Positions 1-64,000 of a stretch of DNA of 64,000 nucleotides are shown piece by piece. Location: the NCBI GenBank assembly GCA_018266845.1, contig JAFDZO010000013.1:62001-126000 (forward strand). The letters are read 5' to 3'. The notes beneath the pieces are model-generated. The model had not been told where the DNA came from and did no database searches. It saw only the letters and a program-made list of their open reading frames with translations. A program made the position numbers and the translations under genes. Origin of the DNA: Bacteroidota bacterium. Its GTDB lineage: Bacteria; Bacteroidota; Ignavibacteria; Tepidaquicellales; Tepidaquicellaceae. Positions within the stretch are counted from its first letter, which is position 1, and the number at the start of each line of letters is the position of its first letter.

Positions 1-1
1 G

Positions 2-649
2 GATAAATATTTTTTTTATCACACAATGGAGCTGCGAAAGAAAACAGGTGTGAGATTAAATTTATGGGGCTCTAATAAGTTAGAGAATACTGATTTTAAA
101 GTCGGCTTCTGCGGAGTCGGGTTGGATTTTGATAAAAAACGAATTGATGCTTTAAAGCTAAAAAATGTTTTTAAATTGATAGGATTTTACGGAGGAAATT
201 TTCTCACTAATCCTTCTTATTTAAACTCATCACTATATGATACTTTCGGGGCATTTCTTTCCCGGTATGTGCGCGAGCGAAAAGATTACTATCATTTTTT
301 TGATTATATTCAATGGGATGAACATAAAATAGAAGACACAATAATTAATGAGTATGAATGGGAAACTGCGCCGGATACAAAATCAACGTGGAGAATAGGA
401 GACGGCACTGCCGGATTTTATAATTATATTTATTATTCTGTAGCCGGTTTTTCTGAAATTGATACATTTAGAAGTAACCAAATAAGAGAAGGAATGATTA
501 CCAGAGAGCAGGGCTTAAAGTATATTCAGGAAGAAAATGCGCCAAGATATGAATCACTTAAATTTTATTTTGATACAATCAATCTGGATTTTGAGAAGGC
601 TATAAACATTATAAACAACATTCCAAAGTTATATAAGGATAAAGTATAA
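2..649 (+). CDS. N-acetyl sugar amidotransferase, C-terminal part (cut by window edge)
   Basis: The frame is open to the first base of the window, so the start lies upstream; an internal ATG at 26 is unlikely to be the real start. The last 100 codons carry the signature of the WbpG/PseA-like N-acetyl sugar amidotransferases: TKSTWRIGDGT, FYNYIYY, AGFSEIDTFRSNQIREG and a PRYES segment. These enzymes use ammonia from a partner amidotransferase to turn an acetamido group of a nucleotide sugar into an acetamidino group during O-antigen, capsule or flagellar-glycan synthesis. The family is usually about 370 residues, so roughly 40% of the protein is missing here. The stop codon overlaps the next ATG by one base (TAATG), which indicates translational coupling with the deacetylase gene. 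Family assignment is confident; the sugar substrate is unknown. Confidence 0.88.
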   Translation, partial: DKYFFYHTMELRKKTGVRLNLWGSNKLENTDFKVGFCGVGLDFDKKRIDALKLKNVFKLIGFYGGNFLTNPSYLNSSLYDTFGAFLSRYVRERKDYYHFFDYIQWDEHKIEDTIINEYEWETAPDTKSTWRIGDGTAGFYNYIYYSVAGFSEIDTFRSNQIREGMITREQGLKYIQEENAPRYESLKFYFDTINLDFEKAINIINNIPKLYKDKV

Positions 650-1428
650 TGGCTTTTGATTTTACATTAACTGCTTTTGAAAATATTTTACGCGCCGCTT
701 TAGATGCCGGATATAAATTTGATACCTTTGAAAATTTTATGAACGGCAAAAGTAATCATGAAAAACTGGTTCTTTTAAGGCATGATGTTGATAAAAAACC
801 ATATAATTCGCTTGCAACCGCTAAGCTCGAAAATAATCTTGGTATAGCTTCATCTTATTATTTCAGAATTGTTGATTCAAGCAATGACCCGAACGTTATA
901 AAACAAATCAGGGATTTGGGACACGAAATAGGTTATCACTATGAAGAAATGGATTTAGCAAACGGAAATACTGATGAGGCGGTCAAAATTTTTGAAAAAA
1001 ATCTTGCTTATTTCAGAACGTATTATCCGGTTGTTACAATTTGTATGCACGGAAGCCCTATGTCAAAATTTGACAACAAAGATATTTGGAAAAAAGCAAA
1101 CTACCGAGATTACGGAATAATAGGTGAGCCGTACTTTGATGTTGATTTCTCAAAGTTTGGATACCTGACCGATACAGGTAGAAGCTGGAACGGCGAAAAA
1201 GTAAGCGTAAGAGACAAAGTAAAGAACAGTCCGTACAGTTTTAATCTTAAAACTTCTTTTGAAGTGATTGAAGCATTTAAAGCGAATAAGCTTCCGCCAA
1301 AGATAATGATAACCACTCATCCTCAGCGTTGGAATAATAAACTGCTTCCATATATAACAGAGTTTGTTATGCAAAAAACAAAAAATTTTGTTAAGGCAAT
1401 AATAGTTAAGAAAAACTCCGGCAAATAA
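649..1428 (+). CDS. CE4-like polysaccharide deacetylase-family protein
   Basis: A 259-residue protein with a degenerate NodB/CE4 layout: LRHDVD at about residues 43-48 in place of TFDDG, then GHEIGYHYEE at about 91-100 as the likely metal-binding stretch, CMHGSP near 128-133, and a TTHPQRW motif near the C-terminus. This variant is common in O-antigen and capsule clusters, where it probably removes acetyl groups or acts as a non-canonical hydrolase. There is no signal peptide, so it should be cytoplasmic and act on a nucleotide- or lipid-linked sugar. It overlaps the upstream amidotransferase by one base and is seven bases from the next gene. The fold is well supported; catalytic activity and substrate are inferred. 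Confidence 0.75.
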   Translation: MAFDFTLTAFENILRAALDAGYKFDTFENFMNGKSNHEKLVLLRHDVDKKPYNSLATAKLENNLGIASSYYFRIVDSSNDPNVIKQIRDLGHEIGYHYEEMDLANGNTDEAVKIFEKNLAYFRTYYPVVTICMHGSPMSKFDNKDIWKKANYRDYGIIGEPYFDVDFSKFGYLTDTGRSWNGEKVSVRDKVKNSPYSFNLKTSFEVIEAFKANKLPPKIMITTHPQRWNNKLLPYITEFVMQKTKNFVKAIIVKKNSGK

Positions 1429-1435
1429 TCTCTCT

Positions 1436-2485
1436 ATGAAAACTCTCATCAAAAAAAACAGAATACCTATAAAACAAATTTTACTTGTAGGGTTTCTCCC
1501 GTCATTTCTGAAGAAGATTTATTATAAGAGCAAAGGCTTCAAGTTTGGAGAAAATGTATCAATTGGTTTCGGTTCTGTTATTGTTTCTAAAGAGGTTGAA
1601 ATAAAAAGCAATACAAGTATCGGCTTTCTGACAGTTGTCAGGGCAAAATCCGTTAAGATTGACCGTTATGTTAAAATCGGCTCATTTGTTTTTATTGATA
1701 CTGAGAAGGTTGAGATTGGCGAGGATACAAGAATAAATGAACAGGTTGTAATTGCCGGAATAAAAAATCCTGACTCAATTATTAAAATAGGCAAACGGGT
1801 GATTGTAATGGAGTACTCATACCTGAACCCCACTAAACCTCTTACTATAGGTGATGATACAGGTATAGGAGGGCATTGCTTATTATTTACCCATGGTTCA
1901 TGGCTTTCACAGATTGACGGCTTTCCGGTTACATTTGCCCCTATTACATTAGGCAATAAGGTCTGGCTTCCATGGAGGGTGTTTATAATGCCGGGAGTAA
2001 CAGTCGGCGATAATGTTGTAATTGGCGCTAATTCGCTTGTCTCAAAAAATCTTCCATCGAATTCTCTTGCAGCGGGTTCGCCTGCAAAAGTATTAGTGGA
2101 AAACTATCCGCCGGAATTGACAGAAGAAAAGAGAACAGATATTCTGAAAAATATTTTTACCGATTTTGTTAACTTCATTTCCTACAACGGGTTTCAGGTA
2201 TCAGGCTTTGATGAGAAAATGAGCGGTTTTACTTTGACAGTAAAAAATGAGAATACAGTTTCTTCCCTTGTTTACTCTATTGATAAAGATGTTTTGCAGC
2301 ATTCTGTTTCATCCGATAATGTTTTGTTAATTGATTCCCCTGATGCCGGAACAAAATCTGCTGCCGGTAAATATAAAATGGTAATAAATCTTCGTTCGAA
2401 AGAACGCATCGGCACATCTGCAATTGGTGAAGAAATAATAATGTTCCTTTCGCGCTATGGAATAAGGTGTAACCGTTTAGATTAA
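1436..2485 (+). CDS. Hexapeptide-repeat acyltransferase with unknown C-terminal domain
   Basis: Residues of about 35-220 form a left-handed beta-helix (LbH) of imperfect hexapeptide repeats, ending in the usual coil PGVTVGDNVVIGANSLVSK and AGSPAKVL closing motif. Such enzymes transfer acetyl or other acyl groups from CoA to sugars. A candidate catalytic histidine lies in the LFTHGSW segment near residue 155. Residues 235-349 form a separate mixed alpha/beta extension that I do not recognise; it is not a repeat domain. The gene sits between the deacetylase and a glycosyltransferase, so sugar O- or N-acylation in polysaccharide assembly is the natural role. Acyl donor and acceptor cannot be told from sequence. 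Confidence 0.8.
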   Translation: MKTLIKKNRIPIKQILLVGFLPSFLKKIYYKSKGFKFGENVSIGFGSVIVSKEVEIKSNTSIGFLTVVRAKSVKIDRYVKIGSFVFIDTEKVEIGEDTRINEQVVIAGIKNPDSIIKIGKRVIVMEYSYLNPTKPLTIGDDTGIGGHCLLFTHGSWLSQIDGFPVTFAPITLGNKVWLPWRVFIMPGVTVGDNVVIGANSLVSKNLPSNSLAAGSPAKVLVENYPPELTEEKRTDILKNIFTDFVNFISYNGFQVSGFDEKMSGFTLTVKNENTVSSLVYSIDKDVLQHSVSSDNVLLIDSPDAGTKSAAGKYKMVINLRSKERIGTSAIGEEIIMFLSRYGIRCNRLD

Positions 2486-2530
2486 AGAGCGCTGCTAACT
2501 AATTAACTTTTTTATCCCGTCTATATAAAA

Positions 2531-3631
2531 ATGCGATTTCTTTTCTTTTTTGTTCATCCTTCAAAATATCATCTGTACAGACTGACTATCAATGACCTTA
2601 TCAAAAAAGGGCATGAGGTAGAAATTGTTATTACCAGCAAGGATGTTCTCGAAGACTTGGTAAAGAAAGAGGGATGGAGCTATAAAAATATTTTCCCTCA
2701 GGGAAGGAAAATCAAAAGCCTGCCTACCTATATTGGCGCAGGAATAAATCTAATCAGAAGTATTTGGAAGCTTTACCGGTTTACAAGCGGCAAGAAATAT
2801 GACCTTTTTGTAACAGATGACTTATTGACTGTTGTAGGAAAGCTGCGCGGCGTTCCTTCAATTTTTTTTGCTGACGATGATATTACCGCAGTTCCTGAAT
2901 CATTCATTTTACATAAGACAACTACATATACTTTAGCTCCGGCGATTACAAATTTCGGGAAATATAATTATAAGAAAATCGGTTTTGAAGGATTTAAGGC
3001 TTCAGCTTACTTACATCCGAACCATTTCTCGACAGATAATGAAGTTTTAAAAAAGTATGACCTTGAAGGCGAAACGTATTTTATTATCCGCTTAGTATCA
3101 TTGACAGCAACTCATGATGTCGGTAAAACAGGAATTACAAATGACGACTGCAAAAGACTGATTTCGATGCTTGAAAAAAAGGGCAAAGTAATAATTAACT
3201 CCGAGCGCCCTGTTATAGAAGAGTTTGAGAAGTACAGATTAAAAATTAATCCGAAAGATATTACGCACATACTTTCCGGCGCAAGTTTATTTATAGGTGA
3301 TTCGCAGACAATGGCATCAGAAGCCGGTATGCTTGGCGTTCCTTATATTCGTTTTAATGATTTTGTCGGAAAGATAGGCTATCTAAACGATATGGAAAAT
3401 AATTATAAGCTGGGCTTTGGAATACGAACTTCGGAAAGGGAAAAATTATTTGCGAAAGTTGAGGAACTTTTGAGCATTCCCGGCTTAAAAGAAGAGTGGA
3501 AAATCCGCAAGGAAAACATGCTTTCTAAAACGGTGGATTTAACAAAATTACAGGTATGGCTTTACGAAAAGTACCCCGAAAGCGCAAACGAATGGAAAAG
3601 AAATCCTGAAATAATAAAATCTTTCAAATAA
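2531..3631 (+). CDS. DUF354-family predicted glycosyltransferase (GT-B-like)
   Basis: A 366-residue protein resembling the DUF354 family, which has the WecB/MurG-like GT-B fold. The N-terminus FFFVHPSKYHLYRLTINDL is the typical first strand and helix, with H residues where WecB-type enzymes bind their substrate. Near the C-terminus, GDSQTMASEAGMLGVPYIR is the equivalent of the nucleotide-binding GGxxxEAxxxGxP region of GT-B enzymes. It lies in the polysaccharide cluster after a 45-base gap. DUF354 proteins recur in O-antigen and archaeal surface-glycan loci, but their chemistry is not established, so epimerase-like activity is an alternative. Confidence 0.75.
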   Translation: MRFLFFFVHPSKYHLYRLTINDLIKKGHEVEIVITSKDVLEDLVKKEGWSYKNIFPQGRKIKSLPTYIGAGINLIRSIWKLYRFTSGKKYDLFVTDDLLTVVGKLRGVPSIFFADDDITAVPESFILHKTTTYTLAPAITNFGKYNYKKIGFEGFKASAYLHPNHFSTDNEVLKKYDLEGETYFIIRLVSLTATHDVGKTGITNDDCKRLISMLEKKGKVIINSERPVIEEFEKYRLKINPKDITHILSGASLFIGDSQTMASEAGMLGVPYIRFNDFVGKIGYLNDMENNYKLGFGIRTSEREKLFAKVEELLSIPGLKEEWKIRKENMLSKTVDLTKLQVWLYEKYPESANEWKRNPEIIKSFK

Positions 3632-3835
3632 AGTCTAAATATAAGCGGAAAAAAGATACTTTTTTAAAAAGATTAAATATGAATTTATTAGTTATTTATG
3701 GCTCAAACGCATCTAAAAATTGCTTAAATTGCGATAACATTCATACAAACTTTTATTTGTTTTTTATATCAAATTAGTATATATTAATTTGTTTTAAATT
3801 ATTAAGCTCATTTTTTTTTCGCGCAAGAGAAATTT

Positions 3836-4933
3836 TTGAACCTCTCAAAATCAAATATAGATACCGCAGCGCTTGAAGCTGATAGTTCTTCCGAATTAAA
3901 ATTCATTAGAGCTGAGCATTATTACAAGCCGGGTAAAGATGTCCTAAAATACCTTAGATTTCACATTAATAGATTCGAACCTTCAACTATTTTGATGGCG
4001 AAGGAAAGAAGCGGGCTTGATTTTCTTGCTCCCGGACAGCCTCATATTGTGAACCTCCAGAGAATAAACGACATCAGGCACATGAATAAATTTTTTGAAA
4101 AGGTGAATGAAAAGCTTGAAATGGGCGGGAAGTTCATTAGTTATGTCGAGACATCATTTGAAAGAAAGAAAAGAATACTTAATAAATTTCCTAAAATAAT
4201 TTCTTATCCGTACTATACACTTGATTATATTCTTAAAAGGGTTTTTCCAAAATGGTCAGTAACGAAAAGAATTTATTTTGCTTTAACCAAGGGCAGAAAC
4301 CGTGTTCTTTCCGTCGCAGAAACATTGGGAAGACTTGTATCATGCGGATTTGAAATCCTTGAGTACAAAGAAATTAATAATAATCTCTACTTTGTAACAA
4401 GGAAAGTAAAAGAGCCTTCCTATGATATGAGACCGAGCTATGGTCCGCTTATCAGAATGAGAAGGGTGGGCAAAAACGGAAAAATTATCCGTGTATATAA
4501 ATTCCGCACGATGCATCCTTATGCTGAATATCTTCAGGAATATGTCTATAAAAAGTACAATCTGAAAGAAGGCGGAAAGTTTGAGAATGATTTCAGAATT
4601 ACAACTGCCGGAAAACTGTTCCGAAAAATTTGGGTAGATGAACTGCCGATGATAATTAATCTAATGAGAGGCGATTTAAAACTTGTAGGTGTGCGCCCGC
4701 TAAGCCTGCATTATTTTAATCTTTATGATGATGAGCTGAAAGAAAAAAGGTCAAAGCACAAACCCGGTTTAGTTCCTCCGTACTACGCCGATATGCCAAA
4801 AACTCTTGATGAAATTATTGAGTCGGAGAAAAAATATTTAGACTCTTTTGAGAGAGCTCCTATAAGAACAGATATAAAATACTTTATTAAGGCTTTCCAG
4901 AATATTTTATTCAAGAAAGCCCGCAGTGCATAG
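3836..4933 (+). CDS. Sugar transferase (phosphoglycosyl transferase) with methyltransferase-like N-terminus
   Basis: The C-terminal half (about residues 200-365) is a bacterial sugar transferase domain: RMRRVGKNGKIIRVYKFRTM, then VDELPMIINLMRGDLKLVG with the catalytic-type DE pair, then VRPLS. Members start glycan assembly by moving a sugar-1-phosphate onto undecaprenyl phosphate. Residues 1-195 look like a degraded class I methyltransferase (NLQRINDIRHMNKFFEKVNE, KLEMGGKFISYVET) with no clear SAM-binding glycine loop. The membrane-anchoring hydrophobic helix that normally precedes the catalytic domain is not visible. The start is TTG; no in-frame ATG fits. A 204-base gap upstream suggests its own promoter. 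Similar two-part proteins are known in Bacteroidota capsule loci. Confidence 0.85.
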   Translation: MNLSKSNIDTAALEADSSSELKFIRAEHYYKPGKDVLKYLRFHINRFEPSTILMAKERSGLDFLAPGQPHIVNLQRINDIRHMNKFFEKVNEKLEMGGKFISYVETSFERKKRILNKFPKIISYPYYTLDYILKRVFPKWSVTKRIYFALTKGRNRVLSVAETLGRLVSCGFEILEYKEINNNLYFVTRKVKEPSYDMRPSYGPLIRMRRVGKNGKIIRVYKFRTMHPYAEYLQEYVYKKYNLKEGGKFENDFRITTAGKLFRKIWVDELPMIINLMRGDLKLVGVRPLSLHYFNLYDDELKEKRSKHKPGLVPPYYADMPKTLDEIIESEKKYLDSFERAPIRTDIKYFIKAFQNILFKKARSA

Positions 4934-4967
4934 CATTTGCATTACACCATCCAATTAACATTTTCCA

Positions 4968-6650
4968 ATGAAATTTAGAATAATTTTTCTGATAGCAGTT
5001 TTTTTTATGCTGCCATTAGCATCGTATGCGCAGGTTGAGCTTGTTTCTCCTTCGCATCCGGTATATGATTTTCTCAAGCGCATGCAGCTTGAAGAAATAA
5101 TAGATTACAATTCATCGCAAATCCCAATTTCGCGCGGTGAAATCGGTTCTTTTTTGCTTACAGTTGATAACAGCAAAAACAAGATTTCCTCTGTAGATAA
5201 AAAAATTCTCGGCGACTTCCTGAACGAATTTGAATATGATTTGGGAAGACCTGTTAAAGAAAAAATTTCATCATTCTTTTCCGGCGGCGATGTAAAAAAA
5301 ATGTTCTCGAATGATAATCAGAAATACTTTTACAAATATCTCGATTCCAATGCGTCATTTTTTGTTGACGGGCTATCGGGCTACTCTTACAGACGTTCCA
5401 GCGGTGATACCTTAGGAAGCAATACTTTAAATCTTTCCGAAATAGGTTTACGGTTCAGGGGTACTTTATTTAATTCTGTCGGTTTTTATCTTAGGGCATC
5501 CAATGGAAGCAAAATGTCAGGCGATGACAAAGCAGTTGTATTTGGAAGACAGACTGACCCAAAACTTGCTGCAAGCAGAAAATTTCCTACCGAAGGATAC
5601 TTTGATTCGTTCGAGGGCTACCTTCGCTACCAGACAAAAGGCAACTGGCTTGGACTCACAGTCGGGCGCGAAGCAATGTATCAGGGCTTCGGCTATATTG
5701 ACAAATTGTATTTATCCAACAATACTGTTCCATTCGATTTTATAAATTTAAGAATGCAATACAAGGCGCTGCGGTATTCTTTCACTTACGGCGGATTAAA
5801 AGGCGATTCTCTCGGCAGAGATATTCCTGTAAAGAATATTGCTACTCACCGTCTTGATGTAAATTTCTCTCCACGTTTTAGAATGGGATTTTGGGAGGCA
5901 TTGATAACAGCTTCGCAGTCATTCAGCTTTTCAAATGTTAATCCCCTCAGCTTTTTAATTTCGGTTGACTATAACGATGTGGTAAATTCAAACCCCAATA
6001 ATAATTTATTCGGAATTGATATGGAAGTTCAGCCGGTAAAAAACTTAGCTTTGCAGGGAACGATGCTTGTTGACGAGATAAGTCTCGGCGCAATTTTTCA
6101 GCCGGATAAACATATTCCTGCGGACTCAAAATTCGGCTGGCAGTTCGGAACAATCTGGACTAATGCTTTTTCAGTCCCTAATCTTACAGGCGCTGTCGAG
6201 TTTACCCATCTTGACCCGTTTGTTTATACACATCGTTCGCTCAAAACAACTTATACAAATTGGGGAATGCCCCTTGGCGCAAAGCTTTCTCCTAACTCCG
6301 ATGAAATTGCTTTGAAGCTTTCCTATAATATTACACAGCGGGTAAAGCTCGATTTACAATATCAGTTCCAGCGTTCGGCTGAAGGAATTGTTTACGACTC
6401 GCTCGGAAATGTTGTAATTAACTATGGCGGAAATATAAATAACGGTGCCGGAGATAATTATACAAATTCGACAACATTTCTACAGGGAAACAGAATTAAC
6501 AGAAGCATTGCCACTGCAATTCTCCGCGTTGAACCGCTTAAACAATTGTTTCTGGATTTTAAATTTGTTTATAACGATATAAATAATATTTTTGAAAGCA
6601 GGAAATACAACAATAATTATTTCTTTGCTACGATTAGATTTGATTATTGA
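4968..6650 (+). CDS. Wzi-like capsule assembly outer-membrane beta-barrel protein
   Basis: A 560-residue protein with a clear signal peptide (MKFRIIFLIAVFFMLPLASYAQ) and a long beta-rich body of alternating polar and aromatic strands. It ends in an aromatic residue (FFATIRFDY), as expected for a Bam-inserted barrel. The segment around YQGFGYIDKLYLSNNTVPFD resembles the Caps_assemb_Wzi family, whose members hold capsular polysaccharide at the cell surface. It is 35 bases behind the sugar transferase and followed by a hairpin element and wecB. Length is slightly above E. coli Wzi (about 480). Barrel topology is well supported; the Wzi assignment is from pattern similarity and context. Confidence 0.7.
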   Translation: MKFRIIFLIAVFFMLPLASYAQVELVSPSHPVYDFLKRMQLEEIIDYNSSQIPISRGEIGSFLLTVDNSKNKISSVDKKILGDFLNEFEYDLGRPVKEKISSFFSGGDVKKMFSNDNQKYFYKYLDSNASFFVDGLSGYSYRRSSGDTLGSNTLNLSEIGLRFRGTLFNSVGFYLRASNGSKMSGDDKAVVFGRQTDPKLAASRKFPTEGYFDSFEGYLRYQTKGNWLGLTVGREAMYQGFGYIDKLYLSNNTVPFDFINLRMQYKALRYSFTYGGLKGDSLGRDIPVKNIATHRLDVNFSPRFRMGFWEALITASQSFSFSNVNPLSFLISVDYNDVVNSNPNNNLFGIDMEVQPVKNLALQGTMLVDEISLGAIFQPDKHIPADSKFGWQFGTIWTNAFSVPNLTGAVEFTHLDPFVYTHRSLKTTYTNWGMPLGAKLSPNSDEIALKLSYNITQRVKLDLQYQFQRSAEGIVYDSLGNVVINYGGNINNGAGDNYTNSTTFLQGNRINRSIATAILRVEPLKQLFLDFKFVYNDINNIFESRKYNNNYFFATIRFDY

Positions 6651-6670
6651 TTTTTCCAAACTTTTAAATT

Positions 6671-6763
6671 CCTCCCTTGAGGGAGGTGGCTCGCCAAAGG
6701 CGAGACGGCGGGTGTTCGTTTCAAACACCCCTCCCGACTTCGTCGGACTCCCCTCAAGGGGAG
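6671..6763. repeat. Five-hairpin palindromic repeat element, copy 1
   Basis: Five consecutive stem-loops occupy the whole Wzi-wecB gap: CCTCCC/GGGAGG with a TTGA loop (6671-6686), CTCGCC/GGCGAG (6690-6704), GGGTGTT/AACACCC (6710-6730), CCGAC/GTCGG (6734-6746) and CTCCCC/GGGGAG with a TCAA loop (6748-6763). It is more GC-rich than its surroundings. A second copy in the other orientation and with its halves swapped lies at 8705-8822. This resembles the REP-like palindromic elements of Bacteroidota intergenic spaces. It may also act as a transcript-stabilising or terminating structure between the two genes. Confidence 0.8.
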
Positions 6764-6845
6764 AATTATTTTTTTATGCTTCAACAAAGTTTATTATATT
6801 GTTTATGAGTATCACTATTTCACCAATTCACTATTTCGCCATTTA

Positions 6846-7940
6846 ATGAAAGTAACACTTGTAGCAGGGGCGCGTCCGAACTTCATGAAAATCGCTCCCA
6901 TAATTCATGAGATAAAAAAAGTTCAGAAGCAGGGCAAAAAGATTTCGTTCCGTTTAGTTCATACGGGACAGCATTACGATGAAAAACTTTCGCACAGTTT
7001 TTTTAAGCAGCTTAATATTCCCGAACCCGACGTTAATCTTGAAGTCGGGTCCGGCTCCCATGCAGAGCAGACGGCGAATATTATGACCCGCTTTGAAAAA
7101 GAGCTTATTGAAAACCGCCCCGATATAGTATTGGTTGTAGGCGATGTAAATTCTACAATGGCTTGCAGTATCTCCGCAAAAAAATTAAATATAGATGTTG
7201 CTCACGTTGAAGGCGGTATCCGCTCGCGTGATATGGAAATGCCCGAAGAGATAAACAGACTGGTAACGGATTCTATTGCGGATTATTTTTTTACTACGTC
7301 TGAGCTTGCAAATAAAAATTTAAGAAAAGAAGGACACGGAAATCATAAGTTGTTTTTAGTGGGCAATACTATGATTGATACGCTGAAAGCAAACATGAAC
7401 AGATTAAAGAAGCCGGCTTTGTTCGATGAAAATAATCTAAAGCCGAAAAAATATTTAGTTGTTACTCTGCACAGACCTTCAAATGTAGATGATGCTGAAA
7501 ATCTTAAGATGCTGCTAAATACACTGGAGGAAACTTCTAAAGATTATAAAATAGTTTTTCCTGTACATCCGCGAACGCAGAAAAATTTAAAAAAGATAAA
7601 GCTCTCGGATAAATTTATTATAACTGATCCGCTCGGTTATCTTGAATTTGTTTACCTCGTAAAAAATTCTTTTGCAGTCATCACCGACTCAGGCGGAATA
7701 CAGGAAGAAACAACTGTGATGAAAATTCCGTGTGTAACTCTCAGGAAGAACACTGAACGTCCCGAAACAGTTACTGAAGGGACGAATATACTCGCAGGCA
7801 TTGACCCGTATAAATTCAGACCGCACTTCCAGAAACTTTTTTCCGGCAAATGGAAAAAAGGCGGCGTTCCGAAATTCTGGGACGGGAAGACTTCACCGAG
7901 GATTGTGAAGCAGCTGCTGAAGATATATAATAAGAAGTAA
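6846..7940 (+). CDS. wecB: UDP-N-acetylglucosamine 2-epimerase (non-hydrolysing)
   Basis: Full-length (364 residues) WecB/MnaA: N-terminal VAGARPNFMKIAPI, HTGQHYDEKLS, then GDVNSTMACS, HVEGGIRSRDMEMPEEINR with the catalytic-type acidic residues, TLHRPSNVD with the conserved His, and the UDP-binding TDSGGIQEETTVMKIPCVTLR. It interconverts UDP-GlcNAc and UDP-ManNAc in the cytoplasm, giving ManNAc for surface polysaccharide. It closes the polysaccharide cluster. A 73-base stretch covering its last 23 codons recurs at 8539-8611, the remnant of a second, related gene. Confidence 0.97.
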   Translation: MKVTLVAGARPNFMKIAPIIHEIKKVQKQGKKISFRLVHTGQHYDEKLSHSFFKQLNIPEPDVNLEVGSGSHAEQTANIMTRFEKELIENRPDIVLVVGDVNSTMACSISAKKLNIDVAHVEGGIRSRDMEMPEEINRLVTDSIADYFFTTSELANKNLRKEGHGNHKLFLVGNTMIDTLKANMNRLKKPALFDENNLKPKKYLVVTLHRPSNVDDAENLKMLLNTLEETSKDYKIVFPVHPRTQKNLKKIKLSDKFIITDPLGYLEFVYLVKNSFAVITDSGGIQEETTVMKIPCVTLRKNTERPETVTEGTNILAGIDPYKFRPHFQKLFSGKWKKGGVPKFWDGKTSPRIVKQLLKIYNKK

Positions 7941-7976
7941 TTTTCTTCTATCATTTTCTATAAGGGGAGAGATTTA

Positions 7977-8504
7977 ATGTTAACTTCAAAGAGCAGATTT
8001 TTCGTAATAATATTTATTCTGTCTTTGTTGTTATGTTCCTGTGCTGTGAAGCAGTCTAACCGAATATCAAGCGAAGCAAAGATGGATTCACTTATACAAA
8101 AAATTTTGTATAATGATTTTGTTTATTGTCCTCTTGATGATCTTCCCGTTTATATTGAAACAGGGGATTTAGTTAAACCTGATAAAATTTATAAGCGTTA
8201 TGATTCAGTTAAAATAAGTTCTATTGATTCCGGCTTTATAAAAGGCAAGTGTATTGACTGGCTAATAATAAAAATAGCTAAAGTAAATTCCGATACGACG
8301 GATATTCATTTGGAAGTTAATTATATAGCATCCTTGAAAGATGTGTTTGAAATGAAGCCATCACAAAAAGGCGGTACAAAGTTTGAGGAAGATTCGACCA
8401 GATATAAAAGATTAAATACAAAATTTTCCCAAATTAATTTTTTGTTTAATAAGATTAGTCAGAAATGGGAGCTTAAAGGCTCGACGACGGATTTTGTTCA
8501 GTAA
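7977..8504 (+). CDS. Predicted lipoprotein of unknown function
   Basis: A 175-residue protein starting with a lipoprotein signal (hydrophobic run ending in LLCSC, lipobox Cys near residue 22). The mature part is polar and contains no domain I recognise. A purine-rich AAGGGGAGAG lies just upstream of the ATG and is a good ribosome binding site. The gene sits between wecB and a relic of a second wecB, so it may have arrived with, or been left by, a rearrangement at this locus. It is probably anchored in the outer or inner membrane facing the periplasm. Function unknown. Confidence 0.65.
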   Translation: MLTSKSRFFVIIFILSLLLCSCAVKQSNRISSEAKMDSLIQKILYNDFVYCPLDDLPVYIETGDLVKPDKIYKRYDSVKISSIDSGFIKGKCIDWLIIKIAKVNSDTTDIHLEVNYIASLKDVFEMKPSQKGGTKFEEDSTRYKRLNTKFSQINFLFNKISQKWELKGSTTDFVQ

Positions 8505-8538
8505 GAATGTTGTATTAAGGGAAAAGTTAAAATTTATA

Positions 8539-8607
8539 AAATTCTGGGACGGCAAGACTTCACCGAGAATTGTAAAGCAGCTGCTGAAGATTTATAGCGG
8601 CAAGTAA
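8539..8607 (+). pseudogene. Relic of a second wecB gene (last 23 codons only)
   Basis: The stretch 8539-8611 aligns without gaps to 7872-7944, the end of wecB, with 64 of 73 bases identical. In the wecB frame it reads KFWDGKTSPRIVKQLLKIY then SGK and stop. Four of the six altered codons are synonymous (Gly, Arg, Val, Ile), which suggests the source was a functioning paralogue rather than a fresh copy of the neighbouring gene. An in-frame stop at 8515 shows nothing longer survives. It is followed closely by a strong terminator that may have belonged to the lost gene. Confidence 0.8.
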
Positions 8608-8630
8608 TTTTAATAATATTTTTAAAAGTC

Positions 8631-8667
8631 AGACCTGACCCCGCTCTCAGCGGGATCAGGTCTTTTT
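8631..8667 (+). terminator. Rho-independent terminator
   Basis: A long stem AGACCTGA/TCAGGTCT is extended by CCCGCT/AGCGGG around a CTC loop and followed by five T residues. It ends transcription from wecB and the lipoprotein gene. Confidence 0.88.
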
Positions 8668-8704
8668 AATTATAGTGGGGCAGTGTTACAATGGAGCTGC
8701 TTCT

Positions 8705-8822
8705 AACACCCTCCGGCTCGCGGAGTTTATCCCGCAAAATTGCGGGACTCGCCACCTCCCTCAAGGGAGGAATTTATTCTCCCCTTGAGGGGAGTCCGAC
8801 CTTTAGGTCGGGAGGGGTGTTT
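8705..8822. repeat. Five-hairpin palindromic repeat element, copy 2 (inverted and permuted)
   Basis: The element is bounded by AACACCCTCC at the left and GGAGGGGTGTT at the right. It contains five stem-loops: CTCCG/CGGAG (8711-8725), CCCGCA/TGCGGG (8731-8746), CCTCCC/GGGAGG (8755-8770), CTCCCC/GGGGAG (8779-8794) and CCGACC/GGTCGG (8796-8811). Its reverse complement contains both halves of copy 1 (6671-6763), but in the opposite order. Related motifs are otherwise absent from the window. Confidence 0.8.
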
Positions 8823-8934
8823 AATAACCAGATAAAATGTAACTACAATGTTACAATACATTAAAAATAAAATACAATTATTTTGCGACTTTTTACTTTC
8901 CAATGCGTCTTATCAAGGAACCCTATTTATTTCA

Positions 8935-10521
8935 ATGAATAAAATCCTTCATAAGAAAATTTTTATTTCCCTCGTTTTTTTATTTTTCTTTTCGGCAGTT
9001 TGTTTTTCCCAAACCGAATTAAAAATTGATTTAAAGCTTCTTGTATCTTTAAAAGAAGCGCGTAATGTTTTCGATAAAATCGGCGCGCAATTATATCCCG
9101 GATGGGATTTTAAAAAACTTCCCGTTCTTTTTTATAAACCAAAGGTTCAGGAACTTCTGATAAATTTTCCATATAAGCCAAAAGGATTTTCCGTTTACAC
9201 GGGATTTAATCCGCTCGGCAACGAAACAATCTATTACAGAAACGACTCAACCTTTTTTGATATAGACGACCAGAACACCTCGTTTAAAATTGATTCTATT
9301 TCTGTGCTTGTTGTTGCAGACCCGGCTTCTTCACTGAGAAATCAAATGAGTTATATTGTATCCTCTACTCCGAAAGACACTGTGTTAAGCTGGCTTGATA
9401 AGTGGGGGTTTATCCGCTCGCCCTATGACCAGCTTATGACGATTTTTCATGAGGGCTTTCATGTTTATCAGGAACACAAAGCTCCCGAAAAGTATGCTAA
9501 TGAAGTTGCAGTTATAAAATATCCTTCGCTTGATGCTGTAAATAATGCGCTTTATGTTTTGGAAGGAAAAATTTTAAAGGAGCTTATGCTTGAAAAAAAT
9601 GCAAGCAGAAAGAAAGAGCTTGTAAAGCAATTTATTGCGGTTAGGAATTCGCGAATATCATCACTTGATAGCACTCTTGTGGAATACGAAAATCTTAATG
9701 AATATGTAGAAGGCACTGCAAAATATGTTGAGTATAAATTTCTTTCGCTTGGAACTAATCTTGAGCCGGGTGAAGAAATGTATTATCATTACGGATTTAA
9801 CGGCTATGCCAGTCAGCTTCCGAAAATTTTTAAAGAACGGGCAGATGATATGATGAAGATTGTTTCTCTCTCGGATAACAGGACGGGAAATATTTACGGA
9901 ACGGGACCTGTTCGGTTCAGATTGTATGAGTCGGGCGCGGCTATAGCTTTTACACTGGATGATTTTTATCCCGGCTGGAAAAAAGAAATTTTTAATGACA
10001 ATGTCTATCTTTTTAATCTTCTTAAAAAAGCGGTGCCTTTATCCTTTGAAGAAGAGAAAAATTATTTAATGAAAGCGAAACAGGATTTCGGTTACGATGA
10101 AGCCTTTGCCGATAAATTAAAGTTTGAAGAGGACGGCAAAAAATTTAAAAAGAAAAAGCTTGATGAAATTTTTAATACGGATAAAACTTTAATCACAATT
10201 TCTTACGATGGATTTTCTGAAAAGGCGGGAGTGGTAAGATATACCCCTTTTGGAATTATGCCGGTTGACGACAAAACAAATATTTTTGAATTGGTTCCGG
10301 TAAAGGTAAGAATAAAAGATGAAGTTATGCTCGATATGAAAAAAGTAATTCCCGTCTGCGTGGATAAGCTAAATAAGAAAATCGTGTTTGCGGTTTCAAC
10401 TTTGCCGCAGGATATAAAGCAAAGCAGCAGCGGTGAAATTGAATCGGAAGAGTTTTTATTGAGCGGGGCAAAGACAAAAATGAGTATCTCGGAGAATAAA
10501 GTTACAATTAGTTTTGAATAA
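8935..10521 (+). CDS. Secreted HExxH metallopeptidase-like protein
   Basis: Start chosen at the ATG at 8935 because the signal peptide (MNKILHKKIFISLVFLFFFS, ending in CFSQ) begins there; the frame continues upstream without signal features. The mature protein has a gluzincin-type zinc motif HEGFH in TIFHEGFHVYQEH near residue 180, with a likely third ligand Glu in NEYVEGTAKYVEY about 85 residues later. This is the HExxH...EGxA arrangement of several poorly characterised peptidase families. The last 120 residues are beta-rich and may be an accessory domain. It is monocistronic, between a repeat element and the rplU leader. Peptidase activity is inferred; the substrate is unknown. Confidence 0.7.
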   Translation: MNKILHKKIFISLVFLFFFSAVCFSQTELKIDLKLLVSLKEARNVFDKIGAQLYPGWDFKKLPVLFYKPKVQELLINFPYKPKGFSVYTGFNPLGNETIYYRNDSTFFDIDDQNTSFKIDSISVLVVADPASSLRNQMSYIVSSTPKDTVLSWLDKWGFIRSPYDQLMTIFHEGFHVYQEHKAPEKYANEVAVIKYPSLDAVNNALYVLEGKILKELMLEKNASRKKELVKQFIAVRNSRISSLDSTLVEYENLNEYVEGTAKYVEYKFLSLGTNLEPGEEMYYHYGFNGYASQLPKIFKERADDMMKIVSLSDNRTGNIYGTGPVRFRLYESGAAIAFTLDDFYPGWKKEIFNDNVYLFNLLKKAVPLSFEEEKNYLMKAKQDFGYDEAFADKLKFEEDGKKFKKKKLDEIFNTDKTLITISYDGFSEKAGVVRYTPFGIMPVDDKTNIFELVPVKVRIKDEVMLDMKKVIPVCVDKLNKKIVFAVSTLPQDIKQSSSGEIESEEFLLSGAKTKMSISENKVTISFE

Positions 10522-10921
10522 AGGCAGTTCTTTATAATGATGTCAGAAATCCTGTACTTTAGCGGTAAAAAATTTTCCTATATATAGTAATAGGTAGTTT
10601 CTTGTTTGATTTTAATATTCTTATTATTAAATTTGAGTAGTTCTTTAAGAATACTTGAAAATACACAAAATTTTCAAAATTAGAGTTGTTGTTAAAACAA
10701 TATTTAGCTCAAAACTTACGAGGGGGCGTAAGAAACGATATGTGTTTTTACAACATTTAGGTCGCTCTAAAATCAAATTTTATAAGGCTTAATACTCCCA
10801 AATAAGGCACTTTTCATCAATTGCAGGTGATTCGTATTTACAAGTTTGTAATTGAGTGAAAATTCCCTTTCATTTTTCTTTTAAAGTTACTATCTTTAAA
10901 ATTCTCATAAAATCATACAAT
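10522..10921. other. 400-base gap upstream of rplU containing a structured element
   Basis: No gene fits here. The frame of rplU is open back to 10856, but the conserved L21 N-terminus starts at 10922. The middle of the gap folds into a two-stem structure (10688-10754). The rest is AT-rich, presumably promoter and untranslated leader. Confidence 0.6.
10688..10754 (+). ncRNA. Putative structured leader RNA of the rplU-rpmA operon
   Basis: An outer stem pairs 10688-10699 (GTTGTTAAAACA) with 10743-10754 (TGTTTTTACAAC), 11 of 12 positions complementary, and may continue through ATAT (10700-10703) with ATAT (10738-10741). Inside it a perfect hairpin CTTACG-AGGGGG-CGTAAG (10715-10732) displays a G-rich loop. 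There is no T-tract, so it is not a terminator. Ribosomal-protein operons often carry autoregulatory leaders at such positions. No known riboswitch or leader family was recognised, and strand and function are inferred from position. Confidence 0.4.
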
Positions 10922-11230
10922 ATGTTCGCAATAGTAAATATTAAAGGCAGCCAATTCAGAGTAACAGAAGGACAAAAGCTGTATGTCCCGAGATTCAATG
11001 ATGAAGTAGGCGCAAAAGTAACTTTAGATAACGTACTTATGTTTTCGGCAGACGATAGTACATTTGATATTGGCGCGCCGAAGCTTAACAAGAAAATCGA
11101 AGCAACCGTGCTTGGTCATGTAAAAGACGATAAAGTAACCGTCTTCAAAAAGAAAAGAAGAAAAGGATACAAAGTTACCAGAGGACACAGACAGCAGTAC
11201 ACACAAATTTTAATCGATAAAATTTCTTAA
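10922..11230 (+). CDS. rplU: 50S ribosomal protein L21
   Basis: The 102-residue product starting MFAIVNIKGSQFRVTEGQ matches L21 over its whole length, including VTVFKKKRRKGYKVTRGHRQ near the end. It binds 23S rRNA in the large subunit. The start at 10922 is preferred over an in-frame upstream one because L21 proteins begin here. There is no clear Shine-Dalgarno. It is co-transcribed with rpmA 20 bases downstream, and a structured element lies 170 bases upstream. Confidence 0.97.
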   Translation: MFAIVNIKGSQFRVTEGQKLYVPRFNDEVGAKVTLDNVLMFSADDSTFDIGAPKLNKKIEATVLGHVKDDKVTVFKKKRRKGYKVTRGHRQQYTQILIDKIS

Positions 11231-11250
11231 TCTATACAGGAGAATAAGTA

Positions 11251-11514
11251 ATGGCTCATAAAAAAGGACTTGGAAGCTCCAAGAACGGTAGAGACTCAAA
11301 TGCGCAGAGATTAGGCGTAAAAAAGTTTGGCAGCGAAGTTGTCGTTGCAGGTAATATATTAGTAAGACAAAGAGGAACAAAATTCCTTCCCGGGTTAAAC
11401 ACCGGCTTAGGCAGAGACTATACTATCTTTGCTATGAAAGACGGTATTGTGAAATTCACAGATAAAAAAGGAAAGAAAACCGTTAACGTAGTCCCGGCAG
11501 AAGCTGCAAAGTAA
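11251..11514 (+). CDS. rpmA: 50S ribosomal protein L27
   Basis: An 87-residue L27: [20 protein letters not shown] at the N-terminus, then QRGTKFLPG and a basic C-terminus. L27 reaches the peptidyl-transferase centre of the 50S subunit. There is no N-terminal cleavable extension of the Firmicute type. The AGGAGAA sequence 8 bases before the ATG is one of the better ribosome binding sites in the window. It follows rplU directly and ends in a strong terminator. Confidence 0.97.
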
Positions 11515-11541
11515 TAAATCCAAGTTTTATATTTTATCAAG

Positions 11542-11574
11542 AGGTTATTCTGCTAAAACGGAATAACCTTTTTT
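11542..11574 (+). terminator. Rho-independent terminator after rpmA
   Basis: Nine-base stem AGGTTATTC/GAATAACCT with a 10-base loop, followed by six T residues. Confidence 0.88.
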
Positions 11575-11618
11575 GTTTTATACCAATCATTCTTTAATTT
11601 AATTCTAACTATAATAAT

Positions 11619-12551
11619 ATGAAAATTTCTGTTATCGGCGCCGGAAACGTAGGGGCTACCTGCGCAGACGTTATCGCTCACAGAGAGCTGTGCAATGAAG
11701 TTATACTTCTCGATATAAAAGAAAATTTTGCCGAAGGCAAAGCGCTTGATATGTGGCAGACTGCGCCCGTAAACAATTATGATACAAGAATCACAGGCGT
11801 TACCAATGATTATGAAAGAACAAAAGATTCAGATGTCGTTGTAATTACCTCAGGGCTTCCTCGTAAACCGGGAATGAGCAGAGATGATTTGATTGCTACA
11901 AATGCAAACATAGTAAAATCAGTTACAGAGAACGTTGTAAAATATTCACCGAACACAACTATCATTGTTGTTGCAAATCCGTTGGACGTTATGACATACT
12001 GCGCATATCTAAATGCAAATCTTCCTTCGACAAAGGTTTTCGGTATGGCAGGAATTTTAGATACAGCAAGATATAAAGCATTTTTAGCAACTGAGCTTAA
12101 CATCAATCCTAAAGATATACAGGGCATGCTGCTCGGAGGACACGGTGATACAATGGTTCCGCTTCCAAGATATACTACTGTTAGCGGTATTCCTGTTACC
12201 GAGCTTATTGCAGAAGATAAATTGAATGCAATTCTTGAAAGAACAAAAGTCGGCGGCGGCGAGATTGTAAAATTACTCGGTACATCAGCATGGTATGCTC
12301 CGGGTGCAGCAGCTGCACAAATGGCAGAATCCATTGTAAGAAATCAAAGAAGACTTTTCCCTGTATGCGCATGGTTAACAGGTGAGTATGGATTGAAAGA
12401 TATTTACCTAGGCGTTCCGACAATTTTAGGAACAAACGGTATTGAAAAAATTATTGAGCTTAAACTGAACGATGCTGAAATGAAACTGCTTCACGATTCT
12501 GCAAAGGCAGTTAAGGAAGTAATGGATGTATTGGATAATATGGGTAAGTAA
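11619..12551 (+). CDS. mdh: Malate dehydrogenase (LDH-like type)
   Basis: A 310-residue NAD-dependent dehydrogenase with the nucleotide-binding GAGNVGA at residues 7-13 and D at the end of the second strand, favouring NAD. The substrate loop GLPRKPGMSRDDL has the Arg of malate-specific enzymes rather than the Gln of lactate dehydrogenase. NPLDVM and the catalytic His in GGHGDTMVPL are present. It interconverts malate and oxaloacetate in the TCA cycle and resembles Chlorobi-type Mdh. It stands alone between two terminators. Confidence 0.95.
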   Translation: MKISVIGAGNVGATCADVIAHRELCNEVILLDIKENFAEGKALDMWQTAPVNNYDTRITGVTNDYERTKDSDVVVITSGLPRKPGMSRDDLIATNANIVKSVTENVVKYSPNTTIIVVANPLDVMTYCAYLNANLPSTKVFGMAGILDTARYKAFLATELNINPKDIQGMLLGGHGDTMVPLPRYTTVSGIPVTELIAEDKLNAILERTKVGGGEIVKLLGTSAWYAPGAAAAQMAESIVRNQRRLFPVCAWLTGEYGLKDIYLGVPTILGTNGIEKIIELKLNDAEMKLLHDSAKAVKEVMDVLDNMGK

Positions 12552-12612
12552 TTGATTGTATTGAGTAGTGCGTATCAAGTATTGAGACAGTATCTTATAG
12601 ACTAAATAATAT

Positions 12613-12645
12613 AAAAAGGCGTGAGCAATCACGCCTTTTGTATTT
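12613..12645. terminator. Bidirectional terminator between mdh and a VOC gene
   Basis: Perfect 11-base stem AAAAGGCGTGA/TCACGCCTTTT with a GCAA loop (12614-12639). The stem ends in A residues on one side and T residues on the other, so it can serve both convergent genes. Confidence 0.88.
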
Positions 12646-12998
12646 TATTTTTCAATCTGGCTGGCAAAAGAAATAAAATGACCATTCAAGTCTTTTATAG
12701 TAAAATCCCTTAGCCCATAAACTTGGTTTGTGAGTTCGTTTGTAATTTCAACTCCATTGGATTTTACAAACTCATATACATCATCAACTTTATCTACAAA
12801 GCAATAGACTATGATTGGATGAATCTCACTTTGAGCTTTGTGAAAATGAAATTCAGCAGAACCATTGTAAGCTCCGCCATAAAATCCCTGATGAACCCAA
12901 GTTTTATCAAAGCCCAATTTGTTTTTGTAGTAATCAATAGCTGCGTCAACATCCTGGCAAGGGAGAACAGGCGCTGCGCCTTTGATGAAATCTTTCAT
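12645..12998 (-). CDS. VOC (glyoxalase/bleomycin-resistance) family protein
   Basis: A 117-residue protein with the VOC fold: PVLPCQDVDAAIDYYKNKLG at the start, FHFHKAQSE in the middle and DLNGHFISFASQ at the end, the usual positions for metal-binding His/Glu residues. The family includes glyoxalase I, bleomycin-binding proteins and dioxygenases, and short single-domain members usually dimerise. It lies 50 bases downstream of recG on the same strand and may be co-transcribed. Exact function cannot be assigned. Confidence 0.82.
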   Translation of the reverse strand: MKDFIKGAAPVLPCQDVDAAIDYYKNKLGFDKTWVHQGFYGGAYNGSAEFHFHKAQSEIHPIIVYCFVDKVDDVYEFVKSNGVEITNELTNQVYGLRDFTIKDLNGHFISFASQIEK

Positions 12999-13048
12999 TG
13001 TAGTTTGTTAAGTTATATGAAGAAAATTGTTGTTTCTTTTTGTTGAAA

Positions 13049-15178
13049 TTAAGCGATGCCCATAAGATAAATTGCATCTTCGTAGTTTTCCATGAAAACT
13101 TTTCTTATCATAGAATGTTCGGGTTTTCTTAACTGCGGGTCTTCATCAATAATTTTAAAAGCTATGTTCCTCGCTTTTACTACAATATCTTTATCTTTGT
13201 TTAAATCAGTGGATGAAAAATTTAAAACTCCCGATTGTCTAATTCCGAAAAATTCTCCGGGTCCTCTAATTTCCATATCGGCTTCAGCAATTTTAAATCC
13301 GTCAATTGTCTCTTCCATTATTTTTAATCTTTTCAGAAATATTTCACTCTCATAATTGTTTTCCTGTCTTGCAATAAGAACACAATAGGATTGTTCTGCT
13401 CCTCTGCCTACTCTTCCTCTTAATTGATGTAATTGTGAAAGTCCAAATCGCTGGGCTTCTTCTATTATCATTACGGTTGCGTTCGGAATATCAATACCTA
13501 CTTCTATCACAGTCGTTGCAACTAATATGTCAATTTCTTTATCTTTAAACTTCTGCATAACCTCTTCCTTTTCATACCAGAACATTCTGCCATGAATCAT
13601 ATCAACTTTGTAACCTGTAAAAAATCTGTCTTTTAATATCTTAAAATTTTCTTCAGCCGATTTTAAATCAAGTTTTTCCGATTCCTCGATAATCGGATAT
13701 ATAATATATATTTGTCTTCCCTCTGCAATTTTATCTTTCACAAATTCAAAAATCTTCTGCTTATCATCATCATATCTGATTTTTGTTATTATCGGAATTC
13801 TTCCCTTAGGCATTTCATCAATTATAGAAACGTCTAAATCTCCATAGTAAGTCATTGCAAGTGTACGCGGTATTGGAGTTGCGGTCATTACAAGTGTATC
13901 GGGGTTTTCTCCTTTCTGCTTCAGCCTTGCGCGCTGCATTACTCCGAATTTGTGCTGTTCATCTATTACAACAAAACCAAGATCATTAAACTCTACTTTA
14001 TCCTGAAATAACGCGTGGGTACCTATGGCGATGTGGGTTTTGCCGAGACGAATATCCTGAAGAATTTCCTCTCTTAATTTTTTCTTTTGTCCGCCGACTA
14101 ATATAGATACTTTAATCTGATTTTCTTTATCTCTTCCTTCGTTTATTTTTGCGGCAAAATCCGAAACAGTTTTGTAATGCTGCTCGGCAAGAATTTCAGT
14201 GGGACACATGAAAGCAGTTTGGTAGCCGTTATCTACAGCAATCATGATTGCAATCAAAGCAACAATCGTTTTCCCGCTGCCTACATCTCCCTGTAAAAGC
14301 CGGTTCATTACCCGTTCAGAATTCATATCTTTGTAAATTTCATTAATGACTTTCTTCTGAGCATTCGTTAGCTCAAAACTTAATACTTTTTTTACTTCTT
14401 CAATTATAGCGTGAAAATCTTTTTCAAATTTTATTCCTTTAACGGAATTATGAAGGCTGCTTTTTCGCAATGCCATAATAATCTCAAGATAAAAAATTTC
14501 CTCGAATGCTAATCTCTGTCGCGCAATTTCAACCTGCTCTAATGAATGCGGAAAGTTAATTCTAAGTATAGCATCTTTTCTTGAGATAAGATTATTCTCT
14601 TTTAAAATATCATAAGGCAATGATTCAGTTGTGAGATTTGCATTTTGACCTAATAATTCTCTGAAAGCATTGAACAAAATTTTTGAAAGTAGAAGCGGTT
14701 TTACAAAAGTTTTTTTTAGCACTCCCGAAAGCTCGTATAACGGGATGAATTTGAATTTTAAAAAATCAGAGAAATATTTATCGTAAGGGTCAAATTTCAG
14801 ATGGTCGCGGTACTCAAGTCGGTTATTGCCGTAATAAAATTTATCACTTACTTTTCCCCAGAAAATGAATTTATCTTTTAGCCGGAACTGTTTATTGCGA
14901 AACTCGCTTGCGCCAAAGATAGGAATTTCCGTCGCCCCGGTATTGTCTTTCAGGTGCACTGTTAATGGCTGATTGCTTTTCCTTGGAAGGCGCACATCAA
15001 TTACTTCTCCTGCAACCAAAACATTTTTCCCGATATACTTGAAAACATCTTTTATTTCAATTCGCTCTATGTAATCACGCGGAATGAAACTGAGAAAATC
15101 TTCAATTTTAGTTATACCGATTTTCTCGAACGCTTCAGCGCGTTTTTCACCGACTCCTTTTAAGAATTTAATATCCAA
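13049..15178 (-). CDS. recG: ATP-dependent DNA helicase RecG
   Basis: Full-length RecG (709 residues). The N-terminal HhH/wedge region begins LKGVGEKRAEAFEKIGI, followed by an OB-fold. Helicase motifs are all visible: Walker A GDVGSGKT, DEQH box (VIDEQHKFG), TATPIPRT, and motif VI QLRGRVGRG, plus the RecG-specific TRG region. RecG remodels stalled replication forks and Holliday junctions. The start is TTG; the conserved N-terminus leaves no ATG alternative. It is divergent from the M14 carboxypeptidase gene across a 134-base promoter region. Confidence 0.96.
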   Translation of the reverse strand: MDIKFLKGVGEKRAEAFEKIGITKIEDFLSFIPRDYIERIEIKDVFKYIGKNVLVAGEVIDVRLPRKSNQPLTVHLKDNTGATEIPIFGASEFRNKQFRLKDKFIFWGKVSDKFYYGNNRLEYRDHLKFDPYDKYFSDFLKFKFIPLYELSGVLKKTFVKPLLLSKILFNAFRELLGQNANLTTESLPYDILKENNLISRKDAILRINFPHSLEQVEIARQRLAFEEIFYLEIIMALRKSSLHNSVKGIKFEKDFHAIIEEVKKVLSFELTNAQKKVINEIYKDMNSERVMNRLLQGDVGSGKTIVALIAIMIAVDNGYQTAFMCPTEILAEQHYKTVSDFAAKINEGRDKENQIKVSILVGGQKKKLREEILQDIRLGKTHIAIGTHALFQDKVEFNDLGFVVIDEQHKFGVMQRARLKQKGENPDTLVMTATPIPRTLAMTYYGDLDVSIIDEMPKGRIPIITKIRYDDDKQKIFEFVKDKIAEGRQIYIIYPIIEESEKLDLKSAEENFKILKDRFFTGYKVDMIHGRMFWYEKEEVMQKFKDKEIDILVATTVIEVGIDIPNATVMIIEEAQRFGLSQLHQLRGRVGRGAEQSYCVLIARQENNYESEIFLKRLKIMEETIDGFKIAEADMEIRGPGEFFGIRQSGVLNFSSTDLNKDKDIVVKARNIAFKIIDEDPQLRKPEHSMIRKVFMENYEDAIYLMGIA

Positions 15179-15312
15179 TTATTCTTTATAAATTGATTAA
15201 TTTTGCAGTTTTATATGGGTTTGCTTGAAATATATAGATTGATTAAAAATAACACTTTCACTAACTTAATTCTTCACCAAAATCAAAAACTAACACTCTA
15301 CATAAAAATAAA

Positions 15313-17724
15313 ATGAAACTCAAAAAAGTACTTCTTAACTTATTAGTTATTGCACTCCTTGCTGTAACTTACTTAGTTTCGACGAATGTCTTTTCGGAGA
15401 ATAGTGTAGATGTACAGGAAAAATATTCTCACGTTAGAATTTTTGCCCGTACAGCCGATGACTTCGCCAGAATGGAAAATGCAGGATTATTTTTAGACCA
15501 CTCCACAGGAAAAGTGGGAGAGTTCAGGGATGCCTGGTTATCAGCCTCTGAAATAAACATGCTTCAGCGTTCTGGAGTATCATACGAAATCCTGATTCCC
15601 GATTGGATGGAGTATTTTAACAGCCAGCCTAAGATGACTTATGCTCAAAAGCAGGCTTCACTTGTGGAATCCGAAAGAGATTTTGCTGTGAGCCACTCTA
15701 TTTATGGTTCGTTTGCTGGATTTTTAAATTACAATGAAGTAGTTAATAAATTGGATTCAATGAGAATTCAATACCCTAACTTGATTTCTGCAAAGTTTTC
15801 AATCGGAACAACATACGAGGGAAGAAATCAATGGGTAGTCAGAATGTCCAATAACCCTAATGTTGTTCAAGGAAAACCAGAAGTATTTTATCATTCTCTG
15901 ATTCACGCCCGTGAACCTGAAAGTATGCAGCACTTAATATATTATATGTACTGGCTGCTTGAAAATTATAATATTGATCCTATTGCAACTTATATTTTAA
16001 ACACAAGAGAGCTTTACTTCCTTCCTGTGTATAACGTTGACGGGTATGTATATAACCAAACTACAAATCCTAATGGCGGCGGTATGTGGAGAGCAAACAG
16101 GCACGTTTCTTCAGGAAACTGCGGTCCTGTTGACCCAAACAGAAACTATGGAATTTATCAATATTGGAACTCTTCAAATAATGGTTCCAGTACAGACTCT
16201 TGCAATGGAGGAAGCGGAACATATAGAGGAAAATATCCTTTTTCAGAAAAAGAAACTCAGAACGTTCTTGCATTTTTTAATTCAAGAAATTTCAAAGCTG
16301 TTTTCGGCGCGCATACATACGGAAATTATTTAATAAAGCCATGGGCATGGCAAGACCCGACCCCTACGCCTGATGATGCAAAGTTCAATGAATATCTTGC
16401 AGACATGAAGGCTACAAATAATTATACAACGGGTTTCGCATCACAAACTGTAGGTTATACAGTTAGAGGCGGTGCGGATGACTGGTATTATAATGATTCA
16501 ATAAATCCATCAAATAAGGTTATTGCAATAACACCTGAAACTGGATTAACCGGTTTTTGGCCCACTCAGGGAGAGATTCTTCCTCTTGCTCAGGGAATGC
16601 TTGAGTCAGATAAGTATATGTCCTTAATTGCAGGACCGTATGTATTAGGAAATTCAGTTACATTAAATAAAAGCACGCCTTATACACAGGGTGAATCAGG
16701 CACTGTAAAGGTTAAATTCAGAAATAAAGGTTTAGCTACGGCTTCCAATATAAAAGTAGAAGCCTCATCAACGAGCAGCTACATAAATATATTTAGCCCG
16801 GTTTATTCCAGAGCTACATTACCTTCTTTTGTATCGGATAGTGTAACTTACAATTTTACTTTGCCGGTCGGAGCGCCAAACAATTATTCAATTCCTTTCA
16901 CTGTTAAAATCAAGCAAAACGATACGACTCTGTACAGCAAGGTCATCTATATAAATATGGGAGTAGGAACTGTTACATTTGCAGATAGCGCTGAGCAGAC
17001 ATTTTCTAAATGGACAACATCAAATACCTGGGCGCAAACAACAACTCAATCTTATTCACCTACCCGTTCATTTACGGATAGCCCGACAGGTAACTACGGA
17101 AACAATGCAAATAATTCTATGACTATGGCTGCGCCATTGAATATTTCTTCTTATCCTGTTGTATTCCTAAACTTCTGGCATAGGTATGCAACGGAATCAG
17201 GATACGATTTTTGTAAAGTTGAAGTGTCAAGCGATAACGGCTCATCATGGCAGACAGCTGCGAGCTATAGCGGAAGCTTAACAACGTGGACTAACGTTTC
17301 TTTAGATATTACATCGTTAGCAGCCGGTTCTGCAAATGTAAAAATCAGATTCTTATTAACAAGTGATGGAGGTACAGTTGGTGATGGATGGTATGTTGAT
17401 AACATAAAAATTACCAATTACAGCACTGTTACGGGAATAAATCAAATCAGTGAAATAGCCGATAAATATTCATTGAAGCAAAATTATCCGAATCCTTTCA
17501 ATCCGTCAACTAATATAAGATACGCAATTGCAAAGAGCGGATTTGTAAGCTTAAAAGTATTTGACATGACAGGAAAAGTCGTTGCAAATTTAGTAAACGA
17601 TGAGCAAACAACGGGCAGTTATGAAGTAAACTTTAATGCTGCATCGTTAGCTTCAGGTGTTTATTATTATAAGCTTGAATCGGAAGGATTTGCAGAAACA
17701 AAGAAAATGCTGTTAATAAAGTAA
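15313..17724 (+). CDS. Secreted M14 zinc carboxypeptidase with T9SS sorting domain
   Basis: An 803-residue protein: signal peptide, a propeptide-like region of about 120 residues, M14 catalytic domain, beta-sandwich region and C-terminal sorting domain. Zinc ligands are His198 and Glu201 in HAREPES and His334 in AHTYG; DPNRNYG supplies the substrate-binding Arg, and Glu409 in TPETG is the catalytic base. The middle C-terminal part (about 555-705) resembles an immune-inhibitor/choice-of-anchor jelly roll. The final 80 residues hold YPNPFNPSTNI and end KKMLLIK, a T9SS type A signal. It should be an extracellular or surface-anchored carboxypeptidase used for protein scavenging. Confidence 0.93.
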   Translation: MKLKKVLLNLLVIALLAVTYLVSTNVFSENSVDVQEKYSHVRIFARTADDFARMENAGLFLDHSTGKVGEFRDAWLSASEINMLQRSGVSYEILIPDWMEYFNSQPKMTYAQKQASLVESERDFAVSHSIYGSFAGFLNYNEVVNKLDSMRIQYPNLISAKFSIGTTYEGRNQWVVRMSNNPNVVQGKPEVFYHSLIHAREPESMQHLIYYMYWLLENYNIDPIATYILNTRELYFLPVYNVDGYVYNQTTNPNGGGMWRANRHVSSGNCGPVDPNRNYGIYQYWNSSNNGSSTDSCNGGSGTYRGKYPFSEKETQNVLAFFNSRNFKAVFGAHTYGNYLIKPWAWQDPTPTPDDAKFNEYLADMKATNNYTTGFASQTVGYTVRGGADDWYYNDSINPSNKVIAITPETGLTGFWPTQGEILPLAQGMLESDKYMSLIAGPYVLGNSVTLNKSTPYTQGESGTVKVKFRNKGLATASNIKVEASSTSSYINIFSPVYSRATLPSFVSDSVTYNFTLPVGAPNNYSIPFTVKIKQNDTTLYSKVIYINMGVGTVTFADSAEQTFSKWTTSNTWAQTTTQSYSPTRSFTDSPTGNYGNNANNSMTMAAPLNISSYPVVFLNFWHRYATESGYDFCKVEVSSDNGSSWQTAASYSGSLTTWTNVSLDITSLAAGSANVKIRFLLTSDGGTVGDGWYVDNIKITNYSTVTGINQISEIADKYSLKQNYPNPFNPSTNIRYAIAKSGFVSLKVFDMTGKVVANLVNDEQTTGSYEVNFNAASLASGVYYYKLESEGFAETKKMLLIK

Positions 17725-17732
17725 AAAGATTT

Positions 17733-17759
17733 AAGCCCGGTAATTTGCCGGGCTTTTTT
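17733..17759 (+). terminator. Rho-independent terminator after the carboxypeptidase gene
   Basis: Stem AAGCCCGG/CCGGGCTT with a seven-base loop and six T residues. It ends seven bases before the ATG of the DUF4160 gene. Confidence 0.85.
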
Positions 17760-17765
17760 GTTTAT

Positions 17766-18020
17766 ATGCCAACAGTCCTATTTTACAACGGTTGGAGATT
17801 TTTCTTTTATTCCAACGAAAATAATGAACCTGTTCACATACATTGTCAAAAGGGTGAAAAAGATTGCAAGTTTTGGCTCAAGGTGGAAGAGTATGATGTG
17901 GATTTAGCTTTTAGTTTTAATATGAATTCAAGAGATTTAAATGAGGTAAGAAAGTTAATATTTAATAATTTTCAGTATTTGATAGAAAAATGGAGCGAGT
18001 TTCAGCAAAAGAAAATATAA
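17766..18020 (+). CDS. DUF4160-family small protein
   Basis: An 84-residue protein that matches DUF4160: MPTVLFYNGWRFFFYSNE, then PVHIHCQKGEKDCKFWL and a C-terminal helix NNFQYLIEKWSEFQ. Start chosen at the ATG at 17766; an in-frame TTG at 17745 lies inside the terminator hairpin. It overlaps the next gene, a DUF2442 protein, by 31 bases. DUF4160/DUF2442 pairs recur in bacterial genomes and have the compact overlapping layout of toxin-antitoxin modules, but their role is not established. No promoter is obvious between the terminator and the start, so expression may depend on read-through. Confidence 0.8.
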   Translation: MPTVLFYNGWRFFFYSNENNEPVHIHCQKGEKDCKFWLKVEEYDVDLAFSFNMNSRDLNEVRKLIFNNFQYLIEKWSEFQQKKI

Positions 18021-18250
18021 AGCCAAATAAGATTCACGATGTATCAGGAATTTTTTTTGAAAAGGATAGAATGAATATTTGTATTGATAATACTAATTAC
18101 TCTTTTGAAATATCTAAGATTTCCGAAAGCTTACATAAAGCTTCAGATTTTGAAAGAAAGTACTATCAGATTTCACCATCGGGTTATGGAATTCATTGGC
18201 CTGCAATTGATGAAGATTTATCCATAGAAGGACTTTTGAAAAAAATTTAA
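17990..18250 (+). CDS. DUF2442-family small protein
   Basis: An 86-residue protein with the DUF2442 hallmark near its end: YYQISPSGYGIHWPAIDEDL then SIEGLL. Its start lies 31 bases inside the DUF4160 gene in another frame, so the two are surely expressed together. DUF2442 proteins are small alpha/beta proteins often found beside DUF4160 and sometimes fused to helix-turn-helix domains, which makes an antitoxin or regulator role plausible but unproven. A terminator follows. Confidence 0.8.
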   Translation: MERVSAKENIKPNKIHDVSGIFFEKDRMNICIDNTNYSFEISKISESLHKASDFERKYYQISPSGYGIHWPAIDEDLSIEGLLKKI

Positions 18251-18275
18251 TAAATGGAATAAAAAATTCTTAAAG

Positions 18276-18316
18276 AAAGGCGGTTTTGGCAGGTTCAAAA
18301 TCGCCTTTTCTCTTTT
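18276..18316 (+). terminator. Rho-independent terminator after the DUF4160/DUF2442 pair
   Basis: Thirteen-base stem 18276-18288 with 18296-18308 (AAAGGCG / CGCCTTT core, one wobble) followed by a T-rich stretch. Confidence 0.8.
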
Positions 18317-18347
18317 AAATTTTTACCTTATTAGGTATTTTTGATGA

Positions 18348-19037
18348 ATGTCCTACATCAAAGTTTTCCTTATTGCTATTTACGCAGTTTTCATTGCAAT
18401 TGTAACTATTATTTTTTTTCCTATAGACTATCTCTTAAGAGGAAAATGCACCTTTGCAATTTCTAAAATTTTTTCAAAAGTAATACTATGGATTGCCGGG
18501 GTGAAGCTGAGGGTTGAGGGGAGGGAATTGATTGATACAAATGAAGAATATATATATATAACGAACCACCAAAGTATGTTTGATATACCTATTCTTATGC
18601 AGGCTGCACCCTCTAATATAAGGTTTATTTATAAAAAGTCTTTAACGAAAATTCCCATTTTCGGGTGGGGAATGTACCTTGGAGGTTACATCCCGATTAA
18701 CCGAGAAGACGGCAGAGAAGCTATGAAGTCTCTTAAACATGCTGCTGTGCGCCTGAAGAAAGGGATTTCAATTGTTATTTTCCCCGAGGGAACAAGAAGC
18801 GAAGATGGAAAGCTGGGAGAATTTAAGCGCGGAGCATTCGTTCTTGCTGATGAAGCAAAAGCAAAAATTGTAGCGGGTACAATTTTAGATTCATATAAAA
18901 TTCTTTCAAAAGGAAATTTAAAAATAAATCCCGGAACAGTGAAGGTTGTTTTTCACAAGCCGTTCGAGTACAAGAAAGACAAATTATTTTTACAGGAAAT
19001 AAAAGAAAAAATACAAAGTAGCCTACCAAATAATTAA
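18348..19037 (+). CDS. plsC: 1-acyl-sn-glycerol-3-phosphate acyltransferase
   Basis: A 229-residue PlsC-type enzyme with an N-terminal membrane segment, the catalytic NHQSMFDIP (HX4D) motif, the substrate-binding GYIPINRED region and FPEGTRS. It makes phosphatidic acid from lysophosphatidic acid at the inner membrane. The start at 18348 follows a terminator; gatC begins one base after its stop, indicating an operon plsC-gatC-kdsB-pyrG. Confidence 0.92.
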   Translation: MSYIKVFLIAIYAVFIAIVTIIFFPIDYLLRGKCTFAISKIFSKVILWIAGVKLRVEGRELIDTNEEYIYITNHQSMFDIPILMQAAPSNIRFIYKKSLTKIPIFGWGMYLGGYIPINREDGREAMKSLKHAAVRLKKGISIVIFPEGTRSEDGKLGEFKRGAFVLADEAKAKIVAGTILDSYKILSKGNLKINPGTVKVVFHKPFEYKKDKLFLQEIKEKIQSSLPNN

Positions 19038-19038
19038 T

Positions 19039-19328
19039 ATGTCAGTTACAATTACAGATGTAGAAAAAATAGCTCAGCTTGCAAAGCTGAAATTTTCAGA
19101 AGAAGAAAAAACGAAACTTCAGAAAGATATGAATCAGGTGCTTGGATATATTGAGCAGTTGAATGAGCTTGATTTAGAAAATACCGAACCGCTTGAAAAT
19201 ATTAATGAGACTGAAAATGTTATGCGAGAGGATGAAGTAAAGCCATGGCTTTCAACCGAAGAAGCGCTAAAGAATGCTCCGTCCAAGACGCAAAAATTTT
19301 TCAAAGTACCAAAAGTTATTGAGAAGTG

Positions 19329-19329
<1 letters not shown>
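19039..19329 (+). CDS. gatC: Asp/Glu-tRNA amidotransferase subunit C
   Basis: A 96-residue GatC: VEKIAQLAKLKFSEEEK at the N-terminus, the NQVLGYIEQLNELDLENTEP segment and REDEVKPW. It stabilises the GatA-GatB complex that amidates misacylated Glu-tRNA(Gln) or Asp-tRNA(Asn). gatA and gatB are not in this window. It sits between plsC and kdsB, with its TGA overlapping the next ATG. Confidence 0.94.
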
Positions 19330-21684
<2,355 letters not shown>

Positions 21685-21703
21685 AACAGGAAAGGAAGCT
21701 CAT

Positions 21704-24142
21704 TTGGCATATACCGGCTTAACTACAACTGAAGTTCAACAGCGAATTTCACAGGGGCTTGTCAATAAATCCTCCAAGCAAAAAACAAAAACCATAAGCG
21801 AAATTTTTATTGAAAACATTTTTTCTGTTTTCAATCTCATCATATTTTCTGTAGTCGTATTTCTTTTTATCTACTATATAAAAACCGGCAATACGGAACT
21901 TGTAAAAGATACAGTGGGTGTTTCGACTGCTGCAATATTAAATCTTCTAATCGCAATTATTCAGGAAATTAAAGCAAAGCGCGCTCTTGATAAGGTAAAC
22001 TTACTTTTGAAGAAAGACGTTACTGTAATCCGGGGCGGTGAAAATACCATTATACAGCAGGAAGATGTTGTTCAGGATGATTTAATTTTGCTTGAACGCG
22101 GCGACCAGATTATTGTTGACGGGAAAATGGTAGAAGCTAATCATATAGAGATTGATGAATCGCTGCTTACGGGAGAATCCGTTCCTATCATTAAAAAAGA
22201 GAATGATATTGTCCTTTCCGGTAGTTTCTGTATAGCAGGAAACGGAATTTATCAGGCTGAAAAAATTGGAGACCACAGTTATGCTATGAGCGTTACCGGG
22301 CTGGCTAAGAAATACAAGTTTGTTCTTACGCCGCTTCAGAAAAAGATTAACATAATAGTTCAGGCGCTGTTCGTTATTGCTCTCATTCTTGTAGCCGTTG
22401 AGCTTTCAATTAACTGGAGCTTAATGGCAAACGAGAATATAGAGTTCATCAGAAAAATTTCTACGATTGTGATGTCCCTTGTTCCTCAGGGGCTTGTTCT
22501 GCTTGCTTCGGTTTCATTTGCTCTCGGAGTTTACAGGATAAGTAAAATCGGCGCGATTATTCAGAAGCTCAATGCTATTGAATCGTTCTCAAATGTTCAG
22601 ATTGTCTGTATGGATAAAACAGGAACGCTTACCCAAAATAAGCTTTCCGTAAATAGAATTACCTTAGCGGAAAATTCAAATGAAGAAGAAATAAAAAAAC
22701 TCCTCGGCACTTATGCTCTTCACTCTTCGGATAAAAATGCGACACTTAGGGCAATTGATATTTTTGACGGATATAGTGATGCAAAATTTATAAATGAAAT
22801 ACCCTTTAGCTCTGAAACTAAGAAGAGTTTTCTTGAGGTTGAAATCAAGAACGAAAAAAGAATTTTCGTTCTTGGCGGATATGACATTCTATCAGTAAAA
22901 TTAGATTCAGTAAATAGAGATTTTTTCCAAAAAGCTTACACCGAAAGCAATTTGAAGATTTACAGAAATCTTTTGTTTGGGGAAATCAAAAATATTCAAA
23001 ATCTTGATTCGGTTAAGTCTGATTTAAGCAGTATTGAAATTACACCCTTATCTATAGTTTCTATCACTGACCAGATTAGAACAGACGTGATGGATGCGAT
23101 TAATTTATTTTTAAAGAACGGTATTACATTTAAGATACTCTCGGGTGATGCCCCGGAGTCAGTTCAGGCAGTAGCGCGGGAAATCGGCTGGGATATTTCG
23201 GATGATAAATTAATTACCGGAGCAGAACTTGAAAAATATACGGATGAAGAGGAATTCACTAATGCTGTTCTTGAAAAATATATCTTTGCAAGGTTAAAGC
23301 CTGAGCACAAGCTGCGCATAATAAAAGCTCTGAAGAAAAGGAAAATTTACACTGCAATGATAGGCGATGGTGTGAACGATTTGCCTGCAATAAAAGAATC
23401 TGATATGGGTATTGCCATGGAAGAAGGCAGTAAAATAACAAAAGAAATTGCAGATATTGTTCTTTTGAAAAATAAATTTTCGCTTCTCCCTGATATTTTC
23501 CTTGAAGGTAACAAAATTGTTAATTCCGTTAGCTCGGTTGCAAAATTATTTTTGACTAAAAATATGCTTGTAATCTTTCTGACTGTTTTATCTCTTTCAG
23601 CCGGATTGGCATTTCCGATTACGCCGAGGAGAATTGCTCTTTTAAATATTTTTGCGATTGGTCTTCCTTCTTTTTTAATTACTCTTAAAAATTCCATTAC
23701 AGATAAAACCAAGCTTTTTTTACCTGATTTGTTTTCATTTGTTGCATTATCTTCATCAATAATTGTTTCAGCCGGGTATCTCGGAAAATTTGTTCTACAG
23801 TCAATTTATGGTTTGCAGAGCGATTCCCTTCTGAATATGGTTATGATTTCCGTAATAATAATTACAGCCATTACAAATTTTCTTTGCATTGTGCTTACAA
23901 GAACTGAACCTAATAAAAAACTGTATATAATGTATGGAGCAATGCTTGTTACATTGTTTTTGTTTTTTTCATTCGTAGATTTTGATAATGCCGTTGTGAA
24001 AATCCTTACTGACTTCTATGAAATAAAGCACCTCGATTCTAAATACTTCCTGCCTGTTATTTCGGTTGGGCTTGCCTGTTCTGTTGTTTTGTTTTTCCTG
24101 CAAAAAATTAGAAAATATATTCTCTTCGGAATAAAAAAATAA
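21704..24142 (+). CDS. CtpE-like P-type cation-transporting ATPase
   Basis: An 812-residue P-type ATPase with TGES (about residue 162), the phosphorylated Asp304 in MDKTGTLT and GDGVND around Asp555. The M4 ion-site motif is VPQGL, close to the VPEGL of CtpE-type calcium ATPases, and the N-terminus GLTTTEVQQRISQG has the cation-ATPase-N pattern. There are about ten membrane segments and no heavy-metal-binding domain. It most likely exports Ca2+ or a similar cation. The start is TTG, preceded at a good distance by the strong ribosome binding site AGGAAAGGAAG. It is 19 bases after pyrG and three bases before the first symporter gene. Confidence 0.85.
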   Translation: MAYTGLTTTEVQQRISQGLVNKSSKQKTKTISEIFIENIFSVFNLIIFSVVVFLFIYYIKTGNTELVKDTVGVSTAAILNLLIAIIQEIKAKRALDKVNLLLKKDVTVIRGGENTIIQQEDVVQDDLILLERGDQIIVDGKMVEANHIEIDESLLTGESVPIIKKENDIVLSGSFCIAGNGIYQAEKIGDHSYAMSVTGLAKKYKFVLTPLQKKINIIVQALFVIALILVAVELSINWSLMANENIEFIRKISTIVMSLVPQGLVLLASVSFALGVYRISKIGAIIQKLNAIESFSNVQIVCMDKTGTLTQNKLSVNRITLAENSNEEEIKKLLGTYALHSSDKNATLRAIDIFDGYSDAKFINEIPFSSETKKSFLEVEIKNEKRIFVLGGYDILSVKLDSVNRDFFQKAYTESNLKIYRNLLFGEIKNIQNLDSVKSDLSSIEITPLSIVSITDQIRTDVMDAINLFLKNGITFKILSGDAPESVQAVAREIGWDISDDKLITGAELEKYTDEEEFTNAVLEKYIFARLKPEHKLRIIKALKKRKIYTAMIGDGVNDLPAIKESDMGIAMEEGSKITKEIADIVLLKNKFSLLPDIFLEGNKIVNSVSSVAKLFLTKNMLVIFLTVLSLSAGLAFPITPRRIALLNIFAIGLPSFLITLKNSITDKTKLFLPDLFSFVALSSSIIVSAGYLGKFVLQSIYGLQSDSLLNMVMISVIIITAITNFLCIVLTRTEPNKKLYIMYGAMLVTLFLFFSFVDFDNAVVKILTDFYEIKHLDSKYFLPVISVGLACSVVLFFLQKIRKYILFGIKK

Positions 24143-24145
24143 CTT

Positions 24146-25660
24146 ATGTCAAAAGGAAAGTTTAAAATTAAGCTTCATACAAAAATTGTTATAGGCTTAA
24201 TCCTGGGGATTCTCTTCGGTTCTTATTTTCACATTGACCAGAAGCGGCTGGAGATAAAATCAAAGACCGGGGAAGCAGAAGTAAATGAGTGGAGTAGTTT
24301 TCAGTTTCTAAAAAAAGATTCCATAATAAAATCTTTCAATAACGATGACCAGCTTATTATCTTAAAGTATTTTAACGGAATAAAAGATGCTTCACTTAAG
24401 AAAGAGCTAAAAATCAAAGTTGAAAAAGCCGGAGCTTCGCCGCAAATATTTGAAGATATAAAAGAAGTCAGCAAAGTAAAAACTATTGGCGTATTATTGA
24501 AGCCTGTCGGCGATATTTTTATCCGATTGCTTAACATGATTGCCGTGCCTCTTGTTCTTGCGTCATTAATAGTAGGGGCAGCATCCCTTTCAGATGTAAA
24601 GCATATCGCAAAAATAGGAGGTAAGACACTGGGATTTTATGCGTTAACAGCAGTACTTGCTATTGCTATCGGACTAACTTTTGCAAATATAATTCAGCCC
24701 GGGCATATTATGTCGCCCGATGCAAAGCAGAGGCTGTTAGATGCTTATCAGGATGATGCAAAAACCAAAATTGACCAGAATGTTTCTTTAAATATTACTG
24801 AATTTCTTGTTAACATTGTCCCTAAAAATCCTTTTAAAGCAATAGCTGATGGTGATTTCCTTCAGATAGTTTTTTTTGCAATACTTACCGGAATATTTCT
24901 TACACAAATCAATAAGGAAAAATCAAGAGAAGTAATTTCATTTTTTGAAGGTATTAGTGATGCAATGATTTTGCTCGTGGAAAAAGTAATGCACATTGCG
25001 CCTTACGCAGTATTTACTTTAATTGCGGCGACCGTTGCGGAATTTGGGTTTGGAATAGTAAAGACTTTGCTTTGGTATTCTTTAACTGTGATAGCAGGAC
25101 TTACTGTTTTAACTTTTGTAGAGTATCCACTTCTCTTGAAATTGTTTACAAAAGTAAAAATTAAAGATTTTTTTGTTGTGCAAAAGCAGGTGCTTGCTGT
25201 TGCATTTTCTACAAGTTCTTCGGCAGCTACTTTGCCGGTTACGATGGATGTATGTGAAAAGAAGCTGGGCGTTCCGAACAAGATAGCAAGTTTCGTATTA
25301 CCGCTGGGAACTACAGTAAATATGGACGGCACAGCGTTATATCAGGCAGTAGCTGCTATGTTTATTGCGCAAGTTTATGGGTTTGACTTAAACCTTTCCC
25401 AGCAGCTCACTATAGTTCTAACAGCTGCGCTGGCAGCAGTTGGCACAGCTCCGGTGCCGGGCGTTGGACTAATTATGCTGATTATAGTTCTTCGCTCTGT
25501 AGGAATTCCCGAAGAAGGAATTGCCCTCATAATCGGAGTGGACAGGCTGCTCGATATGTGCAGAACAATTCCGAATGTGCTTGCCGATTCTCTTGCATGT
25601 GTTGTGATTGCCAGCAGTGAAAAAGAGCTCGGCAAAATCAACTTGTCTGAAAGTGAATGA
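24146..25660 (+). CDS. SLC1-type (DAACS) dicarboxylate/amino-acid:cation symporter 1
   Basis: A 504-residue glutamate-transporter homologue: hairpin 1 serine-rich motif STSSSAATLP, TM7 NMDGTALY (Asn392-Met393), hairpin 2 region PVPGVGLIML and the TM8 segment DRLLDMCRT. It is longer than GltP because about 90 polar residues are inserted between TM1 and TM2 (residues 35-115), presumably outside the cytoplasmic membrane. It should import dicarboxylates or acidic/neutral amino acids with Na+ or H+. It overlaps a paralogous gene by four bases (ATGA). Confidence 0.9.
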   Translation: MSKGKFKIKLHTKIVIGLILGILFGSYFHIDQKRLEIKSKTGEAEVNEWSSFQFLKKDSIIKSFNNDDQLIILKYFNGIKDASLKKELKIKVEKAGASPQIFEDIKEVSKVKTIGVLLKPVGDIFIRLLNMIAVPLVLASLIVGAASLSDVKHIAKIGGKTLGFYALTAVLAIAIGLTFANIIQPGHIMSPDAKQRLLDAYQDDAKTKIDQNVSLNITEFLVNIVPKNPFKAIADGDFLQIVFFAILTGIFLTQINKEKSREVISFFEGISDAMILLVEKVMHIAPYAVFTLIAATVAEFGFGIVKTLLWYSLTVIAGLTVLTFVEYPLLLKLFTKVKIKDFFVVQKQVLAVAFSTSSSAATLPVTMDVCEKKLGVPNKIASFVLPLGTTVNMDGTALYQAVAAMFIAQVYGFDLNLSQQLTIVLTAALAAVGTAPVPGVGLIMLIIVLRSVGIPEEGIALIIGVDRLLDMCRTIPNVLADSLACVVIASSEKELGKINLSESE

Positions 25661-27144
25661 AGCTTCCAAAACTTCATATTCAGATATTGATTGGATTAAT
25701 TCTGGGGATTGTTTTCGGATATTTTTTTCAGAGCAAATCCAATGAATTGAAAATCTATTCCGATAAAGGAGAAGCCACGATACAAAATTGGTCGGATGTT
25801 TCTTTTTTCCAAAATGATTCTCTTTTGAAATCATTTAACTCTCATTCGCAGCAGTCAATAATCCGTTATTACGAGAACAACAAAAAGAATGCTAAGTTAA
25901 AGATAAAAGCAGTTTTTTCCGATAACACAATAAAGGTGTTTGAGGGAATAAAATCTGTTGAACGGGAAGCAACTATTGCGCAAAGCATAAAACCGCTCGG
26001 AGATGTTTTTATCCGAATGTTGAATATGATTGCAGTACCGCTGGTACTTGCCTCGCTGATTGTTGGCGCTGCATCGCTTCATGATTTAAAGCATGTTGTT
26101 TCCGTAGGAGGAAAAACGCTCGCTTTCTATCTTCTCACGGCAGTGCTTACCGTTTCAAGTTCTCAGATATTGGTAACAATTGTAAGCCCCGGTTCTTACA
26201 TTTCTCCTGATGCTAAGGAAAAACTGCTCGATGCCTATAAAGATGAAGCTGTAACATCCGGCAGTTACAAATTTGATTTGATAAATTTTTTTGTTGAGAT
26301 GGTCCCGAAAAATCCCTTTAAAGGACTAACAGAAGGGGATTTTCTTCAGATTGTATTATTTGCAATTCTCGCAGGAGTTTTTCTTTCGTTTATTCCAAAA
26401 GATAAATCAAAAAAAGTAATTAACTTCTTTGACGGAATTTCACAGGCAATGATTAAGATGGTTGAGGCAGTGATAAAATTTGCGCCGGTTGCAGTGTTTG
26501 CGCTGATAGCGTCAACTGTTGCAGAGTTCGGTTTTTCGATTCTGCAAACTTTAATTTATTATTTTATTACTGTGGTTGCGGGATTAGTAATAGCTACTTT
26601 TATTATATATCCCGTCCTGTTGAAAATATTTACAGGAGCAAGTATCATAGATTTTTTCAAAACACAGAGGCAGGTGATGGCAGTTGCATTTACTACAAGC
26701 TCATCCTCTGCAACTATGCCTGTAAATCTTGATGTATGTGAAAATATTTTAAAAATTCCCAATAAAATTGTTTCGTTCATTCTTCCCGTAGGCACTACAA
26801 TCAACAAAGACGGAACAGCATTATATCAGGCAGTATCGGCTGTTTTCATTGCTCAGGTTTATGGCTTTGAACTTACAATTCCGATGCAGATTACTATCTT
26901 CATAGCTTCTTTAATTACCGGAGCAGCAACGGCTCCTGTTGCAGGAGCAGGGCTGATAATGTTAGTGGTTGTGCTAAAAACGGCAGGACTGCCGGTTGAA
27001 GGAGCTGCTTTGATACTTGGCATTGACAGAATATTAAATATGTCGCGAGCCGTTACAAATGTTCTAGCTGATTCCGTTTGCTGCTGTGTAGTTGCCAAAT
27101 CAGAGGGAGAATTTAAAGGCATTCCGAAAGTGATTACAGAATGA
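25657..27144 (+). CDS. SLC1-type (DAACS) symporter 2 with altered NMDGT motif
   Basis: A 495-residue paralogue of the upstream gene with the same extra loop after TM1 and the motifs STSSSSATMP and DRILNMSR. The otherwise near-invariant TM7 NMDGT reads NKDGT (Asn383-Lys384, codon AAA at 26806). In characterised family members this Met helps form the sodium sites, so a lysine could change ion coupling. TM8 also reads MSRA where the first copy has MCRT. Translation is coupled to copy 1 through ATGA. The two may handle different substrates or form mixed trimers. Confidence 0.88.
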   Translation: MKLPKLHIQILIGLILGIVFGYFFQSKSNELKIYSDKGEATIQNWSDVSFFQNDSLLKSFNSHSQQSIIRYYENNKKNAKLKIKAVFSDNTIKVFEGIKSVEREATIAQSIKPLGDVFIRMLNMIAVPLVLASLIVGAASLHDLKHVVSVGGKTLAFYLLTAVLTVSSSQILVTIVSPGSYISPDAKEKLLDAYKDEAVTSGSYKFDLINFFVEMVPKNPFKGLTEGDFLQIVLFAILAGVFLSFIPKDKSKKVINFFDGISQAMIKMVEAVIKFAPVAVFALIASTVAEFGFSILQTLIYYFITVVAGLVIATFIIYPVLLKIFTGASIIDFFKTQRQVMAVAFTTSSSSATMPVNLDVCENILKIPNKIVSFILPVGTTINKDGTALYQAVSAVFIAQVYGFELTIPMQITIFIASLITGAATAPVAGAGLIMLVVVLKTAGLPVEGAALILGIDRILNMSRAVTNVLADSVCCCVVAKSEGEFKGIPKVITE

Positions 27145-27198
27145 ACTTTTATTTTCCGGGATTGTTATAAGAATTTGCAATCAAATTTATTTATTAAT

Positions 27199-27798
27199 AT
27201 GAAAATTTTTTTATTATTACCTGTCTTAATTTTGCTTTGTTCCTGCAAAGCGCAGACGAATAATACTGCCGAAAACAAAACTAAAATAAACTCAACAACT
27301 CAAACGAAAATGGAAAATAAGAACATTTACGATATTATCGTAAAAGATATGGACGGCAAAGACGTGAAGCTATCGGATTACAAGGGCAAAGTTTTATTAA
27401 TCGTGAACGTGGCATCTCAGTGCGGTTATACTCCCCAGTATGAAGGACTGGAGAAACTTTACCAGCAATACAAAGCAAAAGGGTTTGAAATTCTTGGCTT
27501 TCCTTGTAATGATTTTGGCGGGCAGGAACCTGGCACCAACGAAGAGATAAAACAGTTTTGCGAATCTAAGTATAATGTTACCTTTAAACTTTTTGATAAA
27601 GTAAAAGTACTGGGAGATGATAGAAGCGTTTTATATAGCAGGTTAATAAACAATGCTCCTGAAACCGGAGATGTGGGCTGGAATTTTGAAAAATTTCTTA
27701 TTGATAAAAACGGAAATATTGCGGGAAGATTTAAGAGTAAAGTTAAGCCTGAATCGGAAGAATTAATCTCTGCAATTAATACAGAAATCGCTAAGTAA
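27199..27798 (+). CDS. Glutathione peroxidase-family lipoprotein
   Basis: A 199-residue protein; the ATG at 27199 gives a clean lipoprotein signal (MKIFLLLPVLILLCSCKAQ), better than an in-frame TTG 24 bases upstream. The catalytic domain follows a polar linker: NVASQCGYTPQY with the active Cys, FPCNDFGGQEPG and WNFEKFLID, so Cys, Gln and Trp of the peroxidase site are all present. Bacterial members usually use thioredoxin rather than glutathione. It should detoxify hydroperoxides from the periplasmic face of a membrane. The opposing gene begins two bases after its stop. Confidence 0.93.
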   Translation: MKIFLLLPVLILLCSCKAQTNNTAENKTKINSTTQTKMENKNIYDIIVKDMDGKDVKLSDYKGKVLLIVNVASQCGYTPQYEGLEKLYQQYKAKGFEILGFPCNDFGGQEPGTNEEIKQFCESKYNVTFKLFDKVKVLGDDRSVLYSRLINNAPETGDVGWNFEKFLIDKNGNIAGRFKSKVKPESEELISAINTEIAK

Positions 27799-27800
27799 AA

Positions 27801-28175
27801 TTATTTTTTTAGTTTAATCAAAGCCTCTATTCGCGCGTTAATATCTGCCATGTTTAGGGGCTTTGCTATATAGTCATCCATTCCCGAATCTAAAGATTTT
27901 TCTCTATCGCCTGCCAGAGAGTTTGCTGTCATTGCTAAAATAGGTGTGTATGACCCTGTGGTTTTTTCCATTTCCCGAAATCTTTTTGCCACTTCATAGC
28001 CGTTAAGCTCGGGCATTTGAATATCCATTAAAATAATATCATATTTATTTTTGCTTAATAAATCTAATGCGCTTTCACCATCACCAACAGGAGTTACTTC
28101 GTATCCTCCCTTTTCAAGAACGCTTTTCATCAGTTTCTGATTAATGAACTGGTCTTCGACTAATAATATTTTCAA
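27801..28175 (-). CDS. Stand-alone response-regulator receiver protein
   Basis: A 124-residue CheY-like receiver domain with acidic pocket VEDQ, phospho-acceptor Asp in ILMDIQMPELNGYE, the switch residue T in MTAN and Lys in AKPL. There is no output domain, and its style (NQKLMKSVLEKGG, GMDDYIAKPL) is that of receivers from hybrid histidine kinases, so it likely acts in a phosphorelay or by protein contact. Start is TTG. No kinase lies next to it. It shares a strand with the T9SS gene upstream but is separated from it by a weak terminator. Confidence 0.9.
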   Translation of the reverse strand: MKILLVEDQFINQKLMKSVLEKGGYEVTPVGDGESALDLLSKNKYDIILMDIQMPELNGYEVAKRFREMEKTTGSYTPILAMTANSLAGDREKSLDSGMDDYIAKPLNMADINARIEALIKLKK

Positions 28176-28206
28176 ATTTTTTGTTTTAACCTGTTTGTAT
28201 AAGCAA

Positions 28207-28225
28207 AACTAAGGCTTTTAGCCTT
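28207..28225 (-). terminator. Weak terminator hairpin after the T9SS gene
   Basis: Read on the minus strand: AAGGCT, loop AAA, AGCCTT, then AGTTTTGC. The stem is six bases with a short T-run. Confidence 0.5.
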
Positions 28226-28251
28226 TAAGAACAATTATATTATTATTGCTA

Positions 28252-30375
28252 TTACTTTATTAAAATCATTTTTAAGCTCTTCACAAATTTCGCTCCGGCG
28301 CTTTCAGAGGTTACTCTGTAAATATATACGCCGCTCGAAAGATTCATTTTTCCTGCATCAAGCCTGACTCTATAATATCCTGCCGGCTGGTTTTCATTTA
28401 TCAGTGTACCGGCAAGCCTTCCTGCAACATCATAAATATTTATAGTAACTTTGGAATCAAATGGAATTTCATATTCAATATTTGTTGCCGGATTAAACGG
28501 GTTTGGGAAATTTTGTTTTAAAATAAAATTTTTCGGTGTTCCAATTACAACTTCCCCGCTTAAATTATAGTAACGGTAATTGCCATTGAAATCAACCTGT
28601 TTCAGCCTGTAGAAATACTTTCCAGATAAATTTACATTATCAGTATAAGCATAGTCTTTCGTAACACCGGAATTGCCGCTACCATTTACATAACCTATTT
28701 TTTCCCAACCGGATAAAGACGATTTTCTTTCTATCTCGAAGCCGGCATTATTCATCTCAGATTGTGTGCTCCAGTTTAAAGTTACTTTGTTGTTTTCTGC
28801 AAGTGCAGTAAAACTGCTTAATTCTACAGGAAGCACTCCGTTGCTATCCAAAACCCATTGGGAAATTACACTAAAAAATGTGTTGGTATTGGTTGAAAAT
28901 TTAGAGTATAAATTTGTGCAAAAGAAAGTATTGTAAGAAGTTCCATCAAATAAAACGGCAGTTGCCGTATCGCCGTTCCCGCTTTCGGTTATGGGAATAA
29001 ATCCGGCAATTCCCGAGTTTACCGGTGTTACAAAATCGGGAGAAGCATCGCTTACTGTTCCTGAATTCAAACCTGAAAGGCTGTTAATACCTTTTATTGT
29101 TGAACCGGCTGAAGGGATTGAATTGCGCCAGTTATCACCTATATATTTTGCATGAAGGTACTGCCTTAAAAAAGTAGTATCGGATGTAGAAGCAGAAGCA
29201 TTTACAATAGGGTCGTTGGCAAAAGAAATATCGTTGCCGAATAGAGCCAGAGTTTTTTGTTCGTAGCTTACAGAGTTATCAAGAAATGCCTGCAAAGAAT
29301 CTCTCAGCGAATTAGTCCACGTTTCTCCATTGCCAAAAAGAACGAAGACAGTCGTCCACGAACGCAGCGAACCGGCATAGGAACTCATAGAAACAACATC
29401 GTATATGCTTGAGTATGGAGATGTGTTCAAATGAGTAACAAGGGAATCTTTGCTTTCAGCATCGTTATAATAAATCAAAACAGTTTTTGCTACGTAAGGA
29501 GTAAAACTTGCGGAAAGCGTGTCATTAGATGAACTTCCGTCTCCCGGCATGTAAACAGAATCGCGAACACTATATGGAGTGCCGGGTGAAAAGCTGAAAA
29601 CATCAAACATCACGGTGGTAACTGAACCGGCTGTGAGATTAGTTACAGTTTTTGTGCTGGAATACCCTCCCGGTGAGATTACTCTGGTTACATTAAAAGT
29701 TGCCGATGATGTTCCATTGTTTCTAAATTTGCCCCATGGAGTAATACTGCTTGATGTAAAATATTGTGTGCCGGTATTTTCAACCGATAATGCCTGAACA
29801 TCTGCAACAGGAGTATTTCCTAAAGCAATATTATCTATATAAAGGTCGTTACCAAAAGCAGAGGAAAAATAAAATTGCACCAAGGAGTTGTTTCCTGTAA
29901 CAGCGGAATTCATTACAAGCTTTATTGTTGCCCACTGGCTTGCTCCCGGCGCAAATTCAAAATCGGTTGCGGGCGCAGTTGCAATATCGGTAAGTTTGTA
30001 AGATGCAAGAGTAATGGAGAAAGTAGCTCCATTATCAGTCGAAATTTTTACTATTAAAGAATCTGGATTTAAACCCGTATATGGCGCATAAGCATAATCA
30101 AAAGATAAAGTATCATTTCCGGTTAACGTATTAAAAACCGGAGTATTAAGAATAGCCGATCCGCTTGATACATTAAAGAAATCTGCTTTTAAGCTGCCTG
30201 CTCCAAAACCATATCCGCTGGCGCTAGTGCTTCTGGCAATAATGTCAGAGGCATCAGTTTCCGTCCAACCCGCAGGCGGATAAGATGCGGTTTCGAAAGT
30301 TTCATTAACTTTGTACTGGGAATATGCTCCGCAATAAGCCCATAAAATGCTGATAATTATTAATATTCGTGCCAT
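28252..30375 (-). CDS. Secreted T9SS protein with jelly-roll N-terminus
   Basis: A 707-residue secreted protein. After a short signal peptide, residues 22-190 form a choice-of-anchor J/cleaved-adhesin type beta-sandwich (FETASYPPAGW, LSFDYAYAP, LYIDNIALG). Residues 195-295 look like a CARDB/Ig-type domain. Residues 300-450 are alpha/beta and resemble a GATase/flavodoxin-like fold (VLIYYNDAES, LRDSLQAFLD). A fibronectin-like segment starting LPVELSSFTA follows, then the T9SS type A domain with FPNPFNPATNI and a KSLKMILIK end. No catalytic motif was recognised; adhesion or glycan binding is an inference. Confidence 0.82.
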   Translation of the reverse strand: MARILIIISILWAYCGAYSQYKVNETFETASYPPAGWTETDASDIIARSTSASGYGFGAGSLKADFFNVSSGSAILNTPVFNTLTGNDTLSFDYAYAPYTGLNPDSLIVKISTDNGATFSITLASYKLTDIATAPATDFEFAPGASQWATIKLVMNSAVTGNNSLVQFYFSSAFGNDLYIDNIALGNTPVADVQALSVENTGTQYFTSSSITPWGKFRNNGTSSATFNVTRVISPGGYSSTKTVTNLTAGSVTTVMFDVFSFSPGTPYSVRDSVYMPGDGSSSNDTLSASFTPYVAKTVLIYYNDAESKDSLVTHLNTSPYSSIYDVVSMSSYAGSLRSWTTVFVLFGNGETWTNSLRDSLQAFLDNSVSYEQKTLALFGNDISFANDPIVNASASTSDTTFLRQYLHAKYIGDNWRNSIPSAGSTIKGINSLSGLNSGTVSDASPDFVTPVNSGIAGFIPITESGNGDTATAVLFDGTSYNTFFCTNLYSKFSTNTNTFFSVISQWVLDSNGVLPVELSSFTALAENNKVTLNWSTQSEMNNAGFEIERKSSLSGWEKIGYVNGSGNSGVTKDYAYTDNVNLSGKYFYRLKQVDFNGNYRYYNLSGEVVIGTPKNFILKQNFPNPFNPATNIEYEIPFDSKVTINIYDVAGRLAGTLINENQPAGYYRVRLDAGKMNLSSGVYIYRVTSESAGAKFVKSLKMILIK

Positions 30376-30499
30376 AGAAAAGATTAAAAGATAGTAACTA
30401 AACTATCAAAAATCGAATTAAAAATTAGTCCATACCTCGACATTTTATTGTATATGTGATGTAATTTAATTCTCAATTCAATACATTTTACTTCAGCAA

Positions 30500-30566
30500 T
30501 AAAATTAGGTATGCTCTGTCTATAAGTAATTGTCCTTGAAAATAAATTTAAGTATGCCTAATTTTA
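30500..30566. promoter_or_regulatory. Inverted-repeat operator, probable MntR binding region
   Basis: Two arms, TAAAATTAGGTATGCT (30500-30515) and AGTATGCCTAATTTTA (30551-30566), form an inverted repeat matching at 14 of 16 positions across a 35-base spacer. The right arm is itself part of a shorter palindrome, TTAAGTATGCCTAA (30548-30561). The TTAGGyATrCCTAA pattern resembles DtxR/MntR-family operators. It lies 19 bases upstream of the MntR-like gene and could also influence the divergent T9SS gene. Confidence 0.6.
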
Positions 30567-30584
30567 TTTCTAAGAAAAGCTAAT

Positions 30585-31238
30585 ATGGAAAATAAAAGTA
30601 TAGAAGACTATCTTAAAAATATTTACACCTTGAAGACATCATCTGGAAAGGTAACGACTTCGCATCTTGCCGAAAGGCTGAATATTAGCGCAGCGGCAGT
30701 AAGTGAAATGATTTCAAAGCTGTCGAAATGCGGGTACATACTAAACACACCTTATAAAGGTTTTGAACTGACCGGCAGCGGAGAAAAAATTGCGCTGAAC
30801 TTAATCCGAAAGCACAGGCTTTGGGAAGTATTTCTCGTGAAGCATTTAAAATATCCTTGGGACAAAGTTCATGAAGAGGCAGAAAGGCTTGAGCACTCTT
30901 CTTCAGATGAGCTTATGAAAAATCTTGAAGCATTTATGAACTTTCCAAAGTTTGACCCGCACGGAGAGCCAATACCTGATATAAATGGAAATTTAGAAGT
31001 GTGCAATGACTTTCAGCTTTCAAAATCTGAAGAAGGCAAGACTTATGTTATTAAGAGAGTTTCAGATGAGAATTCTGAAGTTCTTGCATATCTTTCGAAA
31101 ATAGGAGTGAAGCTGAATGACAAAGTAAAAGTACTCGAGAAAATTTCTTTCGATAACTCAATTCAAATTCAAAATAAATCGCTTAAACTATTTTTAAGCG
31201 AAAAACTTTCAAACTGCATCTTTGTAACCCCGATATGA
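30585..31238 (+). CDS. MntR-like DtxR-family metal-dependent repressor
   Basis: A 217-residue DtxR-family regulator: winged helix at residues 8-70 (SHLAERLNISAAAVSEMISK), dimerisation/metal domain to about 140, then an SH3/FeoA-like domain. Metal ligands match the manganese-sensing type: Asp8 in IEDYLKNIY, His in KHRLWE, and HEEAERLEH, which has Glu where iron-sensing DtxR has Cys. It should repress the operon when Mn2+ (or Fe2+) is plentiful. An inverted repeat just upstream suggests autoregulation. It overlaps the next gene by four bases (ATGA). Confidence 0.88.
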   Translation: MENKSIEDYLKNIYTLKTSSGKVTTSHLAERLNISAAAVSEMISKLSKCGYILNTPYKGFELTGSGEKIALNLIRKHRLWEVFLVKHLKYPWDKVHEEAERLEHSSSDELMKNLEAFMNFPKFDPHGEPIPDINGNLEVCNDFQLSKSEEGKTYVIKRVSDENSEVLAYLSKIGVKLNDKVKVLEKISFDNSIQIQNKSLKLFLSEKLSNCIFVTPI

Positions 31239-32062
31239 AAATAAAATCTAAAATAATAATCTCATTTTTATTCGTACTACTTTCGCAAAATTTATTTGCT
31301 CAGGATATTTCAACAGACAGACCCGATAGAACTGAATCTGCAGAGACTGTAGGGAAAAATAAGTTTCAAATAGAGGCGGGGATAGAGTATAGCTCGATAA
31401 AGAATAAAAATACAGAGGTAGTTATGCAAAATGGAAATATTATTGAAGGCGATTTGAAAGTAAGCACTCTTACAGCTCCGACAACACTTTTCCGTTACGG
31501 ATTAACAGATAAGATTGAATTAAGGCTGGGATTAGATTTTGATGCTGCTTTTTCAAGATTTGGAGATATTGATTCTTTATCAGAAAATTCAAAACTAAGT
31601 TTAAATGCTCCTCAAATAGGAGCAAAGTTTTCTATTTTTAAAGGGCAAAAATGGCAGCCCGACTTCTCTATAATTACAAAACTCACACTTCCGAATATCG
31701 GAGGTGAAAGTAAACAGGAAGAGCATGTAATTCCAGAATTGGTTTTTGCATTCGGCAATGAAATTAATAGTACTTTTAGTTTGGGGTATAATATTGGGCT
31801 TACGGCTGATTATAAGTTTAATGTAACTGATTTATCTTATTCTGCTTCACTGGGAATTAATTTAAACGAGAAAACGGGTTCGTTTGTAGAAATTTTTGGG
31901 AACACACCGGATGCTAAATTTAAAGAATTTACAAACAGTGTTGACGGGGGATTCACGTATTTAGTAAAAAGTAATTTTCAGGTTGATGTGTACGGAGGGT
32001 TAGGGCTTTCAACAGAAGCGAATGATTTTTTCTTAGGAACAGGGTTCGGATACAGGTTTTAA
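31235..32062 (+). CDS. Outer-membrane beta-barrel protein in the manganese operon
   Basis: A 275-residue protein with a signal peptide ending FAQ and the start DISTDRPDRTESAETVG, typical of the MetA-pathway/transporter-like barrel family. It has regularly spaced amphipathic strands and a C-terminal FGYRF as Bam signal. It is translationally coupled to the repressor upstream and 20 bases from the NRAMP gene downstream, so it is best explained as part of metal uptake, for example a channel for Mn2+ across the outer membrane. The barrel is well supported; transport of metal is inferred from context alone. Confidence 0.75.
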   Translation: MKIKSKIIISFLFVLLSQNLFAQDISTDRPDRTESAETVGKNKFQIEAGIEYSSIKNKNTEVVMQNGNIIEGDLKVSTLTAPTTLFRYGLTDKIELRLGLDFDAAFSRFGDIDSLSENSKLSLNAPQIGAKFSIFKGQKWQPDFSIITKLTLPNIGGESKQEEHVIPELVFAFGNEINSTFSLGYNIGLTADYKFNVTDLSYSASLGINLNEKTGSFVEIFGNTPDAKFKEFTNSVDGGFTYLVKSNFQVDVYGGLGLSTEANDFFLGTGFGYRF

Positions 32063-32082
32063 AAAATTTTATCTAACAATTT

Positions 32083-33456
32083 ATGGGTAAAGATTTAGAA
32101 ATTGAAAACGGTGAAGGCGTTTTAAAGGAAGCGGGCTGGAGGCATAGAAGAATAAGCAATTCGCTTCCCGAAGTTTTTGCAAGCGTCAGAGTACCGGGAC
32201 AAGGTTCTTTCTGGAAAAAGCTGTTTGCTTTTGCCGGACCCGGACTAATGGTTGCAGTGGGATATATGGACCCCGGCAACTGGGCAACCGATATTGCAGG
32301 TGGGGCGCAGTTCGGCTACACACTGCTTTCGGTAATTCTTATTTCAAACATCTTTGCAATTTTTCTTCAGTATCTTGCATTGAAGCTGGGAATTGTAACA
32401 GGAAGAGACTTGGCTCAGGCTTGCAGAGACCACTATAACAAGCCGGTTGCGATTGTTTTATGGGTGCTTTGCGAAGTTGCAATTGCAGCCTGCGATTTGG
32501 CAGAGGTGATTGGTTCTGCCATAGCTTTGAATTTGCTCTTCGGAATTCCGCTGGCTGTAGGTGTTGTTATAACGGTGCTTGATGTATTGCTGATTTTATT
32601 TTTTCAATATAAAGGATTCAGATATATTGAAAGCATTGTGGCTTCATTGATACTGGTAATATTATTCTGCTTCGGGTATGAGATAATTGTATCAAAGCCG
32701 GATGTTTTTCCAATGCTGGCGGGATTGCTGCCAAGCACGCAGATTGTGTTTAATCCCGATATGCTCTATATAGCGATTGGAATTTTAGGTGCAACGGTAA
32801 TGCCTCATAATTTATATCTTCATTCAAGTATTGTTCAGACAAGAAATTATGAGAAAAATGAGGAAGGCAAAAAAACAGCGGTGAAATTTGCTACAATAGA
32901 TTCTACTGTTTCTTTGCTTCTGGCGTTTTTTATAAACGCTGCTATTTTGATTGTAGCCGCGGCAACTTTTCATAAAACGGGTTATCACGATGTTGCTGAC
33001 ATAACCGATGCATATCAATTGCTTACACCGCTGCTCGGCGCAGGACTTGCAAGCACATTTTTTGCGATTGCGCTTCTTGCTTCGGGGCAGAATTCTACCC
33101 TAACAGGAACGCTTGCCGGGCAGATTGTAATGGAGGGCTTTCTGAATATCAGATTGAAGCCTTGGCTGAGAAGGCTAATTACGAGATTGATAGCTGTCAT
33201 TCCGGCTTTGATAGTTACAATCGTTTACGGCGAAAAGGGAACCACAAACCTTTTGATATTAAGCCAGGTAATTCTTTCGATGCAGCTTAGTTTTGCCGTA
33301 GTGCCTCTTGTAATGTTTACAAGCGATAAACGGAAAATGGGAAATTTTGTGAATAAGCCTTATATAAAGGTCATAGCATGGGTAATAAGTTCCATCATTA
33401 TTTGTTTAAACGTATATCTTTTATTTGAAACCTTCAAGGAATGGATGGGCTTATAG
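32083..33456 (+). CDS. mntH: NRAMP-family divalent metal transporter
   Basis: A 457-residue NRAMP: TM1 metal site MDPGNWATD and TM6 site [12 protein letters not shown] carry the Asp, Asn and Met that bind transition metals. Eleven to twelve membrane segments. The N-terminal 45 residues are a soluble extension. It imports Mn2+ (possibly Fe2+) with protons through the inner membrane. It is the third gene of an operon with an MntR-like regulator and an outer-membrane barrel, which supports manganese as the substrate. Confidence 0.93.
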
Positions 33457-33515
33457 TGTAATTTTGTCAGCGGCTGCTTATTATTGTTTTCAAAATAGAT
33501 TAATATAAAATACAT

Positions 33516-34040
33516 TTGGATATTCAAAAACTAAAATTTCCTATTGGAGAGTTTGCTCCGAAAGAAAATTATTCGCAGGAAGAAATTAATTCTTTCATCG
33601 CCGATATTGAAGCGCTGCCCTCACAACTAAGACAAGAAGTAAAAAATCTTTCAGACATTCAGTTAGACACTCAGTATCGCCCTGAAGGGTGGACTGTAAG
33701 GCAGGTTATACACCACTTGCCCGATAGCCATATGAACTCCTTTATTCGTTTTAAGCTAACTCTTACAGAAGACACCCCCGAAATAAAACCTTACTTTGAA
33801 GACAGGTGGGCAATGCTGCCGGATGCCAAACTTCCTCCTGAAGTTTCACTTAGAATTATTGATGCTCTGCATGAAAGATGGGTTTATCTTTTGAAATCAA
33901 TGACAGAAACGGACTTTGAGCGAAAGTACATTCATTCCGAATACAAAAAAACATTTACTCTAAAGGAAGCGGTTCATTTGTACTCTTGGCATTGCAGGCA
34001 TCATTTAGCTCACATACAGCTTGTAAGCAGAGCCAAATAA
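33516..34040 (+). CDS. YfiT/BstA-like DinB-superfamily protein
   Basis: A 174-residue four-helix-bundle protein of the DinB superfamily, closest in pattern to YfiT-type putative metal hydrolases: PEGWTVRQVIHHLPDSHMNS in the first half and LYSWHCRHHLAHI near the end supply the His residues of the metal site. Related enzymes include BstA-type bacillithiol S-transferases. The start is TTG at 33516; no ATG fits. It is 59 bases after mntH without a clear terminator. Function beyond thiol-transferase-like is uncertain. Confidence 0.8.
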   Translation: MDIQKLKFPIGEFAPKENYSQEEINSFIADIEALPSQLRQEVKNLSDIQLDTQYRPEGWTVRQVIHHLPDSHMNSFIRFKLTLTEDTPEIKPYFEDRWAMLPDAKLPPEVSLRIIDALHERWVYLLKSMTETDFERKYIHSEYKKTFTLKEAVHLYSWHCRHHLAHIQLVSRAK

Positions 34041-34192
34041 TTCCTTACGCCGCAAAAAATTACACTTCACATTTTCAATAACCGGGTTGTTTACGGGTTT
34101 ATGCCGTCCCAAACAGGGGTTTGGGACGAAGCAAAATAGAACTTAACAGCTCTGGGGTTCAGGGCAAGAGTTTCAAAGATATTTACTTAAAA

Positions 34193-34360
34193 GTAACATT
34201 TTTGTAACATTCTTTGTTTTTAAACCGTTTTTGATGTTTTGCAGCATTTTCTTCACTCGTCTGAAAAGTAACATTATAGTAACATTTTGAATTTTAAATA
34301 TTGATTTTTCAATAGTTCCTATTCCTAAGAATGTTACTTTTTTTCAATTAATGTAACATT
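34193..34360. repeat. Cluster of six GTAACATT octamers
   Basis: Direct copies start at 34193, 34204, 34268, 34279 and 34353, and an inverted copy spans 34330-34337. The first two pairs each have an 11-base start-to-start spacing, close to one helical turn. This regularity resembles protein-binding iterons, but no replication or regulatory gene adjoins it. Confidence 0.6.
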
Positions 34361-34592
34361 TCTGCAAAATAGTTTGTAGCTCAAATATTCATAACTATAT
34401 CGGTGTTGCCCTTGCCTTACAGAGGAAAAGTGTGTTTCAATTTTATAGCCATAAAAAAATATGGTGTTTTCCTGAAAATGTAAAGCCATTTATTTATGCC
34501 ATACTCAAACTCTTGCTGCACGACAAAAAAATAGTAGCCCTATTGAGTGCGGGGCAAGCTCTTTAGGATGGGTTTGATATGGTCTAAATGTT

Positions 34593-34640
34593 CCCTTTAG
34601 GGTAAAATAAATGCTGTTTGCAAAGTTTTGCCCTAAAGGG
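34593..34640. repeat. Inverted repeat with 15-base arms
   Basis: CCCTTTAGGGTAAAA (34593-34607) pairs with TTTTGCCCTAAAGGG (34626-34640), 14 of 15 positions plus one G-T wobble. Each arm is itself partly palindromic. Confidence 0.7.
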
Positions 34641-34662
34641 CAACTATGGGCGCTTGAAATTT

Positions 34663-34682
34663 CCCCATCCTAAAGGATGGGG
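34663..34682. repeat. Perfect hairpin CCCCATCC/GGATGGGG
   Basis: Eight-base GC-rich stem with a TAAA loop. A related sequence, CTTTAGGATGGG, occurs at 34561-34572. Confidence 0.7.
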
Positions 34683-34784
34683 TTACTATATTATAAATAA
34701 GCGCCAATGAAATATTTAATCTTGAAAGAAAATTATACATTTCAAAATTATTTTTGTTGTGTGATGAAATTTAAACTTTAATTA

Positions 34785-34920
34785 CACGACGAAAATTTTT
34801 CATAAACTATGAATTAACTAAAAGGGATATAAAATTTGAGGTATCTTTCTAAAGTTAGATAAAAAATTTGCTATCGTGTTGCAGGGTATTGGTAGAGACG
34901 CAATACATTGCGTCTCTACG
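34785..34920. repeat. Direct repeat, copy 1, ending in a 13-base palindrome
   Basis: The first 108 bases are nearly identical (about five differences) to copy 2, 149 bases further on. The last part (34892-34919) is a palindrome, GTAGAGACGCAAT with its complement, of a type found as short interspersed repeats in many bacterial genomes. Confidence 0.85.
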
Positions 34921-34933
34921 CCAACTCTCGCTG

Positions 34934-35069
34934 CACGACAAAAATTTTTCATAAATTATGAATTAACTAAAAGGGATATAAAATTTGAGGTATCTTTCTA
35001 AAGTTAGATAAAAAATTTGCTATCGAGTTGCGGGGCATTGGTATAGACACATGTATTGTGTCTATGCTC
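34934..35069. repeat. Direct repeat, copy 2, with base-pair-compensated palindrome
   Basis: Same layout as copy 1. Its hairpin (35041-35067) differs from copy 1 at two stem positions where both partners changed (G-C to T-A and G-C to A-T) and at one wobble, so pairing is preserved. A partial third copy of the left boundary, AACTCTTGCTGCACGAC, occurs at 34508-34524. Confidence 0.85.
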
Positions 35070-35161
35070 TAATAAACGAGATAGTTTTATATCGTTTAGG
35101 AGCGTTTACCTTATTATTTTCAGGAAAACTTTTGCAGTGAAATTATTCTAAAACCCACAAT

Positions 35162-35662
35162 TCATTTTTGCGGAATTTTTCTGAACATCTCAACAAGCTG
35201 ATTTGTTCTTCTCGAGATTACGTCTATTTGTTTGTTTCTCTCCTGAGAATTAAGAAAACTCTCCCACGCTTTTTTGTTGAGGTTTGCTTTGTATTCGTTT
35301 GCTGTCTGTACGGAACTTATGGAAGGGGAAACTTCTAATATAATAAAGGTAACTATGAAAAAAAGAAAAATGAAGATTGCATTTCTATATGCGATTTTTT
35401 CTTTCAAGTAATTGTACTTGAATCTGCTCTGGACAAAATTATATTCTTTGAATTTTTTTTGAAACTTCTCATCGTAAATTTTTCTGAGCAGCGGGTCGGA
35501 TAAAACCTGATATGCCTCATTCACTCTCTTGAACATTTCCTCTGAATTTTCTTCCCGGCTAATATCGGGGTGATACTTGAACGATAGCCGTCTGAAAGCT
35601 GATTTTATTTCACCGCCATCTGCGCTATCCGGCAGCTCTAATATTTGATAAAAATTTATCAA
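35162..35662 (-). CDS. Membrane-anchored J-domain protein
   Basis: A 166-residue protein. Residues 2-65 are a J domain (FYQILELP, KYHPDIS with the essential HPD, VNEAYQVLSDP), so it should stimulate a DnaK ATPase. A single hydrophobic helix at about residues 95-112 (FIFLFFIVTFIILEV) is followed by 55 polar residues without a recognisable fold. The J domain would face the cytoplasm and the tail the periplasm. Start is TTG. It stands alone and its client is unknown. Confidence 0.82.
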   Translation of the reverse strand: MINFYQILELPDSADGGEIKSAFRRLSFKYHPDISREENSEEMFKRVNEAYQVLSDPLLRKIYDEKFQKKFKEYNFVQSRFKYNYLKEKIAYRNAIFIFLFFIVTFIILEVSPSISSVQTANEYKANLNKKAWESFLNSQERNKQIDVISRRTNQLVEMFRKIPQK

Positions 35663-35861
35663 TAAAAAATGGGATGCTTTTGTTACAAAAAATTACAAAA
35701 TATTACTTGCAGACTTAGCTGCTTAATAATAATTTTGTTCGTTAACAAAACTTAATAAGTAGAGGCAAATAATTCAAGTCCTCCGGGTTCTTGAACTGCT
35801 GCAAGTTTTTTGCAATAAATACATCTAACATAAAAACAATCTTTAATCAAACCCTATAATA

Positions 35862-37571
35862 ATGCGTAAATTTCTTCTTGCATTTCTGCTGTTGTTTTTC
35901 GCTATAAAAAGCGAGGCGCAATATAACACTCTTTTAATTCCTGATACATTGAGCGGAACAACATTCAACCTTGTTGCTAAAGATACAATAAAACAGTTCT
36001 TCCCGGGTAACCAAACTGTTACAGCCGGAATTAACGGCAACTGGTGGGGACCCACTATGATTTTTAACAAAGGTGATGTTGTTCATATAAACCTTACTAA
36101 TAAGCTGCAGGATTCTACCACGATGCACTGGCACGGAATGCACCTTCCGGCTGTCATGGATGGCGGACCTCATCAGATAATCCCGCCTTCAACAGTCTGG
36201 CAGCCTTACTGGCAGGTAACAAACAATGCAGGCTTTTATTGGTTTCATCCTCACCTTCACGAAATGACGGAAGAGCAGGTAAATAGCGGGCTTGGAGGAT
36301 TAATAATTGTTAGAGATGCAGTAGAAAGCGCATTGCCGCTTCCAAGGAAGTATGGAATTGATGATATTCCGCTTGCTTTAACCGATAGAAAATTTGATGC
36401 ATCAAATCAGCTTGTTCTTGATGCTCCCTATGGTGATTCGATGATGGTGAATGGTACACTGCGCGCGCAATATAATGTTCCGGCTCAGGTAGTACGGCTT
36501 AGAATTTTGAACGGAGCTACAGAGCGTTCATACAATTTAGGATTTAGTGATAACAGAACATTCTATGTAATAACAACCGATGGTGGATTACTGAATGCTC
36601 CGGTGCCTGTTACAAGATATTTACTTTCCTCGGGAGAAAGAATTGAAGTTTTAGTAAGCTTCAATGGACAGACTGGACAAAGCGTAAATCTTATGGCTTA
36701 TAATTCAACTCTTCCGGCAGTTATTCCGGGAGGAGATATATTTCCGCAAGGAACTCCTTTTTATAATTATTTAGCGCGAAAAGATTTTAATATTTTGAAA
36801 TTAAATGTAACTGCGCAAACATCGAACCCGATTACCTCTATACCGTCAACATTAACAACTAATGTATTTCCAAGTGAAGGATCTGTAAATGCCACAAGAG
36901 TTGTAACATTATCGGATACAACAATCGGAGGACCGGGCGCAGGACCTACTTTTATACTTAATCATAAGTTCTTTCAGTTTAATTACAATGATTACAATGT
37001 TCCTCTGAATAACACGGAAATATGGCAGCTTACAAGCACTTCAACTTTTTCGCACCCTTTTCACATTCACGATGTTGAGTTCCATATTTTAACCCGGAAC
37101 GGCGCAGCCCCTCCAAGTTACGAAGCAGGGTGGAAAGATGTAGTTCTTGTAAAGCCCGGAGAGACTGTCAGATTTATAACGAAATTTGATGATTATGCAG
37201 ATTCGCTTCATCCGTTTATGTTTCATTGCCATATAGCTTTGCATGAAGATTTAGGAATGATGGGTCAGTTTGTAGTAAAAAATCCGTCTGTAGGAATTGT
37301 AGAAGGCAGCACTCCGGTGCAGCAGCATGCAATGTACTCAATTTATCCGAACCCTGCTTATAATAAATTATTTTTTAATGATGGAGGCACTAACAATGGA
37401 ATTTATTATGTGCGGATAACAAATACTCTCGGCAAGACAATGTATATGCTTCCAAAGCCGGAATTGCAAAACGGAATTGATATAAGCGGGCTTCCGGTGG
37501 GAGTTTATTTCGCTCAGGTTATATTTGATAAAACATTTGAAACTCAAACTTTAAGGTTCATAAAAAAATAG
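35862..37571 (+). CDS. Secreted multicopper oxidase with T9SS sorting domain
   Basis: A 569-residue, three-cupredoxin multicopper oxidase. All four copper motifs are present: HWHG (about 89), HPHLH (about 128), HPFHIH (about 398) and HCHIALHEDLGMM (about 456), including the type 1 Cys and the axial Met. It has a signal peptide and, unusually for a laccase-type enzyme, a C-terminal T9SS-like domain (YSIYPNPAYNKLFF through LRFIKK), so it should reach the cell surface. It oxidises metals or phenols with O2. A redoxin gene starts one base after its stop. Upstream (35663-35861) is AT-rich promoter sequence. Confidence 0.93.
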   Translation: MRKFLLAFLLLFFAIKSEAQYNTLLIPDTLSGTTFNLVAKDTIKQFFPGNQTVTAGINGNWWGPTMIFNKGDVVHINLTNKLQDSTTMHWHGMHLPAVMDGGPHQIIPPSTVWQPYWQVTNNAGFYWFHPHLHEMTEEQVNSGLGGLIIVRDAVESALPLPRKYGIDDIPLALTDRKFDASNQLVLDAPYGDSMMVNGTLRAQYNVPAQVVRLRILNGATERSYNLGFSDNRTFYVITTDGGLLNAPVPVTRYLLSSGERIEVLVSFNGQTGQSVNLMAYNSTLPAVIPGGDIFPQGTPFYNYLARKDFNILKLNVTAQTSNPITSIPSTLTTNVFPSEGSVNATRVVTLSDTTIGGPGAGPTFILNHKFFQFNYNDYNVPLNNTEIWQLTSTSTFSHPFHIHDVEFHILTRNGAAPPSYEAGWKDVVLVKPGETVRFITKFDDYADSLHPFMFHCHIALHEDLGMMGQFVVKNPSVGIVEGSTPVQQHAMYSIYPNPAYNKLFFNDGGTNNGIYYVRITNTLGKTMYMLPKPELQNGIDISGLPVGVYFAQVIFDKTFETQTLRFIKK

Positions 37572-37572
37572 A

Positions 37573-38163
37573 ATGAAAAAAATAAGTTTATTGCTGCTTG
37601 TTCTGTATGCTTTCTTTACGGGTTTTTCGGGAGGAGAAAAAAACATTGATGATTTTGCTTTGAAAAATGTTGACGGAAGGCTGATTTCATTAAAAGATTT
37701 TCCCGATGCTAAAGGATTTGTTATAATCTTTACCAGTAACGGCTGTCCTTTTGCAAAGCTTTATCCTCAAAGAATGAATGAGTTAAATTTAAAATATACT
37801 CCATTAGGCATTCCGTTAATTGCCGTAAACTCTTCTGATACATTGCAGTTCGAGGAAAACAGCTTTACCCAAATGGCGCAGACATCGAAGGACGGTAATT
37901 TTAATTTTGCATATTTATCTGATGCCGACCAGATTGCCGCGAAAAATTTCGGAGCTAAAAAAACCCCTCAGGCATTTGTAGTCTGGAAAGAAAATAATCA
38001 GTGGGTAATAAAATACAGCGGAGCAATTGATGATAACGGCGCAGAACCGCAAAAGGTACAAAATAAATTTGTTGAAAATGCCCTTAACGAATTGCTGAAC
38101 GGGCAGGAAGTAAAAGTAAAAGAGACTAAAGCAATAGGGTGCTCTATTATTTACAAAAAATAG
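37573..38163 (+). CDS. Secreted redoxin (AhpC/TSA-like thioredoxin-fold) protein
   Basis: A 196-residue thioredoxin-fold protein with an N-terminal signal peptide (MKKISLLLLVLYAFFTGFSG). The active-site region is TSNGCPFAKLYPQ with one Cys in place of CxxC; a second Cys lies near the C-terminus in IGCSIIYKK, so it may work as a two-Cys peroxiredoxin-like or thiol-relay protein. It is co-transcribed with the multicopper oxidase and may protect or help to metallate it in the periplasm. That link is inference from gene order. Confidence 0.82.
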   Translation: MKKISLLLLVLYAFFTGFSGGEKNIDDFALKNVDGRLISLKDFPDAKGFVIIFTSNGCPFAKLYPQRMNELNLKYTPLGIPLIAVNSSDTLQFEENSFTQMAQTSKDGNFNFAYLSDADQIAAKNFGAKKTPQAFVVWKENNQWVIKYSGAIDDNGAEPQKVQNKFVENALNELLNGQEVKVKETKAIGCSIIYKK

Positions 38164-38175
38164 GGCAATAAGGGA

Positions 38176-38207
38176 AACCCTGCCTGTTAGCTCAGGCAGG
38201 GTTTTTT
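38176..38207 (+). terminator. Rho-independent terminator after the oxidase-redoxin operon
   Basis: Eleven-base stem AACCCTGCCTG/CAGGCAGGGTT, loop TTAGCT, six T residues. Confidence 0.9.
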
Positions 38208-38212
38208 ATTTG

Positions 38213-40006
38213 TCAATTTTTTGCTGCTTCGCTTGGCTTCAGCAGGTTTGGCGTATCATTATCATTTTTTCTCTCTCCGATTTGCTGCCTCCACATAGCG
38301 TAATACAATCCTTTTTCCGAAAGTAATTCTTCGTGCTTGCCTGCTTCAACAATATTTCCTTTTTCAAGAACAAATATCGTATCAGCATGAAGAACTGTGG
38401 AGAGACGGTGCGCTATCATAATCGTAAGATGGTTTGAATTGGAAGAAACATTACGGATAGTTCTGCTGATTTCTTCTTCCGTTAACGAGTCGAGCGCGGA
38501 AGTTGCTTCATCAAAAACCATTACTGTCGGTTTTCTTAATAAAGCTCTTGCAATAGAAAGTCTTTGCTTTTCACCGCCGGAAACTTTTACTCCTCCCTCG
38601 CCGATAACCGTATCAATACCCTTATCCGCTCTCGCAAGAAGCCCTTCACATGCAGCTTTTTTCAGAACGTCATAGATTTCTTCATCGGTTGCATTAGGAT
38701 TTACGAATAGCAGATTTTCTTTTATTGTCCCTGAGAATAATTGTGTATCCTGCGTAACAAATCCGATTTGATTTCTTAAGTGGTCAAGGTCAACTTCGTT
38801 CTCTGCGATTCCATTGTAAAGAATTCTTCCGCTTTGAGGTCTGTATAAACCTACAAGCAATTTAACAAGGGTAGTTTTTCCTGCTCCGGAAGGTCCTACA
38901 AATGCAATAGTTTTGCCAAGCCGTGTTTCAAATGAAATATCCGTAATGGCATTTCCTTTAGCGGTGAGATGTTTGAAAGTTACGTTGTCAAATTCAAGAG
39001 TTTTTATGCTTTCTATGATGACGGGATTTTTTGGTTTTTCTTCAACTGGCGTATTCATAATTTTCTCAAAGTTATTAAGAGAAACCTCCGCTTCCCTGTA
39101 AACATTGATAACATCTCCCATCATTTGCAGAGGTCCGAAAATGAAAAAGGAATAAACGAAAAGCGAGAAAAACTCCCCGAATGAAATCTGCCCTATAAAG
39201 ATAAGATAAAGCATTACAATCAGCATCAGGTTGCGGAGAAGATTCACCATAGTTCCCTGAATGAAACTAAGCTTACGGATGAATTTTACTTTCTTAAGCT
39301 CAAGCTGTAAAATCTGGTTTGTAGTATTATTCAGTCTTGTTATTTCCTGATTTGCAAGACCGAGGCTTTTTACAAGCTCGATATTTCTCAAGGACTCAGT
39401 TGTCGAGCCTGCCAGCGCAGTTGTCTGCGCTACAATGTCTTTTTGAACGATTTTAATTCTCTTGCTAAGCTTAGAGCTTACAAGACCGATTAAAGGTCCT
39501 ACCAAAGCAAAAATCGGAACGATAATCCAATGCACTGTAAAGGAATAAACCACAACAAAAATTAAACCAACGAGCGTGGTAAATAAAATATTAATTCCGG
39601 TATTGATAAGTTTCTCGGTGTCCTGCCGGACTTTTTGCAAAACGCCTAATGTTTCACCGCTGCGCTGATCTTCAAAAACCTGATATGGAAGCTGCAAAGA
39701 GTGGCGAAGCCCGTCCGAATAAATTTTTGCTCCTAACCTTTGAGTAATATTGTTTATATAGTAATCCTGAAAGTTTTTTGCAACTCTGGAAACAAATGCT
39801 GCGCCGATGGCAAGAAGCAGGAGCATCGAAACTCCTTTAATGAAATGCTCTAAATCGTATTCCTTAAATTTTGTGGCGTATCCGTCAATAATTAATCTAA
39901 AGATATACGGGTCAAGAAGTGAAAAGACCTGATTTACCGCAGCAAGAAAAAGGGCAAATAAGATTAACCCTTTGTAGTTTTTTAAATACGAATATAAAAT
40001 TTTCAT
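38213..40006 (-). CDS. ABC exporter half-transporter (permease-ATPase fusion)
   Basis: A 597-residue ABCB/MsbA-type half-transporter: six membrane helices in the first 320 residues, then an ATPase with Walker A GPSGAGKTT, signature VSGGEKQRLSIARALL, Walker B VMVFDEATSALD and the switch His in IAHRLSTV. It works as a homodimer or with a partner and exports lipids, peptides or drugs. It ends in a short polar tail and converges on the redoxin operon terminator. The substrate cannot be told; it is not next to lipid A genes. Confidence 0.92.
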   Translation of the reverse strand: MKILYSYLKNYKGLILFALFLAAVNQVFSLLDPYIFRLIIDGYATKFKEYDLEHFIKGVSMLLLLAIGAAFVSRVAKNFQDYYINNITQRLGAKIYSDGLRHSLQLPYQVFEDQRSGETLGVLQKVRQDTEKLINTGINILFTTLVGLIFVVVYSFTVHWIIVPIFALVGPLIGLVSSKLSKRIKIVQKDIVAQTTALAGSTTESLRNIELVKSLGLANQEITRLNNTTNQILQLELKKVKFIRKLSFIQGTMVNLLRNLMLIVMLYLIFIGQISFGEFFSLFVYSFFIFGPLQMMGDVINVYREAEVSLNNFEKIMNTPVEEKPKNPVIIESIKTLEFDNVTFKHLTAKGNAITDISFETRLGKTIAFVGPSGAGKTTLVKLLVGLYRPQSGRILYNGIAENEVDLDHLRNQIGFVTQDTQLFSGTIKENLLFVNPNATDEEIYDVLKKAACEGLLARADKGIDTVIGEGGVKVSGGEKQRLSIARALLRKPTVMVFDEATSALDSLTEEEISRTIRNVSSNSNHLTIMIAHRLSTVLHADTIFVLEKGNIVEAGKHEELLSEKGLYYAMWRQQIGERKNDNDTPNLLKPSEAAKN

Positions 40007-40067
40007 TGAATTAGTGGATGAGAATGCTTTCTTTGAACAAACAAATATAATTAATTAAAAGTTTATA

Positions 40068-40913
40068 ATGAGTAACATTAGTTACATAATACGAACAGCC
40101 GAAGAAAAGGATATGGATTTCATGATTGAGCTTGCAAGGCAGGAAGGATGGAACCCTGGGCTTCACGATAAAGAGCCTTTCTATGCTGCTGACCCAAACG
40201 GATTTTTTATAGGGGAGGCAAGCGGAGAGCCGATTGCCTGCGTTTCGGGCGTAAAGTATGATGATAAATTTGCCTTCGGCGGATTTTACATTGTAAAAGA
40301 GGAATACCGAAAGCAGGACTATGGGATACAAATGTACAAACGTGTAATTGATTATGTAAACGGGCTTCCTTTCGGAATAGACGGAGTAGTTGCACAACAG
40401 GAGAATTATAAAAAATCGGGATTTGTTTTTGCGCACAACCAAATGCGGTATGAAGGTACCGGCTTAAGAGGAAAACTTCAAACGGAGTGCATAGGCATAA
40501 AAGAAATTTCTATTGAGGATTTAATAAAATATGATGCTTCTGTTTTTGGATTTCAAAGAAGTGAGTTTTTGAAGAAGTGGATTATTATGCCTGAATCATA
40601 TTCTCTTGCAATAACCGATAACAGCAAACTTGCCGGTTACGGACTTATACGTAAGTGTTTCAAGGGGTATAAAATAGGTCCTATTTTTGCTGAAGAAAAA
40701 TCAATTGCTGAAAAGCTCTTTTTATCTCTGGCGGAATTTGCAGAAGGAAAAGAAGTTTACCTCGATATTCCTGAAATTAATAAAGCCGGGATGGCAATTC
40801 AGGAAAAGTATAACATGAAGTATGTTTTTGAAACAGCAAGAATGTACTTAAACGGCAAACCTGAAATTCCGGTTGAGAAAGTGTTTGGCGTTACTTCGTT
40901 TGAGCTGGGGTAA
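40068..40913 (+). CDS. GNAT-family N-acetyltransferase, two-domain type
   Basis: A 281-residue protein. Residues 5-130 have the GNAT fold with IRTAEEKDMDFMIELA and the acetyl-CoA loop region EEYRKQDYGIQMYKRVIDY, whose usual Q/RxxGxG/A reads RKQDYG. Residues 145-281 match the second domain found in YitH/GNAT-18 type proteins. It acetylates an unknown small molecule or protein. It converges on the NlpC/P60 gene with one base between the stops. Confidence 0.85.
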   Translation: MSNISYIIRTAEEKDMDFMIELARQEGWNPGLHDKEPFYAADPNGFFIGEASGEPIACVSGVKYDDKFAFGGFYIVKEEYRKQDYGIQMYKRVIDYVNGLPFGIDGVVAQQENYKKSGFVFAHNQMRYEGTGLRGKLQTECIGIKEISIEDLIKYDASVFGFQRSEFLKKWIIMPESYSLAITDNSKLAGYGLIRKCFKGYKIGPIFAEEKSIAEKLFLSLAEFAEGKEVYLDIPEINKAGMAIQEKYNMKYVFETARMYLNGKPEIPVEKVFGVTSFELG

Positions 40914-40914
40914 G

Positions 40915-41769
40915 CTATTCTGCCCACCTTCTTACTACAAACCTCTTTCCCGATGTTGAAGTCCAGTCGTTTACCGGAGTTCTTTCCTCCATTACGGAGT
41001 TTAATCTCGAAACTAAATCTGTTTTATGAACGCCTGAAACAGGTGTGCTTTCAATTACAGTTTTTTCATCGAGCACAATTATCACATGCCCGCTCCAGAC
41101 AATTATATCTAACGGCTGAAGTTTTTTAGCGATTTCTTCAGCAGGCAAATTTTCTATTTCAATTCCTTTGCCGTATGTAATGAGGGATGATGTATTTCGC
41201 GGAGTTGCGCCGCCTGTTGATTCGTATATTAATCCTGAACAGTCAACTCCCTTCATTATCCAATTGGATTTTACTGCATCGCTGATTTCACCCTTTGGTT
41301 TGTAGTAGGTAAGCATTTCATCAATTCCGCGGGAAGCGTTTCCTCCCCACATATACGGATAGCCTTCGAGCGCATTCATGTTTTTTAAAATTTCATCTTT
41401 AGTAGGAGTTATTTTCCACCTGTCCTCTTGTCTGGAATCTGTTACTCTTACAAATCTGCTGTCAATATAAAAATCACCTTTGTACTGGTAATCGTTTGTT
41501 ATCACTCTGTAAATATCATAGCCGGTTTTTGGGATTGTCTCAAGAATTTCAAAAACGGTATTAGGCATCGCAATAAATTCCATTTCTCTTATGAGTCCTT
41601 CCTTATCTAATTTTACTTTATCTCCCGACTTTCCTCCGAAAACAGATTCATAATCCGGCGTATTTAATACGGGAGTATAAATTAATGACACAGCATATTT
41701 GTTCTGAGCAAAAACATTTATTGCGAAAAAAATTACTAAAGCAGAAATAATGCTTCTGAAATATCTCAT
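40915..41769 (-). CDS. Secreted NlpC/P60 peptidoglycan endopeptidase
   Basis: A 284-residue protein with a signal peptide, SH3-like N-terminal half and a C-terminal NlpC/P60 domain. The catalytic Cys is in MKGVDCSGLIYE, the His in LDIIVWSGHVIIV, and the third residue follows about 12 positions later. This type cleaves D-Glu-meso-DAP bonds in peptide stems for wall turnover. It is monocistronic, divergent from the TMTC-like gene across an 82-base spacer. Confidence 0.88.
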   Translation of the reverse strand: MRYFRSIISALVIFFAINVFAQNKYAVSLIYTPVLNTPDYESVFGGKSGDKVKLDKEGLIREMEFIAMPNTVFEILETIPKTGYDIYRVITNDYQYKGDFYIDSRFVRVTDSRQEDRWKITPTKDEILKNMNALEGYPYMWGGNASRGIDEMLTYYKPKGEISDAVKSNWIMKGVDCSGLIYESTGGATPRNTSSLITYGKGIEIENLPAEEIAKKLQPLDIIVWSGHVIIVLDEKTVIESTPVSGVHKTDLVSRLNSVMEERTPVNDWTSTSGKRFVVRRWAE

Positions 41770-41851
41770 GGTTGTTTTAAATTGTTAAATATTTCTATTA
41801 GTGGTAAATTGATAAAGTTATTTATAAAATGAAATGAATTTAACTCGCTGA

Positions 41852-43885
41852 ATGTCCGGTATAAAAACGTCTTACTGCTATATTCTTATAACAATAGTAA
41901 CTCTGGTTGTTTTCTATAACACATTCCAAAACGATTTTGTTTTTGATGATGAAAGCGTTGTGCAGAATAACCAGTCCATAACTTCGCTGTCTAATATCCC
42001 GAAGTACTTTACGGGGGAGGAGGGCTTTCACAAAGTTATAGGGAAATATTACAGGCCTGTTGTTTCCGCTACATATGCCATTGATTACGCTTTGTACGGC
42101 TTATCTCCAAAAGGGTTCCATGTTACTAATGTAATTATTCACCTTATTGCCTGTCTTCTGCTCTTCAAAGTGTTTTCGCTGCTCTTTGCAAAATCCAAAT
42201 ACGGAAATTTTATTTCTCTGATAGCAGCTTTGCTTTTTGTTGTTCATCCGGTACATACGGAAGCTGTGAGCTGGATAAGCGGCAGAACGGATTCTATTGT
42301 AACATTATTTTTCTTTGCATCTTTCTTGTATTACATAAAATTTTCCGACTCAAAATATAGCAGCAGTAAATATTTAATTTTATCTCTTGTATTTTATTTC
42401 ATAGGGCTTCTTTCTAAGGAGATGATTGTTACAATGCCTGTGATAATTTTGCTGTATGATTTTGTTTACCTGAAGAGACCATTGAGTTCGCTAAAAGAAA
42501 ACATAAAGCCATACCTCCTCTTTTTTGGAGTAACGGGTCTGTATGTTCTTATCAGATATTTTGCCCTTAAGGATGTTCCCGATAGAATGAACTATATGTA
42601 CTTCGTGGGCAAAGATGCTTCTGTTGTTTTCTTAACCATGCTGAAAACAATTCCGGTTTATTTTAAGCTTCTTGTCTATCCCGTAAATCTGCTGTATCAT
42701 TATAACGGAGTAATGCCGGACGCTGTTTCATTTGACCTGAATGTTATTCTGTCGCTGGTGTTTATTGCCGGAATGATTATATGCGCAATTTTACTTTTCA
42801 GGAAGCAAAGCAAAATTTCTTTCGTAATTTTGTTTTTTCTTATTACGCTTCTGCCGGTTATGAATATTGTTCCTACAATGAATTTTATGGCAGAAAGATT
42901 TTTGTATCTTACTTCATTTTGTCTTTCATTGTGCATTGCTGTTGTGCTGGCTAATTATTTCAGTGAAAAAAACAAACAGGCAGTTTTAATTGTATCTATT
43001 CTGGTATTAGTTGTCCTTTCTTTTCTTACCATTAAACGTAATGCCGAATGGAAAACGAATGATATTCTTTATTCGACAGCCGATGGTGTTGACGGAAATG
43101 TTTTACTGGTTAACGCAGGGAATATTTATGCAAATAACAAAAATTACGATGAAGCAGCAAAGAGATACAGAAGAGCTATAGAGATAAGAGATAATGCGCT
43201 TCTTGCGCATCATAATCTCGGGTTAATTTATATGATAAAAGGTAATCTTGACTCGGCAGAAATAAAATTGAAAAAGGGAATTTCAATAGATTCTCTTGCG
43301 CCGGACGGATACTTTCAGCTTGCTCAAGTATATCAGATGAAAAAGCAAAATGACGATGCTGTAAAAATGCTGGAAAAATTGCAAACAATTGCGCCGGATT
43401 ATAAGCAATCGCAATCATTGCTTGCTGCATTGAAAATGCGAACCCCGGATAATACACAAGGCATTCAGGAGAACACCGCTAATCCGAATGCACCGGGCAT
43501 GAATTTTCCTAATCAGGATGTGATGCAAATAGTTCAGCAAAAAGAAAAAAGTTCTTTTGATAATTATTCAAATAAAAAATACAGGGAGGCGATTAAAGAT
43601 TTAGAGGAACTGATAGAAATGAATCCTGCCTTGAAATCCGGTTATCAAAATAATATCGGAATGTGTTATCAGGAACTAAAGGATTATAAAAGCGCGCTAA
43701 AATATTTTAACGAAGCAGTTAAAAGCGACCCAAAAAGTTTAAACGCTTTAAGCGGAGCATCTGAAACGTATTTGCTGCTTGGAGATAAATCGAAAGCCAG
43801 TGAAACCTTTAAAGAAATTTTGAAGCTGTATCCTGATAATCAGTACGCAAAAAATAAAATAGATTCGCTCAAAAAAGTAAAATGA
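41852..43885 (+). CDS. TMTC-like multi-membrane glycosyltransferase with TPR tail
   Basis: A 677-residue protein. Residues 10-400 hold about ten to eleven membrane helices with the GT-C acidic motif in the first loop (FVFDDESVV), HPVHTEAVSWISGRTD and a DUF1736-like segment near 250, the layout of TMTC-type O-mannosyltransferases. Residues 420-677 are tetratricopeptide repeats in two blocks split by an Asn/Pro-rich linker. Such proteins use polyprenyl-linked sugars to glycosylate secreted proteins. The stop overlaps the crcB start (ATGA). The substrate is unknown. Confidence 0.82.
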   Translation: MSGIKTSYCYILITIVTLVVFYNTFQNDFVFDDESVVQNNQSITSLSNIPKYFTGEEGFHKVIGKYYRPVVSATYAIDYALYGLSPKGFHVTNVIIHLIACLLLFKVFSLLFAKSKYGNFISLIAALLFVVHPVHTEAVSWISGRTDSIVTLFFFASFLYYIKFSDSKYSSSKYLILSLVFYFIGLLSKEMIVTMPVIILLYDFVYLKRPLSSLKENIKPYLLFFGVTGLYVLIRYFALKDVPDRMNYMYFVGKDASVVFLTMLKTIPVYFKLLVYPVNLLYHYNGVMPDAVSFDLNVILSLVFIAGMIICAILLFRKQSKISFVILFFLITLLPVMNIVPTMNFMAERFLYLTSFCLSLCIAVVLANYFSEKNKQAVLIVSILVLVVLSFLTIKRNAEWKTNDILYSTADGVDGNVLLVNAGNIYANNKNYDEAAKRYRRAIEIRDNALLAHHNLGLIYMIKGNLDSAEIKLKKGISIDSLAPDGYFQLAQVYQMKKQNDDAVKMLEKLQTIAPDYKQSQSLLAALKMRTPDNTQGIQENTANPNAPGMNFPNQDVMQIVQQKEKSSFDNYSNKKYREAIKDLEELIEMNPALKSGYQNNIGMCYQELKDYKSALKYFNEAVKSDPKSLNALSGASETYLLLGDKSKASETFKEILKLYPDNQYAKNKIDSLKKVK

Positions 43886-44256
43886 AAGAAGTTTTATTAG
43901 TCTTTATAGGCGGAGGTATTGGAAGCGCCATGAGATATTTAATAGGAAAATCTTTTACAGGCTGGATTCATAATCCTTTTCCTTATTCTACTTTTGTTGT
44001 AAATATTATAGGATGTTTCCTTATAGGAATTTTTCTTACGTTACCGGAAAAATTCGACTGGTTTACAATAGAATACAGGTTGTTTCTCGCCACGGGAATA
44101 TGCGGAGGATTCACAACTTTTTCTACTTTCTCTTATGAAAATTATGCGCTTCTCAAAGAAGGTGATTATGTATATTTTCTTTTATATACCATTCTTAGTT
44201 TTTCGCTGGGTCTTGCTGCAACGTTTTTAGGAATGTATTTAACCAAAAAATTCTAG
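43882..44256 (+). CDS. crcB: Fluoride channel CrcB/Fluc
   Basis: A 124-residue four-helix protein with GGGIGSAMRYLIG, STFVVNIIGCF with the conserved Asn, and GICGGFTTFSTFSYE, the Fluc polarity-track motif. It forms an antiparallel dimer that lets fluoride out of the cell. It is translationally coupled to the TMTC-like gene, so no separate fluoride riboswitch can precede it here. Confidence 0.95.
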   Translation: MKEVLLVFIGGGIGSAMRYLIGKSFTGWIHNPFPYSTFVVNIIGCFLIGIFLTLPEKFDWFTIEYRLFLATGICGGFTTFSTFSYENYALLKEGDYVYFLLYTILSFSLGLAATFLGMYLTKKF

Positions 44257-44258
44257 TT

Positions 44259-44693
44259 ATGTCTTTTAAGAAAATTTTGATTTCAGTTGACGAAAGCCAG
44301 TTCTCTATAGAAGCGGTTAAAAGAGGAGTTGAGCTTGGAAAGGCAATTGGGGCAGAGCTTGGCTTGATTCATGTAATTGATGAGTCTCAAACAGTCGGTA
44401 ACATTGATGCAGGTATTTCACCCGCAGATGCGCTGAAAATTCTGGAAACCGAGACTGAAAAATTAATGCAGGGATTAATTGATTTATATATTCATGATTT
44501 ACCTTTGACAAAGTTTACTCCAATCGGTAAGCCTGCCGCGCAAATAATAAAAACTGCGGAGCAATGGAATGCAGATTTAATTGTAACAGGAACTCACCGG
44601 ACAACGGGCTGGAGAAGACTAATAATCGGAAGCATTTCGGAAGATATTATCAGGCACTCAAAGATTCCGGTACTGGTAGTGCCGTTAGCATAA
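44259..44693 (+). CDS. Universal stress protein (UspA family)
   Basis: A 144-residue single-domain Usp: ILISVDESQFSIEAV at the start, the ATP-binding VTGTHRTTGWRRLIIGSISE pattern (G2xG9xGS) and IPVLVV at the end. The presence of the glycine motif suggests it binds ATP. It begins two bases after crcB and closes the operon. Confidence 0.92.
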   Translation: MSFKKILISVDESQFSIEAVKRGVELGKAIGAELGLIHVIDESQTVGNIDAGISPADALKILETETEKLMQGLIDLYIHDLPLTKFTPIGKPAAQIIKTAEQWNADLIVTGTHRTTGWRRLIIGSISEDIIRHSKIPVLVVPLA

Positions 44694-44787
44694 AAACTCC
44701 GGGAGCGCCATGCCTGCAATCTTACCTCAAAATCCACTTATTTTTTAACTTATTTTCCATAATTTTGTTGTAAAACTAAAAAGAATT

Positions 44788-46326
44788 ATGTTCAAAAATT
44801 TTGTAAAGATAGTATTATTTTTGCTTGTATTCTCTAATTTTGTAAAAGCCCAGAACGCAAACGACCTGTACGATATGGGAAAATCCGCTCTTTATAGCGG
44901 CGCATATTCAACAGCTTTAGATTATTTCAATCAGGCATTAGCGCAGCAGCCGAATTACGCAAGCGCTTTGAACTTAAGAGCTTATACTTATTACTTATTG
45001 GGAGATAAGACAAACGCGCTTCTTGATGCCGATAATTCAATACGAATAGACCCGTCTATCTCTGAGGCTTATAACACAAAAGGAATGGTTCTTCTTGATA
45101 CAAAAAACTATCAGGCTGCAATTGATAATTTTAATCTTGCCACTCAATGGAACTCCGCCTACGATTACGCTTATTTCAATAAAGGATTAGCTTATGATGC
45201 TATGGGAGATAAAGCCGGAGCAATTGCAAGCTACGAATCTGCATTAAGCTTCCAGCCCAATAACTCGTATGCGTATAATTCGCTGGGCAAGCTTTACTAT
45301 TCGCAGGGCAACAATGATTTAGCATTGGGAAACTTTTTCAAAGCAATTTATTTTGACCCGAACAATGCCGATGCTTATTATAACAGAAGCAAAATTTATC
45401 ACTACAACAAAGAGTACGATAAAGAAATAGGAGATTTAATCAAAGCGGTTGAGCTGAATCCTTCTAATTTTGATTATAGAATGGCTCTTGGAGAGGCTCA
45501 TCTTGCAGTCGGCGATTACGGCAATGCATGGATAGATTATGATAATGCAAAGCAGCTTGGACCGTATAGCGCGCTTGCATTTTTAAAAAGCGGATTTGTT
45601 AATAACTATTTCAAGAACTCCGATAAGTCCATTAACGATTTTACCAAAGCAATTGAGCTTAACTCTTCCTCATACGAAGCTTATTACGGCAGAGGAATTG
45701 CTTATTATGATTCAAGGGAATTTGATAAAGCAAGACAGGATTTTGTAAAGGCGAGGGATTTGAATTCAGGGTATGCCGAAGCGTATAATGGTTTGGGAAT
45801 GTCTGATGCGCAGGCAGGAAATAATGCCGATGATTTGAGTAACTTTAATAAAGCTATCGAACTTAATTCAGGTCTGAAAGACGCTTATGTAAACAGAGCT
45901 AACTTATACTTCGGCATGAAAGAGTATGAATCTGCGCTGAATGATTATACCGCTGCGTTAAATATGGACCCGAAAAATGCGTCTTTGTTTGTGCAGCGCG
46001 GGCTTGTATTCAATGACATGCAAAAATATGATTTGGCTATTGAGGATTATAACAGGGCGCTTGAGATTATACCTGATTTCGCCTATGCTTTTAATAACAG
46101 GGGAATGGCATACCGCTCGTTGGGTGAGTATAAGAAAGCAATAAAAGATTTTAACCGCGCAATTTCAATTGACCCTAATTATGCCTTTGCCTATCAGAAC
46201 AGGGGATACACATATATGGATATGGGGAGAAGAGGAGATGCCGCAAGTGATTTTCAGGAAGCAATTAGAATAAATCCGGCGTATCAAAATTCACTTCAGC
46301 CGGTTATAGATAGTTTGTATCAATAA
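44788..46326 (+). CDS. Secreted tetratricopeptide-repeat protein
   Basis: A 512-residue protein with a signal peptide (hydrophobic run ending FVKAQ) followed by about a dozen TPR units of 34 residues, e.g. AYNTKGMVLLDTKNYQAAI and AFNNRGMAYRSLGEYKKAI. The repeats span the whole mature protein; there is no catalytic domain. It most likely is a periplasmic scaffold. Its own promoter should lie in the 94-base gap after the Usp gene. Confidence 0.88.
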   Translation: MFKNFVKIVLFLLVFSNFVKAQNANDLYDMGKSALYSGAYSTALDYFNQALAQQPNYASALNLRAYTYYLLGDKTNALLDADNSIRIDPSISEAYNTKGMVLLDTKNYQAAIDNFNLATQWNSAYDYAYFNKGLAYDAMGDKAGAIASYESALSFQPNNSYAYNSLGKLYYSQGNNDLALGNFFKAIYFDPNNADAYYNRSKIYHYNKEYDKEIGDLIKAVELNPSNFDYRMALGEAHLAVGDYGNAWIDYDNAKQLGPYSALAFLKSGFVNNYFKNSDKSINDFTKAIELNSSSYEAYYGRGIAYYDSREFDKARQDFVKARDLNSGYAEAYNGLGMSDAQAGNNADDLSNFNKAIELNSGLKDAYVNRANLYFGMKEYESALNDYTAALNMDPKNASLFVQRGLVFNDMQKYDLAIEDYNRALEIIPDFAYAFNNRGMAYRSLGEYKKAIKDFNRAISIDPNYAFAYQNRGYTYMDMGRRGDAASDFQEAIRINPAYQNSLQPVIDSLYQ

Positions 46327-46335
46327 ATAAATTTA

Positions 46336-46369
46336 TTTCTCCTTTCCGGAAAAATTCGGAAAGGAGAAA
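46336..46369. terminator. Hairpin between convergent genes, possible terminator
   Basis: Thirteen-base stem TTTCTCCTTTCCG/CGGAAAGGAGAAA. No T-tract follows on either strand, so termination would be atypical. Confidence 0.45.
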
Positions 46370-46375
46370 ATAAAA

Positions 46376-46759
46376 TCATTTCAAACTTGCGCCCTTCATA
46401 GAGTACCACGGATGAACTTCGTAAATTAGATACCCTTCCTGAATATAAACATCCTCCTGAAGAAGCTCTTTAATTTCATCCTCATCTTTTACGTCCATTA
46501 TGAAAATACCGCGAAGTTCAGTCTTATCTAAAAATGGTCCTGCAATGTGCACCTTGCCCATATCTGCCATTCGTTTGATATTATTCATGTGTCCTTCCTG
46601 ATATTTGCGCATCTTTGCTGTATCGCTATAGTCTTTGTTCGGACCAGATTTAAGAAAAACGAAAAAATATTTTTTCATTTCCCCGTCTTTTATTCCGTCT
46701 TGCGCTTTTGCGTTTCCCATAAAAATAAAAAGCGCAATTATTAATAAAAATTTTTTCAT
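46376..46759 (-). CDS. Secreted YCII-related protein
   Basis: A 127-residue protein: signal peptide MKKFLLIIALFIFMGNAKAQ, then a YCII-type ferredoxin-like domain with HMNNIKRMADMGKVHIAGPF and RGIFIMDVKDEDEIKELL. Most YCII proteins are cytoplasmic, so the signal peptide is notable. It is the last of three minus-strand genes with short gaps. Enzymatic role unknown. Confidence 0.8.
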   Translation of the reverse strand: MKKFLLIIALFIFMGNAKAQDGIKDGEMKKYFFVFLKSGPNKDYSDTAKMRKYQEGHMNNIKRMADMGKVHIAGPFLDKTELRGIFIMDVKDEDEIKELLQEDVYIQEGYLIYEVHPWYSMKGASLK

Positions 46760-46765
46760 AGTTTT

Positions 46766-47176
46766 CTATTTCCATACCCCTATAATTGCTCCCGATGCGG
46801 TAAAGCAAATAATATTGTATGTAGAGTTAATAAAAAAGAATTTTAGAGATTTTCTTTCAAACAGGTAAAGCACTCCGAGTGAAGCAGCAACCCACCCGAA
46901 TCCAGTAAGGAAACCGGCAATTATTCCGAATTTTAAATCTGATTTTGGTCCGAGAAACATTGCAAGATTGAATACGGAAATAAAAATTAATAAAAGCGCC
47001 CCTCCGAAAATTACAGCCATATTTGAATTTTTCAACCGTTCATCCGAAAGACCGGCTTCTCTTTGCCATACTTTGCCGAAAAGAACAGGCGAGTACCACA
47101 CTGCTCCAATAATGAATGAGAGAAGTGTAGCGGCTATAATCGCTAACCAGTTAAGTGTTTGAAATGAGTTCTCCAT
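46766..47176 (-). CDS. DUF1761-family membrane protein
   Basis: A 136-residue protein with four membrane helices and the DUF1761 start NWLAIIAATLLSFIIGAVWYSP. These are small inner-membrane proteins of unknown function. It lies between a VOC-family gene and the YCII gene on the same strand, with gaps of 6 and 18 bases. Confidence 0.82.
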   Translation of the reverse strand: MENSFQTLNWLAIIAATLLSFIIGAVWYSPVLFGKVWQREAGLSDERLKNSNMAVIFGGALLLIFISVFNLAMFLGPKSDLKFGIIAGFLTGFGWVAASLGVLYLFERKSLKFFFINSTYNIICFTASGAIIGVWK

Positions 47177-47194
47177 AATTTTTTAGGAATTGTT

Positions 47195-47548
47195 TTAGAT
47201 TTTCTGCCAAATACCCATCAGATTTCCGTCAGGGTCTTTGAAATACGCAAGCAGTCCTATTTGAGGAAATTCAGTTTTGGGTACTACAAGTTCACAGCCG
47301 TTTTTCTTTATAGCTTCTATTGTCTCGTCTATATCTGTAACTAATATTGAGTTAGTTAAAGGATGCTCTGGCGCTCTTTTTTTAATGATGGCTCCGTTAA
47401 TTCCCGGAGCATCTTCAGGTCCGGCTTCAACAAGCCAATAAGCTTCATCACCCCATTTGCTAAATTTCCATCCGAATACATTTGCGTAGAAATCCATTGA
47501 TTTCTGCGGCTCGTCTGAGGGAATTTCAAAGTGAACTACTTTTGCCAT
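47195..47548 (-). CDS. VOC-family protein
   Basis: A 117-residue VOC protein: VVHFEIPSDEPQKSMDFYANVFGW at the start and GLLAYFKDPDGNLMGIW at the end, with His and Glu/Asp at metal-site positions. It is first in a three-gene minus-strand unit. It differs from the VOC protein at 12645-12998. Substrate unknown. Confidence 0.85.
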   Translation of the reverse strand: MAKVVHFEIPSDEPQKSMDFYANVFGWKFSKWGDEAYWLVEAGPEDAPGINGAIIKKRAPEHPLTNSILVTDIDETIEAIKKNGCELVVPKTEFPQIGLLAYFKDPDGNLMGIWQKI

Positions 47549-47747
47549 AAATTTTTATTTTAATTTTGAAATTAGCGAATAAAAGTTAGACAAAAAAAGC
47601 AGCGTGATTGTGACTGAAAATTATTAAAAGCTATAAAATATTTAAAAAAGCAATAAATTCTTTTTTTATTTCCCTCAAGCGGAAAAAAACCTTTCCGAAA
47701 CGGAATAAATATATTCTCTTATTAATCTTTTCTCTTTATTTTTGCTT

Positions 47748-48782
47748 ATGGAAAAAATTGAGGTAAAGGATAAGTTCATTGTCTTCATAGGCTCTGTCTT
47801 TTTCGGAGTAGTAATACCAAATGCTTCAGGACTGATTAATAACTCTTTGTTTGCATTTCCCTTTTTAATTTTCGCTTATTGCTATTATATCGCAGCTGCG
47901 TTCTCAATATGGTGCGGCAACAGATTTATTATATTTTATCTTCAGAAAAAAGTTGACTGGCTTCATAATCCTTTTAAAAAAGTTATATATATTGTTACTT
48001 CCAACATTGTTTATACCTCGATAGTGCTAATTGTTTTTATATCGGTCTGGTATTCTGTTATCCTTAATACTGAAATAAACCGGCAGGTAATTCTCATCAA
48101 TATTCTCATTTGTGTCGTTTGTGTTTTTTTCATCACGCACATTTATGAAACATTCTTCTTAATCAAAGCCCGCGAATCGGATAAAGTAAAAGAGGAGCAG
48201 CTTGAGCGCGCAAAAATTCAGGCGGAACTTGAAGCGCTAAAAAATCAGATTGACCCGCATTTTATGTTCAACTCTTTAAATAACCTTACTCATCTGATAG
48301 ATGTTTCACCGGGTATTGCAAAGCAGTATGTCGAAAATCTCGCAGATGTTTACAGGTACATTTTAAGAAACAAAGATAATAAGCTTGTGCTTCTGGAGGA
48401 TGAAATATTTTTTCTCAACAGGTATTTCTCTCTCCTCAGCCTTAGGTATTCTGATAATTTATCTCTGGGAATGTTTTTAAATAAAGAAGATTTCTCGAAG
48501 TATTTGATTCCTCCCGTTTCGATTATGACAGCAGTTGAAAATGCTGTGAAGCATAACGAAGTATCGGAAGAAAATCCTCTTGAACTGGATATTGAGCTAA
48601 TCAACGATAGCTTGATCATTATGAATAAAGTTAATGCAAAAAAGTCCGTAAGGGAGTCATCAAAGATAGGCTTAAAAAATCTTGCTGAAAGATTTAAAAT
48701 TATCACAGGAAAAGATATAAGCTATTCCTTCGATAAAGGCAGTTTTATATTAAATCTTCCTATGCTAAAACTAAATTATTAG
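47748..48782 (+). CDS. LytS/YpdA-type sensor histidine kinase
   Basis: A 344-residue kinase; the ATG at 47748 is preferred over a TTG six bases earlier. Four membrane helices in the first 140 residues act as sensor, followed by a short coiled coil (EEQLERAKIQAELEALK), then the His_kinase motif NQIDPHFMFNSLNNL with the phospho-His, N-box VSIMTAVENAVKHNE and G-box SSKIGLKNLAERF. Its partner LytTR regulator starts three bases after the stop. The signal sensed is unknown. Confidence 0.92.
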   Translation: MEKIEVKDKFIVFIGSVFFGVVIPNASGLINNSLFAFPFLIFAYCYYIAAAFSIWCGNRFIIFYLQKKVDWLHNPFKKVIYIVTSNIVYTSIVLIVFISVWYSVILNTEINRQVILINILICVVCVFFITHIYETFFLIKARESDKVKEEQLERAKIQAELEALKNQIDPHFMFNSLNNLTHLIDVSPGIAKQYVENLADVYRYILRNKDNKLVLLEDEIFFLNRYFSLLSLRYSDNLSLGMFLNKEDFSKYLIPPVSIMTAVENAVKHNEVSEENPLELDIELINDSLIIMNKVNAKKSVRESSKIGLKNLAERFKIITGKDISYSFDKGSFILNLPMLKLNY

Positions 48783-48785
48783 GAA

Positions 48786-49535
48786 GTGAACGTATTAATT
48801 ATAGAAGACGAAGCTCCGGCTGCCGATAAGCTGGAAAATATGCTGCGGGAGTTAAACCCCGGCATAAAAGTTTTGGCAAAGCTGAAGAGTGTAAAGGAAA
48901 GTATTAAATGGTTCAGTGAAAACAAATCTCCTGAAGCTGCTTTCGTTGATGTGCAGCTTTCCGATGAAAGTTCTTTTGAGCTTTTCAGAATCATACAGCC
49001 TGATTTTCCTGTAATTTTTACAACAGCTTTCGATGATTATGTTTTGAAATCGTTTGAGTATAACTCTATAGACTATCTCTTAAAACCGTATTCAAAAGAA
49101 AAGCTAAAGAGAGCTTTGCAAAAAATGAATACGCTGGAATCTGTTTTCGTCAGGAAGAAATTAAATGAGATTACCGGTGAGAATTTATGCAAGGAGTACA
49201 AAAGCAGATTTATTGTCAAAAAAGGTCTTGAGAATATTGCTCTAAAACCGGAGGATATTTCTTATTTCTTTTCCGAATTCAAAATTACATTCATCAGAGA
49301 TTTCAACCGCAATAAGTACATTATAGACAACAGCCTCTCGGAATTAATGTGCGTATTGAATCCCGAAATATTTTTCCGCGCTAACAGGCAATATATTGTA
49401 AATAAAAATTCAATTGTGAAATTTAAAACAGAATCGGGGAAGATAATCCTTTCACTAACGCCTGAAACAGATGATGTAACTGTAAGCAAGGAAAATGCCG
49501 CCGAGTTCAGGAAGTGGATAAAAGAATCTAAATAA
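48786..49535 (+). CDS. LytTR-family response regulator
   Basis: A 249-residue regulator starting with GTG: receiver with acidic pocket IIEDEAPAADK, phospho-Asp in AAFVDVQLSDES and the Lys in LLKPYSKEKL, then a LytTR DNA-binding domain (FRANRQYIVNKNSIV). It is co-transcribed with the kinase and would bind paired LytTR-type sites. Its last eight bases overlap the convergent small membrane-protein gene. Confidence 0.93.
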   Translation: MNVLIIEDEAPAADKLENMLRELNPGIKVLAKLKSVKESIKWFSENKSPEAAFVDVQLSDESSFELFRIIQPDFPVIFTTAFDDYVLKSFEYNSIDYLLKPYSKEKLKRALQKMNTLESVFVRKKLNEITGENLCKEYKSRFIVKKGLENIALKPEDISYFFSEFKITFIRDFNRNKYIIDNSLSELMCVLNPEIFFRANRQYIVNKNSIVKFKTESGKIILSLTPETDDVTVSKENAAEFRKWIKESK

Positions 49536-49791
49536 GATTTTTATCCAATACTTTTTTCAACTCGTAGAGTTCATCGTGCTGTTCTTTGGTAAGTTCTTTT
49601 ATCTCCTTATTAACCATCTGAAAATAAATGTCCTCAAATTCAGCCCGTGTTTTCACTTCCAGCAGCCTCAGCTTAATCTGCTCAAAAAGAAACTGCTGCT
49701 TTTTTTTGTGGTTTGTATGTACTACTATAAATCCGATGATGCCGATAATAGCAACGGCTAAAGTCATTATTACGTAAAATTCGCCGCTCAT
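49528..49791 (-). CDS. Small single-span membrane protein of unknown function
   Basis: An 87-residue protein: one hydrophobic helix at residues 6-24 (VIMTLAVAIIGIIGFIVV) followed by a positively charged stretch (HTNHKKKQQ) and a predicted coiled coil to the end. The charge pattern places the helical tail in the cytoplasm. It resembles no family I know. It overlaps the end of the LytTR gene by eight bases on the other strand. Confidence 0.6.
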   Translation of the reverse strand: MSGEFYVIMTLAVAIIGIIGFIVVHTNHKKKQQFLFEQIKLRLLEVKTRAEFEDIYFQMVNKEIKELTKEQHDELYELKKVLDKNLI

Positions 49792-50119
49792 AGTGGGGAT
49801 AATAAATTTTGCTAAAAATAGTATGCTGTATGAAAATTAACAACACATTTTTTGATAAAAATTAATTTTTCTCATCACGCGGCAAAAATCGAGATTTAAA
49901 TGTGAATTTAAAAGCATTCCGCTAAAGCTCGACAAGAAGAACGCATATTTTAATATAAAGTAAAAAATTGATTTCAATATAAAAAAATGAATCATCATTG
50001 CAGCCAAAGAAGCTATAACCGGAAACCCGTGAACGGGATTTTTTATATCTTAAAATTAGAATTAATATTTTTGTATTTTATTAATAGTTTTATACAAATT
50101 TTTTTTTTGACAATTATTG
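49792..50119. other. 328-base gap upstream of cbpA with one terminator-like hairpin
   Basis: AT-rich sequence without a plausible gene. It contains a hairpin followed by T residues at 50023-50044. The part directly before the J-protein gene is T-rich with no clear ribosome binding site. Confidence 0.5.
50023..50044 (+). terminator. Weak terminator-like hairpin
   Basis: CCCG, tetraloop TGAA, CGGG, then A and six T residues. It could end a short transcript or act as an attenuator before the J-protein gene. Confidence 0.35.
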
Positions 50120-51064
50120 ATGGAATATAGAGATTATTATAAAATTCTCGGAGTAGAAAAATCTGCATCGCAGGATGAAATAAAAAAAGCTTACAGAAAA
50201 CTTGCCATAAAATACCACCCGGATAAAAATGCGGGAAATAAGGAGGCTGAAGAAAAATTCAAAGAGATTAACGAAGCCAACGAAGTATTAAGCGACCCTG
50301 ATAAAAGAAAAAAATACGATGAGCTGGGCGAGAACTGGAAATACTATCAGCAAGCCGGGGGACAATCTCAGGATTTTGACTGGTCGCGTTATGCAAATCA
50401 TGGCGGCGGCGGAAGCCATTACACAAGCGGTAACTTCAGCGGATTCGAGGGCTTTGGCGGCGGCGGATTTTCCGACTTCTTTGAAACTTTATTTGGCGGC
50501 GGATTTTCGCAGGGCGGCGGCGCACGAAGAGGGGGAAGAAGAAGCGCTTCCATGCGGGGTGAGGATATGCGCGCAGCTCTTTCAATCACTCTCGAAGAAG
50601 CATATAACGGCGTAGAAAAGCTTTTTACTATTGACGGGCAGTCAATAAAATTAAAAATAAAACCGGGTATTCCTGATGGACAAGTTTTACGGCTTTCCGG
50701 TAAGGGATATGCAGGAACAGGCGGCGGCGCGCATGGAGACTTGCTGCTATCTATCACTGTTGAAAAAGATAACCGTTACGAAAGGAAAGGCGCCGATCTC
50801 TATACGGATATTCACGTTGATATTGTTACTGCCGAGCTTGGCGGTAAAGCTGAAGTGAAAACTTTTAAAGGGACAGTGAAGGTAAACATTGCCAAAGAAA
50901 CCGATAACGGAAAAACTTTACGGCTTCCCGGAATGGGTATGCCCGTTTACGGAAAAGAAAATCACTTCGGTGATTTGTATGTGAAGGTAAATCTTACTAT
51001 CAGAAAAAATCTTTCAGATAAGGAAGAAAAGCTTTTTAAAGAACTGGCAAGCCTAAGAAAATAA
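50120..51064 (+). CDS. cbpA: CbpA-type J-domain co-chaperone
   Basis: A 314-residue DnaJ-like protein without zinc fingers; the ATG at 50120 is preferred over an in-frame TTG three bases earlier. J domain at 3-70 ([25 protein letters not shown]), Gly/Phe-rich linker at about 95-145, then two beta-sandwich substrate domains ([27 protein letters not shown]). It delivers clients to DnaK. Unlike the J-protein at 35162-35662 it is soluble. The exchanger gene follows after 11 bases. Confidence 0.9.
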
Positions 51065-51075
51065 TCAAAACAATT

Positions 51076-52167
51076 TTGTTGAAATTAATAAAAAACGAGT
51101 TAAGCACAGTAATAGCTTTTGTTTCTCTGCTTATTATTTTTCTTTTTGTAGATTTTAAGGCAGGAGTCTTAAGTTCAATCTCCGTTTCGATTATTTTTTT
51201 CTTATTGGTGCTTGCTATCATTTTGTATGCTGCTATCGGAGTTGTTCACCATGCAGAGGCGCTCGCACATTTGTTCGGAGAGCCGTATGGCACGCTGATT
51301 CTCACCTTATCGGCAGTTACAGTTGAAATCATTATGGTGCTTGCTATGATTTTCCACGGCGACCCCGACCCTACCTTAGCGCGGGATACGGTTTTTTCCA
51401 CTCTGATGATTTTGGTTAATGGCTTGGTGGGGATTTCGCTTTTTCTGGGAGGAATGAAGTTTAGGGAGCAGAAGTATAATTTTAAAAGCACTAATTCTTT
51501 TCTCACTCTTATTATTGTAATGTTCAGCTTAGGTTTTTTCTTTCCGACCTTTTTGAAGCCTGAATCTCTTCAAACTTACTTTGTTTTCATTATAATAACA
51601 TTTTTAGTAGTATATTTCTTTTTTCTTCGTCTTCAGACAAAAGAACACAGCTATTTCTTTTCATATACGGCTGATGCTAAGTCAGCCGGCTCAGGGCATG
51701 AATTCAAAAAAAAACTTCAAAGCAAGAAGTATCACATTGCTTTGCTCATAATAACTATTACGTTAGTTTCGGTGCTTGCCCATTATCTTTCAATTGCTGT
51801 TGATAATCTTTCGGATATAAATCACCTTCCTTCTGAATTCGGGGCTATAATAATTGCTATTGTTATTGTGTCTCCTGAAGGTTTGACTGCAATCAGGGCT
51901 GCCTTGAAAAACGATATGCAGAGAACGATTAATATTTCTCTTGGCTCTACCATTTCCACAATTGCTCTTACAATTCCGGCAATTCTATTCGTCTGTATGT
52001 TTGCTCACAGGGATATTTCTATGGGGCTTACACCGGTTCAGTCTATTCTTATAGTTACATCAATCTTTATAAGTCTAATCACAACTAAAACAGGAGAGAC
52101 AAATGCCTTGCAGGGGCTGGTTCACTTCGTGCTGTTTGTAACATATATTGTGCTGATATTTATTTGA
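51076..52167 (+). CDS. chaA: ChaA-type calcium/proton exchanger
   Basis: A 363-residue CAX/ChaA-family antiporter with about eleven helices and the two inverted alpha repeats: GEPYGTLILTLSAVTVEII near residue 70 and VSPEGLTAIRAALKNDM near 275, each with the conserved Glu of the ion pathway. ChaA exports Ca2+, Na+ or K+ for protons. The start is TTG (another TTG follows immediately). It shares a likely transcript with the J-protein. Confidence 0.88.
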   Translation: MLKLIKNELSTVIAFVSLLIIFLFVDFKAGVLSSISVSIIFFLLVLAIILYAAIGVVHHAEALAHLFGEPYGTLILTLSAVTVEIIMVLAMIFHGDPDPTLARDTVFSTLMILVNGLVGISLFLGGMKFREQKYNFKSTNSFLTLIIVMFSLGFFFPTFLKPESLQTYFVFIIITFLVVYFFFLRLQTKEHSYFFSYTADAKSAGSGHEFKKKLQSKKYHIALLIITITLVSVLAHYLSIAVDNLSDINHLPSEFGAIIIAIVIVSPEGLTAIRAALKNDMQRTINISLGSTISTIALTIPAILFVCMFAHRDISMGLTPVQSILIVTSIFISLITTKTGETNALQGLVHFVLFVTYIVLIFI

Positions 52168-52182
52168 AGAATGTTCTTAAAG

Positions 52183-52222
52183 GAAAATAGCAGGGAGACG
52201 GCTCCCCCTGCTATTTTCATTC
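52183..52222. terminator. Bidirectional terminator
   Basis: Twelve-base stem AAAATAGCAGGG/CCCTGCTATTTT between the exchanger gene and the convergent CAP operon, with A and T runs suited to both strands. Confidence 0.85.
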
Positions 52223-52237
52223 CTTCAGACAGCCCTA

Positions 52238-52405
52238 TTATCTGTCAACGTCTATGCGCTCACCTCCTTTGGTAAGACGTGATTCTGCCTTAGGCGGTTC
52301 GGAATTGTTCTCGATAAACTCTTCAAGTGAAATTATACTCTTGTTCAGATTTATTAGGGTAAGCTCAAACGAAGAACTTTTCAGTTGTTTTATTTTTTTC
52401 TTCAT
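52238..52405 (-). CDS. Small ORF (55 codons) coupled to the CAP-domain gene
   Basis: A 55-residue ORF starting MKKKIKQLKSSSFELTLINL. It is polar, with a basic N-terminus and a C-terminal segment LTKGGERIDVDR containing a Gly-Gly pair. Its ATG lies five bases after the CAP gene stop and it ends before a terminator, so it would be the second gene of that operon. It resembles in style the leader-type short peptides of Bacteroidota (KKK start, helical leader, GG), but no modification or export gene adjoins it. Could be a real small protein or a chance frame. Confidence 0.5.
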   Translation of the reverse strand: MKKKIKQLKSSSFELTLINLNKSIISLEEFIENNSEPPKAESRLTKGGERIDVDR

Positions 52406-52410
52406 AATCT

Positions 52411-53406
52411 TTAATACCAGACTGCCGTGGTGTACCACATTCCGTCGCTTCCTTTTGCAAGCCCAAATCCTATGTGGGTTACAGGGGTTTCTATATTCCA
52501 GAACGGCTTGTAATGTGTTTCACTGCTCATCCAGTTATCGGGAGTGTCGAACAATTCTCCGTTGGCGCAGGCTTCATAGCTTGTTCCCATTATTCCGTTT
52601 TTTTCCATTCTTTCGCCGTAATCTTTATAGCTTGCATGGTCATGAGTTACCTTGTTTATCTTTGCCTGATACTCTGCCTGTTCCTGCGCCGCCTGATTTA
52701 AGTCATCTGCAAGCATGAAAGGAGCTAATCCCGTAGGCAAGTTTAAATCCTGTTTGCATCCTCTTTCTCTTCTGTAGTTTTGATTTGCTCTGCCTTCATT
52801 TGCAATTATAAGCATGCACTTGCGGGCTTCATCAATTTCCTCCATTGTTAAAGTAGATTTTTTGCTCAGCTCTTTTAGTCTCCATATTGCCTCGACTTCT
52901 TTTTTGGGTGCTCCTGTAGTTCCGTCTAAGTTAGTTGCAACATCAGGAGCGCTGCTGCCGTCAATCTCTACCATTATTACTGTAGCATATCCCCAGTCGT
53001 CATTCATTTTTAGTTTTATAGGAGCCAGTCCGCTGTTTACAAAATTACTAAAAGCCGGGTCAGAAGTTGAAACTTCTACCCAGTCAGCGCCTAAACCCGA
53101 TTCAGTCAGCCAGGTAAAATCTGCCGTGCCGAATTTTTCCCATCCGATTTCATTTTTATAAAATGTATAGTCTTTGCCGTTAATATTATTTGTAAATTTA
53201 TTGTAGCGTGGTTTTGAGTCTACTGCTTTGCTGTCGCTTTTCATAACAACTTTTGTTGCAACATCATTCGGCACTTTAATATCGTATCTTAATTGAGTGC
53301 CGTCTTTGCGTCCCATCCAGTAAGTTTTCTGGGCAAAAGTTTGCCCCCCTGCCATAAAAATAAGGCAGAGGAGAATTGTTAGTTTGAGAGATAAAATTTT
53401 GTTCAT
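52411..53406 (-). CDS. Secreted CAP/SCP-domain protein
   Basis: A 331-residue secreted protein (signal peptide ending TFAQ). Residues 25-170 are an unrecognised beta-rich domain; residues 190-331 are a CAP (SCP/PR-1) domain: NEGRANQNYRRERG, LNQAAQEQAEYQ, VTHDHASYKDYGERM, THIGFGLAKG and YTTAVWY. The His and Glu residues of the CAP cavity are present. Bacterial CAP proteins are extracellular and may bind lipids or cleave proteins. No T9SS tail. Divergent promoters are not involved; it reads the same way as the SBBP protein upstream. Confidence 0.85.
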   Translation of the reverse strand: MNKILSLKLTILLCLIFMAGGQTFAQKTYWMGRKDGTQLRYDIKVPNDVATKVVMKSDSKAVDSKPRYNKFTNNINGKDYTFYKNEIGWEKFGTADFTWLTESGLGADWVEVSTSDPAFSNFVNSGLAPIKLKMNDDWGYATVIMVEIDGSSAPDVATNLDGTTGAPKKEVEAIWRLKELSKKSTLTMEEIDEARKCMLIIANEGRANQNYRRERGCKQDLNLPTGLAPFMLADDLNQAAQEQAEYQAKINKVTHDHASYKDYGERMEKNGIMGTSYEACANGELFDTPDNWMSSETHYKPFWNIETPVTHIGFGLAKGSDGMWYTTAVWY

Positions 53407-53445
53407 AGAAATTTGATAGGGTTTAAAATTTTTAATAAATTAAAA

Positions 53446-55092
53446 TTATTTTACCAGCATCATTTTCTTTATATCAGAAAATCCGCCGGCATTTATTTTT
53501 GCGTAATACACTCCACTTGGAAGGGAAGAAGCATTCCAGTCAGCTTCGTAGCTTCCTGCTTTTAAATTATTGTTTGCGAGCACTGCTACTTCTTTTCCTA
53601 TTGAATTATATATTACAAGCGAAACGAAAGACTCTTTTGAAATATCAAATTTTATTTTTGTCGCCGGATTGAACGGGTTCGGATAATTCTGTAACATCTT
53701 AAAATCAAAAGGCACATTACCTGAAATAGGGGTAATGCCGACCTGCTGCGCATATTTGATTGTAACAAAATCATCCTGCGATGCGTTCGAAGCGCTTGAG
53801 CCGCAGATGTAAATATTGTTTGTGTTATCGAGCATTATAAAATTTGAAGCGTCTGCAAGATTATCAGCGCCGTTATATTTTTGCAGCCATTGCTGAGTTC
53901 CTGCAGAATTGTATTTTATTGTAATGCAGTCAGACATAGATGCAAGGGCAGCCGTATAACCTGTAACGTAAACATTACCGGCTGCATCCACTGCAACTGA
54001 GTTTCCTACATCTGCAAGATTATCAGCGCCATTATATTTTTGCATCCATTGCTGAACGCCTGCTGAGTTATATTTAACTGTAACTATATCGCTCATTGTT
54101 GCGGCTGACTCGCTGCTGCCTGTTAGATAAACATTACCGGCTGCATCAACAGCAACTGATGCTGCCTGGTCGCCTAAGTTTTCTGCGCCGTTGTATCTGC
54201 CTACCCATTGTTGTGTTCCTGAGTTATTGTATTTCACAACTGCGTAATCCATCTGCGGGCCTGCTCCGTATGAAGTTCCTGCCGAGTAAACATTTCCTGA
54301 GGCATCTAAAACCAGCATTGCCGGAGTATCTTCGCTATTACCCGGACCTGCGTAAGTTTTTGCCCATTCCCGTGTTCCTGCAGCATTATACTTTACTGTT
54401 ACAAATGCTGTACTAAAAACATCCACTCTGGTTTTTCCTAAAACATAAACATTGCCGGTGCCGTCTATTGCCATCGAAGCAGCAACTTCATCCTGATTAG
54501 TTGCGCCGTTGTAGGTTGCTTTCCAAAGTTCGGTTCCTGCTGAGTTATATTTTATTACAATTAAATCTGTTAAGCTTCCTGTCATAGCAGTTTGTCCGAA
54601 AACATAAACGTTGCCTGCCGCATCGGTCAAAACTTTTGCAGGCTCATCGAAGCTGTTTGCGGTGCCATTGTATCTTACTGTCCACTGCTGAGCGCCTGCA
54701 GAATTGTATTTTATTGTTACTATATCCAGACCTGTTGTTGCGCTGTTACTGAATCCGCTAACGTAAACGTTTCCTGAACCATCTACTGCAATTGATTTGC
54801 CCATTTCATTATTTGCTTCAGTTCCTGAGTAAACTGCAAGCCATTGCTGCGCGCCGGAAGAATTATATTTTACTGTTACAATTGCCTGAACAGTTGGAGT
54901 TGTCATTGATTGTCCTGTTACATAAACATTGCCCGATGCGTCAATGGTCATAGCCATGGGCATATCGAGCATATTGCCTGCTCCGCTGTATCTTGCTGCC
55001 CATTGCTGAGTTACTTGGGAGAAGGCGCTGTGCAGAAAAGCAAAAAGTAAGGTCAATAAAAGAATTGCGAAAAAAGTTGGTTTGGTTTTCAT
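53446..55092 (-). CDS. SBBP-type beta-propeller repeat protein with T9SS domain
   Basis: A 548-residue secreted protein: signal peptide, then eight repeats of about 52 residues, each with a YxGxxN segment, a DxxGNVYVxG strand and a VKYNSAGxxQW strand, i.e. the SBBP/beta-propeller pattern. The last 85 residues are a T9SS type A domain with LQNYPNPFNPATKI ending MMLVK. The propeller probably binds a ligand or partner at the cell surface. Neighbouring repeats are very similar at DNA level, which favours copy-number change by recombination. Confidence 0.9.
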   Translation of the reverse strand: MKTKPTFFAILLLTLLFAFLHSAFSQVTQQWAARYSGAGNMLDMPMAMTIDASGNVYVTGQSMTTPTVQAIVTVKYNSSGAQQWLAVYSGTEANNEMGKSIAVDGSGNVYVSGFSNSATTGLDIVTIKYNSAGAQQWTVRYNGTANSFDEPAKVLTDAAGNVYVFGQTAMTGSLTDLIVIKYNSAGTELWKATYNGATNQDEVAASMAIDGTGNVYVLGKTRVDVFSTAFVTVKYNAAGTREWAKTYAGPGNSEDTPAMLVLDASGNVYSAGTSYGAGPQMDYAVVKYNNSGTQQWVGRYNGAENLGDQAASVAVDAAGNVYLTGSSESAATMSDIVTVKYNSAGVQQWMQKYNGADNLADVGNSVAVDAAGNVYVTGYTAALASMSDCITIKYNSAGTQQWLQKYNGADNLADASNFIMLDNTNNIYICGSSASNASQDDFVTIKYAQQVGITPISGNVPFDFKMLQNYPNPFNPATKIKFDISKESFVSLVIYNSIGKEVAVLANNNLKAGSYEADWNASSLPSGVYYAKINAGGFSDIKKMMLVK

Positions 55093-55276
55093 AGGGTTAT
55101 TATTAATTTTCTAAAAACTGTTTCAAAAATATTATGTTTATGAATTGCTTTCAAAAAGAAATTTTGGGAAATTAATCAAAAAAGAACTCGCAATTTAGTT
55201 GTTTATGCGAATTAAATAATTGTTTTCACTTGGTTTGTGGCGAATTTAATTTAATCAAAAACACCCTCTGTCAGAA

Positions 55277-56740
55277 ATGTTAACCCCTAATTCAGTAGAA
55301 ATCCTAAGAGCGCTGGATAAAAACGAATTCAAAAGATTCGGCGACTTTATTAAATCTCCTTATTTTAATTCAGTAGAAATTTTGGGAAAAATTTATGATG
55401 AAACTGCTAAGGTTTATCCAGATTTTGAAAATCCGCGGCTTTCGTATGAAAAAATTTCAAAAAAAATTTATCCCGGAAAAAAATTTAATGAGCAGACGAT
55501 AAGAAATTTGTATTCCAAATTTGGAAATCTCTTGAAGAAGTTTGTTGCTGTTGAAAATATTATGAACGATGAGGATACAATAAATTTGAACATGGTTGAC
55601 GGAATATCAAAGAAAAAACTTTTTGAAAGCTCAAACAAGCTGATTGATAAATTCCGCAAGGGAAAAATTGAAAGCAAAATTTTCAGTGTGTGGGATTTAT
55701 ATTTCTTCTTCAGAATCGAGCATCAGTATTATCATAATCTCGTGCTTTTGCACAAGCAGAATTCAAAAGAATTCTTCAAATCAATGAATGATAAAACTGA
55801 AAATCTTATAGCATTTTTTCTCAAGGCGTTTTTTATGTTTCGTGAGGCGCAGAGCATTTTAAAAAAACTGTATATTGATTATGATGATTCTCAGTTTACA
55901 AGTTTTTTCAGTTTGGCTTTCAATTCCGAATATTTTTTCAATCAGCCGGAAATTGAAAATCATAAATATGTAACATATCTTAAAACTCACTATCTCATAA
56001 ATAAGTATCAGGATACCGATATTTCAGAGGAGGAGTTTGACGAACTGTTCGTAATGTATAAATCAAACGCAAAAGGTTTTACAAAAATTGATAAGATAAC
56101 TTTCTCTAATTCGCTGGATACTTTAGTTCTTAATAAGCTCATTCCCAAAGATAAAAAATTCTATAACCATCTTTTCGAGCTTGCTAAATTTTATTGTGAG
56201 CTTAAGATTTATCCTGATGACAAGCTTGCGCCGTTTGAAACTTTACAGTTCAGAAATTATTTTACTGTTGCATTATTATTAAAAGAATATAGCTGGGCAG
56301 AAAAATTTGTGCGTGAATATACAAATTATCTTAAACCTGAGCTTAGAGAAAACGAGCTAAATTATTCTATGGCAATTCTCAGCTTTAAAAACAGAAAATT
56401 CGAGGACTCACTTGATTATTTTAATAAAATGAAAATTACCGACATTATGGAGAAGATGAATGTGAGAATATATACGTTGATGAACTACATTGAGCTAAAG
56501 GCGTACGAGTCAGCCCTTTCGCAAGTGGCAGCGCTGAAGCAATTCAGCAAAGAGAATAAAGAAATTCCGCACCTAAAAGTGGATTCGCTTAAAAATTCAA
56601 TCCGTTTTTTTGATGAAATCGTGAAAGCCGAAGCAAATGAGAAAAAGATTAGCCGTCAAGTCTATGATGGAGCATTATCAATAAGGTTTTTCTTTCAGAA
56701 GCAATACATTATGGAGAAAATGGAAGAACTGTTGGAATAA
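55277..56740 (+). CDS. Helical-repeat protein of unknown function
   Basis: A 487-residue, almost entirely helical protein with no signal peptide. The start NSVEILRALDKNEFKRFGDF followed by IKSPYFNS resembles conserved hypothetical proteins of Bacteroidota/Ignavibacteria. The C-terminal third (ELNYSMAILSFKNRKFEDSL, DYFNKM) has a TPR-like helical rhythm. It is Lys- and Phe-rich. It is divergent from the SBBP gene across 184 bases and upstream of tRNA-Leu. No catalytic motif; a scaffold role is a guess. Confidence 0.75.
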   Translation: MLTPNSVEILRALDKNEFKRFGDFIKSPYFNSVEILGKIYDETAKVYPDFENPRLSYEKISKKIYPGKKFNEQTIRNLYSKFGNLLKKFVAVENIMNDEDTINLNMVDGISKKKLFESSNKLIDKFRKGKIESKIFSVWDLYFFFRIEHQYYHNLVLLHKQNSKEFFKSMNDKTENLIAFFLKAFFMFREAQSILKKLYIDYDDSQFTSFFSLAFNSEYFFNQPEIENHKYVTYLKTHYLINKYQDTDISEEEFDELFVMYKSNAKGFTKIDKITFSNSLDTLVLNKLIPKDKKFYNHLFELAKFYCELKIYPDDKLAPFETLQFRNYFTVALLLKEYSWAEKFVREYTNYLKPELRENELNYSMAILSFKNRKFEDSLDYFNKMKITDIMEKMNVRIYTLMNYIELKAYESALSQVAALKQFSKENKEIPHLKVDSLKNSIRFFDEIVKAEANEKKISRQVYDGALSIRFFFQKQYIMEKMEELLE

Positions 56741-56821
56741 TGCGTTAAAATGCAATTTTTATAATAGGATTTACATTGAATGAAATTTCCAAATTAACTA
56801 ACTTACATATTCCACCTTTTA

Positions 56822-56904
56822 GCGGGAATGGCGAAATTGGTAGACGCACCATCTTGAGGGGGTGGCGGAGACTCTCCGTGGGGGTTCAAATCCCCCTTCC
56901 CGCA
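56822..56904 (+). tRNA. tRNA-Leu (anticodon GAG)
   Basis: An 83-base class II tRNA. Acceptor stem GCGGGAA/TTCCCGC, D arm GCGAAATTGGTAGACGC, anticodon stem CCATC/GGTGG around loop TTGAGGG (anticodon GAG, reading CTC and CTT), long variable arm CGGAGACTCTCCG, T arm GGGGG TTCAAAT CCCCC and discriminator A. The next bases are CTA, so CCA is not encoded and must be added. Confidence 0.97.
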
Positions 56905-56980
56905 CTAAATCCAATTATAATTCGGTTTTTTTTAGCAAGGACTTTACAGCCGGCGCTATACTGCGTTTAACGGGAAGTTT

Positions 56981-57559
56981 ATGGATAAGGAAACAATTCC
57001 GCAGGTAATATCATTTGCTTCTCCGAAGAAATTTAACGACTGGCTTTCAAAAAATCACGGGCTGCAAACAGGTATCTGGCTGAAGATTTATAAAAAAGGT
57101 TCTGAAGTAAAATCCGTTACTTATGCCGAAGCCCTTGATGAAGCTCTTTGCTTTGGATGGATTGACGGGCAGAAGAAAAGCTTAGATGAAAAATCGTGGA
57201 TTCAGAAATTTACTCCCCGCCGTTCAAAAAGCCTGTGGTCTGCAAGAAATAAAGAGCACGTAGCCCGATTGACAAAAGAGGGCAGGATGAAGCCCGCCGG
57301 AGTAAAAGAAGTAGAAGCGGCGAAAAAAGACGGCAGATGGGAAAGAGCTTATGATTCCGGCGCAAATATGCAAATTCCTGCTGATTTTTTAAAAGAGCTA
57401 AAGAAAGATAAAAAGGCGTTTGAGTTCTTTGAAACTCTTAATAAAGCAAATACTTATGCCATTGGATGGAGGCTTCAAACCGCTAAGAAGCCCGAGACAA
57501 GGGAAAGAAGAATGAAAGTAATAATAGAAATGATGAAAGAGGGCAGGAAGCTGAGCTAA
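56981..57559 (+). CDS. YdeI/OmpD-associated family protein
   Basis: A 192-residue protein with the YdeI pattern: FNDWLSKNHGLQTGIWLKIY, TYAEALDEALCFGWIDGQ, FTPRRSKSLWSARN and the C-terminal basic segment. Members are small cytoplasmic proteins linked to stress or bacteriocin tolerance in a few species; biochemical function is unknown. It stands alone between tRNA-Leu and the rpsF operon. Confidence 0.85.
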   Translation: MDKETIPQVISFASPKKFNDWLSKNHGLQTGIWLKIYKKGSEVKSVTYAEALDEALCFGWIDGQKKSLDEKSWIQKFTPRRSKSLWSARNKEHVARLTKEGRMKPAGVKEVEAAKKDGRWERAYDSGANMQIPADFLKELKKDKKAFEFFETLNKANTYAIGWRLQTAKKPETRERRMKVIIEMMKEGRKLS

Positions 57560-57672
57560 ACAAATTAAACGCCATAAAGGTTTAGCCTTTTAACTTGATT
57601 TTAAAACCATACAAACATATATTTGTATTTTTGTAATTTTTACGAAAATTTAATAATTAGAAAACAGAAAAG

Positions 57673-58101
57673 TTGAGCAAAAAACACTACGAATCTTACA
57701 TCATTGTTGACGGTAATTTTGAAGATGCAGCAATTGAAGATGTCATAAATAAATATGACGCCTTACTCAAAAAGAACGAAGCGGAAATAAAGCTGATTGA
57801 TAAAATCGGCAGAAGAAAGCTTGCATACGCTATCAGCGGCAAACAAAACGGCTACTATATTTGCTTTGAGTTTACAGCAGACCCGACCGTTATTGCAAAA
57901 CTTGAAAGAGCTTACAAACTGGATGATAACATTATCAGGTATCTTTCAGTAACTCTTGATAAGAAAACTTTAGAGCAAAAAGCCGAATACTTAAAGAAGA
58001 AAGCTTTGTATATGGCTCAACGCGAAGAAGAAGCAAAAAAGCTTGCTGAAGCAGAAGCTGCAGCGGCTGCAGAGCCGGTAGCTGAAGAGCAAACCGCATA
58101 A
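57673..58101 (+). CDS. rpsF: 30S ribosomal protein S6
   Basis: A 142-residue S6: YESYIIVDGNFEDAAIEDVI at the start, KLAYAISGKQNGYYICFEF in the middle and DDNIIRYLSV, plus an Ala/Glu-rich tail of about 35 residues. The start is TTG at 57673 since the family begins here. S6 normally pairs with S18 in the small subunit, but rpsR is not found in this locus. ssb follows after 51 bases. Confidence 0.96.
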   Translation: MSKKHYESYIIVDGNFEDAAIEDVINKYDALLKKNEAEIKLIDKIGRRKLAYAISGKQNGYYICFEFTADPTVIAKLERAYKLDDNIIRYLSVTLDKKTLEQKAEYLKKKALYMAQREEEAKKLAEAEAAAAAEPVAEEQTA

Positions 58102-58152
58102 GTTTTTTTAAAAACATTTTTAATAAATTAAAAATAAAACCAGAGGTAAATT

Positions 58153-58596
58153 ATGGCTGACTTCAAGATGCCCGAATTAAATTCCGTAGTAATTGCAGGA
58201 AACCTTACCAAAGACCCAATTTTCAGACAAACCACAACTGGCACACCTGTTGTGAATTTTTCTATTGCAAGCAACAGAAGATTCAGAGACAAGAGCGATG
58301 AGTGGAAAGAAGATGTTTGCTACGTTGGTATCGTTGCATGGAACAGATTAGCAGAAAGCTGCAGAGACAGACTTAAAAAAGGAAACGCTGTTTTGGTTGA
58401 CGGAGAGTTGCAAAGCAGAACTTTCAAAACAGAAGACGGTTCAAACAGAACTATCGTAGAAATAAAAGCAAGAAGAATCCAGTTCCTCAACAAAAAAGGA
58501 AACTCGGCTGAAGGCGGAGAAGAGCCATCTACATTTACAGATGAATCATTCGACTCTTTACTTTCACCGGAAGATTCTGACTTATTAAAGCACTAA
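58153..58596 (+). CDS. ssb: Single-stranded DNA-binding protein
   Basis: A 147-residue SSB with an OB-fold: LNSVVIAGNLTKDPIFRQTT, VVNFSIASNRRF and KKGNAVLVDGELQ. The C-terminal tail ends in acidic and polar residues (LLSPEDSDLLKH) but lacks the classic DDDIPF tip, a departure seen in several phyla. A good ribosome binding site (AGAGG) precedes it. It coats single-stranded DNA in replication and repair. Confidence 0.93.
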   Translation: MADFKMPELNSVVIAGNLTKDPIFRQTTTGTPVVNFSIASNRRFRDKSDEWKEDVCYVGIVAWNRLAESCRDRLKKGNAVLVDGELQSRTFKTEDGSNRTIVEIKARRIQFLNKKGNSAEGGEEPSTFTDESFDSLLSPEDSDLLKH

Positions 58597-58618
58597 ATTT
58601 TTTTTCAATTTCGAAATT

Positions 58619-58648
58619 AAGGGTGAAACTAAAAATTTCGCCCTTTTT
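58619..58648 (+). terminator. Rho-independent terminator after ssb
   Basis: Ten-base stem AAGGGTGAAA/TTTCGCCCTT (one wobble) and five T residues, occupying the place where rpsR is often found. Confidence 0.85.
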
Positions 58649-58671
58649 ATTTATAATAACAGTTTCAGGTT

Positions 58672-59187
58672 ATGAAAATTATACTTAAAAAAGATTACGA
58701 TTTACTTGGCGATGCAGGTCAGGTGATGGAAGTAAAAGACGGTTACGCAAGAAACTTCCTTATTCCGAACGGAATTGCTTCTGCTGCTACTTCTTCAAAC
58801 GTAAAACACTATGAAGAAACAAGAAAACAGCAGTCAAGAAAATTATTAAAGCAGATTGATGATGCTAAAAAGCTCGCTGCCGAAATCGAAGCGCGCTATG
58901 TTACAATCACTGTAAGAACCGGCGAAGACAACAAAGTTTTCGGTTCCGTAACTTCACAGATGATTGCAGATGCGATTGCAGGTCTTGGATTTGCCGAGCT
59001 TGACAGAAGAAAAATTCACCTTCACGAGCCGATTAAAACTTTAGGCGACCATGAGGTAGATATTAGACTTATGAAAGATGTAGTTGCAAAAATGAAAGTG
59101 CACGTTGCAAAAGAAGGCGGAGAAGAAGCTGCGGAAGAAACTAAAGAAGAAGCTCCTGCCGAAACAACTGAAGAAGCATCAGCATAA
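58672..59187 (+). CDS. rplI: 50S ribosomal protein L9
   Basis: A 171-residue L9: MKIILKKDYDLLGDAGQVME, the linker-proximal KDGYARNFLIPNG, and the second domain with FGSVTSQMIADAI. The last 25 residues (EEAAEETKEEAPAETTEEA) are an acidic extension, similar in style to that of S6 upstream. It follows a terminator, so a promoter must lie in the 24 bases around it or read-through occurs. Confidence 0.96.
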   Translation: MKIILKKDYDLLGDAGQVMEVKDGYARNFLIPNGIASAATSSNVKHYEETRKQQSRKLLKQIDDAKKLAAEIEARYVTITVRTGEDNKVFGSVTSQMIADAIAGLGFAELDRRKIHLHEPIKTLGDHEVDIRLMKDVVAKMKVHVAKEGGEEAAEETKEEAPAETTEEASA

Positions 59188-59213
59188 TTATTCTTCAAAG
59201 CAATATTTTTTTG

Positions 59214-59248
59214 AAAGTCCGGTTTATTTAGTTAAGCCGGACTTTTTT
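59214..59248 (+). terminator. Rho-independent terminator after rplI
   Basis: Stem AAAGTCCGG/CCGGACTTT extended by TTA/TAA, with six T residues. Confidence 0.9.
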
Positions 59249-59280
59249 CATTTATAGAAAAATTTTCCCTAACTTTGTAA

Positions 59281-59898
59281 ATGCGCTTAATAAGAAATCA
59301 CTGGTTCGATTGGGGGCTGCTGATTGCAGTCATAACTTCAGTTGTCGTTTTTACAAATCTGGAAAAATTTTCTTCCGTAAAACTTATTCTCTGGCTTAAT
59401 TTTATTTTTCTGCTTCTTCATCAGTTTGAAGAGTATAGATTTCCCGGAACCTTTCCTTTTTTCTTCAATAAATATATAAATAAAAGCCCGATGCCCGACA
59501 GGTATCCGCTTAATACTCATTCCGCTTTTATCATAAATGTATTGTTCGGTTGGATTGGTTATCTTATTGCAATTGAATTCGGAGAAAGAATTGTTCTAAT
59601 CGGTATGATGGTGATTTTTGCCTCTCTTCTCAATTTTGTTGCCCATGTTTTTATAGCAAACATAAAAGCAAAAACTTTCTACAATCCCGGAATGGCAACA
59701 TCTCTTTTGCTATTTCTTCCGCTTGCTATTTTTTATTTTATGGAAATCTCCAAAAGCAATATTCCTGCCGGAGAGTATCTATATGGAGCAGCTGCATCAA
59801 TTGCAGTTACTGCTGCAGGGATAATTTTCCCCGTAAAGATTTTTGCGGAGAAAAATACTCCTTACGTTTTTGATAAGAGAAAAATGTGGAAGGATTGA
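59281..59898 (+). CDS. HXXEE-domain membrane protein
   Basis: A 205-residue protein with six membrane helices. The family motif HXXEE is seen as HQFEEY near residue 43, with further His residues in LNTHSAF and NFVAHVF at helix ends, which could form a metal or catalytic site within the membrane. Function of the family is unknown. Its stop directly abuts the stop of the convergent MoxR gene. Confidence 0.8.
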   Translation: MRLIRNHWFDWGLLIAVITSVVVFTNLEKFSSVKLILWLNFIFLLLHQFEEYRFPGTFPFFFNKYINKSPMPDRYPLNTHSAFIINVLFGWIGYLIAIEFGERIVLIGMMVIFASLLNFVAHVFIANIKAKTFYNPGMATSLLLFLPLAIFYFMEISKSNIPAGEYLYGAAASIAVTAAGIIFPVKIFAEKNTPYVFDKRKMWKD

Positions 59899-60870
59899 TT
59901 ACTCTTTCGTCAGCTTTTCAATAATATCCAGCACTGATAAATTATCCGCCTCTGCATTGAAGTTCAAAATTAGCCTGTGGCGCAGAACAGGTTTTGCCAC
60001 CGCCTTAATATCATCTATCGAAGGCGAGTATCTTCCGTGCAGAATACACTGAGCTTTTGCGCCGAGTATCAAATATTGAGATGCTCTCGGACCTGCGCCC
60101 CACTGGATATAATCCTTAACGTATTTAGGAACGTTGTTATTGTCAGGTCTTGTTTTGCTTACAAGAGAAACTGCATAGTTTATTACTTCATCGGCAACGG
60201 GCACTTTTTTTACAAGCTCCTGATACATAATAATATCATCCCTTGTAAAAACTTTTTCAGGCGAGGGCTTATACATAGTTGTGGTCTTCTTAATGATTTC
60301 AATTTCATCTTCAAAGCTGGTATAATCAAGCCAGAGATTGAACATAAATCTGTCCTGCTGCGCTTCCGGCAGGGGATAAGTTCCTTCCTGCTCGATGGGA
60401 TTTTGTGTAGCAAGCACAAAGAACGGCTCGCGCAAAGTGTATGTTACGCCTGCTGCTGTAACCTTATGCTCCTGCATAGCTTCAAGCAAAGCTGACTGCG
60501 TTTTAGGCGGAGTACGGTTTATCTCATCCGCTAAAAGCATATTGGTAAATATAGGTCCCTTGATGAACTTGAAATTATTTTTTCCTGCGCCGTCGGGTTC
60601 AAGAATTTCAACGCCGGTAATATCCGATGGCATAAGGTCAGGTGTGAACTGAATTCTGCTAAACTCTAAGTCAAGAACTTCGGAGAGAGTTTTAATTAAG
60701 AGAGTCTTTGCAAGTCCCGGAACACCAATGAGAAGGCAGTGTCCGTTTGAAAGCATTGTAACAAGAATCTGTTCAATGATTTCCTGCTGCCCTACAACAA
60801 CTTTAGCAACTTCTTTCTTTAATGAGAGGTATTGGGAATTTAATTTTTTGACAAGCTCTACGTCAGACAT
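59899..60870 (-). CDS. MoxR-family AAA ATPase
   Basis: A 323-residue MoxR: Walker A GVPGLAKT, Walker B LLADEINRTPPKTQSALLEAM, and sensor 1 FFVLATQNPIEQEGTYPL, followed by the alpha-helical lid. MoxR ATPases assist maturation of protein complexes, usually with a VWA-domain partner, but no VWA or DUF58 gene is seen next to it. It lies 96 bases downstream of the M16 operon on the same strand. Confidence 0.93.
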   Translation of the reverse strand: MSDVELVKKLNSQYLSLKKEVAKVVVGQQEIIEQILVTMLSNGHCLLIGVPGLAKTLLIKTLSEVLDLEFSRIQFTPDLMPSDITGVEILEPDGAGKNNFKFIKGPIFTNMLLADEINRTPPKTQSALLEAMQEHKVTAAGVTYTLREPFFVLATQNPIEQEGTYPLPEAQQDRFMFNLWLDYTSFEDEIEIIKKTTTMYKPSPEKVFTRDDIIMYQELVKKVPVADEVINYAVSLVSKTRPDNNNVPKYVKDYIQWGAGPRASQYLILGAKAQCILHGRYSPSIDDIKAVAKPVLRHRLILNFNAEADNLSVLDIIEKLTKE

Positions 60871-60966
60871 TCCTTAATTTATGATTTCAGATTTAAGATT
60901 TTGCAAAACGAAATAAAAATATTTTCATGTAATACTCACTGGCAACTATCAATCGGTAACCGGCAG

Positions 60967-62325
60967 CTAATCTATACCTTCCAGTACTTCCACATCTCCA
61001 AACTGCTTCATATCGTCTTTTATTGCTTCGGGATTTCCTCCTATGGCAATTGTCATTTTTTCCGGATGCAGATATTTTACTGCCGCATCGTTTATATCCT
61101 GCTTTGTTACATCATTTACTTTTGAGATATATGTGTTATAGTAATCGTTATCAATATCATAAATTTTTAAGCTGATAACTTTCGATGCAATTGCATTCGG
61201 AGTTTCAAGCTGAAGCGGAAAATTTCCCGCAAGATAGTTTTTTACACTCGTCAGCTCTTCATCGGAAACAAGTTCATTTCTCATTTTATCAACTTCGAAA
61301 AGTATTTCTTTAACTGCGGGAGCGGTAAAACTGTTCCCGACTTCTGTCTCGACTGCAAAATCACCTGAGTGTTTCTTCCAGTCAAAATATGAACGCGCTC
61401 CGTATGTGAAGCCGTTTACTTCGCGCAGATTTTTATTTATCCTCGATGTAAAGCTTCCGCCAAGCAAAGTATTCATAACGCTTGCGGGGATGTAATCGGG
61501 AATATTTCTTTTGAATGCAAGATGCCCGACCTTCAATGATGACTGCACCGCGCCGGATTTGTTTACAATATAGACTTTCTTTGTTTCATTTATCTTTTCC
61601 TCTTCTATATTTCCATTGTAAATATAATTTCCGGAAAACTGCCCGAACTTTTCTTCAACTAATTTCACTGCCTGCGCTTCGCTAATATCACCAACAAATG
61701 CTATTATCAAATTATCCGGCTTGTAATAACTATTGTAAAAATTGTTAATATCATTTCTATTAAAATTGCTCACTGTATCTTCCGTTCCATCAAGAGGTTT
61801 TGAATATGGGAGCTTGGCGTAAACATTTTTTTTGAAAACTCTTGCAGCTAAATAATCGCCTTCATCTTTATATGAAATAATCGAGTTTATCTTCTGTTCT
61901 CTTAATCTGTTTATTTCATCATCTGAAAATGCAGGCTGAAGAATTACCTCTGAAGTAATATCAAAAATTTTCTCAAAATATTTTTTCAGCGAATAACAGC
62001 TCACAAACGTTGCGTCAAAATCGCATCCCGAAGATAAAAACGCTCCGTGATAATCTATAAGCTCGGCAATTTCAAGCGCGCTCTTGTTTGCCGTTCCTTT
62101 TGTCAGCATTTCGGAAGTGAAAGAAGAAATCCCGAAATTATCTCCGTCTAAAAATGCTCCTGCTTTGAAAACAAATCGCGATGATACTATAGGGAATTTT
62201 TCATCTTTGATAACAATCACGGTAATGCCGTTGGGCAGCGTTGTCTCAAAATATCCCGGAAATTTTATATCCTTCGGCGCTCCGGGAAGCGGTCTTATGC
62301 TTCTGTCTAATTTTTCTGCTATCAT
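60967..62325 (-). CDS. M16-family protein, catalytically inactive subunit
   Basis: A 452-residue M16 (pitrilysin) protein. The zinc motif HxxEH is lost: the equivalent GISSFTSEMLTKGT has no His. It keeps the Arg/Tyr pair of the C-terminal half (TSRINKNLREVNGFTYGA), which in two-subunit M16B peptidases completes the active site of the partner. It should pair with the active protein encoded 12 bases upstream. No signal peptide is visible. Confidence 0.9.
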   Translation of the reverse strand: MIAEKLDRSIRPLPGAPKDIKFPGYFETTLPNGITVIVIKDEKFPIVSSRFVFKAGAFLDGDNFGISSFTSEMLTKGTANKSALEIAELIDYHGAFLSSGCDFDATFVSCYSLKKYFEKIFDITSEVILQPAFSDDEINRLREQKINSIISYKDEGDYLAARVFKKNVYAKLPYSKPLDGTEDTVSNFNRNDINNFYNSYYKPDNLIIAFVGDISEAQAVKLVEEKFGQFSGNYIYNGNIEEEKINETKKVYIVNKSGAVQSSLKVGHLAFKRNIPDYIPASVMNTLLGGSFTSRINKNLREVNGFTYGARSYFDWKKHSGDFAVETEVGNSFTAPAVKEILFEVDKMRNELVSDEELTSVKNYLAGNFPLQLETPNAIASKVISLKIYDIDNDYYNTYISKVNDVTKQDINDAAVKYLHPEKMTIAIGGNPEAIKDDMKQFGDVEVLEGID

Positions 62326-62337
62326 TTTCTTAAACTT

Positions 62338-63639
62338 TTACTTCGGCAGGTAGTCAAGCACTACTCTCTGATTTTTGTTAAGGTATTTATTTGCAGCTTC
62401 TATTATATCCTGCTTTGTTATAGAAAGGAAATTAAAAATTTCTGTATTTATTCTGCCCGCATCTCCGAAAATCAGCTTATCGAACGAAAGATTTTCCGCC
62501 AGCGTTACTATCGAAGATTTTTTAAATGCGGTTCGGGTTTCTATTTTATTTTTTACTTTTTCTATCTCTTCATCTTTAATGTTTCCGCTGTGGATTTCAT
62601 CCATAGTTTCATCTATCGCTGCTCCGATTATATCAAGGTTTCTTCCTTTTAAGGAAATCGCGCTTACTCCAAAAATGCTCGTCTGTTCCATTCCCGTTAC
62701 GGAAGTATCAACTTCATTTGCCAGCGATAAATCATAAACTAATTTTTTATTCAGCAGCGAGCTTTCTCCTTTGGAAAGTATGCTGCTTAATATCTGCAAT
62801 GCGTAATAGTCTTTCGTTCCCTGCGCAGGCACTCTGTAATAAATAAATTTTGCAGGGAGCTGTATGTTATCGTAAATGGTATCTTTTATCTCTTCTTTAA
62901 TGTCGTATTCATTAAATTCATTTCGGGTAAACGGCTTGCCTACAGGAATGCCGCCGTAATATTTTTCTACCAGCTTTTTTGCATGTTCAATGTCAAAGCT
63001 GCCGGCAAGCGCTATTACAGCGTTGTTCGGAGCGTAATATTTGTCATAGTGATTTCTTATATCATCCGGTGTCAGCTTTTTTAAAAGAGAGATATTGCCA
63101 AGAATGGAATTTCTGTATCCTGAATTTTTGAATAACCGCAGCGAGCTTTCATCTTCAACGCTTCCGTAAGGAGTGTTTTCAATTATATAATTTCTTTCCT
63201 CGCTCACAACGCCTTTTTGAATTTCAAGCATTTCCTTTGTTATGCCGAATCCGGCAAGCCTGTCGGAGTCTAACCACATTGCTATCTCAAGCGAATTGGA
63301 GGGAACGGTGATGTAGTACGATGTAACGTCCCAGCTTGTATATGCGTTGCTTTCTCCTCCGAGATTGTGAAGTATGGAATCAAATTTTCCGTGCGGAACA
63401 TTGGGCGAACCCTCGAACATCAGATGCTCAAACAAATGCGCAATGCCGGATTTCTCTCCATCGTCTTTTGCTCCGACGTGATAAATTGTGTTGAGGCAGA
63501 CGGAAGGAATCTTATCCGTTTTATAAAAAACTGCGTGCATTCCGTTTGAAAGCTGAATCTCTTCTATATCAAGCGCCTTCTCAACTATGCCCGGAAAATC
63601 TTCCGACTTATATCTTATTATGTTTGAATTACTTTGCAT
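62338..63639 (-). CDS. M16-family zinc peptidase, active subunit
   Basis: A 433-residue M16B peptidase with the inverted zinc motif HLFEH (GIAHLFEHLMFEGS) and the downstream Glu near residue 145 in RNYIIENTPYGS. It degrades peptides in a closed chamber and likely forms a heterodimer with the inactive protein downstream. Its start overlaps the upstream M16 gene by eleven bases. Confidence 0.93.
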   Translation of the reverse strand: MQSNSNIIRYKSEDFPGIVEKALDIEEIQLSNGMHAVFYKTDKIPSVCLNTIYHVGAKDDGEKSGIAHLFEHLMFEGSPNVPHGKFDSILHNLGGESNAYTSWDVTSYYITVPSNSLEIAMWLDSDRLAGFGITKEMLEIQKGVVSEERNYIIENTPYGSVEDESSLRLFKNSGYRNSILGNISLLKKLTPDDIRNHYDKYYAPNNAVIALAGSFDIEHAKKLVEKYYGGIPVGKPFTRNEFNEYDIKEEIKDTIYDNIQLPAKFIYYRVPAQGTKDYYALQILSSILSKGESSLLNKKLVYDLSLANEVDTSVTGMEQTSIFGVSAISLKGRNLDIIGAAIDETMDEIHSGNIKDEEIEKVKNKIETRTAFKKSSIVTLAENLSFDKLIFGDAGRINTEIFNFLSITKQDIIEAANKYLNKNQRVVLDYLPK

Positions 63640-64000
63640 TAATTTTTTTTGGAACGTAATTTAGTGTAACTTTCTTTCCTCTTACAAAATAGTCTTTTAT
63701 AGTATTTTGTACATCGTCTTTTGATACGGAATTATACGCAGAAAGTTCATCGTTTATTTTATTTATGTTGTTGAAGTACATTCTGTTGAAAACACCTGCA
63801 ACGTTTATTCTGTTTAGCGAAATGAGTTTGTTCACCTGTGAAAATTCTATCTCGTTTCTTATTTTCTCCATATCGTAATCTGCAATATTTCTTTCGGCAA
63901 AATTCTTTATTTCATCTGCTATTATCTTCTGCGCCTCTGCTCCGCTTTTGCCGGGATTAACAGTGCCGATAATAATATAAACGCCTGCATCCTGAATGGA
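63629..64000 (-). CDS. M16-family peptidase, C-terminal fragment (cut by window edge)
   Basis: The frame is open to the last base of the window, so the start lies beyond it. The visible 124 residues match the end of an M16 peptidase (GTVNPGKSGAEAQKIIADEI, FNRMYFNNINKINDELSAYN and KVTLNYVPKK). It is the first seen of three consecutive M16 genes. Whether it has its zinc site cannot be told from here. Confidence 0.85.
   Translation of the reverse strand, partial: SIQDAGVYIIIGTVNPGKSGAEAQKIIADEIKNFAERNIADYDMEKIRNEIEFSQVNKLISLNRINVAGVFNRMYFNNINKINDELSAYNSVSKDDVQNTIKDYFVRGKKVTLNYVPKKINAK

Follow-up and report, generated by a model that had tools for sequence, protein, structure and literature searches.

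Two direct copies of a 149-bp unit in a Bacteroidota genome end in hairpins whose stems differ by compensated base-pair changes and whose loops run in opposite directions. We think it probable that an orphan double-foot REP was tandemly duplicated at this locus and that hairpin 2, the second copy, was then remodelled by template switching or exchange. On balance, we attribute these particular stem changes to hairpin copying or exchange rather than to selection on an RNA. When both partners of a base pair have changed, a functional RNA is commonly considered proven; in the present case such compensated changes occur in a DNA palindrome linked to a transposase, along with loops reversed within direct arrays, and a mutational process alone can make this pattern.

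The tandem unit and its two hairpins

The window analyzed is a stretch of 64,000 nucleotides (G000:C4:62001-126000) from a 3.53-Mb draft genome in 46 contigs that is 98% complete. The features of the locus, with the strand given where one applies, are as follows.

34041..35161: intergenic space between the convergent ORFs 33516-34040 (+) and 35162-35662 (-), holding both units, their hairpins and the neighbouring element
34502..34767: neighbouring MITE-like element, right end ...TTTTTGTTGTGTGATGA, with such ends on both sides
34774..34922, + strand: tandem unit 1, 149 bp, comprising MITE-like end, body and REP
34783..34802, + strand: terminal-inverted-repeat-like end of unit 1, TACACGACGAAAATTTTTCA, matching a dispersed end family
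34892..34919: hairpin 1, double-foot REP GTAGAGACGCAA-TACA-TTGCGTCTCTAC, a perfect 12-bp stem identical to the family consensus
34923..35071, + strand: tandem unit 2, 149 bp, direct tandem copy of unit 1
34932..34950, + strand: the same end in unit 2, TGCACGACAAAAATTTTTC
35041..35067: hairpin 2, variant REP GTATAGACACA-TGTAT-TGTGTCTATGC, 11 pairs, of which two are compensated and one is a wobble

A sequence-only reading of this DNA had described near-identical direct copies 149 bases apart, and our comparison agrees. The direct repeat pair 34774-34902 / 34923-35051 has a spacing of 149, and the unit body (34783-34891) differs between copies at 6 of 109 sites in an ungapped comparison. A 25-nt piece of the repeat body has two matches in the window and none in any dinucleotide shuffle of it. 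The similarity of both units is continuous up to the hairpin foot.

Hairpin 1 has 12 pairs and a 4-nt loop (DNA fold -13 kcal/mol, z -7.5) and hairpin 2 has 11 pairs and a 5-nt loop (-7.9 kcal/mol, z -6.0). As single-stranded DNA both fold far better than shuffles; the bodies, with z-scores of -1.2 and +0.3 under DNA parameters, do not fold clearly better. The stem differences are exactly the two compensated pairs and one wobble first described. Pair 4 is G34895-C34916 in hairpin 1 and T35044-A35064 in hairpin 2, pair 9 is G34900-C34911 in hairpin 1 and A35049-T35059 in hairpin 2, and at pair 2 the T-A of hairpin 1 is a T-G wobble in hairpin 2, in which none of the 11 pairs is broken. Two further differences were absent from the earlier description: hairpin 2 has one A fewer, and its loop is turned round, from TACA to TGTA. 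Hairpin 2 is 6 edits from the reverse complement of hairpin 1 and 8 edits from hairpin 1 itself, and its ends have degenerated to GTAT and ATGC, with neither foot intact. The claim that changes concentrate in the stem also stands, but the effect is modest, with differences at 5 of 22 positions in the arms and 6 of 109 in the body (Fisher p = 0.02).

Judged from its ends, the 109-nt body appears to derive from part of an inverted-repeat (MITE-like) element. A dispersed element of ~275 bp has the body's outer end, CACACGACAAAAATTT, as its terminal repeat, and TCATCACACGACAAAAATTT occurs with at most 3 mismatches at 64 places in the genome, compared to 0 for the control. The body recurs at C15, C23, C42 and C43 with 71-79% identity, joined to the REP. 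A partial third boundary had been placed at 34508-34524; it is real (34502-34529, 25/28 identical to 34917-34944), but it is the left end of the neighbouring element and not a third unit, as the 34502-34767 element has unit-like ends on both sides. The right end of this element matches four other places at 76-81%. The ~275-bp MITE-like family (L078-L087) is dispersed, with ends TYAYCACACGACAAAAATTT and CGCAAAG-rich inner segments. Between genes at 34181-34365 there are several AAAGTAACATTTTTGTAACATT-like repeats in both orientations, and similar repeats lie beside the elements L078, L080 and L082.

The hairpin belongs to a large family of REPs

The hairpin GTAGAGACGCAA-NNNN-TTGCGTCTCTAC has about 100 copies in the window's genome, mostly in tandem arrays. 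The core pattern has 106 forward matches, compared to 2 for the reversed control, and a longer hairpin pattern has 92. Many copies are arrayed in tandem with array-specific spacers and near-constant spacing. One array of this hairpin, at L035:2363-3159, has 17 units with a period of 48-49 nt; its stems are variable, with C-G to T-A and G-C to A-T among the compensated changes, and it reads open as spurious ORFs. Among the matches listed, named genomes from Bacteroidota, Planctomycetota, Chloroflexi, Cyanobacteria, Deltaproteobacteria and other groups carry exactly this stem.

GTAG-tagged REPs are palindromes of 20-40 nt with a terminal GTAG and many copies; the hairpin is 28 nt long, has the form GTAG...CTAC and occurs about 100 times. 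The double foot, GTAG at the 5' end and CTAC at the 3' end, is present in hairpin 1 and not intact in hairpin 2. Such double-foot REPs, which belong to TnpA-REP subclass 2.4 (RAYT group 4), are abundant in Bacteroidetes and Cyanobacteria (PMC6006769). The hairpin is very probably of this type, to which we assign it on the basis of motifs and REP features in a relative's transposase and its homologues that match those published for subclass 2.4 (PMC6006769).

A transposase is linked to the hairpin in relatives

The search for a linked transposase, suggested by the sequence-only reading, succeeded in a relative but not in the window's genome. In G014, a genome of the same family with 26 hairpin copies, a gene for a 177-aa Y1 transposase has inverted copies of the hairpin on both sides, their GTAG ends facing away from the gene. 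The protein scores 26.7 against Pfam Y1_Tnp, above the cut-off of 23, and 45.8 bits against NCBIfam REP_Tyr_transpos, below the cut-off of 80; a solved-structure search returned nothing meaningful. The motifs of subclass 2.4 are NH[IFV]H, WQ and YIxNNP, accompanied by flanking REPs. We judge this combination to be present in G014, where NHIH and WQ are found and the tyrosine motif, YISENI, is only similar to YIxNNP; homologues carry YIxxNP.

Most of 30 class-wide homologous loci contain GTAGAGACG-N10-CGTCTCTAC-like palindromes, either next to the gene or within it; the internal ones keep the reading frame and fall between the HUH motif and the Tyr helix. Four of 80 named contigs that were fetched for the hairpin alone hold such a transposase gene; the hairpin lies within the open frame in all four, and in one a second copy is 43 nt away. 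In-frame REP insertion is thus found in most of the homologous loci read as well as in these four contigs, while the G014 gene has no clear internal copy. In eight RAYT frames (L128, L132, L134, L137, L139, L140, L146, L155) the REP palindromes encode VETRHASSL, VETGHAPSL or similar, and at other RAYT loci the palindrome is read in frame 1 as GRDVQLNVST. For subclass 2.4, peptide-coding in-gene REPs are already known in general terms (PMC6006769).

No relative of the G014 transposase was found in the window's genome at a match threshold of 1e-15 across the 46-contig draft. The Y1 genes that this genome does have (on C15, C11 and C7, with a short piece on C33) were rejected as cognates, as their adjoining hairpins belong to other families. 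The REPs of the window's genome thus look orphaned, although the missing RAYT could sit in a gap of the draft assembly; genomes with REPs but without tnpA-REP have been mentioned (PMC6006769). Three RAYT-like Y1 genes of the window's genome (L032, L033 and L034) each lie among different hairpin copies, GTTGGTC.., CGTTCCCACGC.. and CCGTCCCAAAC.., which amounts to one hairpin family per transposase. A REP of a second family, CCGTCCCAAAC-AGGG-GTTTGGGACGA, occupies 34104-34129 in the same intergenic space as the tandem units; it departs by a single mismatch from the hairpin pattern that accompanies the RAYT gene G000:C7:72991 (L034).

Stem covariation and loop reversals across the family

Compensation is general in the hairpin family, in which the foot is fixed and the inner stem is variable. 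Across pairs 4-12 of 70 distinct hairpins of the genome other than hairpin 2, 591 stem cells are unchanged, 21 have one-sided changes that break the pair, 13 have one-sided changes to G-T and 5 are compensated. Column shuffles give 0.93 compensated cells, with 6 of 5000 reaching 5; when hairpin 2 is included, padded by one loop base to keep register, there are 7 compensated cells compared to 1.1 expected and none of 5000 shuffles reaches 7, although the copies are related and these shuffle figures are not true probabilities. Between genomes, hairpins at RAYT loci were picked by one arm only, GTAGAGACG, and gave 28 distinct inner decamers; 102 of 140 inner pair cells are Watson-Crick, compared to 47 in shuffles (maximum 65). 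The earlier proposal to look for pair-breaking mutations in the genome copies therefore has a mixed outcome. Compensated changes are above independence, but 21 of the 39 changed cells break pairing, and one-sided changes (34 in all) outnumber compensated ones genome-wide.

In the arrays on C10, C25 and C19 the spacers are in direct orientation while the 4-nt loops occur in both orientations, in ratios of 5:3 in C10 and 7:3 in C25, with mixtures of the AGTA/TACT, CGTA/TACG and CACG/CGTG type. The asymmetric outer flanks in C10 keep their orientation, so the whole unit is not inverted. Reversal is not universal, as in nine other arrays all loops point the same way. Hairpin 2, with its reversed loop and its greater similarity to the reverse-complemented hairpin 1, fits this pattern.

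Origin of the stem changes

The reversal of loops within direct arrays suggests that the changes arose by mutation, through hairpin copying or exchange. Template switching makes both compensated stem changes and inversions of 4-nt loops, bacteria included (PMC8794818). We propose that the space between the two convergent genes held a decayed inverted-repeat (MITE-like) element with one REP inside it, perhaps after past mobilization by a RAYT that is now lost or missing from the assembly, and that a tandem duplication then copied 149 bp including this REP. Hairpin 2 could then have become single-stranded at a replication fork, where one arm would template the other; such copying would reproduce a point mutation on both sides of the stem and could turn the loop round. 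Alternatively, a different copy of the family, inverted relative to hairpin 2, may have overwritten it, and gene conversion from such a copy predicts much the same pattern. We infer that template switching or exchange, and not selection, made these compensated changes. Two observations count against this reading: most stem changes in the genome are uncompensated, and the two compensated pairs are not adjacent, which makes more than one event likely.

The sequence-only reading had offered replacement by a family member, in which hairpin 2 is another copy that brought a ready-made variant stem through gene conversion or RAYT-mediated exchange. A family of ~100 hairpins does exist, and replacement is possible because the A-T variant at pair 9 is present in C28:13233 and C8:56082. 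The C28 copy also has its loop in the TGTA orientation, and few copies in the genome are closer to hairpin 2. However, even the nearest copies are 5 edits away, T-A at pair 4 was in no copy found, and the unit similarity runs unbroken up to the hairpin foot. We regard replacement of this kind as possible but not likely.

We are more doubtful that the stem was kept paired by selection for a DNA hairpin as transposase substrate, in which the RAYT cleaves folded single-stranded REPs and only paired variants spread. RAYT-linked REPs show strong covariation of their inner stems around a fixed GTAGAGACG foot, although that foot was the selection criterion and the 3' partner and inner stem were not. 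In a published assay on another REP, a stem mismatch reduced cleavage (PMC8266576). On the other hand, no cognate RAYT was found in the window's genome and hairpin 2 has GTAT in place of GTAG; such selection can therefore explain the family but hardly the recent difference between the two copies.

Selection for a structured RNA, or for a hairpin at the 3' end of an mRNA, is improbable. Compensated changes do exceed independence, in keeping with the earlier suggestion of selection for structure, and two convergent ORFs have their 3' ends facing the hairpins. But among the 39 changed stem cells of the other copies 21 no longer pair, compensation is outnumbered by single-sided changes, and loops reverse freely, which favours a mutational origin. 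Rfam returned nothing over the window except a tRNA elsewhere in it, and with no Rfam family and no body fold clearly better than shuffles the locus does not resemble a structured non-coding RNA. An intrinsic terminator (GC-rich stem followed by a T-tract) was also rejected, as 0 were found in 33900-35300. RNA selection is not needed to explain the compensated changes. Chance pairing between a handful of independent mutations is a very improbable source: there are only two compensated pairs and the Fisher p for arm concentration is 0.02, but these come with a wobble and no broken pair among 11, and the genome-wide compensated count including hairpin 2 exceeds that of all 5000 shuffles.

If template switching is the source, then tandem REP arrays may record it in bacteria, with loop turns and arm-copied changes frequent enough to be seen beside point mutations; we advance this tentatively. 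With the same reserve, the template-switching reading would mean that REP-like DNA hairpins acquire compensated changes with no selection on an RNA. Because each array has many units, and spacers that are not reversed and so serve as an internal control, one could use them to compare how often hairpin template switching and plain mutation occur in a natural bacterium.

Comparison with known systems

The locus is ordinary in kind, a double-foot REP that is orphaned and tandemly duplicated; the loop flips are the novel part. REPINs are short palindromic, RAYT-dependent, non-autonomous repeats that occur as inverted pairs of REPs. The elements described here are likewise short, palindromic and non-autonomous, but they are single double-foot palindromes in direct tandem, with one inverted pair at C28 (L049).

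As in subclass 2.4 (PMC6006769), the hairpin begins with GTAG and closes with the complementary CTAC, and in relatives REP copies flank the transposase gene and lie in frame within it between the HUH and Tyr motifs. Unlike subclass 2.4, the REPs in the window's genome are orphans in MITE-like tandem units. GTAG-tagged REP families (PMC3733652) share the GTAG tag and the short stem-loop, have complementary stem variants that define subfamilies, and form clusters tandemly reiterated with flanking DNA. That survey lists GTAG repeats for no groups other than Proteobacteria, Cyanobacteria, Chloroflexi and the PVC group; compared to its families, the 12-bp stem is at the long end of the range and both ends are tagged.

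Among the papers searched, none names both REPs and template switching. The template-switch mutations of hairpins in PMC8794818 and PMC8604942 were described for RNA genes and yeast coding genes, unlike the present case, but they show the same combination of compensated stem changes and short-loop inversion.
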